The notes under the pieces are model-generated. The model saw nothing but the letters and a program-made list of their open reading frames with translations, made no database searches and was not told the DNA's origin. Position numbers and translations under genes: made by a program. A stretch of DNA of 64,000 nt from Arabidopsis thaliana. Taxonomy: Eukaryota > Streptophyta > Magnoliopsida > Brassicales > Brassicaceae. This document shows positions 1 through 64,000 of this stretch, one piece after another; the first letter of the stretch is position 1; every line of letters starts with the position of its first letter. The stretch spans positions 101 through 64,100 of the forward strand of contig NC_003074.8 of NCBI RefSeq assembly GCF_000001735.4. Reading direction: 5' to 3'.

Positions 1-56
1 CCCTAAACCCTAAACCCTAAACCCTAAACCCTAAACCCTAAACCCTAAACCCTAAA
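1..56. repeat. Telomeric repeat array, eight perfect CCCTAAA units
   Basis: Eight uninterrupted copies of the 7-bp plant telomere unit fill this stretch. The C-rich strand reads 5' to 3' into the chromosome, as expected at a left chromosome end. The true telomere is normally kilobases long, so this is only the inner edge retained in an assembly. Confidence 0.98.
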
Positions 57-226
57 TCCATAAATCCCTAAAACCATAATCCTAAATCCCTTAATTCCTA
101 AATCCCTAATACTTAGACCCTAATCTTTAGTTCCTAGACCCTAATCTTTAGTTCCTAGACCCTAAATCCATAATCCTTAATTCCTAAATTCCTAAATCCC
201 TAATACTAAATCTCTAAATCCCTAGC
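57..226. repeat. Degenerate telomere-like repeats
   Basis: The sequence keeps a CCCTAAA/CCTAAT-like rhythm but nearly every unit carries substitutions or length changes. A short block with the core CCTAATCTTTAGTTCCTAGA occurs twice in tandem around 118-165. The similarity fades out near 226 (last recognisable CTAAATCCCTAG). This is the usual mutated transition between telomere and subtelomere. Confidence 0.9.
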
Positions 227-1384
227 AATTTTCAAGTTTTGCTTGATTGTTGTAGGATGGTCCTTTCTCTTGTTTCTTCTCTGTGTTGTTGAGATTAGTT
301 TGTTTAGGTTTGATAGCGTTGATTTTGGCCTGCGTTTGGTGACTCATATGGTTTGATTGGAGTTTGTTTCTGGGTTTTATGGTTTTGGTTGAAGCGACAT
401 TTTTTTGTGGAATATGGTTTTTGCAAAATATTTTGTTCCGGATGAGTAATATCTACGGTGCTGCTGTGAGAATTATGCTATTGTTTTGCAGGTCCTGTTC
501 TTAATCTTTCATCGCTTTTGTGCTTATTGTCTCCTTGTCGTTTATGTTGAGTGGTGTTTGGGCTTTAGTCAGGTTCAGTCCAACCGTTGCTCTTCCTCCC
601 GTTCCTAGTCTCCTCGTCTCAACCTTTGATTCATATTGGGTTTGTTTCCTTGCTAAGAAGAAGTTTCGTTTTATTTGTTTGGATCGATCGACCTCTAAGT
701 TTACAAGGCTTTCTTCTCCCTAATGTTGTTGTTTGTTGTGGTTGTTAGCTGTCTCGGTTCTTCATCATTCTTGGTCTTGAGATTGGTGATTTTTTAGAGG
801 TTAGACTTTTCTCCTTGTCTTTGGCCTTCCTGATCTATTTTGATAGGATCGCGTTTTGAAGGTTTCTAGTTTGACGCAATTGGACGCAGCAGTCGTCAGT
901 CGTCGTATTCGGAAGTTTGCTCGAGGTTTCCTTAACTCATTTGTCTTGCGTGCCGAGTTGTGAAGCCTTGGTTCTTGGTTTCTGAGAGATCAGCTCTCAT
1001 CGTGATAGGAGGAGGTAGATGTTATTTTTGGGTTGGCCACGGACATCCTTAGTAAATCTCAATCGCGGGTGCTTCAGAAGATTTGGTTTACTTGTGCTTT
1101 TGGTCTTTTGTTTCTTTTAAGATTTAAGTATGTTGCTTCTATCTCAGTTTTGGGTTTCGACCTCTTGTGTTGGTGGTTTGAAAGCTTTTGTTTTGTATTA
1201 CTACTGTTTTTAGATTCCCTTCTATAGGGCTTAGCTTCCGGGAAAATTTCGTCTTCTGCCGACTTTGACTCCGGAGACTTTCTTGTCGTCCGCCGACTTT
1301 AGTTTCTCTTTTTGAGGATTTATATTTCACTTCGGTTCCAATCCAAGATCAATAATATAATTTTAAATGATAAAAAAAAATCAA
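227..1384. other. Subtelomeric T/G-rich non-coding stretch
   Basis: No credible gene is visible. The plus strand is strongly enriched in T and G (runs such as TTTTGG and TTGTTG), and the only open frames are short and unlike known proteins. Near 1257-1306 the motif CCGACTTT occurs twice in a short imperfect repeat. I cannot assign it to a transposon family. The far end may overlap the 3' flank of the TPX2-family gene on the minus strand. Confidence 0.5.
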
Positions 1385-1507
1385 AAATAATTTCGGGTTT
1401 GTCTTGTAATCTCTCATGTTTAAACCGGGAAACCAAATATTGGAAATAATATCCGGTTTGTCTTGTAATCTCATGTTTAAACTGGGTAACCGAATACTGG
1501 AAATAAT
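1385..1507. repeat. Two-copy tandem repeat (~58 bp)
   Basis: Unit 1 (1385-1443) and unit 2 (1444-1500) share GTTTGTCTTGTAATCTC, CATGTTTAAAC and GGAAATAAT blocks with a few substitutions and a 2-bp length difference. A third start (AAATAAT) follows at 1501. It lies just beyond the 3' end of the minus-strand TPX2-family coding region and may fall in its 3' flank. Confidence 0.8.
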
Positions 1508-1697
1508 CATCAGAATATATACCTTGCTTTCTTCTTTGTTTTATCTTTGATGATTCATGATTACAAAGATGGAACAAGTACGAGGAAACCCAAATCTTGC
1601 AAGTTCCAACTAATTGGTTGCTTCAAAGAAAATGTAAGATGTTGTTTATAAAGAGATGATATGGACAAGGAACAAGATTATTGAATGCAAAGCTTGT

Positions 1698-3917
1698 TTA
1701 GAGGTCTTGTTGGTATAAGAGGTCGCTCATGTAAGATCCAGTGTCACTCCAAGACGATGTACTGCAGCATCTTATCTTCTTGTGTTGCGGTATATTAAAC
1801 TTGGGATCTCGAGGTACCGTCGGGTGCTTGTTCGACCTTTAAGCAACAATGGAAAACAACAACACTTAGAATAGTCGATCTGATAGTCTTCGAAATGGTT
1901 CATCAATCTATCAACAAGAAACCAGAAATTCAGGAGTTTCTATTTACCTTTTGGGAATGAATGGTCGATCAAAGTATGGCATTGGTTGTGCCTTAGGGAC
2001 CAACTCTTTCCTCAGCCTTCGTATCTCTTCTTCTTCTGCTAGCTGAAGAATCCATACAAGTCTGTCATTTATTCCTACTAGTTTACATAAGAAGCAAAAA
2101 GAGTTCCCTCTAATCTATTTACCTTTTGTTGGCGTTCTCTTTCTGTTTTGTATTGCTCGACTAGGTTTATTTTCTCAGTAACCTGATACAATGAGACAAT
2201 GCTGGATTTTATCATACAAGATCCACAAAAAAGACTCTGCTTGTGTAGATTCAAAGTTGAGGTCATAACGAGAAACTGAAACATACATAAATCTCAATTA
2301 TGTGCAAGATTTGTCTCAAATTCTGACCTGGTAATCAAATTCTGCACGTTCTACTGCTCGAATGTCGGAATGGAGCTTTAAGTCTACTGGTATCGTGATA
2401 TCTTTCACATGAGGCTTAACCAGATTCTGAAAACAGAGAGAAACATTAAAATCATCTGCTTATGTTCCATTCTATATTCTATATTTTTGAAGTGAATTTC
2501 TCCGAGAGTCATATATCAAAATCAAACAGTTATATAAATGATCTGGTATGATAGTATGTTAATGAAGAGGAAAGGGTTCTTCAGCTCACCTCAGGTTCAT
2601 CAGTTGTCCAGGGAAGACCTTGAGCTATGGGGATTCTCTTTTTTGCTTTCTCCAACGTCATCTCGTGTAGCTTCTTTGCAAACTCTTCTTCTTTCATTCG
2701 TCCCCGTTCCTACGTAGACATTAGACCAACAATCATAAATCTATTCTACAACATCTGAAAAATGTTTTCCTGTAAAGTTTATACCTCAGTTCTGAGTTTA
2801 AATGGCTTCAGAGAAGTGACTTTGATCTGCTTCTTCGTTGATCTTCTACTTCCCATTGAAGCAGAGGATTCGAAGCTCTGTTACAAAAAAGAATGTCAAA
2901 CTACATCAACCAGGAGAGATTGCGCAAAATCAGATTCTGCATATATCAATCCAATACACATACATTTCTTCTGCCCCTCCGGCCACCATTTGAGTTGAGA
3001 CTTGAAACACTGTAACCCACCAAATCAGACATTAGAACTGAGTCTACGAAAGATCAACGGCTAATAATTGAGTACCGAAAACAAAAACTCTTTTTTGGCT
3101 ACCTATTGTCCCATGATGAAGAAACTGAGGCATGAGGTTGTTCTAGTCCTAGATTCGTAGCTGTTAAGATCAAACCAGATGATGGATAGAATGAAGAACT
3201 CCAAGTGAATTGATCTGTCTCAGATTCTGAACACTTAGGCTGGCTCATTCCAGGCAATTCCCATTTCAAAGGTTGCTTAATCTGATCTTCTTCTTCCTTA
3301 GAAGTTACCTTCGAAAGTGGGAAGCAAGTAAGCTTCTCAAAAGCTTTAACTAGATGCATCACTTTACCAAATTCAGGTATACTCATTCTCGCTTCTTCCA
3401 ATACTTTTTCTCTTCTCCTCTTCATCAAAGAAACCCTAGTTTCATCAGAATCTCCAAATTCGACTTGTTCATTTCCATCCTCCAAATTCTGGCTGGATTC
3501 TCCAATTTCTGATACGGATTCTCTTCGATTGTTGAAGAACTCTTCCTGTGACGCCCGTAGAGTTTCGTATGCTATACAGACACATTTCTTCATATTGGAA
3601 ATGGTCTTAGCTCCACATTTGCAATCCACAGACGCGGAATCATTCTTCTCCTTCCTTGAATTCTTCTTCACCACCACGAACCTCCTCTCTCTGATCCGAT
3701 TCCGTGGTGAGAAAACCGCCGGAACAGGATTAGGCTTCCATTTCGGATTCTTCTGCGCAGAAGATTTACTCGATTTCTCGAGTGGAGTCGAGTGTGAGAC
3801 GAAGTTAGGGTTAGAATTCTCGGAGAATCGTGAAACCTCTTGAGCCTTGGATTGAAAACTGATCGGATCCATCACCAGAGTCTCGTGTTTAGCATTCTTC
3901 AAATTCGTCGACTCCAT
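1698..3917 (-). CDS. TPX2 C-terminal-domain family microtubule-associated protein
   Basis: Eight coding exons on the minus strand: 3917-3103, 3009-2964, 2877-2785, 2709-2590, 2426-2328, 2182-2123, 2042-1948 and 1836-1698. Together they give 488 residues. The first ~285 residues are Ser/Lys-rich and poorly conserved. From about residue 300 the TPX2 module appears (KPFKLRTEERGRMKEEEF), followed by basic coiled-coil sequence (LVEQYKTERERQQK, EEEEIRRLRKELVPKAQPMP) and the family ending FIPKRSKHPTVPRDPKF. TPX2-like proteins bind spindle and cortical microtubules and some activate Aurora kinases; which role applies here is not visible. The start is the first ATG of the long first exon. A telo-box lies 31 bp upstream. 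It is the gene nearest the telomere, its stop being under 1.7 kb from the first repeat. I recall the locus as At3g01015. Confidence 0.9.
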
Positions 3918-3947
3918 CGAAAGATGAGAGCAGAAAAATGTGAGAAA

Positions 3948-3956
3948 TTAGGGTTT
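3948..3956 (-). promoter_or_regulatory. Telo-box (AAACCCTAA) upstream of the TPX2-family gene
   Basis: The motif AAACCCTAA reads on the minus strand 31 bp before the start codon. Telo-boxes near plant transcription starts are associated with expression in dividing cells, which would suit a mitotic microtubule protein. That link is inference from the motif alone. Confidence 0.45.
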
Positions 3957-4193
3957 TGTCTTTTCGAGTGAGTGAAGGGAAGAAGAAGAAGAGAGAGGGA
4001 GAGGAGGGAATTGTCTGACCGTTGCGACTTGTGAGGAAGCTCTCGACTTTGTATGTAACGGCTCGCTCAGTCATTTACTGGATTTTCGTAATTACTACGA
4101 TTAATTGCTTAATTTCAAAAAAAATTAGTTTAATGCTGGAATCTAATATGTTTGTTTGGGCTGGCCCAAACCCAATTGTTAAACTGATCTGAA

Positions 4194-4718
4194 ATGATTG
4201 TTATACAAAAAAACCGGTTCGTGAACCGCATTGTCTCATCGATGTTCAATACTGTTTCCAACAAAAAGATTGTTGTCCTCGAGTTCGCCTTCAAGAAAGA
4301 CACGAGAGAGACTCCAGCCATTGACGTCTGCAAAGGTTTGTTAGGAGACAAGGCCCGAATCAGCATCTATGATCCACAAGTCACGGAAGAACAAATCCAA
4401 AGAGACTTAACCATGAACACATTCGACTGGGACCATCCACTTCACCTCCAACCCATGAGTCCAACCACTGTGAAACAAGTCTCAGTTGCTTGGGACGCTT
4501 ACGCTGCCACCAAAGACGCCCACGGAATCTGCTTGTTAACCGAGTGGGACGAGTATAAGACGCTTGACTATGAGCGGATTTTTGAAAACATGCAGAAACC
4601 AGCGTTTGTCTTCGATGGCAGAAATGTTTTTGATGCAGAGAAGCTGAGGAAGATAGGGTTTATTGTTTACTCTATTGGTAAGCCGTTGGACCAGTGGCAC
4701 ATGCCTGCTCTTGCTTAG
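4194..4718 (+). pseudogene. Truncated UDP-glucose 6-dehydrogenase, C-terminal domain only
   Basis: A single open frame of 174 residues matches only the C-terminal third of plant UDP-glucose dehydrogenase, the enzyme that oxidises UDP-glucose to UDP-glucuronate for cell-wall precursors. Recognisable blocks are QKNRFVNRIVSSMFNTVSNK, RETPAIDVCKGLLGDKARI, PTTVKQVSVAWDAY, EWDEYKTLDYERIF and FIVYSIGKPLDQW. The N-terminal Rossmann NAD-binding domain and the catalytic Cys region are absent. The first residues do not resemble the family, so the ATG is incidental. Compared with my memory of the family there is a short deletion where KKDTGDTRET is expected (here KKDTRET), and Gly is replaced by Glu in the VLGFAF strand. 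It is probably a duplicated gene fragment with no dehydrogenase activity, although the frame is intact and it may be transcribed (I recall At3g01010). Confidence 0.8.
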
Positions 4719-4970
4719 CTCAGACTCTTTGCCCTTTCTCAAGATTTGGATTGTTTTTCTCTCTGTTGCTTATATCAAATAATTTGTTCTGTTTCTTCTT
4801 GACGAGATATTTTCCTATACTTATTATGTTGGTTAGAACAAGAGACTAGGTTTGGTTATTATTGCTAACTACATTTTCATATATAAAGCTTTTAGTGATT
4901 CTGATTACTGATTATCGTGGAAAATAAAAGAGATGATTAATTTCCAATATTTGTTATAATTCTCACCGTT

Positions 4971-4999
4971 CACGTGTCCCCTCGACATCGCATATATAA
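4971..4999 (+). promoter_or_regulatory. ISU2 promoter: G-box CACGTG and TATA box
   Basis: CACGTG lies at 4971-4976 and TATATAA at 4993-4999, 40 bp before the ISU2 start codon. The TATA spacing would give a very short leader. The G-box is a common bZIP/bHLH site; function here is not tested. Confidence 0.5.
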
Positions 5000-5038
5000 C
5001 AAAACTGCCCTTGATTCCGGCAAAGAGAAAGAGAGAAT

Positions 5039-5793
5039 ATGATGATGCTAAGGCAAACGTCGAGAAAGGCTTACCTAGGGTTACAGGCGTCTCCTCTAGG
5101 GTTAGGTCGTCGATTATACCACGAGAATGTAATCGACCACTTTGAAAACCCTAGAAACGTTGGCTCCTTCAACAGGAATGACCCTAACGTTGGCACGGGA
5201 TTGGTAGGAGCTCCTGCCTGCGGAGACCTCATGAGCCTCCAGATTAAGGTCGATGATTCAGGTCAGATCATTGATACTCGATTCAAGACCTTTGGCTGTG
5301 GCTCCGCTATCGCCTCATCTTCCGTTGGTATGCCTTCGAATCAGGGTTTTCAATTTTGATCGATTCGTTAAGAGGCTCATGATCAGAGTCAGGTAGATGT
5401 AGACAGGTTATAATTTGTATATTTGTTTGGTTCAGCTTCTGAATGGATCAAGGGCAAAACCTTAGACGAAGTTATGACCATCAAGAACGCGTAAGTGCCT
5501 TTTAACCATCAAAATCATGTCTCTTAGATATATCGTCAGGATTGTTATCTCTAACTCTGTTCTAGTGCTTGGAATATCCCAAATCTAGTGATATGGTTAA
5601 CATTTTGATGAATGAGTCATTGTTTTGGGATTCTTAAATTTGCAGGGAAATCGCTAAGCATCTTAGGTTGCCACCGGTAAAGCTACATTGCAGTATGCTT
5701 GCAGAGGACGCTATCAAGTCCGCGGTCAGAGACTACAAGGAGAAGCAAGCAAAGACTAATGCTGCTGCTGCAGAAGAAACCGTCAAGGCCTGA
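5039..5793 (+). CDS. ISU2: Mitochondrial iron-sulfur cluster scaffold protein (IscU/ISU)
   Basis: Three exons, 5039-5327, 5436-5490 and 5646-5793, encode 163 residues. ISU proteins are the mitochondrial platform on which cysteine desulfurase (NFS1) and frataxin assemble [2Fe-2S] clusters before HSCA/HSCB-driven transfer. The three cluster-binding cysteines are present (C61 in APACGDLM, C87 in FGCGSA, C130 in LHCSMLAE), as is the chaperone-recognition LPPVK motif (123-127). The first ~28 residues are rich in Arg, Ser and Leu without acidic residues, as expected of a mitochondrial presequence. Three ATG codons stand in tandem at the start; the first is used here. An Ala/Glu/Thr-rich tail follows the conserved core. 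Length and sequence agree with Arabidopsis ISU2 as I remember it. Confidence 0.96.
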
Positions 5794-6556
5794 TGATTCC
5801 ACTTATACCGCATTGTGCTGCTGCTGATGATGAATTACACAAACTTACAAAGAGAGGTGTGTTTGGTTGTTTTAGTTTTTCTCTTCTTTTCAAATGTTTA
5901 TTTAAGTGCTTTGAATAAAAATAGCTGAGCATGTGACCCAGATCCCAAGTTTTTTCTGCATTGTGATGATTCCTCTTCAATGTCTTATGGAATAATTTGT
6001 TGCTGTGATATTGATAATTTTGATCATTTGATGTTAGACATAGCTGTGAGATTATAATGACACAAGCTTCAGCCTGAACATTCACAAAATAAGATCAAGT
6101 CACCAAATAAGGGCCTTAACAAATGAAAAGCCCAAAGCCTTGCCACAGCAGTCACCATTTGTCACGTCGAACCTTCTAACTGAAACAAAAGTTCTCCTCC
6201 ACTTCTTATAGGCAAAGCAATTTACGAAAGTGCCCCTTTCTTCTTCCGTAGCTGCTCTCACTTCTCTCAGTGCTTATTGATCTCTCTGTTTCCACTTTCT
6301 CTCTTGCTCGCTCTCACTCTCTACCTCTCTTCTCATTTTCCCAGAGAACTACGAAAAACCAAAAATTTCCTTTGTTTTCTTCTTAATCCGATTGATTCAG
6401 AGCATTACGTATCACTCTTGCTCAACAGTTATTGCTCAGTCTCCGGCGATTTCTTTTGCGTTTTCTCGAGAAAAGTAACGGAAGATCGATTCTTTCAACT
6501 ATTTCTACCCTCATACTCTTCGCCAATCATCTCGTCTTCCAACAAGCTTCGTTTTA

Positions 6557-7672
6557 ATGGAAGAACAACAAGAATTTGAGAAACCCATCTTCGAATTCCG
6601 TCCTAAGAAGCTCAGAACCTCTCGAGTTTCGAGAAATCTCATGAAGAAGACTGGCTTCAGAGAATCTATGAATCATTACGAAGAGCTCTCTTGCAACTAC
6701 GGATTGAGGGAAAACCCGAAGAAAACCCAGAAATCTTTACTCGATCATCGATTCTGTACGAGGAGGAGGAGAAATAAAAAGATCCTGATTCGATGCAAAG
6801 AATGCGGGAAAGGGTTTCTTTACGAGAAATGTCTGTTTAATCATCTCCAAGTGACGCATTCTGAAGAATCTACAAGAAGAAGCCTGTTTTGTAGGTTTAG
6901 TATTGTGCAGAGGAGAAAAAGATCGAAGAGAGTTTCCAGGTACAAGAAGATTCTTCCTCGATTCTCTGTTTCTTCTTCTTCGTGTACTATGTTTCCTGTT
7001 TCTGTGGATGATGGAGGATTATTAGAAGTCGCTGAGTCTCTGATTCTCTTGTCCATGAGTGGTGGAAAGTTCGTGAATGGTTTGGAACATTTTGGTAAAG
7101 CTCTGGGTTCGACTCAGAGAAAATTTGAAGACGGGTTATTGAGAAATGAGCAGAGACTTGTTGGTGAAGCTCTGGATTCGAATCCAGAGGTGAATTTGAG
7201 AAAAGATGGAGACTTTGAATATGGGCTTTTGAGTAATGAGCAGAAGAAACTTGTGGGGATAAGCAGAGCATCTGTTGGAACATCGAAAGAGCTTTCGGGT
7301 TACTTGGCAAACAAGAAGGGCAGAGAAGATGATGAATTGGGTCAGCAGAAACAGGCTGGAGCAAGAATACTTAGAGAAGAAACTGATAACGAACAGAAAC
7401 TTGTTCGTCAAGAAACTGCATTTGAAGATTCAGTATCAGGATTTGAGATGAATATAGAGCATCGGTGTGGGCTCTGTCACAAGGTTTTCTCGACTTATCA
7501 AACTCTTGGTGGTCATCAGACGTTCCATAGAATGAGAAACAAATCCAAAAGTCAAACCAAGAGATGCAGAGAAGAATCGATAGAAGCTGAAGCTGGGATT
7601 AATAATGGTTCAGTGACGTTGACAATAAGTGCAGAGTTTGCTGAAGGCTGTTTAGGTCAGTACATGCTTTAA
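6557..7672 (+). CDS. C2H2 zinc-finger protein, two fingers, intronless
   Basis: A single exon encodes 371 residues, typical of intronless plant C2H2 genes. Finger 1 is CKECGKGFLYEKCLFNHLQ with ligands C80, C83, H96 and H101. Finger 2 is CGLCHKVFSTYQTLGGHQ with C304, C307, H320 and H324; it carries QTLGGH, a variant of the plant QALGGH signature that contacts DNA. A conserved hydrophobic box VAESLILLSMSGG (158-170) precedes a linker containing an imperfect duplication (EDGLLRNEQRLVGEAL, then EYGLLSNEQKKLVG). No canonical LxLxL EAR repression motif is visible. A basic RRRRNKK stretch (69-75) could act in nuclear import. It is likely a nuclear DNA-binding regulator; the target is unknown. The ATG follows a pyrimidine-rich leader. 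I recall At3g01030. Confidence 0.92.
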   Translation: MEEQQEFEKPIFEFRPKKLRTSRVSRNLMKKTGFRESMNHYEELSCNYGLRENPKKTQKSLLDHRFCTRRRRNKKILIRCKECGKGFLYEKCLFNHLQVTHSEESTRRSLFCRFSIVQRRKRSKRVSRYKKILPRFSVSSSSCTMFPVSVDDGGLLEVAESLILLSMSGGKFVNGLEHFGKALGSTQRKFEDGLLRNEQRLVGEALDSNPEVNLRKDGDFEYGLLSNEQKKLVGISRASVGTSKELSGYLANKKGREDDELGQQKQAGARILREETDNEQKLVRQETAFEDSVSGFEMNIEHRCGLCHKVFSTYQTLGGHQTFHRMRNKSKSQTKRCREESIEAEAGINNGSVTLTISAEFAEGCLGQYML

Positions 7673-9065
7673 GAGGTTACAAGAAGTGTCACCACACGAG
7701 AGCAAATGATGGAGAGACCTTTAGATTCCATGTGGATGTTTCTATGGTTACTAGTGGAATATTTGAGCAGGAGTACTGAAGAAGAAGATCCCCTCTAATG
7801 AATAATGAAGTTTTGGAATTTTTGTTGTTGTTGTTGTCTAATGGAGTTGTGACTTGTTGTATTTTCATACGTAGAGAGGTTTCGTCTTTGGTTTTCTCAA
7901 ATGGTTTGGTATTCAAAGTTGTACAGCAACTTGTAGCTGTGTTATGGTTTTAGCATTAATCGTTCTTTCAAATCTTTTTCCCTTAAGTTTGTGCATTTTG
8001 AATGTGTTACTAATATTTTGAATTACAACAAAATCTTGAGGAGCCGAATACAATCATAAACAAATCAGATGATAAAAACTCGTAAATCGTTTCTAAATTG
8101 TATTCAACTATACAATATATTGGTAATGATATTGCAACTTTAAGTTGAGAGATCATACTGGAAAAAGTACAGTATCTTTTTTTTTTTTTTTTTTTTTGAC
8201 CGTATCATATCGTGTCGGTTGGTCTTCGCATTAAAATTAAAACTTTTCAAAATTAGTATGACGAATATTCATTATAAATGAAACTAAATACACATTCCTT
8301 TCTTGCGTATATTAAATGACTACGACAGAAAGATAATCGTACGATAGTTTTCAGAAATATTTGTGAGGTGTTGAAATAATATTAGAGTTTCCTAATTGTA
8401 TACTTTTCTTCTTCTTTTTGCAGCCACTTATTTCTATTTATGTAAAGAAAACAGCTGTTAAGAAAATATTTTACGTCGATAAGAAACAAAACAAAAACAC
8501 TTATTTCAAGTTTAATTATAGGAATATCAGATCCATCAGAATTCTGAAAAATTTGCACGTTATTAGTCTATCTATATTTTCTCAAACTTTCTATCAAAAT
8601 TAGATAATTGTTTTTGGAAAGAAAAAGAGCAAAACTATTCGATTGGGCATGAAAGTCGGAAAGAATCTATAATTAGCAATATACAAAAACCCTAAACTCA
8701 AGGTCAAGACACCAATCTCAAACACGGTTTTATCATTAGAATTAAAATTTTGATTCCCATTTATAATTGAGATCTTTTATTAATTACGTTTTTTTTTTCT
8801 TTTCTTTTTTCGGCTGTGCGTGCATTAGTTGTTTAGATCCACCGGCGAAATCACTTAAGGAAAAAAAAGGCTTGATTTTTCTTCTTCTCCTCTCATCTTT
8901 TTTGTCTTCTTCTTCTTCTTTGACAAGCTCATTGCTTTGTCTTTGATCCTGCTTGTATCACGAATTCGGAGGACAACCCATTTCGATTCTCGTATCGAAT
9001 TTCTTGAATCAAAGAGACGGCGGGAATCTCAAATTCAGAATTTTGCTGGGTTGTCGTAAATCCAA
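7673..9065. other. Intergenic region: zinc-finger 3' flank and GAUT13 promoter
   Basis: No coding potential beyond chance frames. It holds a 22-bp poly(T) run near 8177-8198 and AT-rich DNA. From about 8870 a pyrimidine-rich leader (repeated CTTCTT) probably begins the GAUT13 transcript. Confidence 0.5.
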
Positions 9066-9319
9066 ATGCGGTCTGAGAGAAGACTACAAATTATAAGAAG
9101 AGCGAATCGGAGTCTAACATCATCGGATTTGGGAGCTACGACTAGATCGAGAATCGAAAAGCAATCATCGAGATCGGAGAAGAAGAGGAATCGCGTAGGG
9201 AGGTGATGTTGTTTGGTTGGGGATTGGGTGGAATTAGGGTTTTATTGGATTCGATTGATCTGAATACAACAGCGGGGCTGCACGAACAAGGATGCAGCTT
9301 CACATATCGCCTAGCATGA
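9066..9319 (+). promoter_or_regulatory. Two linked uORFs in the GAUT13 leader
   Basis: If the leader is unspliced, uORF1 runs 9066-9206 (46 codons plus stop). Its TGA overlaps the ATG of uORF2 as TGATG at 9204-9208. uORF2 (9206-9319, 37 codons plus stop) runs past the GAUT13 start codon at 9292 in another frame. This arrangement would be expected to lower translation of the main protein. A spliced leader could remove it. Confidence 0.5.
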
Positions 9320-11879
9320 GAAGCATTACGATATCGAGCAGCAATGAGTTTATTGATTTGATGAAGATCAAAGTCGCAGCTCGTCACATCTCTTACCGAA
9401 CTCTCTTCCACACTATCTTAATCCTCGCTTTCTTGTTACCTTTTGTTTTCATCCTAACCGCTGTTGTTACCCTTGAAGGTGTCAACAAGTGCTCCTCTTT
9501 TGGTAACCCCTCTTTTCTTCTCCTTCAATCATTCTAGTTTCATTCTAGTTTTGTTGATGTGCACTTGTTTCCGTCGGATCTACCACCTAAATGTTGTTTG
9601 CTCAGCTACGTATTTTGCATCTTGTTAAGTTGTTTGGATCCAATGTTGAAGTCAACAAAGTTTCGGCATTTGAATTTTTCTTATTTGGTATCCATGAATA
9701 TGTATCAGTTGAGTTACAATTGTATCATAGTATGAAGCTTCGAGCTCAGATTTCATGGCAAAATGGCATTTTGTTCAACTATCAAGTTAAGGTTTTGAGA
9801 ATTCCATTGTTGTGTTTGTGTGAACTAAAAATTACAGATTTGTATCAGTATTACTAGATCAGAACCAAATACTGATGAGATGAATCTTAGAGTTGTTCCT
9901 TTTTCACTTTTATAGTTCGTATGCTTAGCTTTGCAACCCAAATCCCTTGTTATACTCATGTGATGATGAGCTGAAACTTTCTTGCCTTTTTTCCTGTTTG
10001 CTCAGATTGTTTCGGGAGGCGGCTAGGACCACGTCTTCTTGGTAGGATAGATGATTCAGAGGTGAGTGATTGCTTCTTTTCAGGTGTTTGAATTATGATC
10101 TAAAACTCTCTGTATCAGTATGTTTAAGTCCGGATTTCTTTTCTTTTCACACGTTCTGTTGCAGCAGAGACTAGTTAGAGATTTTTACAAAATTCTAAAT
10201 GAAGTAAGCACTCAAGAAATTCCAGATGGTTTAAAGCTTCCAGAGTCTTTTAGTCAACTGGTTTCGGATATGAAGAACAACCACTATGATGCTAAAACAT
10301 TTGCCCTCGTATTTCGAGCTATGGTACATTCTCTAATCTTCAATAAAAGCTTAAATTGTAGATTGATCCGAAACTTATATTTGATTTGATTACTCTTTTT
10401 GAACAGGTAGAGAAGTTTGAAAGGGATTTAAGGGAATCCAAATTTGCAGAACTCATGAACAAGCACTTTGCTGCAAGTTCAATTCCAAAAGGAATTCACT
10501 GTCTCTCTTTAAGACTAACCGATGAATATTCCTCCAATGCTCATGCCCGGAGACAGCTTCCTTCCCCGGAGCTTCTCCCTGTTCTCTCAGACAATGCTTA
10601 CCACCATTTTGTTCTAGCTACAGATAATATCTTAGCTGCATCGGTTGTGGTCTCATCTGCTGTTCAATCATCTTCAAAACCCGAGAAAATTGTCTTCCAT
10701 GTTATCACAGACAAGAAAACCTATGCGGGTATGCATTCTTGGTTTGCACTCAATTCTGTTGCTCCTGCGATTGTTGAAGTGAAAAGCGTTCATCAGTTTG
10801 ATTGGTTAACAAGAGAGAATGTTCCAGTTCTTGAAGCTGTGGAAAGCCATAACAGTATCAGAAATTATTACCATGGGAATCATATTGCTGGTGCAAACCT
10901 CAGCGAAACAACCCCTCGAACATTTGCTTCGAAACTGCAGTCAAGAAGTCCCAAATACATATCTTTGCTCAACCATCTTAGAATATATCTACCAGAGGTA
11001 AAAGAAAATATGTCCTTTTACTTTCAAAAAGTTCGCCTTTCTCGTCTAAATGAACTATATGGCTCTTAATGTATAGGTTTCAAAATTTTGCCATTTCGTA
11101 AAAATGAAGTAGGTCTAGGATGAAAATTTCTGTCCTTTTATTTTAAATGTTCGGATTGAGGATATGAATGTAATGCTTGCTTTTTTTGCCTATTTGGACA
11201 GCTTTTTCCGAACTTAGACAAGGTAGTGTTCTTAGATGATGATATAGTGATACAGAAAGATTTATCTCCGCTTTGGGATATTGACCTTAACGGGAAGGTT
11301 AATGGAGCTGTGGAGACTTGTCGAGGAGAAGACGTATGGGTTATGTCAAAGCGTCTTAGGAACTACTTCAATTTTTCTCACCCGCTCATCGCAAAGCATT
11401 TAGATCCCGAAGAATGTGCTTGGGCTTATGGAATGAATATCTTTGATCTACGGACTTGGAGGAAGACAAATATCAGAGAAACGTATCATTCTTGGCTTAA
11501 AGAGGTAAAGTATCAGAGAAGCCTGTAATGTTTTGAGTTTTAGATTCGAAATTGGCAAATTATTGATCATGCTTACTGGTTTTGCTTTGATGTGCAGAAT
11601 CTGAAGTCGAATCTAACAATGTGGAAACTTGGAACATTGCCTCCTGCTCTAATAGCATTTAAAGGTCATGTTCAGCCAATAGATTCCTCTTGGCATATGC
11701 TTGGATTAGGTTATCAGAGCAAGACCAACTTAGAAAATGCGAAGAAAGCTGCAGTGATTCATTACAATGGCCAATCAAAGCCGTGGCTTGAGATAGGTTT
11801 CGAGCATCTCAGACCATTCTGGACAAAATATGTTAACTACTCCAATGATTTCATTAAGAATTGTCATATCTTGGAATAG
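9292..11879 (+). CDS. GAUT13: Galacturonosyltransferase 13 (GT8 family)
   Basis: Six exons, 9292-9502, 10006-10061, 10165-10323, 10407-10997, 11202-11504 and 11598-11879, give 533 residues. The protein is a Golgi type II membrane enzyme with one signal-anchor segment (~39-61, TILILAFLLPFVFILTAVVT) after a basic N-terminus. The GT8 catalytic region shows the metal-binding acidic triad FLDDDIVIQ (D351-D353) and the nucleotide-sugar motif HYNGQSKPW (495-503). GAUT12/13/14 act in cell-wall polysaccharide synthesis. GAUT13 and GAUT14 are linked to pectin in pollen tubes; this is family knowledge and not visible here. Exon 3 starts at a tandem CAGCAG acceptor, and the upstream choice adds the Gln that gives the expected length. 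The leader contains uORFs. Confidence 0.95.
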
Positions 11880-13225
11880 CAAACAGAAAGCTTGCATATA
11901 ATCTCGAAGCAGACTGGGGATTTTGCGGGTTCTGCAGATTTACTCGGAATTTAGCTGGACCATGAAAGACCAGTTGCAGAGCAGCAGAGAAAGAGAAAGA
12001 TAGAAATAAAGATTCATTCTTCTGTAAAAATAGAAGGTACCCTTTTTGAGATTCTTTTTGGTTTTGAAGTAAAGATTCCAATTTTGGATCTGTTATAAGA
12101 ACAAGGAAGGTTTAAGGACATCACCAGAAGAAATTGGATTTTGGTCATGATCACAACAGTCCAAGGACCAACAACACACTGTTGCATTTGCTCCACTTGT
12201 ACTCTTTTTATTTTTTTGGTTCGATTTTTGACAGTTAAAATTCCACATATTTTTTACTAAATGATTTAGTTTTAGGGATTTTATATGGACATTATTGTTT
12301 TGTTAAGGTCTCTAATTGATCAATCATAAGACTTTTCTTGGTGCAGAAGATTTTTGGTCAGATGCAATGTGCTTATCTCCTCCTCTGTCCTCTCCTATCT
12401 CTCTCCGTTTGATGTTATTTTAGATAAGATATCTAACGAAAATATGTGTTTATGACAATATTCACTATTTAGTACTGTAAATACCACACTTTTTAATATT
12501 AATTTAATGTCTTTTGTAAGAATCTTACCATTTGACCCCAAAAAATACTTGCCAATTATTTGTAAACTTGGTGGGGATAAATTAATTAATGATTGCTGAT
12601 ATGTCATGAAAAAAGTAATCTTTTTAGTTTAATTGCAGTGATTTGTCCCACAAAAGCAAAAGCTTTTTACATGCAAGTAAATAACTAATTAAAATAAAAA
12701 GTGTTTCAAGAATTATTTGGAACCAAAAATAGATAATAATGATTGTTGATGGATAAATTAAAAGTTATTGTATTCTTTATGTGAATGACAGATATTACAA
12801 AATAAAGTTAAAATGATATATATGTCATGCAAAAGGTAATCTTTTTAGTTTAATTTTGCTGTGATTTGTCCCACAAAGAAGCAAAAGCTTTTTACATGCA
12901 AGTAACTAACTAACTATTATTACTTGCATAAAGAATTTCTGGGAACAGAAATAAAATAAAAAATTAAAATTTGTTTCTGGATTAAGTAAGTAGTGCGTTG
13001 TTTCCAAGTAGTGATATCAATATCAAATTGTCGAATTTACACGAAGAACAAAAATAAGGAATCGAGAGAGAGAGAGAGATAGGCGCATATATGGGAAGAA
13101 AATGAGAGAAAAATGGAAACTTTGACCGCCATTGAACACTCACGAGATCTCTTCTTCTTGTATTTCTTCTCTCTCCTCTCTGTCTGATGCGTGTTCTTGA
13201 TTCATCGGCTCAGATCAGTCACCAA
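11880..13225. other. GAUT13 3' flank and MUB1 promoter/leader
   Basis: No gene is seen. AT-rich DNA holds a diverged direct repeat (12599-12912), a GA microsatellite near 13066-13079 and a CT-rich leader from about 13140 that probably starts the MUB1 transcript. Confidence 0.5.
12599..12912. repeat. Pair of ~90-bp direct repeats upstream of MUB1
   Basis: Copy 1 (about 12599-12686) and copy 2 (about 12820-12912) share ATATGTCATG, TAATCTTTTTAGTTTAATT, GTGATTTGTCCCACAAA and GCAAAAGCTTTTTACATGCA in the same order, separated by about 130 bp. They lie ~850-1150 bp before the MUB1 start codon. The high identity suggests a recent local duplication. Possible shared promoter sites are inference. Confidence 0.85.
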
Positions 13226-13624
13226 GTAAGATTTTGATTACACCTGCGAGAGAGAGACCTAATTAGGGCTTTTCTTTTTCCGGCTTCCTTTCAAATCTGG
13301 CTGGAGATTCCTCGTTTTAAAGTTTCCTCCTTTTTTTGGATATTCCCCTGTTTAATTGTGCATTCATGTTTAGATCTCTTTTCTTCTTCTTTAATTTCTC
13401 TCATCTTTTAACATTTATATGCAATCTATCTATCTTTTACATGTGTATCTCTTTTCAGAATCCTCTGTTTATTGCTGTTTTGCATGCCGATTCATTTATT
13501 CTCTGATTACAAGATCATCATCATTGCTTTAAACCATTATATATATAGATTCTCAGGTTTCTTGTTCATCTTCACAATCACACTTATTGAAGAAAAAAAT
13601 TGTTCCTTTTTTGGCTCTTTGCAG
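13226..13624 (+). other. Predicted 5'-UTR intron of MUB1
   Basis: A good donor (CCAAG|GTAAG-like at 13226) and an acceptor after a T-rich tract (TTTGCAG ending 13624) bracket 399 bp of T-rich sequence directly before the MUB1 start. Leader introns of this type are common in Arabidopsis housekeeping genes. No transcript was available to confirm it. Confidence 0.6.
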
Positions 13625-13753
13625 ATAGAATAAATAGCAAACAAGATCCTCTGTGGAATTTGATACATAGAGAAACTGTCTAGTGCTGTGGTGTCTTTTG
13701 AGATTTTCTTGTGGTTCTGTGGATTGTTTGTTGGTTGGTTGCTTCTTGGATAA

Positions 13754-14575
13754 ATGGCAGAAGTCCATAATCAACTAGAGATCAAGTTTCGGTTAACCGA
13801 TGGTTCGGATATCGGTCCTAAAGCATTCCCTGATGCTACAACTGTTTCGGCTTTGAAGGAAACTGTTATTTCTGAATGGCCAAGAGGTCAGTTTTTTTTT
13901 ATGCTTATTTACTCTTATGGCTAATAAATTGTAATATCCTTAGGCACTGTGTTTTGAGATTGTAAAGGCTTGAATCTTCTTGGAACAATGGTTTTGCTAG
14001 TTATGAAAATCATGTCCCAATACTATATCTTATGCAAAAGAAACTTCACAAATTTTTTGAGTAGATCAATTCGCACAATGTTACTCACCATCCGTAGAGT
14101 TGTACCTGTTCCTGTGATTGCTTACTTGTTCTGTTATCGGTGAGCCTAACATGAACCTGTGTTCAACTCTTTGTACTGATCATACTACTTGTCATTTTGT
14201 TCTCTTGTGTTTGACTAATGATAGAGAAGGAGAATGGGCCGAAAACAGTGAAAGAGGTGAAGTTGATAAGCGCAGGGAAGGTATTGGAGAACAGCAAGAC
14301 GGTTAAAGACTACCGAAGTCCTGTCTCTAATCTCGCAGGCGCTGTCACCACAATGCACGTTATCATCCAAGCTCCGGTTACGGAAAAAGGTAAAACATTC
14401 TTTAGATTATTCTCTTGTTTTCTTAGCTCCTTCATATTCAAAGAGACAGCAGCCTCTAGTGTAGGATCAAAATCTGTTGTGGACCTCCTGACAGAGAGAT
14501 GGTGTTGTGTTTGAAACAGAAAAGAAGCCTAAAGGTGACCCGAAGATGAACAAATGCGTCTGTTCAGTCATGTAA
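13754..14575 (+). CDS. MUB1: Membrane-anchored ubiquitin-fold protein 1
   Basis: Three exons, 13754-13886, 14225-14389 and 14520-14575, encode 117 residues. The body is a ubiquitin-like beta-grasp fold (LEIKFRLTDGSDIGPKAF at the start, KTVKEVKLISAGKVLENSKT in the centre). It lacks the C-terminal diglycine used for conjugation. Instead it ends KCVCSVM: the CSVM box is a prenylation signal, and the second Cys just upstream can be S-acylated. MUBs sit at the plasma membrane and recruit specific E2 ubiquitin-conjugating enzymes; this is family knowledge. The first ATG after the predicted leader intron is the start. Confidence 0.95.
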
Positions 14576-15099
14576 GAGAGTAGCAAAATCTCAAGAGAGA
14601 CTCATCAGATTTCTGGTCCTTAAGTTTGGTCTTTCTTGTGGTTAGTATAGATTGTTTACTAATACAGATACAGAATTAAAGAGTATTGAACCATTTTTTT
14701 TTATAATAAAAAAAAATAGTATAAATCAAAGCTCTACTCTAGCTTGTTGCAAGATTGAAAGAGATCATCAATAAATCAAGGTACTGGTGATTCAGTTCCT
14801 CTTAATGGAGTCTCTGTTTTAGCTCTATTTCTCAGTTCCTCTGCATTGGGAACAAAATGGACCTGAAACCCTCTTTATCATAGAAGAGTTCCAGAATATT
14901 AGTATTGTGAGACTAAAACTAGAAATATCTCCAAATCATCGGTAGAGATGAATTAAGTAGACTGTTGTTCTCTGTTGGCAGAGAATTGTGAGACTGAACT
15001 CTCAACAACAGATGAAGAAATAATAATGTATCATCAAAGATTTAGAATTGAAAGCAAAAAGAGACAAATAAAACAAGTTTAAAGCACATATAAAGCTTA
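14576..15099. other. MUB1 3' flank, no further gene
   Basis: A/T-rich sequence with a short poly(A) run near 14708. It probably contains the MUB1 3' UTR and polyadenylation site and the decayed 3' flank of the F-box pseudogene. I see no coding signal. Confidence 0.4.
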
Positions 15100-16230
15100 A
15101 AACATTAAAAGTAACAGAGGCGATCTGTCCTGCTGTTGCGCAGGTAGACGACTAGCAGGGGAAGAATCAACGAGCATCAGAGAATGGTATGGAGGAGAAA
15201 ACACATTGAGGCATAGGTTCCATCTTTTGGGTGGTGAGATCATACACAAATATTTGGACGCCACTGAAGTAGATAGAGTTCCTTTTGATCCCTGGGACGC
15301 CACTGGGGACAACAGTGATACCCATGTCATAGATCAATGCTTCATCGCCCAAAGAATCGACTTTCACCAATTTGCCACCCACTTGGTTTTTCTTCTAGAT
15401 GTGAAAATATAATGTTTTGCTGTCTTGTACTATACTTGATACCACCAAAAACTCTCCGGATACTGTGACTGCAATGCGTGTCCTGGAGCGGCGTATCAAT
15501 TTCCAATAGAGTTTTTGATCTTTTTGCTGAAGAAAAGGGTCAAAATCGTGATGATTGAACGAATACCAATCAAGAGACAGAATACCAATCAAGGGTCCAA
15601 ATAGTGACAAGAGAATGGGCATAACGAAGGTAGAGCTTTTGATGAGTGTAGACAAAGTCTTCAAAACACTCCAAGGGAAAGTCGTGCCACTTGTTATCTC
15701 CTTTCTTGGTAAACACACGAAAGTCGTACTCCAACATTACAACTAGGTAATCTTTGGTTTTATTGTCCATCCGAAAACAAGCTCGGTCGTATCTTAAGTA
15801 ACTCCTTAAATATGGCTTATTGCTATCGGGTAGATCAATCCTCTCACCAGCTAAAGGAGATCCATACTAAGAGGTTTCAACAACAAGAGCCAGCTACCAC
15901 AAGTCGTCAGACAACGACTCTGGTCTCTGGGGAAAGTCAACACCAAGTTCTCTACTTCTGTAAACGTTGTCTTGATCCTCCGGAACGTACAACACACAAC
16001 TACTACTGTGTTTGTTGGATTCCTCCTTGGGAGAGAAGAGAATCAGCCATGGAATCTGATTTTGGTCAGGGCCGCAGCCTCTCGAAGCAGAGTGCCACTA
16101 CCGATTTAGCTCGATTAAGAGATATCAAACTCAATCGTTTGAAAACACATCGCAGCAAGTCCGGACATAGCTCCGACCCGTTTGCTTCTTTTTCTTCTTG
16201 TCTCCCACGATTTGCTTTTTTTTTTTGCTC
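15100..16230 (-). pseudogene. F-box / DUF295-type protein pseudogene
   Basis: Read on the minus strand, fragments of one F-box/DUF295 protein appear in order but in different frames. They are an F-box ELCPDLLRCVFKRLSLISLN (about 16180 down to 16120), a PWLILF block, LAGERIDLP, then NKTKDYLVVMLEYDF with FTKKGDNKWHDFP, TRIAVTVSGEFLVV, and VDSLGDEAL with KRNSIYFSG. Between them lie in-frame stops (for example after the LRP of the F-box segment and after the PESLSDDLW segment) and several frameshifts, so no full protein can be made. Intact relatives are substrate receptors of SCF ubiquitin ligases. DUF295 genes are numerous and fast-evolving in Arabidopsis, and dead copies are common. The ends are approximate. 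Confidence 0.8.
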
Positions 16231-16730
16231 AAACAAACATCTATTTCGATAGTGAAACCCTAAGCGCTATATAAATTTGTTGTAATTATCAAAAATGAAG
16301 ACGTCAAATATAAAACTCTTGATGAAATTGGTTCTGATATCCTCTACCTGGTTATCACACTTGGTTTAAGAGCTAATAACTAAACCGGTTATCAGCTGGT
16401 TATGGAAAATTCGAGGTCGTTTTGAGCTAAGGAGCAAGAAGAAATTGTTGGATTCAGCTGCACGTTATTTGTTTGGCGTAGAGTGATTCAGCTCAATTCT
16501 TATATACCGGTTAATGAACGATGGTTAGTTGTAGTTTGATTAGACTTGGTTTGATCATCAATGCGATCGCCTCTGGTTGGAGGCAATGTCTGCAAAACTT
16601 TAGTAAATACAATGCTTTATCCAACATGGAAGCTTTTACTTGTTTCTGGCTATATATATCCTTCATTACAAGGCCTTTCGATATTCTTTAAGACTATTAA
16701 AGCTGTATCTTCCATTTTTCTGTTTTGCCA

Positions 16731-18682
16731 TCATCTTCGTTTTCTACCGGATACTGTCTTTTTCACAGCCCCAACAGAGACTAAGAACTGATCAAGTGAA
16801 GAGAGAGTTCTCATATCGTCTGGAGGAAAATAGCTCGCAGCTTTTCCCATTAGTGAAGTGAAGAGAAGAGAGAGCGAAGGACGAGTTACATATCTTTCCC
16901 CTAGAAGATCCTCTAGGAACCCAAACGCAGCTAGAAAATCTGATCTTCCTGCGTTTATTGGAGCTTCGAAATGAGCTGGGATAATCCTTTTAAATCTCCA
17001 GTCACGGGCTATCTCATCGATCCAATCCCTCACCTGAATCATCAGTGATGATCAAATCAAAACAAACATTTTGGAACCAAAACAAAGATTTAAACAGAGA
17101 TAAGGAACCTTCTCAGGGACTTTGCTAAAGACCAAAGTCTTTACAATGGGAGAAACGATCAGCTTCTGTGACATTCGTGCGAAGCTTGCGTTTGGTTCCA
17201 AGAGATTCGAGGGACCAAGAAATAGGATTTGCAGAACCATTCTTTCCCATCCTGCAAGTGGTAAAACAAACAGAGGCCACTGAGATCTAAGATCAAGAAA
17301 TAGGAAATTGACTTTTAAGAACTGCTAACCTTTTTGGCGGGTGTTAGGATTATCAACCACAGGATCATTAGGAATGTCTTTTCCTTTGCTAAGTATCTTC
17401 ACAGCTAGTCCATTCTTAGCCGAGGCCAACAAGGATTCGTTGCTGATACTCGAGGGAGGTTTCCGCGGGACGAAGATCACAGCATCAGTGACTAAAAGGG
17501 TTCTTGACCGCTTATGGTAGAACGCTACTTCGACATATGGTCCAATTCCTGGATACACAATGAGAAAGTATGATTTCTAAATCTTCCAACCAAACCAGAT
17601 TGAAATACTGAAAGGAACATACCAACTTCTGGGGAGCTTAGGACTTTCTGTTCGATCTCCTCAGCCCATGGCGTAGATAAGTCCCTGTCTTTGATGATTT
17701 TAGCACGAAAGATACCGAAAAACTCAAGTGGTAAGTTCAATGGCCAGCTCCATTGTCTTGGTGCAACCCATACTTGAGCCTTGGGGAACTTTCTAGAAAA
17801 AGGACCGACAAAAATCTTGTGCTCATAAGCAAACGTTGGCAGGACAATGTACTCAACCGGAGCTCCCAACTCCTTAATAAGCTGCCACACAAAAAAGAGA
17901 AGCGAAACAACCAATAGAGTTCAATCATTCTCTATTTATCAACCACTAAGTGTTACATGTCAATGTAAGTAGAGAAATGACAACAAAAAGTATGATACTT
18001 TGTCATTCAACAATTCTTTGGAGCTACTATATTAGTAAACACAAAGAACAAAATAGAACTTATGTTTTGACTGTCAAAAAAAAAAAAAAAAGAGAACAAA
18101 ATAGAACCTGGACACACTCTTTGGTGGGAGCAATAGGAGCATGAACCCATAAACCTCCAGATTTTAGTTTGATGACAGTCATTCGTATATTAGTGGACAC
18201 GCTGCTAAACCCTAAAGCTTGTTCTTGTTCAAACATCCATATGCAACCTTTAACCGCCTGCAAACAAACAAGGTTCAAAATTTTGTAAAAATTAAGAGGG
18301 ATTCGGGCATAATTGACTTGTGATTCTGAAATTGGAGATGACTGATTAAAGAACCCTAACGGAATTGAGAGATGGAGCAAAAGCTAACCTCGGTTCTGAT
18401 GGTGCGCCGGTTAAGGAAAGGACCAAGAGGAAAAGGAAAGCCAGTGAAGTTAATATAAAAGCGTTTACTTTGATCGCCGTCTACGTCATCGGTAAGGACG
18501 GTCTTGCTCGTCGAAGAAGCGGAGACCATCACCGGACTGTTAAATTCCCGGTTTACGGACATGGGTCGACCTAAATTAAATGACCCACCGAGAAAGTTGG
18601 TTTTTTTATCCAATGGAAGTTTGGGTTTCGGAAGAAACGAAGAATGTTTCGGGAGATGAACGGCCATGGCCGCTGCCGCCAT
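16731..18682 (-). CDS. Plastid-targeted DUF4336 protein
   Basis: Six exons on the minus strand, 18682-18389, 18257-18108, 17881-17623, 17548-17330, 17251-17109 and 17033-16731, encode 455 residues. The N-terminus (MAAAAMAVHLPKHSSFLPKP, then many Ser/Lys/Pro and few acidic residues to about 50) looks like a chloroplast transit peptide. The core GLWVHAPIAPTKECVQLIKE, VEYIVLPTFAYEHKIFVGPF and KAQVWVAPRQWSWP is typical of DUF4336, a family related to the metallo-beta-lactamase fold; a later block IIPAHFEAP resembles the closing strand. The classic HxHxDH motif is not obvious, so hydrolase activity is uncertain. A homologous domain occurs in cyanobacteria, which would suit a plastid origin. I recall At3g01060, biochemical function unknown. 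The first of two nearby in-frame ATGs is used. Confidence 0.88.
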
Positions 18683-19558
18683 TTTCTTCTTCGCTTCTCA
18701 GTTCGTTTTTTTTTTTTTTTTTAGTTCAGGTAAGGTTTTTTTATTATTATTGTACAATGGAACTAGAAGCTGATGTCTGGACACGTGGACCGGTTTAAAT
18801 GGATATTTCATCCTACGTGGATATTACAAGAAATATTGTGTGGACATAAAATGTTACTCCGTTTATATCATTTTGAAACGTCAAAAGAAAGGAAACAAAT
18901 TAAGAATATATTCTTGGTCAAACTGAAAGGAACATTAGAGAACTTTCTCAATTTCTTTTTTTTAATTTACACATTTTAACAAAATTACTAATTCATTCAT
19001 GTGAATTATACTAAATTACCAAGTTTAATGGCGGTGGTCAAGCTTGCGCGTGGAAGCTATGATGGAAAATAATAGAACACGAAAAGCTACTTGTCATATG
19101 TGACATGGCATTCAAAATGTGAAATTCCCCAACGGCTATCAACAGTATACTGTATATAGTTACAACTTTTAAAAGTATCATCGATTAAACACATTTTTAT
19201 AAGATTCGTTTTATTTCAATACTATGTTATTTAAGTAAATAAATCCTGACTTTATGATTAAGCAATTGAGACCAACTGGATGACTAAAAAAAGGAAATTA
19301 ATATCCGGAAAAAAGGTAAGAAATATGACCAAAATGAAAAGGAAAATATTACTTTTGGTTAATTACATAACGCTTATCTTGTACTTTTCGTCAACCTCGA
19401 GGTTTAATTAAAATTTCGAAGGTTAGTCGAAGGAATTACGGATCTAGAGAGATCTTTTCCCTGAAAAAGAGACATATTTATCTCTCAGATTGAACTTCGA
19501 TAAACCCATCCCCCCCCACAAACGACGACTCATCCTTTTTTTTTTAGAGTACTGATCG
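18683..19558. other. Divergent intergenic region between the DUF4336 gene and ENODL16
   Basis: About 0.9 kb shared by two divergently transcribed genes. It contains a poly(T) run near 18705-18722 and AT-rich DNA, with a C-run (about 19508-19517) in the ENODL16 leader. No further gene is supported. Confidence 0.45.
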
Positions 19559-20344
19559 ATGGCGAGAGTTGCGGTTTTGGTTGCAGGGGCGGTGCTGGCT
19601 TTTCTGCTGGCGGCGACGAATGTGACGGCGAAGAGGTGGACGGTGGGTGATAACAAGTTCTGGAATCCTAATATCAACTATACCATTTGGGCTCAGGACA
19701 AACATTTCTACCTCGACGATTGGCTCTGTACGCTCTCTAACTCTTATTGATACTTGTTATCACAGGCTTTCGGACTTAATATACGTTTTACATCAGTTGG
19801 CAAATGAATGGTTTCAAATTTTACAACTTTGAAAAAGGACCACTAGTTTCTTCACTAGCTCTGTTTTCTTATTAAAAAAAAGGATGCTTCTTTCACAGCA
19901 TCCTTTGTAATTGGAAATAGATTAGGTTCTGGTTCTGTACTTCAGTAAGATCTCAAATCATGAATCTTGTTGACTTATATAGTGTTTCATTCTCATTGTG
20001 TCTGGTCAGATTTTGTATATGAGAGAAACCAATACAACGTTATAGAAGTGAACGAGACGAACTACATAAGCTGCAATCCCAATAACCCGATCGCAAATTG
20101 GAGTCGTGGAGCTGGAAGGGACTTGGTTCATCTCAATGTGACAAGGCATTACTATCTGATTAGTGGTAATGGTGGTGGATGTTACGGAGGTATGAAGCTC
20201 GCTGTTTTAGTTGAGAAACCGCCTCCTCCACCAGCTGCAGCACCTAACAAGAACAGTGCAAGAAGAACCTTCTCGGTCTCCGGTTTTGCCTATCAGTTTC
20301 TTATTCCAGTAGCTGTTTTCGCAGCAGTTGGGACACGGTACTGA
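19559..20344 (+). CDS. ENODL16: Early nodulin-like protein 16 (phytocyanin-like)
   Basis: Two exons, 19559-19727 and 20010-20344, encode 167 residues. An N-terminal signal peptide (VAVLVAGAVLAFLLAATNVTA, about 1-24) precedes a plastocyanin-like domain starting RWTVGDNKFWNPN and ending GGGCYGGMKLAVLV. The two disulfide cysteines (ISCNP and GGCYG) are kept, but the copper ligands of true phytocyanins are not: the usual HC of the final loop is GC here. It should therefore not bind type 1 copper, as in other ENODLs. A Pro-rich stretch (PPPPPAAAP) and a hydrophobic C-terminus (QFLIPVAVFAAVG) suggest arabinogalactan decoration and a possible GPI anchor. The intron position in the domain is typical of phytocyanin genes. 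Confidence 0.93.
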
Positions 20345-20520
20345 GGTTGTGGTAACAATCTTTAAAGAGAAAACGATTGTTATCGGTGAAATCCGATTCG
20401 ATTGATATCTTCGCAAAGTGAAGCTCTTTTGTAGTTTTAGTGTTACTCTTTTATTATGTTGGGTTCTTGGATCTTTCTCTAGTCATTCTACACTCGGGTG
20501 TGTGTGTGTGTCTTTGGAGA

Positions 20521-20760
20521 TTGTTCATGCTTTTGCTTTTGTTCAGGGGGGGAATCATTTGTCGAAATAAACAATTGTAATATAATTTGTTTGAACAATC
20601 TTTAAAAACTTTTTTGGGCCTATGTATTGGGCTTCGATTTTTTTTGTAGTTGTAATTTGTTTGTTCATGCTTTTGCTTTTGTTAGGGGGAAAAATCATGT
20701 GTTGAAAAAACAACTGAACAATCTTGTAAAACTTTATTAGGCCTATGTATTGGGCTTCGA
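20521..20760. repeat. Two-copy tandem duplication after ENODL16
   Basis: Unit 1 (20521-20637) and unit 2 (20661-20760) both start TTGTTCATGCTTTTGCTTTT and both end with the identical 21-bp block at 20617-20637 and 20740-20760, which contains GGGCTTCGA. The middle is diverged, with small indels. A trailing CTTGGGCTTCGATTTG near 20783 looks like the start of a third end. They lie in or just after the ENODL16 3' UTR. Confidence 0.85.
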
Positions 20761-23700
20761 CCGACCAAAAAAACAAACAAACTTGGGCTTCGATTTGTAA
20801 GTTAGATATCCTTTTCATCGTGGACCCATAAATGGTACTTGTCCATATCGATGATATGTATGTACTGTATGTTTTGATTGTTGACAAAAATATGTATTTT
20901 GTTTTTCAAAAATTAATAAATGCAAATACAGATGACTTTGGCCAGTGGTACCGACACTGTATGTACAGTAATCTGATGTTTCCCTTGAATAACTACAAAA
21001 TTTATCCGAACGATCATTTAACACTTTGAATAAAACAAAATCTTACTAATTCTTGAACACACATTTTTTGTATGGTTATAGATTTTTATGATATAAACGT
21101 GTGAAAAAGGAATGTTAGAGCATTTGACTTGTTTCATCAGTTGATCAAATTTCCACGTTCATTTTAGTATTTGCTTTAGAACATTTGACTATATTTATCA
21201 CTTACTATAAGAATTTGCTCGCTTTGCGCTGTCAACAAAACAAATACCAAAAAAAAAATATTAGCTCACACCACACAAATTAATTTTTTTATAAAAAAAC
21301 TCAAAAAAGAAATCTAACCCAAAGTCCAAACAGCTGATCGTTTTCTAAATTTCTAATCAGCTGGAAAATGGTAGTTTTATTCCGCTAGATTCGAATCCAA
21401 ACTAAAGTACCTTAGTTACATTTTTACGAAAATGGTATATACACCGATCAAAAATATCAAGATACTTATCAGATAACGGTCTTTAGATAATGGATGTAAG
21501 AGAAATGAGCTCCGATACCTTTTTGTATTAAAACAAAATATACGTAGAATGAGAAAGTAACTAAACAATAATTGAAGTTTTGTCATGTATAGGTGATATA
21601 ATAATAAGTTGCAATTTTGTCGCATTGCCACTTGACATCAAAGACAAAAGGATGTTTGGGAACACGTTTATCCTTTTAGTGTCCTTTCAACGACCACACT
21701 TTTCTCCATCTTCAAGTCGTCTTATGCTCAACTTGTTTTATTTATATTTCTTGGCTATTTTTATTTTGTTTTAGTCGAGTTTTATTTACGCAAGGATGGC
21801 CACACTATCTCTGCGATCTATGTACAAATTCGTTTTATGGTGTAATGGGTAAAAATAATCACTTGATAAACCAAGTCCAATATAGATTCGTCTTGAATTT
21901 TGACATCGACCAAGGTCTTTCTATATGAAACACCAAAAAACAAGTATTCTTACTTCTCTACTTCTTTGATCTTTTTCCTTCGTCTTTATGTATGTGTTAA
22001 GTTGACCAAACAAAAAAAAGGATTATGTGTTGAATATTTTCCGAGTAACTAATTTTTGTTGATGATAAGAAATTTTGGTCTAGATCAATACGCCACTATC
22101 AAAAATATTGCAAATCCATTAGACAAAATAACCATTTTGTTGAAATCATAATCCAAGTCTCTTACGTTGATTTTGAAGAATATCCTTCTTCGTTTTTTAG
22201 GCAACTATTTTGAAGAAAATATAATGTTTAGTTTTAGTAGTTATATTCATATTTAATTAAATATTTTGTTTCAAAATTTATTTCTTACAACGAAAAAAAA
22301 TGAGGATCTTTTGTCCATGTTCTCGTTAAATCCAAACAATCTGGATTTTTAGCCTATATAAACTCCATATACGATATTTGCAGTGTGATAATATTTGTGA
22401 CTCGCTTAATACCTTCTTCCAAACAATTAGTAATACACTAATACTAGTAGTCTACTATGCAAAACAAATATATATATTACACTTAACCCATGATTAGGGT
22501 TTAATCTAGTCATGTCCCAAACAGTGGACACCATGATTAGACACTTTAGCCTATCAAATCCCTAGATTTTTTATTTGTATGGTTTAAATTAAAAAATAAT
22601 TAAAAATTAACCAGCTAGTCAGACTATTTAGTTTATTGACTAAAGCTGGCAGTTTAAATTGTATCATTTGTTCATCACATCGAAAATGACGTGATTGTAA
22701 ACTAATCTGACCACGAGATTTGATCATTTGAAGATGTTTAATTTTATAGTTCAAACCCATAAAAGAATTCACTTTCAATTTTAAATTATTGTTGTTGTGG
22801 TACTTTCCGGATTTTCGACTATGTAAAGGGCCTAAATTAGTTAGATAATAGCTTGACCCTTATCCAAAAGTCAACCACACGTCCCGACAAAACAAACAGC
22901 TCTTGAAGGGTTTTTTTGGTCATAAGATTTTTGTTCCCCATGTTTCTTCAAACATCAAAATCTTTACGATATTAAAATTCTCTGACCCCAACTTTAGGAT
23001 TATATTTTTTATTTTTGACTATTTTCTTGCAAACATAGATTTCAATTTCTTTAAGATGTATCCATGTTAAAATTATCTAAAACCAGGTTACAATTCTTGA
23101 CCCTTCTTGTCTCGAGTTTAAGTAAACGTCTTAGTCGTTTGGATACAATACCGTATATATATCAAGAAATGTCAAACCTTTGTTAATGTTTTCATTTAGT
23201 TTCAGAAAATAGTTTCAATATACTTGATTCCCTTTTCTGTTGCGTCCATAACAACTCCATATCGAGTGAATTCTAAAATAAATTTTTTGAGTTTATATAT
23301 ATCGATTCGAATAGTAAAATCTAATTTGAAAAATATGGAAACATGATTAAGAAAATGGAACTGATACTTTCCGTTATTCATAAGGTATCAATAGGCTGTT
23401 CCTTAGGTGTCAAAAAAAGAATAAAATAGAAATACTCATTGCAAAAACAAATGTCAGTTAATTAGTTTAAGTTGATTCCTTTAATTCTCTCAAAACTCTG
23501 AAGAACATGCAAGGCAGACACTAGTTATGTTTTGTTTCAGCAAATCCGAAAACATAATTTATGAAACGCAAATCGTTGGCCGAATATTCCCAAAATTACG
23601 TTATTATTCATTATGTCATTTAATATCAAAGAGATTAGATCTGTATAATCAGACTTAGTATACTTTGATTTTGAGTCTTTTGACAATTTTCGGCTTCAAA

Positions 23701-25330
23701 ATTTCAGTTTAGGCACAGGAAAAATACTCATAATGATTCGAACGGTGTAACATATAGTATCAATAAATTGACCAAAGTCATGCCGCAATATATATGTTAA
23801 TAATTAGCGAATGATCAAAATTATGATTTTGGAATCAAATAAATCCTTTTAGGATTTTTTTTTTTGTATCCATTCAAACCCCAGTCTGCATGGAGATATA
23901 TTTACACATATCTCACATACAAATCCTTTATTTATAACAAAAAAGTTATAAATGGCATAGTAGTTATTCTAATGTTAACTTTATTCATCTTCTTCTCAAA
24001 TGGGCATCATATGGTATACAAATAAAATAATCATAGATGAATCAACGCATAAGCTAATGAGATACCATTAGTAGATTTTCGAAACTTTGGTGAAGCAATA
24101 ACTAGAGAGACCACACATAGTAGTTATTCTGTTGGCTATTTTAGTTAATTGAAGATGATGTTCTGAACTATATTATAACAAATGCAAGTTGGTCCTTTTG
24201 TGTTTGGCTCATAAAAGAATAAGGTGAATGCTTATTGCCTATTCCATATCTCACATTTAATATCGACCTGTAAAAATAGTGAACAAAAGAAGATCAAACA
24301 TATACTTGGAACCGTAAACAGTTCTATATCCAACACTTATACGATCGACAAGACGACGTACAACATTATTTTTACTACATAGAACCATACACGATAAACA
24401 TAAGGCTCTAGTGCTCTACCATACGGCCTAATATATATTTTCGATTTATTTATAGTATACTACAATAGTTTGTATTCTTTGGAAATCAAAGTCCGAACGT
24501 AACATATACCCACTAGGTCAACCATTGACTCAAAGAACTTAATTACATTATACTTACACTTACATTCGTTTAAACTAAAAAGTGCATTTTGTCGCCATTG
24601 GAGTTATTGCCTCGTAGTGCCGGTCTTGTGAGGCAAGCTTCGGAAAAGAAAAAAAACAAGCTTCTATATATGTGATCCATTTAAGTTATTGATATTCTTA
24701 TCACATATATAATGGTTTCAATATAATAACCCACTATTTCACTACTAATATCAAATAAAACCTAGATTTGTATCTTCTGATGATTATTGTTGTTTTAAGA
24801 TGTGAGAGAGATTAACATGGATAGTAAGACTCGTGACATCAACTCGAACTTTAAAAAAGAAATACCAAGTAAATAATTTTCCGTACCTGATAATATAAAG
24901 AAAGTATTGATTATGGTTCACTCAAATACTTAACATCAATTTACAACAAGGAAAAAGTCTAGTAAACAACCGAATATTGTTGGTCCACAAAATTTACTAT
25001 ATGTTAATGTACAAATAGCAACTAAGATGGCTTTTACAAGTTAAACACCATAAATTTGGTTATTCCATCAACCTGTTAAACAAAATAATTTAATAACAAA
25101 AGATGCAAGTTGAATATTTTTCATAAGACTAATAAAAAAAAGATAGCTTAAATGCGAAAATTAATTAGAACAGAGAGATTGGACCACAATAAATTAGTAA
25201 TAATATTATTATTAAAGAAATTCCATGTTTAGCCCGTAGACTTTTGAACACCAATGTCAAGGCTGCACGAAATCGATCTAAGAAAATTAGACATTGAAAC
25301 AGAAGACTCTTGTCTCTTTGTTTCTCTCTG
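20761..25330. other. 4.5 kb AT-rich intergenic region upstream of WRKY58
   Basis: I find no credible open frame, tRNA or transposase remnant. The DNA is very AT-rich with many short homopolymers. A 15-bp direct repeat (CATAGTAGTTATTCT) ends near 23970 and recurs near 24130. It probably contains long-range WRKY58 promoter sequence, including paired W-boxes near 24520. An unannotated non-coding transcript cannot be excluded from sequence alone. Confidence 0.5.
24516..24530. promoter_or_regulatory. Paired W-boxes in the WRKY58 upstream region
   Basis: GGTCAA (24516-24521, TTGACC on the minus strand) and TTGACT (24525-24530) form two W-box cores three bases apart in opposite orientation, about 0.9 kb before the WRKY58 start codon. 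WRKY genes are often auto- or cross-regulated through such sites. Binding here is inferred. Confidence 0.45.
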
Positions 25331-25338
25331 TATATATA
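25331..25338 (+). promoter_or_regulatory. Probable TATA box of WRKY58
   Basis: TATATATA follows a CT-rich stretch and lies about 70 bp before the start codon, a plausible distance for a short leader. Confidence 0.5.
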
Positions 25339-25406
25339 CACACAGTAATATCCATATCTAGAGAGATCTACAAAAATTGAGATTAAAGTAATTTATCTTT
25401 CAGAAA

Positions 25407-27349
25407 ATGGCGGTTGAAGACGATGTATCTTTGATAAGAACGACGACGTTAGTGGCACCAACAAGACCCACGATTACAGTTCCTCATAGACCTCCGGCGA
25501 TCGAAACGGCGGCGTATTTCTTTGGCGGTGGAGATGGGCTTAGTCTAAGCCCAGGGCCACTTTCTTTTGTCTCTTCTTTGTTTGTTGATAACTTCCCTGA
25601 CGTCTTGACGCCGGATAACCAACGGACGACGTCGTTTACTCAGCTTCTTAACGGAACTATGTCGGTGTCTCCTGGTGGCGGAGGACGTTCAACGGCGGGG
25701 ATGTTCGCCGGAGGAGGTCCGATGTTTACAATCCCTTCTGGTTTCAGCCCTTCTAGTCTTCTCACCTCGCCCATGTTCTTTCCCCCGCAGGTAATTAAAC
25801 CCTATCTCATTTTCTAGATACTTTAATTGTTCATTTTATTGATAATCATAGTCGTTAGAAGTTAATAAGGTCTTAAAATCTTAATGAATAATTAATAAAC
25901 CTTAATTAACCCAATTTCTAAATAAATTCATGATTAACACTTTGTCTTATGATTAATAGTTAATAAGGTCTTAATGAAATATCATGGCTTATCTCAAAAC
26001 TTATATAGTACGCAATCGTCTAAAAATTGAGAAAAACACGACAAGAATAGTATAGACCACAACCTTGTTTGGACATTTTTCATATAATTTTCCTTTTTCG
26101 TATTGGTATCAATTAAATCGAGAGTATGATTTACACTGCAGTCGTCAGCTCATACCGGCTTTATTCAACCACGGCAGCAGTCACAACCGCAACCACAACG
26201 ACCAGACACGTTTCCTCACCATATGCCACCATCGACATCCGTCGCCGTCCATGGTCGTCAATCTTTAGACGTTTCACAAGTAGATCAAAGAGCTCGAAAC
26301 CATTATAATAATCCGGGGAATAACAATAATAACCGGTCGTATAACGTTGTGAACGTTGATAAACCGGCGGATGACGGTTATAACTGGAGGAAGTACGGAC
26401 AAAAGCCTATCAAAGGGTGTGAATATCCAAGGAGTTATTACAAATGTACACATGTTAACTGTCCGGTGAAGAAGAAAGTCGAACGGTCATCGGATGGACA
26501 GATCACTCAGATCATTTACAAAGGTCAACATGATCACGAGAGGCCTCAGAATCGCCGTGGCGGTGGAGGCAGAGATTCCACTGAGGTTGGTGGTGCAGGG
26601 CAAATGATGGAATCTAGTGATGATAGTGGTTATCGTAAGGATCATGATGATGATGATGATGATGATGAAGATGATGAAGATCTTCCGGCTTCAAAGATAA
26701 GGTATAGTAGAAGTGCATCTGATTATCATACATAGTATTAGTATAATGGTCATGGCATTGCCAATTAATTAGTTAATATATATCGGGATTATAGAAGAAT
26801 AGACGGTGTGTCGACGACTCACCGGACGGTGACCGAGCCTAAGATTATCGTTCAGACAAAAAGTGAAGTCGATCTTCTCGACGATGGCTATAGGTGGCGT
26901 AAGTACGGACAAAAAGTTGTCAAAGGAAATCCCCATCCAAGGTACTAATACTTAGGGTTGTGCTTATTGAATCTATATAGAAATAATTTGATTATTGTAT
27001 ACATTATTTCACATTCATTTTGTTTAAATACTCGTTTTATTTTGGTATTATTAGGAGCTATTATAAATGTACAACGCCAAATTGTACGGTCCGTAAACAT
27101 GTAGAGAGAGCTTCCACGGATGCTAAGGCTGTGATTACAACTTACGAAGGTAAACACAATCACGATGTCCCTGCCGCTAGAAACGGTACCGCGGCAGCAA
27201 CCGCAGCTGCGGTGGGGCCGTCTGACCACCATCGTATGAGATCAATGTCGGGGAACAATATGCAACAACATATGAGTTTCGGTAACAATAATAACACAGG
27301 CCAATCTCCGGTTCTTTTGAGGTTGAAAGAAGAGAAAATCACAATTTGA
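25407..27349 (+). CDS. WRKY58: WRKY transcription factor 58 (group I, two WRKY domains)
   Basis: Four exons, 25407-25790, 26142-26701, 26795-26941 and 27055-27349, give 461 residues in my model. The N-terminal WRKY domain has WRKYGQK at 210-216 and zinc ligands C230, C235, H258 and H260. The C-terminal one has WRKYGQK at 349-355 and C369, C374, H398 and H400. The last intron splits the second domain at the Arg of NPHPR, the conserved position in group I genes. The N-terminus holds Ser-Pro sites ([19 protein letters not shown]) like those phosphorylated by MAP kinases in related WRKYs. A poly-Asp run encoded by GAT repeats separates the domains. The factor binds W-boxes in the nucleus; WRKY58 is described as a modulator of salicylate-dependent defence downstream of NPR1 (recalled). 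A database model may be shorter. Confidence 0.93.
26644..26681 (+). repeat. GAT trinucleotide microsatellite coding poly-Asp in WRKY58
   Basis: An almost pure run of GAT codons, interrupted by GAA, encodes the acidic linker between the two WRKY domains. Such coding repeats change length easily between accessions without shifting the frame. Confidence 0.85.
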
Positions 27350-27959
27350 CTTTTAAGAACCAAAGATTTCGAGATTGATATTTAGGATTGGTTTAGCCGC
27401 TTGGTGATTGATTCTGAACCGGGCTACTACTTATTGATGACTTGTATAACAACATGTGTGATGTGAATTGAGTGCATGCTTTTGACTAAACGAAAGAAAT
27501 TTGTTTTGTTTTTTTCTTTTTCTTCATAAATTATGAATTTATTATTTTGTACCTAATCATTGTTTGATGTAACATATAGATTATTTTTTTCATTACAGTT
27601 TTTTCCCTTCAAAAATTTAGTAAAAAAATATCTTCATTTTTTTGTTAGGGTGTAAGATAAATCTATTTTAAATTACAAAAGAGAGAGATTAAAGATTTGC
27701 TTTCTTGTCTCTTTTGTCGTCCAAAGTTTAAGGAGGATTGTCGAATTGTCCGTGATTATCTCACTCTCTCGATTCGGTTCTCTTCTCTATTTTACAACAA
27801 AAACTATTTTCCTTCAATTTTTTGTTTTTTTTTCTCCTTTATTTTCGTTTCTCTATGGTCTAATGCGGGGATTGCCCTCCCTGCGTTGGACCCGTTTACC
27901 CGACCCGGGTCGATACTCACGCCGCCACCCGGAAACTCTCCTCTGACAATTAATTTATT
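27350..27959. other. WRKY58 3' flank and promoter of the CDK-like kinase
   Basis: No separate gene. T-rich sequence, with a pyrimidine-rich leader from about 27690. A GC-rich stretch from about 27880 leads into the kinase start codon, and open frames there are chance overlaps. Confidence 0.45.
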
Positions 27960-30456
27960 ATGGGTTGCTTCAACTCCAAGCATTCTTCTCCGGCGGGTCC
28001 TCCACGCCCTGTCCGCCGTCGCTTGGACACCAACGTCCACCGAAGTCATACCCAAGATCCCCATAACCGCCATGTTCTTCCCGGTCCACCATCTCACCGC
28101 CGTGTCGTCAACTCATCTCCGAAAAAACATCGCAACAATGACGACGATGCTCCAAAATCGAGGACGACTGGTGTTAGCCTAAGATCGGGATTGCCGCACA
28201 GCAATGTAGAGGCTGAGCAGGTGGCGGCTGGTTGGCCCTCCTGGCTCAGCTCTGCCGCTCCCGAGGCCGTTCATGGGTGGGTTCCATTACGCGCCGAGGA
28301 CTTCGAGAAAAGAGAGAAGGTAAAATAATCCTATCCATAGAGGCATAGATTATTACATTTTCTTGCAAGACAAGAAACAACCCTATCAATGATTTCAACG
28401 AATAATTTTCTCTAAAAATCTTAGATCGGGCAAGGGACGTATAGCAACGTGTTCCGGGCTTGTGAGGTATCGACGGGACGAGTTATGGCTTTAAAGAAAA
28501 TACGGATCCAAAATTTTGAAACAGAAAATATAAGATTCATTGCGAGAGAAATCATGATCTTGAGAAGATTAGATCATCCCAACATTATGAAACTCGAAGG
28601 GATCATCGCATCAAGGAATTCAAACAGCATGTACTTTGTGTTTGATTATATGGAACACGACCTCGAAGGCTTATGTTCATCTCCCGACATCAAATTCACC
28701 GAGGCACAGGCAAGAGAGAGACACGCACACACAAAACCCTAATCTCTTCTGCAAGTGACTCTGTTTCTTTCTTTACTCTGACAACCCTAATTTCGTTTCC
28801 AGATCAAATGTTACATGAAGCAACTGCTATGGGGAGTAGAACATTGTCATCTACGAGGGATTATGCACAGAGACATAAAAGCCGCAAACATTCTGGTGAA
28901 TAACAAAGGAGTTTTAAAGCTAGCTGATTTTGGATTAGCCAACATTGTAACACCAAGAAACAAGAATCAGTTGACCAGTCGGGTCGTGACATTATGGTAC
29001 CGTGCACCAGAACTTCTAATGGGTTCAACAAGTTATAGCGTATCGGTCGATCTTTGGAGTGTTGGTTGTGTCTTCGCCGAGATTCTTACCGGAAGACCAC
29101 TTCTTAAAGGAAGAACAGAGGTGAGGAATTAGGGACCAAACCGATTCCGGAGAAAAGATTATGTTTCTGAATGTTTTGTTTTTGTGAAATTCTCTGTAGA
29201 TTGAACAACTTCACAAGATTTATAAACTCTCTGGATCACCAGATGAAGAATTCTGGGAAAAGAACAAGCTTCATCCTCAAACTAAGATGTTTAGACCACA
29301 ACATCAATATGAAGGTTGTTTGAGAGAAAGATTTGATGAGTTTCCGAAAACCGCGATTAATCTATTGGAGAATCTATTGTCTATTGATCCTGAGAAACGA
29401 GGAACTGCTTCTTCTGCTCTTATGTCAGAGGTGAAAAAACTTCCTAAACGAAACCCTAGCATGTACTCTAATCAAATAAGCTGAAACTCTTTTGTTTTCT
29501 CTGTGGTTTGTTGTTGTTCTTCAGTACTTTAACACACAGCCTTACGCTTGCGATCCATCGACATTACCTAAGTATCCTCCTAATAAAGAAATGGATGCTA
29601 AGTACCGCGAAGAACTTCAACGAAGGTATCAATGATTGCTAGCATGCGCATTGTATAAATATCATTGGTTGTATTTAATTAATTAAACTTTGTTATGCAG
29701 GAGAAGAGTTAGTATCAAGAAAAGAGATAACTTGGCAACAAAGAAATTGGGTAAATCTCGTAGGGCAACAGTCAAAGAGCCTACAAATCTCAACAGATTA
29801 CCAACCCACCAGGTATTATGGTGTTTCATGTACCGGAATAAACCGATGAGTCTATTTCCCGGTTCGATATTTGTAATTTTTGTTCATTATTTCAGCAGGA
29901 AACAAAGAAGGAAGCCGAAACAGAAATTGTTGTCCAGACGCCGTCAGAGACGTCTCAGGCGACGACACGAAGCGAGTTTCCGTATAACAGTTTGTCTCAA
30001 ACCACGGCACCAGCGAGCGGGTTCGCGTGGGCAGGGACAAAGAAGAGGAAAGAAAATGACGTAGCTTCAACGCTGACTTATATCCAGCCAGGATCTGCGA
30101 GCCACGTGAGTGGTATGAGCATGGCTTTTGCTAAGAACACTTTCGGGTTAACGATAAACGAAGACAAACCGTTTCTTAGGCCGCACGTTTCTCTGGACCC
30201 CTCTGATGTGTTGTTGTTCTCTGGCGTGAATCACAAGAAAACAGAAGAAGATATGGTAAGTCAAATTGAACCCGGTACCATCTAAACCGGCAGTTGGAAT
30301 TCAATTTTAATTTTTGATAAAATCATGCAGGATTTGACGAATCTTGGGGCGAATCCGAAGATTTTTCAAACAAATGGGATGAATGAAATATTACGGAGGA
30401 CTGAAAGTGATGTTAGAGTTGGTGTTCGAAGACCACCACGAATAGAGAGAGGTTAA
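27960..30456 (+). CDS. CDK-like Ser/Thr protein kinase, myristoylation signal
   Basis: Eight exons, 27960-28319, 28425-28709, 28803-29120, 29200-29430, 29525-29625, 29701-29812, 29896-30255 and 30331-30456, encode 630 residues. MGCFNSK at the N-terminus is a textbook N-myristoylation plus palmitoylation site, so the kinase is probably membrane-tethered. A disordered basic N-terminus leads to a CDK-type kinase domain: IGQGTYSNVF (121-130), the ATP lysine in MALKK (K144), HRDIKAAN (H237-D239), DFG (D257-G259) and the activation loop TSRVVTLWYRAPELL. In place of PSTAIRE it has an IRFIAREI helix, as in plant CDK-like/CDKC-related kinases such as IBS1. The C-terminal ~230 residues are Lys-rich and disordered. 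Intron 2 uses a GC donor, and exon 7 has a CAGCAG tandem acceptor. I recall At3g01085. Confidence 0.92.
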
Positions 30457-31336
30457 AATTTGGGGAAAAAGCGAATTAAATTACCAGAATTTTTAGCCAA
30501 AGATATATATACATTTTTTACCTACCATCATGATTTGTAGTCCATATTTGTTTAATTTTTCATTTAAAAAAAAAAGCCCAAGTCAGTGTGAAATTATTCA
30601 ATTTCAGGTTTACCAAAAGATAATTGTGTCTTTTTTTATTATTATTACAAATTTCCTTGTATTTTTGTGAGAGTTTATCTCACACTTGATGTGTTTTTTT
30701 TTTTTTTGCAGGAGAAGATTAACTGGTAGGTAAAACCACACGTTGGAAACTTTTGAAATTCTTTTTGGGCTTGTTTTTGAGTTTGTATAGTTTTTGGATC
30801 TTAGTTCGAAATAAACACATCAAGCTCATCCTAAATGTTCGTTTTTCAATGTCTTAATATTAGTAGGATGACAAAAACAAAAAACAACTATTTTTGAATT
30901 TGCTAATTTGTTTACACAAAAAATATAGTGTAATATTGACCCATCAAATAATACACGAAACAAAAACAACTACTTCTGAATTTGCTAATTTGTTTTCAAT
31001 GAAACTAATTTAAACATCTTTCCTTCAATTTTTGTCAAAATGTCTTTCCCTTAACTTATTGATTTTAATCATAAGAAATATGGAGTAAACAAAAACAAAA
31101 ATCAATCTTGGTGGCATGATGCACTACAAGTTATGTACAAAGTGTCTTTTTTTTACTCTTGCTCAGTCTTACATTTAAGTTAAAAGAGGTATTTGAGTAG
31201 AGCACGCATATAGAAATAGAAAGAAAGAGAAGAAGAAAAAAAGGGTTACGTTTTCTAAATAATTTCTTAGACGAATAAGAAAAAAAAAAAAAAAGGAATA
31301 AGTGGGGATTATTCTTGAAGAGGTCCGGTTTAGTAT
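30457..31336. other. Convergent intergenic region between the CDK-like kinase and KIN10
   Basis: Tail-to-tail 3' flanks. A direct repeat of about 34 bp is present (about 30879-30913 and 30961-30994, both ending TTTGCTAATTTGTTT). There are T- and A-runs near 30696-30709 and 31278-31294. No gene is seen. Confidence 0.5.
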
Positions 31337-33877
<2,541 letters not shown>

Positions 33878-33977
33878 TCTCTACAAAAAAAGAGAGAGAG
33901 ATATTAGATCTACTAGTACACAACACACAAAACAAACTGCAAAAGAGTAATAGGAACAAAAAGCAAGTAATTTTTAC

Positions 33978-34043
33978 ACTTTTGAAGATTCTGTGATCGA
34001 TCGTTGAAGAAACTAAATTAAACTCATCTACTCGTTTGAACAT
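33978..34043 (-). CDS. KIN10: Alternative first coding exon of KIN10
   Basis: An ATG at 34043 opens 22 in-frame codons beginning MFKRVDEF and ending at a GT donor after 33978. Splicing to the acceptor before 33880 (CTCTTTTTTTGTAG on the minus strand) adds one Arg codon and joins the usual MDGSG start in frame. The long isoform would have 535 residues. Such an isoform is recalled from annotation. When transcription starts downstream, or this ATG is skipped, the 512-residue form is made. Confidence 0.7.
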
Positions 34044-34912
34044 GAGAATTTAGCGAGAATTAGGATCCCTTTTATTATCCAGAATAAACCAACCAACACT
34101 AAGAAGAGAGCTTAAAATAGCAATTTTCAGACTATCCCCAATTCGGAATATGAACCCTAATAATAATTCAATCGCAGAGGATTACTGGATCTCTCGTACC
34201 CGATTCAGAAATGACGATTTCAAGATCAATCCATTGATTTGCAAAAGGGCGAGAATTTTTTTTATTTCCGAAATAAGAAAATTGAGAGATATCGAAACTT
34301 ACCAAAAATTAAAAAAGGCGGAGGAGAAAATTCGGAACCAAAAAATGCAGCAAAAAAAAGTCCCAAAATTTTCTGAGCTGAAAAAGTAAAATTGAGGAAG
34401 ATCCAGAGATCAGCTTAAACCCAGAAATTATTGATAGATTCTTCCTCTCGCTTTCATTGCTCTCGCTCCTGTAGCCTATAAGGCGCAAGCAAGTATCAAA
34501 GACGAAATTATTTGATTTTTGGTTCCATAAACGGATCAATCTTTAACTAAATTACCCCCAGAGTTACGACTAATTACAATATATACCCCCATGCGGACGT
34601 GGCATCTAGTCATCATCTTTTTGCTAAATATTCTCTGTGGTAAAATTATTAACCACCGTTTTGTTTTGGCATCTTTCAAAAAGTTTGTACCGTCTTAAAC
34701 CGGTTTAGAGAGATACATTGACATAAACTTTTTTTCTTTTTTACACAAGCCAAGTGTAAGCAAATGTACAAGACAAAAACCGCTTGATTCTCGGTTAAGA
34801 CCCAATGTACAAGACAACCGGTTTAGTGTGTTCTTTCATGGATTGCACCAGGTATAGTAAACCAACAGCTTCAACATAAGCAAACTTCAATAGCTCAAGT
34901 AAAAAGGTGATC
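34044..34912. other. KIN10 promoter/leader and HYP1 3' flank
   Basis: AT-rich sequence upstream of KIN10 (minus strand) and downstream of HYP1 (minus strand). Nothing coding is supported. Part is likely an additional KIN10 leader exon or leader intron. Confidence 0.4.
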
Positions 34913-37900
34913 TCAAGGTGAGATATCTCTCGAGTCCTGTGATGCCGAAAGTGCAGGATCTCGGTAAGCAACAACGAGTTCCGAATAGAATTCAGACATG
35001 TTTTGCTCTCTCTCGTCTGCTTTATCTTTGTTTACCAGACACTGCAAAAGTAAAACATCCATCATCACCATATAAAGGTTTAGAGTAGATGCTGTAATGT
35101 AATAAAGGACTATGCATCATGTTCTGTTTGTTTTGTTTAGGTTAGGAATAAAAGATTATCTAGCCATATTTTTCTTCCATTGGATCAAAAATATGAGTAA
35201 CTATTTCTCTAAAGCCTTTACCTGGGTAGGATAAGATTTGAAATTTGGTAAAAACCGTCTTTGGCAGTAAATGCTGAAAAGGACCGTGAGAACCGGAAGG
35301 GGAATTGTTAAAGAAGATGCCACTGGAAGCTCTTTAAGCCCGAATAATCCGACTGCAATAATGTGCATTAGTACCAAAGAGAAGATAGTATAGCTGTGAA
35401 CTATTGGCCAAAACTTTCCACCAGTTTCATACTTGGCCGCATATACGTTTAGGAGCTGCAGCACAAAAAGGTGATGTTATTTCTATCAACAAGTTGCAAT
35501 GGATTCATTAAGAAGAAAAAGAATTATGTGACGAGAAAATGGATTCTTGATGTAACGTTTATGTCATGACTGAAGCTCCAAAAAATACTTTCGGTTTAAA
35601 GATGCTATTCGAGAATTTAGAAAAGGGATCACATATAAAGAGAAGATAAAAGTGAGATTCCATATAACGAAAATATGTGTAGCTGATTCCTATATGATTT
35701 TATCAGAGATCAACAGAGAATTATACTTAGGAGTGAGATTGGTTCCGTTACCTGGTTGCGGTAGATGATATATCCAAGACAATAGTAGACCAACAAGAAA
35801 GGCAGTATCAATGGCGAAAGGAAGAAGTAAGTTATACCGAGGAGTCCAAAAAATAGAATCCTTGGGATTTCTTGGCAGAAAGGAGTTGAAGGAACCTCAA
35901 ATTCTTTGTCATCTTCCTTGCCGAAAAGTTTCGTTATGAAACTCCAAAGAAGAGGAACCAAACGGAGGATCTCTGATGATAAACCAGTCCATCCAGAGGT
36001 CACAACATAAGATACAAAGAACGATGCCTACACCAAAGATTAAACAATAAACATGACTCGTGGTACGAAAAGGGAATTCCGGAAACCTCAATACTGAATT
36101 TTGTGTTCTTTACCTGTGCTGGCACAGCTGCAGCAAGCACACGAGGAATAGTCTTAGGTTCAAGGAACACATTAACACGATAAAGGGCAGATCCGGACAG
36201 TACATTTGCAAAGAAACTGTTCCATACAGTAAAGATTAGAAGCTTGATACATGCAGATTTCTCAATCTGGCTATGAGAAATGAATCCTTGCATTGAGGAA
36301 AGTAGAAGCATAATGGGTGGTACTATAAGAAGGAAAAGCTGGAAAATGAGACTCGGAAGATATCCCGTAATCACTTGACTCACGATTTTCCTGCAATCAT
36401 AAGAAAAAAAAGAAGATTTTGTAATTGTTCAATTGAAACGAAGAACCATCTTTATCTAAATAGGGCTTTACTTACATATTTAATATTCCTTTTAGAAAAG
36501 GGAACCAAGTCTCCAACTGGTGAAGATTAGCAAGACCTTGAACCAATACAACGGGGACAATGTATAGGATCAAAAGAGCTACGAAAGCCACAAGCACCAC
36601 TACATTGGAGATCCATCTTCTCACAAACGATGCAGTGAAAAATGGCCAATGAACATCTTCGGGCTCCGGGGCTGCCTCAGTTAGCCATTGTGTTGGATCT
36701 ATTCCTTGCTGAATGTTTGTTGCTATTGCAGCACCATGTCTTGTCCTAAAGGAAACAAAAGCAGCTGGAACTTCCTAAAAGGGTTTGCCAAAAAAAAAGG
36801 AATGAATATGTTGAAGAATGCAAGTAGTCACAAAAAGACAAATTCTCACCTCTCCTGCTAATAAAGACTGTTTCAATCTCATGTCATCTTCTAACTTATC
36901 AAGCTTCTTTTGGTAATGGTCAACCACATCAACATTATTCCCAAACATCCCTAGAAACCCACCCCACCTAGACTTTTGGCGAGATATGCTTCCGGATTTT
37001 ACTCGTGTAAGCTTCTTGTACAGCTTCTCAGCATCATTCTGCAAATATTAACAGATATATGAAATCCAGAAATATCAAAAGGTAAGGCCTTATAGAATCC
37101 TTAGTAGGTAGAAGCTTACCATGAGAACTTTCAACTTGTCTGTCCGATGAACAACTATATGAGAAAGATACGAGGAAGAATGATATTCCCTGAAAAAGTT
37201 TTCTACTGTCTCACTAATACTGTTCCCGGATACAAGAGGGACGCCACTGACCAGAACTGTAAATTCTTGTGGCTGAGGCTTGGATGAATAAAGATGAGCA
37301 ATCCGCTTTGTTAAAATGTACTTGTGCTCCTGCAAAGATAGTCCAAACATTATTTTATGTTCCCATATAGGCGATATAAAGTAGAATGGATGGACAAAAC
37401 AAAAGGCGTCTTACATAGTAAAGTAGAGAACAAACAACCGCCGTGAAGATGTATATTGCGCAAAAGTGGATCCACAGCCTGAAGCAAAACACATACAAGC
37501 ATAAGAGATCGGTTACGGACAAGTAGAAATCGGGATACTGTTTAAGCATAGCTTCGAGTTCTTTACTTATTTGATCCATCGTTAACATTAGAGATACTGA
37601 AGTTATCCATAGACTTCTTTGGGAGGTCGAAAAACTCTTCAAACTCTGTTCCCATATAATTCACTGGAAGAAGTATGAAGATCCCAACCACAGATGCAAA
37701 GCTAAACACTCTTATGCTGCCAAACAAAAAAGCATTGAAGTTTCACAAAAAAAAAGTCAAACTTGAAGCAGATGCTCAATGAATCAATCAACCTGAAGAC
37801 AAAGACACGAATGAAGACCAAAGCATCTAAGCCAAGATTGGAGAGGATTTCATCATTGGTAGGTTCCAATGCTCTTTTGACCCAACCAGCAGTAGGCAAA

Positions 37901-38076
37901 AGCCTCTCGAGGTTGAACTCATTTGACTGCTGAGACTTGCCATCTTTTTTAACAAGACGTGGACCGTATACAGTGACATTACTAGGCTGCTTTCTCAATA
38001 TTGAATACAAAGTGAAGAAGAGAAAACAGAGGCCAAGATTGATTCCCACTGAAGTTAAAAGTGCTGACAGAAGCAT
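34913..38076 (-). CDS. HYP1: OSCA/CSC1-type membrane channel (DUF221 family)
   Basis: Ten coding exons on the minus strand, 38076-37793, 37716-37567, 37478-37415, 37329-37120, 37038-36850, 36774-36476, 36390-36114, 36027-35752, 35455-35222 and 35041-34913, encode 703 residues. The protein has the OSCA layout: three N-terminal membrane spans (starting [20 protein letters not shown]), a cytosolic loop with [15 protein letters not shown] and [14 protein letters not shown], then the DUF221 block of about eight spans ([60 protein letters not shown]). OSCA proteins are dimeric TMEM16-like, mechanically or osmotically gated cation channels of the plasma membrane. The exact sensitivity of this member is not visible. 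The open frame continues upstream of 38076 to a likely leader-intron acceptor; the first ATG is used. Confidence 0.95.
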
Positions 38077-38117
38077 AACTCCAAATTCACTTAGACCAAG
38101 AGAAGCCTGCCAAGAAT

Positions 38118-38315
38118 CTGCAAAATTTGGGAGCAACACGAAGAAGATATCAGATATGTGTAAATTGACACACAAAAAGGAAAGGAATTTACAATTGAGA
38201 AGAACATGGAGAGTACTATGGTGGTAAGGAACTGATAAACCCAGAATCAATCTGCACAACGTTTTCTGATCTGGATCAAATAAAAAGCAAGAGACGAATT
38301 TTCCAAAATACATAC
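38118..38315 (-). other. Predicted 5'-UTR intron of HYP1
   Basis: On the minus strand a donor (CTCCTG|GTATG) at 38315 and an acceptor (TTTGCAG ending 38118) bracket 198 bp just upstream of the HYP1 start codon. Inferred from splice signals only. Confidence 0.5.
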
Positions 38316-38764
38316 CAGGAGAAAAGATGAATCAGTCGAGGCGGTGATCTTTTGGTTTGAGCTCTCTCGCCATACGTAATAAGTCCTCGATGCGACACGA
38401 TACCATTTTTCTCGATTTTTCCATTCCTTAAAAATAACCATCTTTTTTTTCATTGGGATTCAAAAACAACGAATCGTAAAATGTTGCTTACTGTTGGGTC
38501 CGGATCCGGAACTTTGGGTTGATTACCCGCTGGACAACACATGGATTTGACAAGCAAAAGTTAGTCTTGTCTTAATGTCAATTTAAAATTTAAAAGCAAA
38601 TAAAGAAGATAATAATACAATTACGTTTTGGGCTCTCGTCTTTATCAGTGGACTTATTAAAAAGGCCCATTAATCATTCTCTCAAGACATGGATTTTGCT
38701 GAGATCTACAAATCGAAATCGAAATCGAACTACGTATTGAAAGGAAAGAAAACAAAAAAAGACG

Positions 38765-38782
38765 AGGCATTTATGAATGCCT
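38765..38782 (-). other. Conserved stem-loop, copy 1
   Basis: AGGCATT and AATGCCT form a perfect 7-bp inverted repeat around a 4-base loop. The same stem, with one changed loop, occurs at 44123-44140, in each case 40-50 bp from a copy of the 76-bp element. On the minus strand it follows the element; a T-run comes a few bases later. Confidence 0.6.
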
Positions 38783-38831
38783 TATATGTTGTTGAAACAA
38801 AGAGAAGAAGAAGCAGAAGCTAGAGGGTCAT

Positions 38832-38907
38832 GACCATTGTTCGAAGCCGTGACCTTGAGGTTCCAAGCACAAGGAGTTCTTACCACAAAGCAATGGCCAC
38901 AATGGTC
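38832..38907 (-). other. 76-bp structured element, copy 1 (ncRNA- or tRNA-like)
   Basis: The ends are complementary: GACCATTGT at 38832-38840 and ACAATGGTC at 38899-38907. The element is roughly 77% identical by eye to 44180-44256, where the corresponding arms are GACCAATGT and ACATTGGTC, so the changed pair is compensated. On the minus strand it contains GGCTTCGAAC, similar to the B box of tRNA promoters, and a second small stem (GCCAT/GTGGT). It lies about 230 bp past the CGS1 stop codon and could be within the CGS1 3' UTR. It may be a small RNA gene, a tRNA-derived SINE remnant or a UTR structure. No full tRNA cloverleaf can be drawn. Confidence 0.5.
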
Positions 38908-39133
38908 GTTCACATGGGACCAGTTATCTAATTTAACCTCTTTAAGACGCAAAACGAACTAAACAGAATTTATTATATAGCACAACAAACATCATAATAG
39001 TACACGATTATTTCGGAACGTAAATGTCGCGGAACAATAGTTCAAAGACATCATTATTACGGTGACTGAAAACAGCAAAGAGAGATAAATAAAGGACAAA
39101 GAAACGACAGCGTTTTTGTGTGATGTGTCATTT

Positions 39134-41765
39134 TCAGATGGCTTCGAGAGCTTGAAGAATGTCAGCTTTGACATCTTCAAAGTCTTCAACTCCAAAGCTG
39201 AAACGAACCAAGTTATCTTTGATTCCATACTTTAGTCTCTCCTCTTGCGGCAGATCCCTGAAATCAAAACCACCCATTAGAAATCGGAAATTTGTTCGAT
39301 TTTGTCAAAGACGGAAGCATATGGAATCAAAGATAACTTTGTTCGATTTTGCCAAAGACATACCAGTAGGACATGATAGCAGGTTGGTCAACAATGCTTT
39401 CGCAGCCACCGAAGGATGGTGCAATGTAAGGAATCTTTAGAGAATCCACAAACTTGATTGTCGTTTCAATGTCTCCATCAATCTACCCAAGAAAGATAAT
39501 CAAGGTGTTCAGGATCATACTTAAATGCTAATCTGGAGTAGATAGAGATTAGGTTGGTGATAGATCATATTACCTCGAAACTGACCACACCTCCAAAACC
39601 AGTCATTTGTCGCTTGGCGAGTTCATGTTCGGGATGACTTGGAAGGCCTGGATAGTACACATGACTCACCTGCAAATCAAAATTGCATCGATATTTACTC
39701 ACATGACTCACCTGGATAGTGTCAGGATATTTACTCAAAAAAGAGATATTGCATACCTTAGGATGTGCCTCTAAAATTTCGGCCATTCTAAAAGCGGTCG
39801 AATTCTGTTGCTGTACACGAAGATGCAATGTCTTCATGCCTCGGATGATTAGGTACGCAGCGTTCTGTTAACAAACCTTTTATGAGAATTCATGAATTAA
39901 CAGCATAATAAGAGGGATAAATGAGACAGTCAAGTAATTTACTGGGTTAAGTGTTCCTCCCAACACATGATGCAGATTGCGAATTTCTGAAACCAACTTC
40001 AGTGAACCACAGATGCATCCAGCAAGAACCTAAACCACCGAGAAACAATCTTTGTTAATAACTAAACAACCAGTGAGTGCTCTTTTGAGATGTTTTACAA
40101 TATATGGAACATGTTTTACTCACATCATTGTGTCCTCCAATGTACTTTGTAGCAGAGTGCACGACAAGATCAGCACCAAGAGCAAGGGCTTTCTGATTCA
40201 GAGGTGTTGCAAAGGTGCCATCAATGCAAACCAGAGTTCCCCTCTTGTGGCATATTTTTGAAACTAGCTCAATGTCGACACATCTAAGGAATGGGTTTGT
40301 CGGGGACTCAGTGAAGAACAGAGATACCTGCCAGACAAGTCGGAATAAATTTGAGACACATACTCTCTTTCCAACTGTAAAAAGGACAATAATGTTACAG
40401 AACTGACCTTGAACTCATTCACTGCAGCTTCAAGCCCTGCGATATCAGCAGGATCAATCACAGTGACCTGGACATAAACATGATGTTAAACAATCAAGTT
40501 GAAAAACTGGAATTGGAAAAAGGAAGACAGTAATTAAAAAATTTAGATGCAATGGAAATCTTCTTACAGTGATCCCCAACTTGGGAAGAAAATTCTCCAT
40601 GAAGATCCTAGTCTTCCTGTAGCAATCAGTAGTAGTGACAATGTGTCCACCAGCAGGAACCAATGCCAAAAGCATAACAGTGCTTGCACACATCCCAGAT
40701 GCCATAACCAAAGTTGATTCAGCCCCTTCAAGTGCACTACAGCAATATATTAATCAAACAAATCCAAAAGCATCAACAACATAATCTTCAGGAAAGGCAA
40801 GTGCAATTATAAAACACATTATTAAAGATAAAATAATAATAACCTTATCTTATCTTCAAGTACCACAGTCGTAGGGTTACCATAACGACCATACTCGAAA
40901 CTCACACTCCTTTTCTCCTACAATAATTCAATTTTTTGAAGATAAACAAAGTCAATAAAACTAGTAAGAGATTCTTTCAACCTAATAGGTGTTATTCTAA
41001 TCCATAAAAGAAAGAGACTGAATCAATCAACGGACCTTGAAGTCAATAAGCTCAGCAGTTTTCTTGAAGAAGTAGGCAGATGTGTTGACTACAGGAGTAG
41101 TGATAGCATCCGTCACTATACCACGGCCTAATCTTTCACCTGTGTAAAACCTAATTTATCAATCTCCAACAACAAAATCAGATATGAAATGACTGAATCT
41201 GGTGGATCTAGGAGGTACCGGCATGAACAGTGAGGCTCCCATCGGAGCTCAAGAAAGAATGTTTGGAATCCGTCAGCTGTACACTACCTATCTTCTCCCT
41301 GATCCCCTCCTCGGCCACCACAACCTCCTCATCGACGCTTTTCAGCACGACGGGAGGCGCGGCAGCCACAGGGGCGGCGGCGGCGGACGAGGCTGCGGCT
41401 GCAGATGCGGCGGAAGAAACCGCAGATGCAGACGAGGTAGCAGCAGCCGCCGCCGCCGAAGGTAACGCGGAGGATGGGTTGTTGGACCACTTAGCCGCCA
41501 CGATCTGTGCAACACCGATGTTGCTACAGTTTCTACGGGCTTTAATGCTCAGCTGACGGACGAAATTAGGAGGAAATCTTAAGATCCTGGAGGATAATCC
41601 AGCGTCCCCGGTGAATGAGGAAGAAATCCCGGCGGAGGCATGGACACGACGGCGAGATGATCCACCGACGGGAGAACCGACGAGATCTGGATCAGAACGG
41701 CATTGAAAGCCGGAGATTGAGGAGGAGGAGAAGATGGTAGGGCACTGGAATGATGAGACGGCCAT
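39134..41765 (-). CDS. CGS1: Cystathionine gamma-synthase, first enzyme of methionine synthesis
   Basis: Eleven exons on the minus strand, 41765-41219, 41139-41036, 40917-40844, 40736-40568, 40467-40408, 40327-40124, 40029-39943, 39864-39757, 39669-39574, 39482-39364 and 39257-39134, encode 563 residues. The plastid PLP enzyme joins O-phosphohomoserine and cysteine to form cystathionine. Visible features are a Ser-rich transit peptide, an Ala-rich linker (about 98-140), EYGRYGNPTT, the PLP lysine K379 in HSATKYIGGH and a C-terminal KYGIKDNLVRFSFGVED. Exon 1 carries the MTO1 region RRNCSNIGVAQ (77-87), which arrests its own translation when S-adenosylmethionine is high and triggers mRNA decay. 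Starting at the ATG at 41765 places this motif at its published residue numbers, which supports that start. Known as MTO1/At3g01120. Confidence 0.98.
39203..39359. repeat. Inverted and direct repeats around the last CGS1 intron
   Basis: Intron 10 (39258-39363) holds two direct 22-bp copies (39291-39312 and 39338-39359, one mismatch, beginning TTTGTTCGATTTTG). It also holds a 27-bp segment (39320-39346) that is the reverse complement, with two mismatches, of exon 11 (39203-39229). In the pre-mRNA these two could pair across the 3' splice site. The simplest origin is a local inverted duplication of exon sequence into the intron. Confidence 0.85.
41505..41537 (-). promoter_or_regulatory. MTO1 nascent-peptide arrest motif within CGS1
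   Basis: These 11 codons encode RRNCSNIGVAQ, residues 77-87. In Arabidopsis this peptide in the ribosome exit tunnel senses S-adenosylmethionine, stalls elongation at Ser94 (here AKWS, residues 91-94) and leads to 5'-truncated mRNA. The motif and the stall site are intact, so the feedback should operate. Confidence 0.93.
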
Positions 41766-42715
41766 TGTTGTTTCGTTTCTCAATGATTCTCTCGTTCTCT
41801 TCTCTCTCTTTTTGTTTGTGGTTTAGAGGTGCGTGAGGGCTTTCTCCATGGGCGGGTTTTTAAGAAGCCAAATTGCTTTGTCGTTTTGTTTTTAACCACT
41901 CTGGTTTACATTAACTTGACCAGACTAAACCATGCCTTTTCCTCTTACTATTATTTTTCTAATTTTCTACGTTACAAAAATAGAATACGTTTATTGCCAG
42001 ATTTCTACTTACTTATCCAAACAATGAGTTGTTGTTGAGTTTTCAATCCAAGTTCCAACTACTCATTATTGTTAAACATTCAATTTCATGTTGAAAATTA
42101 AAATTTGTACTTACAGATTAATCACCTGAGATATTTTGAACGTACAGATTTTTTACATGAAATTTATTTTATTTTTAAAAAGAGAACACATCATAAATTT
42201 ACCAAATGTGGTGTTTTTTTGTTTTTGACTATGACCTCTTTTTTTTTTTTTTTTTAAGGTCTGTAGTCTTCAAATAGAATCTAGGCAACTACAACTACTC
42301 ACAATTTGTTAAAGTTGCAGCTAATTTATACATTTAAAGTCAAAAAAATAGTTGTGAGTTTGAGACCTTCTCTATTTAAAACTCAAATGTAGCATGAAAA
42401 CGAACGATCAAAATGTACTAATTAAATAATTGTTTTTTTAATTAATGAATTCAGTGTAAAAAGAAATTTCTAACAACTGGACCCGAAATATAAAATAAGG
42501 TCCACTTGTGTGATAATGGTCTGGGTCCAAACTTCAAAGTCTTTAAATAAACACACCATCACACTTCAAAAAGCTTTGTATTGATTTGTGTGGTGATGGA
42601 TACTTTGTAATTAATTATGTCATGTAAGAAAAGTGAAAAAAAAACACGGTAACTTTTTTACAGGGTCATAAAATTACGGGAAAAATAGAAATAAATACAA
42701 ACCGAATTGTATTAA
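41766..42715. other. CGS1 leader and promoter region
   Basis: A CT-rich leader (to about 41830) precedes AT-rich DNA with a 17-bp poly(T) run near 42239. An in-frame ATG at 41783 lies six codons before the accepted start. No other gene is visible. Confidence 0.45.
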
Positions 42716-42970
42716 GGGCATCTCCATCAGTGAGATACTTTCTTAGTTTCTAAAAAATAAAAGATATAAGTATTTTAATAAATATTAGTTATATAATTAA
42801 ATTTTAACAATAAAATAATATTTGACAAATAGATGATATACAAGTGTTTTTATGGGTTTCTCAGAGTTTCTCACTTGAAAGACTAATTCTACTCTCTCTC
42901 ATACTTTTTGATTATATTTTATTTTTATATTGAACAGTTTTTTAATGAGAAACCATTGATGGAGATGGTC
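42716..42970. mobile_element. MITE-like element with 14-bp terminal inverted repeats
   Basis: The left end GGGCATCTCCATCA and the right end (TGATGGAGATGGTC, reverse complement GACCATCTCCATCA) match at 12 of 14 positions. Both ends are flanked by TTAA (42712-42715 and 42971-42974), a probable target-site duplication. The 255-bp interior is AT-rich and non-coding. Size, terminal repeats and flanks fit a non-autonomous DNA transposon. CATCTCCA-type ends are, as I recall, common in Brassicaceae MITEs; I do not assign a family. Confidence 0.72.
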
Positions 42971-42974
42971 TTAA

Positions 42975-44122
42975 TAATCAGGAATCACTAAGAAAAAGAT
43001 TCGAAAGAGGACAGATATACCTCAAACTCAAAAGGTGTATTCAGGGACCAAAAAAGGAAATGAAAAAGAAAACGTCAATCAGACAATCACTTTCGTAAGC
43101 CTGAGCTTAATTGTTGGCAATAACAAAAAGACCAAAGCCGAATGGCTTATCCGAGTCATCTAATAATATATAATTATTGATCTTATTACAAAACTGTTTT
43201 AATTTGTTTTTTTCTTAATGTTATTTACGAAAATGCCACTTTGTATTGGTGAACGTGCGTTTTGAGACCTGAGGGTAGGTCGCGTTGCTTTGAAATTCGA
43301 TTATGGATTTGTAAGGATAGGTAATAGCACTAAAAATATACTATTCACTATAATTATGTGATTGATCAAAACAAACATAAATTAAAGATGCCGTAAGTTA
43401 TTTCTTAATTGATATGAAAAAGAACTTGAATCTTAAGAACATTTTATGTTCTTTTTTGTTTTTGGTCGAAACAATATGTTATGTCCAAGCAATGACAACA
43501 AAAAAACATAGGATTTGAGGTTTTAACTCAGGATTTAGACTTATATAATATCCTCATTGTATAAAAATATTTATTTATTTTCTATTAATAGTAAAGATTA
43601 TATTTTCTTTACCCTTTTAGTAATTTAAATCCAAAACTTATGTTAGTTAGTTATTATATATAGGGACTTAATATACCTCAAGTTGATGGTAGCCAATGGA
43701 CCACAAAAACACTTCAAGTGGTATTTATATTTAAATGTTGAAAATCATACTAATTTATTCTTTAAGTTCTCATCCGTCCAATGAAGAAAGCACCAACACA
43801 ATGAAATTAACCGATTACTGCGTGTCCCATGACTCCCATTAAAAGTATAATGATGAATATATTATATAGTATTGTATTATTGTAGTGTTCATGGTATGGT
43901 TTTGAATATTCTATGGATAGTGATTTTAAAGTTTCAAGATGGGAATATAAATGATGATTTGATTATTCAAACTAGACATAGAACGCCATATAGAGAAACT
44001 CTTCTCAAAATCTCAAAGAAGATACTCATCTTGTAACCTTTAATTTTGGGTGCAAACATTTAGGTTTCTACAATAAGTTCAAATAACTTAATAAATTGTA
44101 GAGAATGAAAGAGAACAGAAAA
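42975..44122. other. Intergenic AT-rich DNA
   Basis: No gene or clear repeat beyond the flanking elements. It includes several TATATA runs and long AT stretches. Confidence 0.4.
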
Positions 44123-44140
44123 AGGCATTTAAGAATGCCT
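44123..44140 (-). other. Conserved stem-loop, copy 2, with T-run
   Basis: AGGCATT/AATGCCT with loop TAAG (plus strand), matching copy 1 at 38765. On the minus strand the stem is followed directly by TTTTT, the arrangement that could end RNA polymerase III transcription. Confidence 0.55.
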
Positions 44141-44179
44141 CTATTACGTGAGAAAGAGAGACAGCGAATGTGTGAGTGT

Positions 44180-44256
44180 GACCAATGTTCGAAGCCACGA
44201 CCTTGTATAGCTCGAACACAACTTGTTCTTGCCACCAAGCAGTGACCACATTGGTC
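44180..44256 (-). other. 77-bp structured element, copy 2 (ncRNA- or tRNA-like)
   Basis: The ends GACCAATGT (44180-44188) and ACATTGGTC (44248-44256) form a 9-bp stem, and the interior matches 38832-38907 in the same orientation. A second stem (minus strand GTCAC/GTGGC) is kept with a G-T to G-C type change relative to copy 1. The minus-strand GGCTTCGAAC resembles a tRNA B box. It lies about 360 bp beyond the stop of the ATP synthase e-like gene. A 62-codon frame also crosses it, but the other copy does not keep that frame open. Confidence 0.5.
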
Positions 44257-44613
44257 GTCCTGAATAGCCAACTGCTTACTTTTAACTCTGCGCCACGGCG
44301 GATATTTATTTATTTTAATTGAAAACAAAAAAAATTCTTTTTTTTTTTTTTTTTTTTTTATAAATTATTTATCTGGTTAAGATGATAAAAATATGGTGTT
44401 TATTGAATAGCAGGAAAGTACCAAAGAAGAACTCAGGTTTAAACCAAAACGGGTATACGATTGCTTTGTCAGACAGAAGATTTTGATTAAAAAAACAGAA
44501 AGATGGAAAAAATGTCACCGAGGGAGATATAGCTTAAGGAGGAAAAGAACTACATTTAGAGATAACAATCACTTGGCTTCATAATCTTATTGAGAAGGAG
44601 AAGAAGAGTTGGT

Positions 44614-45422
44614 TTAGTGATGAGCCTTTGCTTCGGCCTTAATCTGCGAATTCTTCTTTATCTGCATATGAAGAAGAAGCATTTGTTGGTATCATCATAA
44701 CTTATTAGCAAATCACATCATAGTAGAAAATTAGATTCCACAATCTGAATGAATAAGGATTGGGATGCTCTAAAGGAAGCAACATAGGCTCTACTTTCAT
44801 ACCGATTTTCTTAGGGTTTGGAAACCAGACACAACATCGCAAACTTATGCTTTACAAAGGCAAGAAATTACATTTCAGTGATCAAGTTGCAAATCATTGA
44901 CAAACTCTTCTACTAAACATCAAGTCAAAACTATGATCATTCAGTGGAATAGGAGATCAGAACTCAGGCAGAAACATTGGGGTCAAAGAATCATGTTACT
45001 TGTGTATAGATGACCAAACCAAAAGGAGCAAAGTAGCATACTAATAGTCACGGCACACATGATTCGATCGAGAATATCATAATTCAAAAGCCATAAACAT
45101 TCGAATTTGCTGCTATAATGGCAAGTGTCAGATTTAGGATGTCAAAATGAAACCCAATGAAAATAATTTCTCATCTGATAAAAACAAGACAAGGAAGATA
45201 GAGAGATGTACCTTTAAAGCCTTGAGCTTGATGTTGCCGTAGATGAGACCCAACCCGAAAGCCGAAGCACGAGCAACCTAAATCGATACCAAAAAGAAAA
45301 GACTCGATGAACTCTTCAAAATCCAAAATTCGACAAGTCAAGGCTACAGATCGAGAAATTGATCCGGGGTTTACCAGAGCAAGAGTGCTGGTACCGGAGT
45401 AAAGTCCTGGAGGTGGCGCCAT
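44614..45422 (-). CDS. Mitochondrial ATP synthase subunit e-like small protein
   Basis: Three small exons on the minus strand, 45422-45375, 45277-45212 and 44661-44614, encode only 53 residues. A single membrane segment (VARASAFGLGLIYGNIKLKALK) contains a GxGxxxG pattern that closely resembles the dimerisation segment of ATP synthase subunit e (yeast SALGLGLFFG, recalled). It is followed by a short basic tail ending KAEAKAHH. Subunit e sits in the peripheral membrane part of complex V and supports its dimers and the crista shape. The site II cluster just upstream is typical of respiratory-chain genes and supports this assignment. The middle intron (45211-44662) is long for so small a gene. 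I recall At3g01130. Confidence 0.85.
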
Positions 45423-45547
45423 TGATTAGCAGTTGAGATTAAACCCTAAAACCCCCAAATCGATCGAATCTTCCGAAATCTCAGATTCGCGATAATGAAA
45501 GACCAGAGCGACTCCTTTGTCTCCGTCTTCTCAGAAAAGCAAATTAT

Positions 45548-45594
45548 TGGGCTTTATATGGGCCTTTATTCAATAGTACCAAACGTCAGGCCCA
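45548..45594 (-). promoter_or_regulatory. Cluster of three site II (TGGGCY) elements
   Basis: TGGGCT (45548-45553), TGGGCC (45559-45564) and GGCCCA (45589-45594, TGGGCC on the minus strand) lie 126-172 bp upstream of the start codon of the ATP synthase e-like gene. Site II motifs are bound by TCP factors and are enriched at Arabidopsis OXPHOS and ribosomal genes. Confidence 0.65.
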
Positions 45595-45599
45595 TATCC

Positions 45600-46388
45600 T
45601 TCTTACTATTACGCCCAAATTTGCATGCACATTAAGTAAACGATTAAGGATTTACTATCAAATTCGATGGATGTAATGTAACCTTTTGTTAAAAATGTCT
45701 TAAGTTTAGTGGACTCGAATCTATTAGTAATATCTGTGTTTTATTACTATGGATCATACTGTATATAAATAAATTTATGATAAAGAAAAGGACATGAAAC
45801 AACCAAGCATTGAATTTTCTTTCTTTTACTCGACATGTCAACGTGTTGTTGTTATAATTACAGCCTCTTCGTTCAGACATCTCTCATATAGAAAAATTTG
45901 AAAATTAGACAAAAATACTCCACAACCGGTGGATAAGTAATATGAATATCTATTTCCTTCAATTGCTTGCACTCAGCAACTTTAAAGAATTATGGAGTGG
46001 TTCCAATCCTATATTTTGAAACATCTTATCAATATAAGATTAAGGAAAGCTCAACTTCTATAACTCAATAGTTAAAGCGCCTAATTATTCCCAAAATTAG
46101 TAATTTAAATTCGAACAAAGCAATGATACTAAAAAGGATCTTTGTGCCGATAGGCTTTTCAAGAAAGCTCATTCCCAAAACAAAAACGTATTAGGATTTG
46201 AAGGAGGATCCCTTATTATGGTTTATGTATTTGGCCAAATGACAACGACGTTATCACTTAAAATATTTTTCTAACAAACTGTATACCAACAACATAAAAG
46301 CATAATATATAAATTGTAAATTGGATTTGCAGGTTTGCTACATGCAATTCTGCAAAAACGAATACTAAAATTAAGCTCATTTTCATCC

Positions 46389-46419
<31 letters not shown>

Positions 46420-46518
46420 GTTTATAAAGAAAATAAAGATAAGTAAAAAGTATTGGAAAGCTATCGACATTTAAAAAACAATCTGAGAATTAAAAATGTT
46501 TGGTTGAAGACCCTTAGA
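45600..46518. other. Intergenic region 3' of MYB106
   Basis: AT-rich; no gene supported. It contains the (TA)13 microsatellite at 46391-46416. The last part is probably the MYB106 3' UTR on the minus strand. Confidence 0.4.
46391..46416. repeat. (TA)13 microsatellite
   Basis: Thirteen uninterrupted TA units. This is a likely length polymorphism between accessions, lying about 100 bp beyond the MYB106 stop codon. Confidence 0.95.
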
Positions 46519-47805
46519 TCAGAACATCGTCGCGGAATCGGACGGTGAAGAATCAACCAAGTTGAGAATGCTATTCCAGTAATTCTTGTTATCCTCATAG
46601 TAGTTATACTCACTCTCATTCCCCACGCCCGCCGTCGCTTCGTTTTTCCCGGTGGGTAAACCCCGGCCGACCGAATCACCGATCAATAGACTCGTGAATC
46701 CTTCTCCTATTCCTCCACTACCACAGTTGATCTGCCTAATCCAGTCGTGTTCATGTTCTTTGACCAGACTCACATCGGAGGAGGTTGACGAAGATACGGC
46801 CAATTCAATCATCGCCGAGGACTCATTGTTGTTATTGTTTCTATTTCTGCTGCTATCCGTAGGGATTCCTAAAGGCATCAGAAGATTCTCAGAGAATGTC
46901 ACCGTCGATGTCGGAGATTCAAGCTGTTGGTCTCCGTTTCCTGTCACAATTTTCCATTGATACGTTACCAAAACCAATCAAAGTTGAGAGTTTTTTTTAA
47001 GACGATGTGTCCCTTACCTTGGTTTGGTTTAGTCCAGTTTGTTGATGTTTTTTGAGTGAAGCAATGTTGTTGAGGAGCTGCTGATTTGTTAAGGTTGTTA
47101 TTGTTTTGGTAATGCTGTAAATGGAGAAGCTTTGATTCTCTAGCTAGCCTTGCTTCAGCTTCGAGTCTTGCACTCTCCCATTGAGCCATATGACTAAGCG
47201 TGGCTGCGTTCTTTGATTGTCCTGTGGAAGACGAAAGAGTCTCGTTTTTGTGCTTGTGAGTCACTGGATCTATCCCCATTTTGATCAGACGTTTCTTCAA
47301 GTGTGTGTTCCAGTAGTTCTTGATCTCGTTGTCTGTCCTCTTTGGTAAATGAGTTGCAATCGCTGACCACCTATGACATTTAAAGGACGACGATCAATTT
47401 GCTTTCAAAGCAATCACTTGGTTATTTGGTTTGAAAGCAGAGATTGTGATTGAGTCACCTGTTTCCGAGGAGAGCGTGGAGTTGAATGATGGTTTGTTCT
47501 TCTTGTACAGTGAATTTGCCTCTCTTGATGTCAGGTCTTAGGTAGTTAGTCCATCTGAGTCTGCAACTCTTTCCACACCTTTGGAGACCTATAAGGAGTT
47601 TGAAGCAAAGCTTTGAATAGAGCTAGAAGAAAATGTGTGGTTTTGTTGAAGAGAAAAGAGCGAGCAAGTTACCGGCTTTCTCAGGCAAAGAACGCCAGCT
47701 TCCATGGCCATGTTCTTCAATATAAGCCAAAAGTTTCTGATCCTCTTCTGGAGTCCAAGGCCCTTTCTTCAACCCGGCCTTATCACAACATGGCGATCTG
47801 CCCAT
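46519..47805 (-). CDS. MYB106: R2R3-MYB transcription factor, MIXTA-like subgroup 9
   Basis: Four exons on the minus strand, 47805-47673, 47588-47459, 47370-47018 and 46940-46519, encode 345 residues. R2 begins [20 protein letters not shown] and contains GSWRSLP and [18 protein letters not shown]3 begins [20 protein letters not shown] and ends [15 protein letters not shown]. The first two introns lie at the conserved R2R3-MYB positions. Just past the repeats, [26 protein letters not shown] is the subgroup 9 signature of MIXTA-like factors. MYB106 (NOECK) controls trichome branching and cuticle formation with the related MYB16. A Met 5 codons upstream (MCGKT) is a TTG codon in the DNA, so the ATG giving MGRSPCC is the start. 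Confidence 0.95.
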
Positions 47806-50800
47806 TGTTTTCCCACACAAGTTATTAGTCTAATCTACTGAAGAAAAAGCTAGCTTCAATCTGATCCACGGTTTAATAACCTAGTGTATGAGATAGTTGT
47901 CATTACATGATCATGATCAGTATGATCACAAAAGCTGCTCTCTTGGCGTCACTCTGATATATAGATGGAGAAACACAACAGAAGATGTCTCTGTTTAGGT
48001 TCTGTAAGCGCCCCTTTTCCCGGTCTCTGACATGGATTGGCATTCAATTGGATGGGGTCGAGAGATATTATTACCTTTGTGGCTCCAACACCTTGATTTC
48101 CTTTTAAAGACTCAACAGAGCACCCAATTACTGTAGCCATCTTTACCTTGAAATTGTACCTCTCAACACAAAAGTAAAACAGTGAATTTCAGAACCTGGA
48201 GTAAATTTTAAGGTCAACATCTATCAATAGCTCTCACTTTGATAACCCTGCAACTTAGGATAATGTCATTGAGAAGAATGTTTTTCTCATTAGCCTTAAA
48301 CAAACTTTGTGGTCCTTTAACAGTTTTGACATTTAAACCATTCTTGTTACTTTCCCGCATTTTTCTCGCGTCAAGGTTCGCTGTCGACAGTCCCCAAATG
48401 CACTAAACCCATTTAAGCTAGTTACAAGTTTTAAACACTTCTCACTAAAACTCAATTATCTTACACTAGGGTCTAAAAGATGCTCAAGGTTTCTTATTAC
48501 AGGTATCCTATTGAGTGATGGTTTCTTGAAAGCTACAAAGTTCTTATTGTTTTGTCTTACTTACGGTCTTGCCTACAACTAGTTACCCTAATAAGTTACA
48601 CTACTTTATGGAAACGTGTTTATTGATTTCTTCGTTTCACATTTTAGTTAGCTTTTTGTAGAAACTCCACAATAGTAAATGCTGTTAGATGGCGGTGAAG
48701 AAGTGGAAGCTGGCACTATAATGGGAAAAGCAAATCAGACACAGAGGATTAATGATATTTGGAGTAACTTAGAGCAAAAAGTCTTAATGATTCATAAACC
48801 CTGATTATAGAAGGAAAAAAAAGGGAAAATGCAAAGTAGTTGCAAGTAATTAATTGGTTGTCAATGATGTCATTAGCTTAGACTTGTTGTTTATTCAATT
48901 AGTCATTGCTCTGCAAATGGTATAATTCTCCCTGTGGAAGCAACAATAGTTTTATGGTAACACATTTTTACACTAATAGTCACTGTCTCTAAAGTATCAG
49001 AAAACTATGACCGCGGTAAACACTGAGTTTCAACCATTGTAAAAATTTGGAACCCTTATAAATGAAGAGAGGAAACACTAATGTGGTGGGAGCAAGAAGA
49101 AAGGAGGTGAAAAACCTTTCCTTGTCTGGTTCCTTTACCATTTAATGAAAGTCCCACTGGCTGCTCCACTGTTCTTGGTGTCAATTCATCACAAAATCTA
49201 TTTTTTCACAAAGATAAACTAACATAGACAATGAATGATGAAAAGTATACAGAAACTTAACCATCAAAATAGCGACTTGATGAGGTAAAAACCACTATTT
49301 GGTTACCCTTTAACTAGTAGCATACCACAAAAGGTAAAATTTGACCATAATCAGAATTGTATAATTTGTTACTTACTGACCATTATGCAAAATTTTAGTG
49401 GCATACATGGTTTGGATAGTTTACAGGTGATCAAATGTTGTCGACAAAGGTAACTTTGGCTGCCAAGAAAGGTAGACGAGTAATGGCGGTGACGGTGACA
49501 TTAAAGAGATTTTACCAGACCAAACAAAGAAAAGAGTATCCTAGTGTGTGCCATGGTAGCAAAGAAAGGATTTATTGAGGTGGGCTCCAAGCTTCTAGGA
49601 AGAGAAGAAAGTATCTTCATCAACACAAAGATAAACCATAAGACAAAATCATAAGGCCCAACGAATTGTACCAATAAAAACAAAATTGAATTTTGGAAAA
49701 ACTAAATCATACTGGCTGCAAAAGATGTAAAGGACAATGGGGACACCTCTTTAATTGTCTTGGCTGATTTCATCTTTTATGGTCCAAACAGTGCTCAATA
49801 AACTTCATAGATGATGATGTTGCCACTTGTCAAAATCACATCCATCCACGTAACGTAGCTGAGATTGAGTGAGCTAAGAAGAGGGGCCAAAGCTTTTAAA
49901 GTCAACTGATAACCATTTGCTTTTCTTCATCATCAGTTTTTGGACCAGAAATTATAGTTTCTTAAATTCTCACATCAATGCTCCAAGTCTTTTGCTTCTG
50001 TGTGTGCTCGTTCTACCGAATAGAACAACAAGTCAGTCACACGCATGGAAAAAACAGTAAACAACAAGTACATGCATGAATGCTTCAAGTCTTTTTCCTC
50101 GAAACTGTTTCGTAGAAAAACAATGTAAAACACTTTTAAGTTCGCTTAGTAATTACTGAACTCAAGACATACAAACGCAGAGACTGTAATCTGTCACTGG
50201 ATCTAGACATTTCTTGTCCATTGACCTAAGCCAGAAGATGATTTAACATCGCAAAAAGCAAGTCAAACTTGCTTGTTCTCAATCAAAACATCTCTCAGTA
50301 AGTTATGGTCCAACCTTTTTCATTCACTATCTTCATCAACAAGACATGACCAAATCATCCAACTAAAAGTCAACAAAGAGGAAGGAAGCAAACAAGACAA
50401 CTTTCATCTTAATCACAGTAGACCAAGCATAAGCAATTACTATTAGCCAACTTAAGGCAAGAAACAAGCCACGCAAGTGATAGAAAGAAACTGCAACAAA
50501 CTTAGTACAGTGTTAAAGCCTAGTTAATGATAGAATTAAAATTGTATTAATGGATTAGTAATTTAGTAGTCCCTTCACAAACAGTACACACTATTGAGAC
50601 CCTCTCGACAAAGACAACAAGTAATATTAAGATTGGAAGTAAGGATATGAGATTTAACTGATAGTTAGTTCATGTAGGACCTCTAACTTGTGACCTTTGA
50701 AGTCCCGATTCTCTGTGATCACATGAAAAGTGTTTTGCTTTTTTGGGGTTTAATGATAGTATTTCTCTGAAGGGGTCAACAATAGAAAATCTTGGCAAAT

Positions 50801-51631
50801 AAAACAATTTGACTTAATTATTTTTATAACAAATACATGAATGTCAAAATTTAAACTTTATTTAAATATCGGAAATAACAATTTTTAAATTTTAAGATAG
50901 AAATTAGAAACTACAATGCTAAATCTATACAACAATGGAAACAAATTGAATTTGTGAATTCTGTAACGATCAAATAACTAGATCAAATGACAAGATCTAA
51001 ACTCTGATTAGTGTTTCCATCATTTATAAATTTAGTATTAAAATTATTTTTTAAAGTTAAAATTGAAACGAATTTTTTAGAAAAACTTGAATTAAAAATG
51101 AAAAATGTTTTCAAATCTGTAGGAATGAAAACAAAACCATTTAAAAAAAAAAACTTAAAGAAACCATAATAAAGAGGAGATGGAAATTTGACTTGGATGC
51201 ACTTAGAGAGAGGATGGGCGAGAGGGCATTATTGGACAGTTAATTCATGGGCTTTATCAATTGTGGGCTTTGAATGATTTGGATCCAAATTCTAATGTAC
51301 GTTATAGGCCCAAAACAAATCACCCTCGGCGTTTTCTAGTAATATACGTTATAAGGCCCTTTTATTTAGGTCTTTTTTGTTTTTCATTTTTTAATATACT
51401 TCCTTGTATAGACACTTGGACTAGTAGTTACGGCCTTAGAAGATTAAGGGTCAAATATGGAGAAGATACAAATTGTAGGGGTGATTAGCAAATATTCGTG
51501 ATATTTTAGCTGTATGGTTTTGGTTCCGATCACAAAGAGCATCGAATCGAGCTACTTCCTCCGCCGGCTTTGCTGTGTGTGTGATCGTTCGTTTACTAAA
51601 TCTGAAACAAGTATCTAACGCCTTGCCGGAG
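47806..51631. other. 3.8 kb intergenic region between MYB106 and PTB1
   Basis: It holds the MYB106 promoter on one side and the PTB1 promoter on the other. The only notable open frame is 63 codons on the minus strand (47949-48140), without recognisable homology. The PTB1-proximal end carries TGGGCT at 51248-51253 and 51264-51269 and GGCCCA at 51307-51312. I see no tRNA or transposase remnant. Confidence 0.45.
51248..51312 (+). promoter_or_regulatory. Site II elements upstream of PTB1
   Basis: TGGGCT at 51248-51253 and 51264-51269 and GGCCCA at 51307-51312, about 320-385 bp before the start codon. These TCP-binding sites are frequent upstream of growth-related and RNA-handling genes. Confidence 0.5.
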
Positions 51632-54244
51632 ATGTCGAGCTCAGGCCAAACTCAGTTCCGTTATACACAGACGCCGTCGAAGGTGGTTCATCTGCGGAAT
51701 CTTCCATGGGAATGCGTCGAAGAGGAGCTCATCGACCTTTGCAAACGATTCGGCAAGATCGTCAATACCAAGAGCAATGTCGGCGCCAATCGCAATCAAG
51801 CTTTCGTCGAATTTGTGAGCTTAATTGAAATTGTTTTTGTTCTTACAGTCCCCCAATTTCTAGCTCCCGGGATTTGGTTTAGGAAAGGATAAAGAGAAAT
51901 TGGAATTGCAGCGCCAAACATCAAACCCTAGAATCGAGCTTTTCTCGAATTGTAGTATCGAATAGGTTTCTCAAGTTTTATAGCTATGATGGTTGACTCT
52001 TCAAGCTTTCGTTTTGGCGATTTCTATTGATGAACCATTCATTTGATTTTACAGGCTGACTTGAATCAAGCTATATCAATGGTTTCGTATTATGCTTCAT
52101 CTTCAGAGCCCGCACAGATTCGTGGGAAAACTGTCTATATTCAGTACTCTAATCGCCATGAGATTGTTAACAATCAGAGTCCTGGAGATGTCCCTGGAAA
52201 TGTCCTCTTGGTTACCTTTGAAGGAGTGGAATCTCACGAAGTCAGCATCGATGTTATCCATCTGGTGAGTGCATTTACTTGATTTTACGATTTCGAGTGT
52301 GAGCTTCTTTCACTGATTTTTTTTAATCAATGGGTATTTCTCTGTGGGAATTGGTTGTTTTTGATGAAAATTGTTGAGATTGATGGTTTTAGATGGGTGT
52401 GGCAATACATGCGGTAGTGTGTTGTGCTTCGAGCAGATGAATATATAAAAATTTCTAATCAAGCAAACTTCTACGAGTAATTTTTACTTAGATATACTAT
52501 TCCAATTACAGTATATCAACATTAATGAAATGCTCGAATCACAGATGTTGATGCCTCTTTATTAAAATCTTTCTGGAGAGAGTTTGGAAATTGTATCGTG
52601 TTCGTCATTCTCCTATCTATGCTCTATCATGCCCATAATTGGACAGGTGTCACTCTGTACTTTTCTGGGCTTCTCTTTTTTAGCCCCAATCCGGGAACAT
52701 TTGAGTTTCTTTCTGTTGATTTGGTTCCCTAGGTTGTTCTCCCTCCAATGTATGGTCATGATTAATATCGAGTCCAAACTTGTTTCAGGTATTTTCTGCT
52801 TTTGGATTTGTGCATAAAATTGCCACATTTGAGAAAGCTGCTGGTTTCCAGGTGAGATGTTGAGATTGGTATTGACTGTCTTGTATCTATGGAGATGAAT
52901 GAAGTGATATTAATCTTATTTTTTGCTTTCCTAACCTGCCAGGCACTAGTTCAATTTACTGATGTGGAGACTGCATCCGCGGCAAGGAGTGCGTTGGATG
53001 GCAGAAGTATACCCAGGTATCTGCTTTCCGCACATGTTGGTTCGTGCAGTTTGCGAATGTCTTATTCAGCTCATACTGATCTCAACATCAAGTTTCAGTC
53101 CCACCGGAGCAGGTAGAGTTTCTGCATATGCTGCCAGTAATGTTGAACACCTTATGTTAGAATAGTTGATTCATATGTTTGATTCGTTGGTGTACTCAGA
53201 GATTACACAAATCCATACCTTCCAGTGAATCAGACCGCAATGGATGGGTCTATGCAGGTATCATTTTCGTCCCCTGCATTTCTCTGCACTTTTATCTATC
53301 GCTTTCCACCAATATTTACCTTTCTTACGTGGTCTATGACATTGTCTTCAGCCTGCTTTAGGTGCTGACGGCAAGAAAGTTGAATCTCAGAGCAACGTCC
53401 TTCTCGGTTTGATTGAGAATATGCAGTATGCTGTCACTGTGGATGTTCTTCACACGGTAAGGAACAACAGTCATGCACATTTCTGCTTCTAAGCATTCTT
53501 AGTCTCTCAAAAATAACATCCTTTGCTTCTCATAGGTGTTTTCTGCATATGGAACTGTCCAGAAGATTGCTATATTTGAGAAGAATGGTTCAACGCAAGC
53601 ATTAATTCAATACTCTGGTACATCCGACTGCTGATCTGCACTAATGTTTGATTGTGACCCGATTCAACCGTTTTATAAATTCTGAACATTTATTTGTTAC
53701 TGTACAATCATCTTCAGTTTCGTGCTTTCTATTTCGTCTCTGTAGATATACCAACAGCAGCAATGGCCAAAGAAGCACTGGAAGGACACTGCATTTATGA
53801 CGGTGGCTACTGTAAGCTTCGACTATCATACTCTCGTCATACTGATCTGAATGTTAAGGTACATAAGATTTGTTGCTTTTTTGAGATGTGTACCTAAAAA
53901 AAAAAACAATTGTGAGGGGAAGAGAATAGTAACGGAATTGCGTATGCTTCTTTCTTTTCTACATTTCGCAGCAAAATATTAAATCAACGTCTAATTATCT
54001 TCTTCAATTTTCCTGTGATTGAATGAAGGCTTTTAGCGACAAAAGCAGAGACTATACACTTCCTGATCTAAGCCTACTTGTGGCACAAAAAGGTCCCGCG
54101 GTGTCGGGTTCTGCACCACCAGCAGGTTGGCAGAACCCGCAAGCGCAAAGTCAATACTCAGGTTATGGCGGAAGCCCATATATGTACCCATCATCTGATC
54201 CCAACGGGGCTTCACCCTCAGGTCAACCTCCTTACTATGGATGA
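51632..54244 (+). CDS. PTB1: Polypyrimidine tract-binding protein 1, splicing regulator
   Basis: Nine exons, 51632-51814, 52055-52264, 52789-52851, 52943-53112, 53200-53257, 53352-53456, 53536-53617, 53746-53858 and 54029-54244, encode 399 residues. RRM1 spans about 16-95 (KVVHLRNLPWECVEEELIDL), RRM2 about 108-190 (NVLLVTFEGVESHEVSIDVI, GFQALVQFTD) and RRM3 about 240-320 (VLLGLIENMQYAVTVDVLH, TQALIQYSD). The PTB-type substitutions in the RNP motifs are present. The C-terminus is Gln/Gly/Pro/Tyr-rich. The protein binds pyrimidine-rich RNA and controls alternative splicing. Arabidopsis PTB1 and PTB2 auto- and cross-regulate through a cassette exon that triggers nonsense-mediated decay (recalled). 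The long intron 2 could hold it. The first ATG of the RRM-containing frame that gives the known length is used. Confidence 0.96.
52545..52646 (+). promoter_or_regulatory. Candidate poison (cassette) exon in PTB1 intron 2
   Basis: Within the 524-bp intron 2, a CACAG acceptor (ending 52544) and a GGACAG|GTGTC donor bracket 102 bp. Included after exon 2, it reads ATG TTG ATG CCT CTT TAT then TAA, a premature stop. This fits the published idea of NMD-coupled autoregulation, but the exact splice sites are my guess. Confidence 0.4.
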
Positions 54245-54554
54245 GATATTTGTTTACTAAAAATTTCGGATTTTGCTGCCAATGGGGAGTATTTCCATGT
54301 TTAGGTTGTTTGAGGTTAAAAGTGTGATTGTTCTTTCTTTTTTGTTGTTGACATAATTTAAGTGGGGAGACCAATAATAAATCGAATATGTTGCGCTTGC
54401 TATTATACTCAAATAACAAATGATCAAGATGTGAAACGTCCTCAAAATGAAACATAAACAGATTTGAAAGGGTACAATATAGGTTGAAATTGTTATTAAT
54501 TCAGAATTTTAAATTTAAAACAAAATTGATTTGAAGAAGGAAACAAAGACATTA

Positions 54555-57349
54555 TTATTTCTTGGATAAATCTTTGGCTTTCTTCTTAATTCGCTGAGCC
54601 AAAGTCGATGAAGACGCTGGATTTCCCGCTTTTTTCTTCTCAGAATCCTTGTTCATCATCTTCATCTTCAAAGATTTGACAGTAGAAGTCAGTTCGTGTC
54701 TCTCCTTCTTAGACCCCAAGTTACCATCTGAATTCAACTCCTGTTTCTCCTTTGGCGCTTTCACATCCTCGTGGCCTTTTGGATCTTCCTTTTGCTTCAA
54801 AGCTAATTGCCTTGCATAAGTCGCACTCCTGCAAAACAAATATCCCCCAAAATTCTTAAACTTTCGCAATTCCACTTCTCAGAAAAATTCAAATATTCAT
54901 CAATGTACCTTTTAAACTGTGGATCCGTAGGGTCTAGGGCATAGTAAGGAGACGAGAATAGAGCTGAGAATCTCGGATCATCAAGTTCAGCAGCAGGTAT
55001 CTTGTCTTCCGAAATATCAGTCTTTCCTTTTTTAGCTTTCCGTTTAATATTATACCCTTTCAGACCATTACCATCTCCTGCATTCTCATCAGCTAGTAAC
55101 AACTCAAGCTCCGCTCTACTTTTTTCTTCCGCTGCTACTTCCTCCTTCTTTGTCTTTCCTTCTTTCTTCTTCTTCTTAAGAGGAGGTTCCTCCATAAAGA
55201 AATCGTCATCTCCATCATCTTTCACTGCCTTTCTATCAATGTTATAATCGTCGTCATCATCCGGAGAAGAATCATCATCCTTCTGTTTATTCTTCCTGGC
55301 TCTCTTCTTCTCGCGTCTCTGCCTTAGATATGTTTCCCACACCGATTCTGACTGGTTGTCTTTCTTTTTAAGAATCTCTTTGCTAAGATCTTCTAAACCG
55401 GTATTGAATGTTACCTCCATATCCTGGTCATTCTCCTCCTCCAGGTCTTTATCAGAATCAACATCTTCGGCTTCTATTAAAGCTCGGTACTTATCTTTCT
55501 TCTTGTCCTTTTTTTTACTCTGGTTAATAACTTCATTGCCCAAGTCGTCTTCCTCATCAGAATCACTCTCATCAGAAGCTAAAAACTCCTTCATCTCAAG
55601 ATTTGCCAACTATGATTTGAGAAAATTTTATCAGAACAATAACACTACAACAATGGAGATGCTTTTAAGCAAGCAATTAAGCCTAATCACATAAATTATA
55701 AACCCGTATACAGACCTGTTCAGGATTGAATTTCTGATTTAAGGTCTTAATCCGGTGCGGTTCATCTTCATCCCAAGAAAGATTAACTTTGCTCATCTGC
55801 AGAGCTCGGCTCTGAAAATCTAAACCTTCATAACCAGCTGGTGCCTATATTTTTATAACAACTATAAGATCACAAGTATTCACAATGAAACCAAAAGATC
55901 TCAAGTAAAAGGAAGTAGCGGTAACACACCTCAGATGCAATATCACGAGGTGGATGTTTGAATTCCATGGAATCCGGAATAAATCTTAGGTCGAGCTTGT
56001 TTGATGATCTCTCAAACTCAATTCCATCACATGATTTGTACAAGTAATCTGCAGTAGCACTTGAATCACATTCGGCAACAGCGAAATAATACCTGAAGCA
56101 ATAGTAAAAGCAGAGTTTCAGTAATAGTCCCTCTCCACCACATATAGCTTAAGACGGGCAGATTCGAACTTACTTTAATCTACTTATTTCATAGGCACGT
56201 AGCTTCTGGTTGATGACATCCTCATCTTCCTCCTCTTCTTCATCTTCATCATCACTAGCGTCATTCTTTTTGTCGCCATCAATTACCGGCCCATGGATTT
56301 CCTCCTCTTTCATTCGCTCAAGTCCGAACTCAGATGGATAGACCGCAACTGACAAAATGCGCCCATCTTTTGGCAGAAACGAATTCAACACTACGTACAA
56401 GTCTTTAGCCTAAGTAACAAAATAAGATATCATCCATAAGAACAACTCCAAAAATCACAGAGCAGTGACTCTAGAGTCTAGACAAGGCAGAGAAAGAAAC
56501 AAGCTCTACTTAATCTTAGATTCGTTCCATAACCATAGCAAAGATATTAACGTCAAAGAAGGCCAAATTGAAACAAAACATCATAGATTGAGAGAACTTA
56601 CAGAGACATGTCTCCAATCCATGTTAACGATAGCCAGTCTATGAGTTTCTTCTTGGATAAGCGGTATGTTCTCTTCCTAGAAGCCATCATCATCATCATC
56701 ACCAAATTTGCAACATGAGAAAATCAATTACTTGTCAAAAACTAGTAGAAGAACAAGGCACATGAATCAAAGTTGAGCAATTTACCGGAATTTCTGGTCC
56801 CTCATCTTCATACATAGCTTCATCGTCCTCATCTGTATCATCCTCTTCTTCTTCCTCCTCCTGCGAGGATAACTCTTCAGAGTCTGCTTTCTCATCAGAT
56901 TCATCATCCAAAGAAGCAACCTTTAGCTCACTCTCACTCTCTTCCTCAGATTCTACATGGCTAGATTTTTCGGATTTCAAATCATTTATCTCTGTCTCAC
57001 TCCCGCTCTCATCCCCAGATTCCTCCTCAGTTTTCTGCTTACCTTCATCTTCAATTCGATAAAACTCTCGAAGCGAATCTTTGCCAGTGCCTCCTGTTCT
57101 ACGCTTGCCACGCTTATCGACAGGAGCAGAACCAGTGGCAAATCGCTTATCATTGAACATAGGCTGGAATCTGGAGTCAATGGCGACTTTGGAGTCACGC
57201 CTCCGCATCCTACGGAATTTAGGGTCCGTGTGCGCCGACGAAAACCTTGGATCCTTAATCATTTCGTTTCCTTCCTCTGCGACTCCACTGGATCCTTTAG
57301 CTTCTTCAATGCTCTCTCCTTTCCTTTGCTTCTTATTCTTTGAACCCAT
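54555..57349 (-). CDS. ESF1-like pre-rRNA processing factor
   Basis: Seven exons on the minus strand, 57349-56786, 56676-56602, 56409-56174, 56092-55930, 55844-55716, 55609-54909 and 54828-54555, encode 713 residues. Family landmarks are an N-terminal KDPRFSSAHTDPKFRRM, a central RRM-like part (RLAIVNMDWRHVSAKDLYVV, KYYFAVAECDS), a HPPRDIASEAP block and a C-terminal NUC153 module (LDDPRFSALFSSPYYALDPT). Long Glu/Asp runs (residues ~110-185 and ~260-290) and Lys-rich tracts surround them, typical of nucleolar proteins. Yeast Esf1 is needed for early 18S rRNA processing in the small-subunit processome. A telo-box lies just upstream. I recall At3g01160. Confidence 0.93.
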
Positions 57350-57421
57350 CGTTAGACTGATTCAGGAACAACGGAGCTTCTAGGGTTTTAGGACTCTGGT
57401 AGACGAAGAAGAATCGGAAAA

Positions 57422-57430
57422 TTAGGGTTT
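57422..57430 (-). promoter_or_regulatory. Telo-box (AAACCCTAA) upstream of the ESF1-like gene
   Basis: The exact AAACCCTAA on the minus strand lies 73 bp before the start codon. A second partial copy (TAGGGTTTT on the plus strand) is near 57381. Telo-boxes are characteristic of Arabidopsis ribosomal protein and ribosome-biogenesis genes, which agrees with the predicted function. Confidence 0.65.
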
Positions 57431-57600
57431 TTATATGTCTGCTCAAAAAAAAAAAAAAAAACATGACGTCATGTGTAAAAAAGAGTTATCTAAAAAAGCC
57501 TGCGTGTCACTAGACGAATAAACTTACTACTATTCACATTGATTCCGATTGGATTTGGAACCTAAAACACTAAAGAGATTAAAATTTTGAATTCTTCATC

Positions 57601-57645
57601 ATGACGACGACGACGACGATTCAGTCTCCTCTCTCTACACGTTGA
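57601..57645 (+). promoter_or_regulatory. Short uORF with ACG repeat in the leader of the downstream gene
   Basis: ATG followed by five ACG codons and seven or eight more before TGA gives a 14-residue uORF (MTTTTTIQSPLSTR). It lies in the probable leader of the gene starting at 57943. A likely leader intron (57779-57919, donor CAG|GTGAC, acceptor TTCAAG) follows it, so the uORF would stay in the mature leader. Confidence 0.4.
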
Positions 57646-57942
57646 ATTTCAATCGGCTTCACGAACCTTCAACCTCGTGCGGATCGAAATTCGATCAGTT
57701 TGTAGTAACCGACAAGTTCCGAAGATTTTTCATCTGCTGGATTTCGTCGATCAGATTGAAACCGAGCTTTTCAATCAGGTGACTTGGATATTTCTCTACG
57801 TTATGCTCGATCTGAAGAATTGGGATTCAAATCTAGTCTCATAGATCGATTCTGATTAAACTCGTGGAGATCCAATCTCTATCACTAGTTCGATTGGATT
57901 GTTGTTTGTTATCTTCAAGGCCTCTCTGTGTTTGTGAGTGAG

Positions 57943-58590
57943 ATGGTATATTTGCATAGCTCAATCTCGGTCTGCAATTCCGTCGACCCAATGATCATGT
58001 CTCACTCCTCACCTAAATCCAGAAACACCCGTAATAAATCTTCATCATCACCAACCTGTTCCAAATTCCCTGTCTGCGACGGATCTCAGTCCGCTGCTAT
58101 CGACGTCGTGATCCTTATCGCGGTCATCACCGCCTGCGGCTTCCTCTTCTTCCCTTACGTCAAACTCATCACCCTCAAATCGATTGAGGTCTTTTCAGAT
58201 CTCTCTCTTTTAGTCAAACAAGAGATTTTGCAGAACCCGATTGTGTATGGATCATTAGCTTTGAGTATCTTCTGTGCTGCCATCTCTACTTGGCTTGTTA
58301 TACTCTTGTGTACTATGCAGAGATGCGGCAAACCGAATTGTAAAGGCCTTAGGAAAGCTGTTGAGTTTGATATTCAGCTTGAGACTGAGGAATGCGTCAA
58401 GAGCTCCAGCAACAAGAGGGGAATGTTTGAGTTGCCTCGTGTTCATCACCGTGAATTGGAAGCTGAGCTGAAGAAGATGGCTCCGCCTAATGGGCGAGCC
58501 GTGCTTGTTTTCAGAGCGAGGTGTGGTTGTTCTGTAAGGAGATTAGTCGTTTCCGGGCCAAAGAAGCAGCAGAGGAAGATCAAGAAATGA
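57943..58590 (+). CDS. Two-span membrane protein (annotated as L34e-superfamily-like)
   Basis: One coding exon gives 215 residues from the first ATG. A Ser-rich cytosolic N-terminus precedes two hydrophobic spans, about 54-78 (DVVILIAVITACGFLFFPYV) and 99-124 (PIVYGSLALSIFCAAISTWL). A C-terminal part follows with paired cysteines (MQRCGKPNCKGL, RARCGCSVRR) and a basic tail (KKQQRKIKK). Arabidopsis annotation places such proteins in a ribosomal L34e superfamily, but two membrane spans make a ribosomal role unlikely. The Cys pairs may bind a metal. A second in-frame ATG at residue 17 is a possible alternative start. Function unknown; I recall At3g01170. It is divergent from the ESF1-like gene, with about 590 bp between start codons. 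Confidence 0.85.
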   Translation: MVYLHSSISVCNSVDPMIMSHSSPKSRNTRNKSSSSPTCSKFPVCDGSQSAAIDVVILIAVITACGFLFFPYVKLITLKSIEVFSDLSLLVKQEILQNPIVYGSLALSIFCAAISTWLVILLCTMQRCGKPNCKGLRKAVEFDIQLETEECVKSSSNKRGMFELPRVHHRELEAELKKMAPPNGRAVLVFRARCGCSVRRLVVSGPKKQQRKIKK

Positions 58591-59383
58591 ATAAGCGAAC
58601 AAAGTTATTATATATATAAAAAAAGGTTCAATCTTTGGAAATGAGATTGGATCACTACACTTTTCTTCGGTTAGTTTTATTCTCTCATACACACTCTTTT
58701 ACAAAAACTTATATATGTTATAGTCCATGTGTTTAAATAATGTACAATTGGAATAAGCATTGTAAGGATATTGTGGGAACCAGGTTATAGTGAAGAACAT
58801 TTTGGTTATACTCTCTGATTTGCTTGCTTTTTTTCGCATTCGGGATCGAGCCCTATCGAAATAGATATTGATGTTGAATATGGTATGATCTGGTTAGGTT
58901 TTCAATTGTGAAGGTTGCGAAAGAGATGTTACTTACATTGAAGAACATCATCATGTGTGTTTGTTAGTTTTCTATGTTCTTCATATGTGCGTTGTGATGG
59001 AGCTTGAGAAGTGATTAACAGTTACAACTATGGAGGGTCAAGTTGGCTCTTTTAATTAAAAAAGATGATTATAGCCAATACATGGCCTTATAGGTTTAGT
59101 TAATTCACTAAAGACGAATATTTTCTGTTACAAATTGAACAAGTTTAATTCAATATCCGGATAGTTCCAAACATGTTTAAAACCAAAGTCTTGGAACTGA
59201 TAGGAAAGAACACTCAAGATAATCAATTTGACCTTTTACCAACTTTATTTATTAATGATTAGTCTTGGGGGAAATATTTCAACAAGGCTCTTTCTCAGCA
59301 GCTTCTTCTTCTTCTTTATAAAGACACTCTCTTGAGTCTCTCTCTCTCTCTCCCCCCTCTCTCATCTCTCTCTCAGACATTTG
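58591..59383. other. Intergenic region with the DUF1666 gene promoter
   Basis: No gene. It ends with TATAAA at 59317-59322 and a strong CT microsatellite (59335-59374) directly before the next start codon, a typical plant TATA plus pyrimidine-patch core promoter. Confidence 0.55.
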
Positions 59384-62102
59384 ATGGCTTTACTCTCAGC
59401 ATGTTGGCTAATGATAGAATCCATAGTGATTCAAGATGGTTTCTTGAAATCGTCTTACATGAAATTATACATGCACCCTCTTGTTCTCTTTCTTTGTCAA
59501 CTTCTTATATGGCTTTATCTCTTCTTTTTATGGCTTCTCCCACCCTTTCAAGCTCTTTACAACGCCTTTTCATCGGTCTTGTTCACGTTCTCTAAGCTAG
59601 TTAGTAGTTCTTTCCGAGTCATTATGTTTAAAAAGGAGGTTACTTGTCATATTGAGTCTAGGCAAGAGATCAAGAATACCCTTGATAACTTGGAACTCTC
59701 TACAAGTACTCATAACCCGGTTCCTGCATTTAGCTTTTCGTTTAAATATCAAGTGGATAGTCATTTAAAAGTTCGTATATCTATGCAAAAAGGCAAGATT
59801 CTTGAAGAAGAAGAAGATGTGGATGATTTTTTCTATGAATATGATCAAGAAGATGTTGTTGAGCTTCTTGATGCTAAGGAGGTTGAGGAGGAACACGACG
59901 TTGACATTTTTGATGGTGTAAACATGGAGAAGAATCTTGAGTTCGAAATTCAAACTATGCCAATACATCAAGAAGATGAAGCTTCTTTAACCAACGATGA
60001 CGAAGAAGAAGAAATTGTAAACTCAGACGTGGAGAATGATCTATCTTTTCTAGTTTCTAGCAAAAGAGATCATCCCTCGCCTTTATCTATTGCAAGCTTG
60101 GATTCAGCGCTCCAAGATTCGGTTACGATAGAGAATATTCAAACACAAGGAGTTGAAGATGACCATGTATACAAGAAATATTGCGAAAGAATGAGATGGT
60201 ATGACATCCTCAGCCGCGATAGAAGCTATGGACTAAGTAAGTCTTTACTTTTATATCTAGATGACCAACATCAATAATATACAAAACCAAATCATTAATC
60301 TACAATTTACTAACCATATCCTAATTTCATTAGTAATTTTCTTTTTTTTTTGGGTCAAAATTCATGTTAATATTCATTTTTTTCATTTCTAGATGTGATC
60401 ACAAACCAACTAACGGCAAGTAGTTTGAGCTTATGGGGGAAAACGGCAGAGAAGAGGATAAAACAAAGCATGAAGAAGGACCTTGAGCTAGTCTATGTTG
60501 CTCAAGTGTGCTTGTCATGGGAAGCTCTTCAGCATCAGTACATTTTAGTGAGAGATAGTTCGAACCCCGCTGATTCGAGAGGCAGGTTCGATGATGATAT
60601 ATCTAGAGAGTTTCAGAACTTTCAGGTCTTGTTAGAGAGGTTCTTGGAAGATGAGAGGTGTGAAGGAAAACGAGTCTTGAGCTTTGTTCAAAGAAGATTT
60701 GAGTTGATTAGCTTCTTTCAAGTCCCAAGACTTTCGGGTAAATGACTCTACCTTATTTATCACAAACATTCACCTCATATATTAATAATACTAAGTAAGA
60801 ATTTTCTAAAATTATACTATAGATCTAAATATTACTTTTCTTGGTGGGTTACATCGAGTATAAATTGAGAGTTCATATAATATAATTTTTAATTACGTTG
60901 ATTGGAATCTTAGGAACCCAAATATATTCTTTTTAAAGTAATAACAAGTAATCTTTCTTTTTCTTATCAACTTATATAAAGATGTGGTCAAAAGATAAGT
61001 TTTAACAGATTTCTTGACTAAAGTCTAAAATCTCTCTATCAAGATTCATGACTTTACTCCTTAAGAAAACATTTTAAAATTCCGACATATTTCATTTTAG
61101 ATACGACTACCCTATCGATTATTATTTTTAAACAAAAACAAATAAAATACCTTATAATTTGGAATTGTTGTTTGTAATTCTAAAGAAACAGTCAAGTTTT
61201 GGTCTCTAACGGGTTATGTGTCGACAGAATCTGTCGACGTAAATTGGTAGATAAGTCACACAACTCACAAGTCACAGGAACAACCTTATCTACAATGCTT
61301 TTTAATCAATTATACTCTTGCAAATTGTCAACTCTATATGTTGACCAAGAAACAAATGTGCTTACGACGAAACTCAAAAGAAATTTCAAATTTAGAGGTT
61401 ACAATGATTTATCCATTGTGAAGTCATTTTTTGGTCGATTTCTCATGACATTGTAGCTTTGTTTTACGCATTTTTTTAACTAATTTATAGACTTTCCGTA
61501 TCTACTTTTTTTCTCAAAAGGATATAATAGAGAGGGACCTCATGAAGGAGAAAAAGAAAGACAGGGCAAACAAGTGTTGAAAGCAATAGAGACATGCATT
61601 GAAGTCTTTTATGACTTTGTGAAAGTAGACATTAAAAAACCTTTGATGTGGGAAAGACTTCAAAACTCTTTGGTTAATTCTCCTCTTATGGAATTGGAAG
61701 ATCCTAGAGACTTTAGGCTCTTTCTTGACCTAAAAATTTCACTCCAAAAGGTAATTTCCTATTACAGTCAATTAAAGACTTTAAACTTTCTATTAAGAAT
61801 ATTAATTAATATTTTGATTTGTGAAGAAGGAACAATTGTTGAAGGAAATGCAAGGGAACAAGAAGAAGATTTGGTTCAAGAAGAAATCTTTCAACATGGA
61901 TGAAGATAAGATTGAGAAAGATGAGCATTTTATGTTAGTGAGATGCATAACAATAGATTTAAAGCTCGTATCTAGGGTTTTACACATGCCTTTGGTCTCA
62001 TCTTCTCACCTCAAGTGGTGTCAACACAAGCTCGACAACATTCACATTAATGGTGACAAGATCTCTAAAACTTTCTCTCCTGTTTTATTCCCATCTTCTT
62101 GA
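59384..62102 (+). CDS. DUF1666 family protein
   Basis: Four exons, 59384-60236, 60393-60737, 61521-61750 and 61827-62102, encode 567 residues. A hydrophobic segment near the N-terminus (PLVLFLCQLLIWLYLFFLWL, about 26-50) suggests a membrane anchor. A very acidic, disordered region follows (EEEEDVDDFFYEYDQEDVV and DDEEEEIVNSDVEND). The conserved DUF1666 part starts near residue 255 (KKYCERMRWYDILSRDRSYG) and continues with LVYVAQVCLSWEALQHQY, RFQ/FQVLLERFLEDE-type helices, FYDFVKVD and SSSHLKWCQHKLDNI. No biochemical function is known for the domain. Exon 4 begins at a tandem GAAGAAG acceptor; the upstream AG is used. I recall At3g01175. It is convergent with starch synthase 2, with 253 bp between stops. 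Confidence 0.88.
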
Positions 62103-62355
62103 TTTCTTCAAGTTAGGGTTTTCACCATTTGTAAGTATTGTTTTACTTTGTCAAATCGTAATATCACTTTAAAATTACTAAGAGTGAGAGAGCAAGAGAT
62201 TAACAAGCTTGATCCTTTACCACAAGGAGCTTACATGGCATGAGAATTTGCCAAGCTCCAATGTAGCTTTATCACCAAATCTACACAACTAAGCTTCTTA
62301 ACAATTCCAAAGACATGTTCTTTATAGACAGTAAAAAAGGTAACTTTTATTTAAC

Positions 62356-63901
62356 TCACCAATGATACTTAGCAGCAACAAGAACTTCTTCGTACTTCTC
62401 TGCAGCATTATCCCAACTCAAATCCTGTGTCATTCCTCTTCTCTGAAGCCCTTCCCAACTCTCCTTATACTCTCTATATGTCAACAAACAGTTTCCTAAG
62501 GCATGAATCAACTTACCTGCTTCCGCGCTATCAAATGTCCAACCAAGACCCGTTTCACTATAGGGATCAAATTGTTGAACTGTATCCCTCAATCCTCCCA
62601 CGGCATGGACCACCGGAATGGTTCCATAGTTCATTGCGTAAAGCTGGTTTAGACCACACGGCTCAAATCTAGAAGGCATCAGCAATATGTCTGCACCAGC
62701 TGTTATTCTGTGTGCTGTTTTAACCGAGAATCCAACCCATCCCCGTGCTTTATCTCGATATTGATGCTCCATTTGTCTGAGGACCTCTTCAAGATCCGGT
62801 CGCCCTGTGCCTAACATAACCAGCTGAACATCCTGACTCATCATCCATGGAACCGCCTCAGCTATCAAATCAACACCTTTCTGGTGATCCAATCTTCCAA
62901 TAAAACCGATCAGCGGAACATCAGGCCGAACAGGCAAACCGAGCTCTTTCTGTAATGCAGCTTTACATTGGGGTTTACCAATGTGAAGATTCTCCAAGGA
63001 ATAGTTGGTATAATCATCAGAGTGCAAGTAAGTATCAAATTCTGGGTTCCATTCTTGTGTATCGATACCGTTCACAATTCCTCTAAATTTCCAGTCGTTT
63101 TCATTTATGATGTTATGCAGACCCCAACCTCCTTCTAAGGTCTTAACCTCCCAGGAGTATCCATGGCTAACAGTGAGAACTCTATCCGCAGCTTTTAGAC
63201 CAGCTGCAAAAATATTGAAGTGCTCACCTCCTACTGGGTCATATAACTTGAAGCTATCCAAGTAATGGCTCGGTAAATCCACGTAGGAGAAATCATCTAC
63301 CGGTCCCCGCCCCTAATTTTCCACCACTAGGTTATGCATACTTCTCTTGGATAGATAAGCATAAAGTAAGTCATTTCTACTGAGTGAAGAATTTACTAAC
63401 CTGATGAGCAATGTTATGAATTACAAGAACAGATCGTGTGTATTTCATTATTCCGTGATCCCGGTAATAGGCCTTCAGGTACACCGGTAGTAACGCAGTG
63501 TGCCAATCATTTGCTATAAAAGCCAAATTTCCATCACCATAACACACACCTCCACAAGGAACATACCACGGAACCTGAAACAAATCTCCAGAAACCAACA
63601 TTAGTATAAGAAGAAAGCTAAATATCGATTACCCGTTCACAATCTTGACGCAGAGGTTTACCTCAACAGCAGCCTTGCAAAATAAAACCATCCGCTTCAA
63701 GATATCCTGGATTCAATTATAACAAACTTAGTACATGTAGGCAGAAATTGATTTTTCGGTGAAGAACAGGGAGAATAAGATAAGTCTTACAAGTCGGTTT
63801 CCACCATAAATGTTATTACTCAGATGCCGAAATTCAGGGCTATCAATGAAAACAAAATCCACACCATCTATAAATGCATGGAAGTACATTACTTCCATAT
63901 C
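62356..63901 (-). CDS. SS2: Starch synthase 2, C-terminal part (cut by window edge)
   Basis: The last four exons are in the window (minus strand): 63901-63791, 63706-63662, 63574-63401 and 63312-62356, giving the C-terminal 428 residues. The 5' exons, transit peptide and N-terminal KTGGL ADP-glucose site lie beyond 64000. GT5 landmarks are [81 protein letters not shown] and [16 protein letters not shown]. The enzyme transfers glucose from ADP-glucose to amylopectin chains in plastids; SS2 extends short to intermediate chains. The last ~100 bp of the window look like intron. I recall At3g01180. Confidence 0.96.
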
Positions 63902-64000
63902 CTGCAGCAAAGTGTGCTCCACATGAAGTTTTCTCTACCTTGTCAAGGAATTTTAAATGGAAAAGAAGAAACTTTGAATGTTGATACATTAACAGCTTTT

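What the first reader, a model, noticed from the sequence alone, without database searches (positions are those of the whole stretch)
38832..38907. Two copies of a ~76-bp element flank CGS1, with a compensated base pair in the closing stem
Seen in sequence: 38832-38907 and 44180-44256 are about 77% identical by eye, in the same orientation and of nearly equal length. Each is closed by a perfect 9-bp inverted repeat: GACCATTGT/ACAATGGTC in one, GACCAATGT/ACATTGGTC in the other. The only difference in the arms has changed on both sides, which is the mark of a selected RNA stem. A second inner stem (GCCAT/GTGGT versus GTCAC/GTGGC) also survives by G-T/G-C exchange. Inference: a structured non-coding RNA, a UTR element or a tRNA-derived SINE head. 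Each copy lies 3' of a minus-strand gene.
Basis: partly seen in the sequence, partly recalled or inferred. Interest (0 to 1): 0.75.

Follow-up and report, generated by a model that had tools for sequence, protein, structure and literature searches.

The report
Unrecorded plant tRNA-like noncoding RNA family
The two short repeats beside a methionine-pathway gene of what is almost certainly Arabidopsis look like a pair of genes for small folded RNAs, with thirteen likely relatives found elsewhere in the genome that share the same terminal hairpin and T-run; whether they are expressed and what they do is unknown.

Summary
In detail: two elements, 58 of 77 columns identical, each closed by a perfect 9-bp stem with one compensated pair, lie 3' of CGS1 and of its minus-strand neighbour. 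Hairpin searches led to 13 further units (of 19 sites fetched outside the window; lower bound), 11 of all 15 in same-strand tandem groups, none with a significant target-site duplication. Seven of the 13 have clear tRNA-type A and B boxes. The hairpin covaries (119 of 120 cells paired, 3 of 8 pairs changed on both sides). Six bodies form one covarying rod; their model finds a seventh (E 8.5e-6). No Rfam threshold is reached. I read this as a family of Pol III-type noncoding RNA genes, apparently undescribed, with the CGS1 pair as a divergent branch. Expression, polymerase and function are inferred. Body homology of the CGS1 pair to the others was tested and not shown; the link is tail, layout and strand. 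One branch has retroposed copies with 15-bp duplications.

The parts
38832..38907 (-).
38783..38831 (-). U1 spacer, pyrimidine-rich on the minus strand, poorly conserved
38765..38782 (-). U1 conserved 3' hairpin AGGCATTCATAAATGCCT
38754..38760 (-). U1 T-run (7 T), presumed Pol III terminator
   Evidence: function inferred
38931..38936 (-). U1 TATA-like TTAAAT 29 nt upstream of the closing stem (weak evidence)
   Evidence: 6 of 15 units vs 4 of 15 in a control interval
44180..44256 (-). Unit U2, body: 77-nt rod closed by a 9-bp stem with one compensated pair relative to U1
44141..44179 (-). U2 spacer
44123..44140 (-). U2 conserved 3' hairpin AGGCATTCTTAAATGCCT
44119..44122 (-). U2 T-run (TTTT directly after the hairpin's last T)
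44280..44285 (-). U2 TATA-like TTAAAA 29 nt upstream of the closing stem (weak evidence)

Best explanation
Each copy is the 5' half of a small noncoding RNA gene of about 150 nt on the minus strand, and the two genes belong to a family spread over the A. thaliana genome. Shown from sequence: a body of about 75-100 nt (50 nt in U18) with tRNA-like layout (closing stem; in about half of the members an A-box-like and a B-box-like stretch, the latter just inside the closing arm) but folding as a rod rather than a cloverleaf; a variable spacer; a conserved 7-8-bp hairpin AGRYATT-N4-AATRYYT; then a T-run. Inferred: Pol III transcribes the unit from the internal boxes, perhaps helped by an upstream TATA-like box, and stops in the T-run, so the RNA ends in the hairpin plus a short U tail, a place where La or LSm proteins could bind. 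Most likely role (inferred): a stable structured RNA acting as a protein-binding scaffold or decoy in the manner of BC1/BC200, Y or vault RNAs. In one branch the RNA has been retroposed, giving SINE-like copies with A-tails.
For: Whole-genome hairpin searches led to 19 hairpin sites outside the window that I fetched and read; 13 are units with a T-run and a body. Tail: 119 of 120 cells paired over 15 units, 3 of 8 pairs with changes on both sides (seven of the eight pairs lie inside the search patterns, so this is partly selected for). Six bodies found only by their hairpins are homologous to each other: 21-pair structure, 89.7% of cells paired against 23-46% when slid, 5 pairs changed on both sides. 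A model of those six finds U18, which was not in it, at E 8.5e-6, and nothing in 256 kb of other DNA of the same genome. A+B box score at the 0.2% level in 7 of 13 outside units, against 0 of 7 rejected site orientations. Perfect closing stems of 8-9 bp with different sequences in U1, U2, U11, U12, U13 and U18, one G-U in U17. All 15 have T4 or longer within 14 nt after the hairpin. Tandem same-strand groups at C3:0.04, C3:7.26, C1:17.56, C4:8.53 and C1:11.67 Mb. 15-bp perfect target-site duplications only at the retroposed copies U5 and U7.
Against: The models of the other branches do not find the bodies of U1 and U2 (R2, R3), and pairwise similarity of U1+U2 to U3 and U4 is marginal (p 0.049 and 0.011; U1 alone 0.28). 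A/B boxes of U1 and U2 are no better than background (p 0.17), nor are those of U3, U4, U9, U15, U18. The stem that I call closing in U11 is not in its best fold. On two measures the covariation is not beyond shuffles: number of pair types (375 of 500 shuffles for the tail, 134 of 500 for the body) and, less so, number of double-changed pairs (43 and 61 of 500). ARAGORN finds no tRNA in the window or L055-L066 (L067-L074 not scanned), Rfam none. Membership was judged by reading the sequences, which is partly circular; one rejected site (L056) also has a T4 run. There is no expression data, and no other plant genome could be searched. The TATA-like box is weak (6 of 15 vs 4 of 15).
Confidence: 0.6

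Rival explanations
1. Relics of T-ended SINE families: different tRNA-derived heads joined to one 3' tail that a LINE reverse transcriptase recognises, scattered by retroposition and now decayed.
For: A/B-box heads of several kinds share one short 3' hairpin followed by T; U5 and U7 are true retroposed copies of one head type, with 15-bp target-site duplications and A-tails. Grass SINEs can end in poly(T) and share a LINE 3' end with a stem-loop (PMC2774510 and PMC3747384, passages); that stem-loop has a UCU in the loop, and many of the present hairpins have UCU across the stem-loop border.
Against: The 15 hairpin-tailed units show no significant target-site duplication. 11 of 15 sit in tandem pairs or a triple. 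The retroposed copies lack the hairpin and end in A-rich tails. The hairpin plus T-run pattern has 12 genome matches (control 3), not the many expected of a LINE tail. A passage of PMC2774510 says Brassicaceae SINEs end in poly(A). The CGAG flank of the plant LINE stem-loop (PMC3747384) is absent here.
Confidence: 0.2
2. 3'-UTR or 3'-flank elements of the upstream minus-strand genes, acting in mRNA 3'-end formation or stability.
For: Both window copies lie 227 and 358 nt downstream of a stop codon on the same strand, just after AATAAA-like sequences (by eye).
Against: CGS and its neighbour share no recognised family; relatives elsewhere have T-run ends and about half have clear A/B boxes, and U12 lies upstream of what looks like a divergent gene start (by eye). 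The AATAAA motifs would place the poly(A) sites before the elements (inferred). Gene context of most other units was not examined.
Confidence: 0.12
3. MicroRNA or small-interfering-RNA precursors (foldback genes).
For: Single-stem foldbacks with significant folding energy.
Against: Bulges and short helices do not give a 21-nt near-perfect duplex (usual plant criteria, recalled; judged by eye); no Rfam miRNA match above threshold.
Confidence: 0.05
4. Chance inverted repeats in a neutral local duplication.
For: Only two close copies of the body stand out in the genome; short inverted repeats are common.
Against: Stem survival p about 0.004; the conserved hairpin beyond an unconserved spacer; 13 relatives with the same tail and covariation.
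Confidence: 0.03

Closest known systems
BC1/BC200 RNA and the ID/Alu SINEs derived from it or related to it (recalled)
   Same: Pol III-type body, separate 3' part; in branch U3/U4 an A-rich spacer follows the body and retroposed copies carry only body plus A-tail
   Different: Plant, several tandem genes, conserved 3' hairpin before the T-run; Pol III not shown here
Plant tRNA-derived SINEs (S1/SB1 of Brassicaceae; poly(T) SINEs of grasses)
   Same: A and B boxes in about half of the units, no cloverleaf, stem-loops; U5-U7 fit a SINE by duplications and A-tail
   Different: Hairpin-tailed units lack significant target-site duplications, are few, mostly tandem, and end in hairpin plus T; Brassicaceae SINEs end in poly(A) (PMC2774510, passage)
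Y RNA / nematode stem-bulge RNA / vault RNA (features recalled; Y and vault named as Pol III RNAs in the abstract of PMC12193147, search listing)
   Same: Small RNAs whose body is closed by a terminal stem and that end in U
   Different: No Rfam match; extra 3' hairpin after a spacer
Nuclear tRNA genes
   Same: Closing stem followed by TAGC...TTGG (A box) and GGTTCGA (B box) just inside the 3' arm in the best members
   Different: No cloverleaf or anticodon arm seen; ARAGORN (L055-L066, window) and Rfam tRNA models silent

Membership tests
Hairpin-tailed family described here | 3' hairpin AGRYATT-N4-AATRYYT followed by a T-run | tested here: met
   U1 and U2:
Hairpin-tailed family described here | Structured body with closing stem upstream on the same strand | tested here: met
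   U1 and U2; stem ends 49 and 39 nt before the hairpin
Hairpin-tailed family described here | Body homologous by profile to other members | tested here: not met
   R2 and R3 one search do not find U1/U2; R1 finds U3 only at E 1.8 and 3
Pol III type 2 ncRNA genes | A and B boxes at tRNA-like spacing | tested here: inconclusive
   7 of 13 outside units at the 0.2% level; U1/U2 p 0.17
Pol III type 2 ncRNA genes | T4 or longer terminator | tested here: met
   15 of 15 units
Pol III type 2 ncRNA genes | Transcription by Pol III | not testable with these tools
   no expression or ChIP data on hand
tRNA | Cloverleaf recognised by ARAGORN or Rfam | tested here: not met
   ARAGORN (not run on L067-L074); Rfam
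SINE (hairpin-tailed units) | Target-site duplications | tested here: not met
   none significant in 15 of 15 units
SINE (U5-U7) | Target-site duplications and A-tail | tested here: met
   U5 and U7 15 bp perfect, 0 of 100 shuffles; U6 imperfect, 3 of 100
Rfam families | Covariance-model match above gathering score | tested here: not met
   window: none at gathering; local stretches and unit loci at loose E-values: no match reaches its gathering score
Plant microRNA precursor | Near-perfect 21-nt duplex | tested here: not met
   folds, judged by eye

The most novel reading that the evidence does not exclude
An undescribed family of at least 15 Pol III-transcribed noncoding RNA genes in Arabidopsis: fast-evolving structured bodies held by a near-invariant 3' hairpin-T terminator module, mostly in same-strand tandem groups, one branch of which seeded its own SINE-like retroposons. 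It would be a plant counterpart of the BC1-ID relationship.
Probability: 0.45. Interest if true: 0.75.

Novelty: new variant of a known kind. Interest (0 to 1): 0.62.

Why it matters
If true, a very heavily studied plant genome carries a whole family of small structured RNA genes without a match in Rfam 15. The conserved 3' hairpin would be a handle for finding them in other plants and for fishing their protein partners, and the U3/U4 branch would let one watch a noncoding RNA gene turn into a retroposon.

Tried and rejected
Rfam at gathering (window) and at loose E-values (local stretches, unit loci): nothing credible. BLAST-type genome search with U1, U2 and U8: each finds only itself; since U1 does not even find U2, this search is too coarse to exclude diverged copies. 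Element patterns with up to 2 mismatches: only the two copies stand out, the rest is at control level. Region of chromosome 5 that holds relatives of the neighbour gene and of its MYB neighbour (L039-L048), C1:12.07-12.10 Mb with a second CGS-like gene (L049-L051) and C3:64-94 kb (L052-L054): no credible body match with R1. Hairpin-like sites fetched and rejected after reading: L056, L064, L066, L071, L072, L074 (6 of 19). Scan of bacterial/archaeal and viral contigs for contaminating plant DNA with one body pattern: 0. Ten paper searches, judged from listings and some passages, showed no description of the family; one search looked for the hairpin letters in full texts: 0. The library holds open-licence papers only.

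Inverted-repeat transposon and protein-coding readings were considered and dropped by eye: no duplication at the element ends, conservation runs on to a hairpin outside the element, and a 1-bp length difference between the copies breaks any shared frame.

Full report
Setting. The window is G000:C3:101-64100 of a 119.7-Mb genome. With cystathionine gamma-synthase exons at 39.1-41.8 kb (best solved relative 1i41, named cystathionine gamma-synthase) this is almost certainly Arabidopsis thaliana chromosome 3 (species and the name CGS1 rest on recall and on the finding).

The observation. The two elements are there as described: 58 of 77 columns identical, perfect 9-bp arms in both, one arm position changed on both sides. 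Without selection, and at the divergence of the rest of the element, the stem would stay perfect with probability 0.004. The minus strand is the better folder.

What the coordinates missed. Beyond a poorly conserved spacer of 39-49 nt, on the minus strand, both units carry AGGCATTCwTAAATGCCT and then a T-run. So the conserved thing is a unit: body, spacer, hairpin, T-run, about 150 nt, read in the same direction as the gene before it.

Relatives. Body patterns find only these two copies; the BLAST-type search finds each copy alone and not even its partner, so it is coarse. The hairpin is the better probe. A hairpin pattern with up to 2 mismatches (19 places) gave two sites 376 bp apart with a compensated stem pair (AGGTATT/AATACCT; L055, U3 and U4), each with a body upstream in transcript sense. 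Further patterns (12 places; 73: 47 places; 89: 147 places, 100 listed) gave more. From these lists I fetched 19 sites outside the window, chosen mostly because the stem looked intact; a few stem-intact ones (for instance C1:1329543, C1:12509401, C2:17917266) were not fetched. Thirteen are units: U3, U4 (L055), U8 (L060), U9, U10 (L061), U11 (L062), U12 (L063), U13 (L065), U14 (L067), U15-U17 (L068-L070) and U18 (L073). Six were rejected. The count is a lower bound. Five groups are tandem on one strand and hold 11 of the 15 units: U1/U2, U3/U4, U9/U10, U12/U14 and U15/U16/U17.

Evidence that the tail is RNA. Over 15 units the 8-bp hairpin is paired in 119 of 120 cells (the exception is the outermost pair of U1), with 3 pairs changed on both sides; slid partners pair in 39-66%. 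Shuffles: 0 of 500 reach the paired percentage, the cells changed on both sides or the covariation score; 43 of 500 reach the number of double-changed pairs and 375 of 500 the number of pair types. Seven of the eight pairs were inside the search patterns, so part of this was selected; the outermost pair was not (GC 6, AU 4, GU 4, unpaired 1), though that column alone is only mildly better than chance. All 15 have four or more T within 14 nt; so has one rejected site, L056.

Evidence that the bodies are RNA. U12-U17, found only by their hairpins, align over the whole body: 21 pairs, 89.7% of cells paired (23-46% when slid), 5 pairs changed on both sides; inner helix 100%, apical 96.7%, closing helix 77.8%. 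Shuffles reaching the observed value: 1 of 500 for paired cells, 0 for cells changed on both sides and for the covariation score, 61 for double-changed pairs, 134 for pair types. The model R3 made from them finds U18 at E 8.5e-6, U11 only at 0.68 though at the right place, and nothing in 256 kb of other sequence of this genome. Closing stems are perfect in U1, U2, U11, U12, U13 and U18 with different sequences, have one G-U in U17, internal mismatches in U15 and U16 and unequal arms in U14; the U11 stem is not in its best fold. U9 and U10 have 7-bp stems ending in the B-box-like stretch; no clean stem was listed for U3, U4 and U8, and U4 closes with a bulge.

tRNA-like signals. A simple A-box plus B-box score (consensus recalled) is at the 0.2% level or better in U8, U11, U12, U13, U14, U16 and U17, at 1.5% in U10, and at background (p 0.17) in U1, U2, U3, U4, U9, U15 and U18; none of 7 rejected site orientations reaches the 0.2% level. 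That boxes A and B spaced 30-40 bp make a type 2 Pol III promoter, shared with SINEs, I take from the abstract of PMC7279448 (search listing). TATA-like boxes 22-42 nt upstream occur in 6 of 15 units against 4 of 15 in a control interval, so they are weak evidence.

Retroposed copies. A search with U3 and then U5 gave three more copies of the U3/U4 body: U5 (L057), U6 (L058) and U7 (L059). They end in an A-rich tail, lack the hairpin, and U5 and U7 have perfect 15-bp target-site duplications (0 of 100 shuffles), U6 an imperfect one (3 of 100). None of the 15 hairpin-tailed units has a significant one. This is how a source gene and its SINE-like offspring would look.

How the window pair fits. 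The link of U1/U2 to the family rests on the tail (0 mismatches to AGGNATTCNTAAATNCYT, where 5 of the 6 exact matches in the genome are units), the T-run, the strand, the distance and the closing stem. Their bodies are not recognised by the models of the other branches, the pairwise similarity to U3/U4 is marginal, and their A/B boxes are at background. They may be a diverged branch, or a different body that shares the tail.

Mechanism. Most likely Pol III starts near the closing stem, the body folds as a rod, and transcription ends in the T-run so that the RNA carries a 3' hairpin with a U tail. Steps shown: sequence layout, covariation, family, retroposed copies. Steps inferred: transcription, polymerase, RNA ends, protein binding, function. 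A scaffold or decoy role like that of BC1/BC200, Y or vault RNA is the best guess; SB1 SINE RNA, another tRNA-derived plant RNA without cloverleaf, binds the dsRNA-binding protein HYL1 (PMC2408557, passages), which makes such proteins candidates.

Literature. PMC2774510 (passages) states that Brassicaceae SINEs end in poly(A) and that poly(T) ends were found only in five plant SINE families; PMC3747384 (passages) says that the three Arabidopsis SINE families show no similarity to its LINE family, and describes a plant LINE/SINE 3' stem-loop with a UCU in the loop and a CGAG flank. Many of the present hairpins have UCU across the stem-loop border but no CGAG flank, so a distant relation is not excluded. 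No paper in the held library prints the hairpin strings searched; ten searches, seen as listings and some passages, showed no description of the family. Subscription papers, the Araport11 annotation and supplements were not available, so 'undescribed' is provisional.

Noticed in passing
window 39201-39229 and 39320-39348: 29-nt inverted repeat (93% complementary, 90 nt apart): a piece of a CGS exon seems copied in reverse in the adjoining intron, next to a 25-nt direct repeat (39288-39312, 39335-39359); could form a foldback across the splice site.
   Followed up: no
window 42710-42976: Terminal-inverted-repeat-like pair (23 nt, 87% complementary, 221 nt apart, TATTAAGGGCATCTCCATCAGTG) upstream of CGS; looks like a small MITE.
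   Followed up: no
L057 345-438, L058 220-307, L059 214-308: Three retroposed, A-tailed copies of the U3/U4 body; U6 and U7 lie within about 200 nt upstream of what look by eye like gene starts.
   Followed up: partly
L061 about 770-805 (minus) and L063 about 297-330: The spacers of U9 and U12 both hold a CCTCTATAAATTAATA-like stretch, in opposite orientation; probably an unrelated repeat, unexplained.
   Followed up: no
C2:3567943 and C5:14557786 of G000: Identical hairpin-like AGGCATTCCCAAATACTT at two places, not fetched.
   Followed up: no
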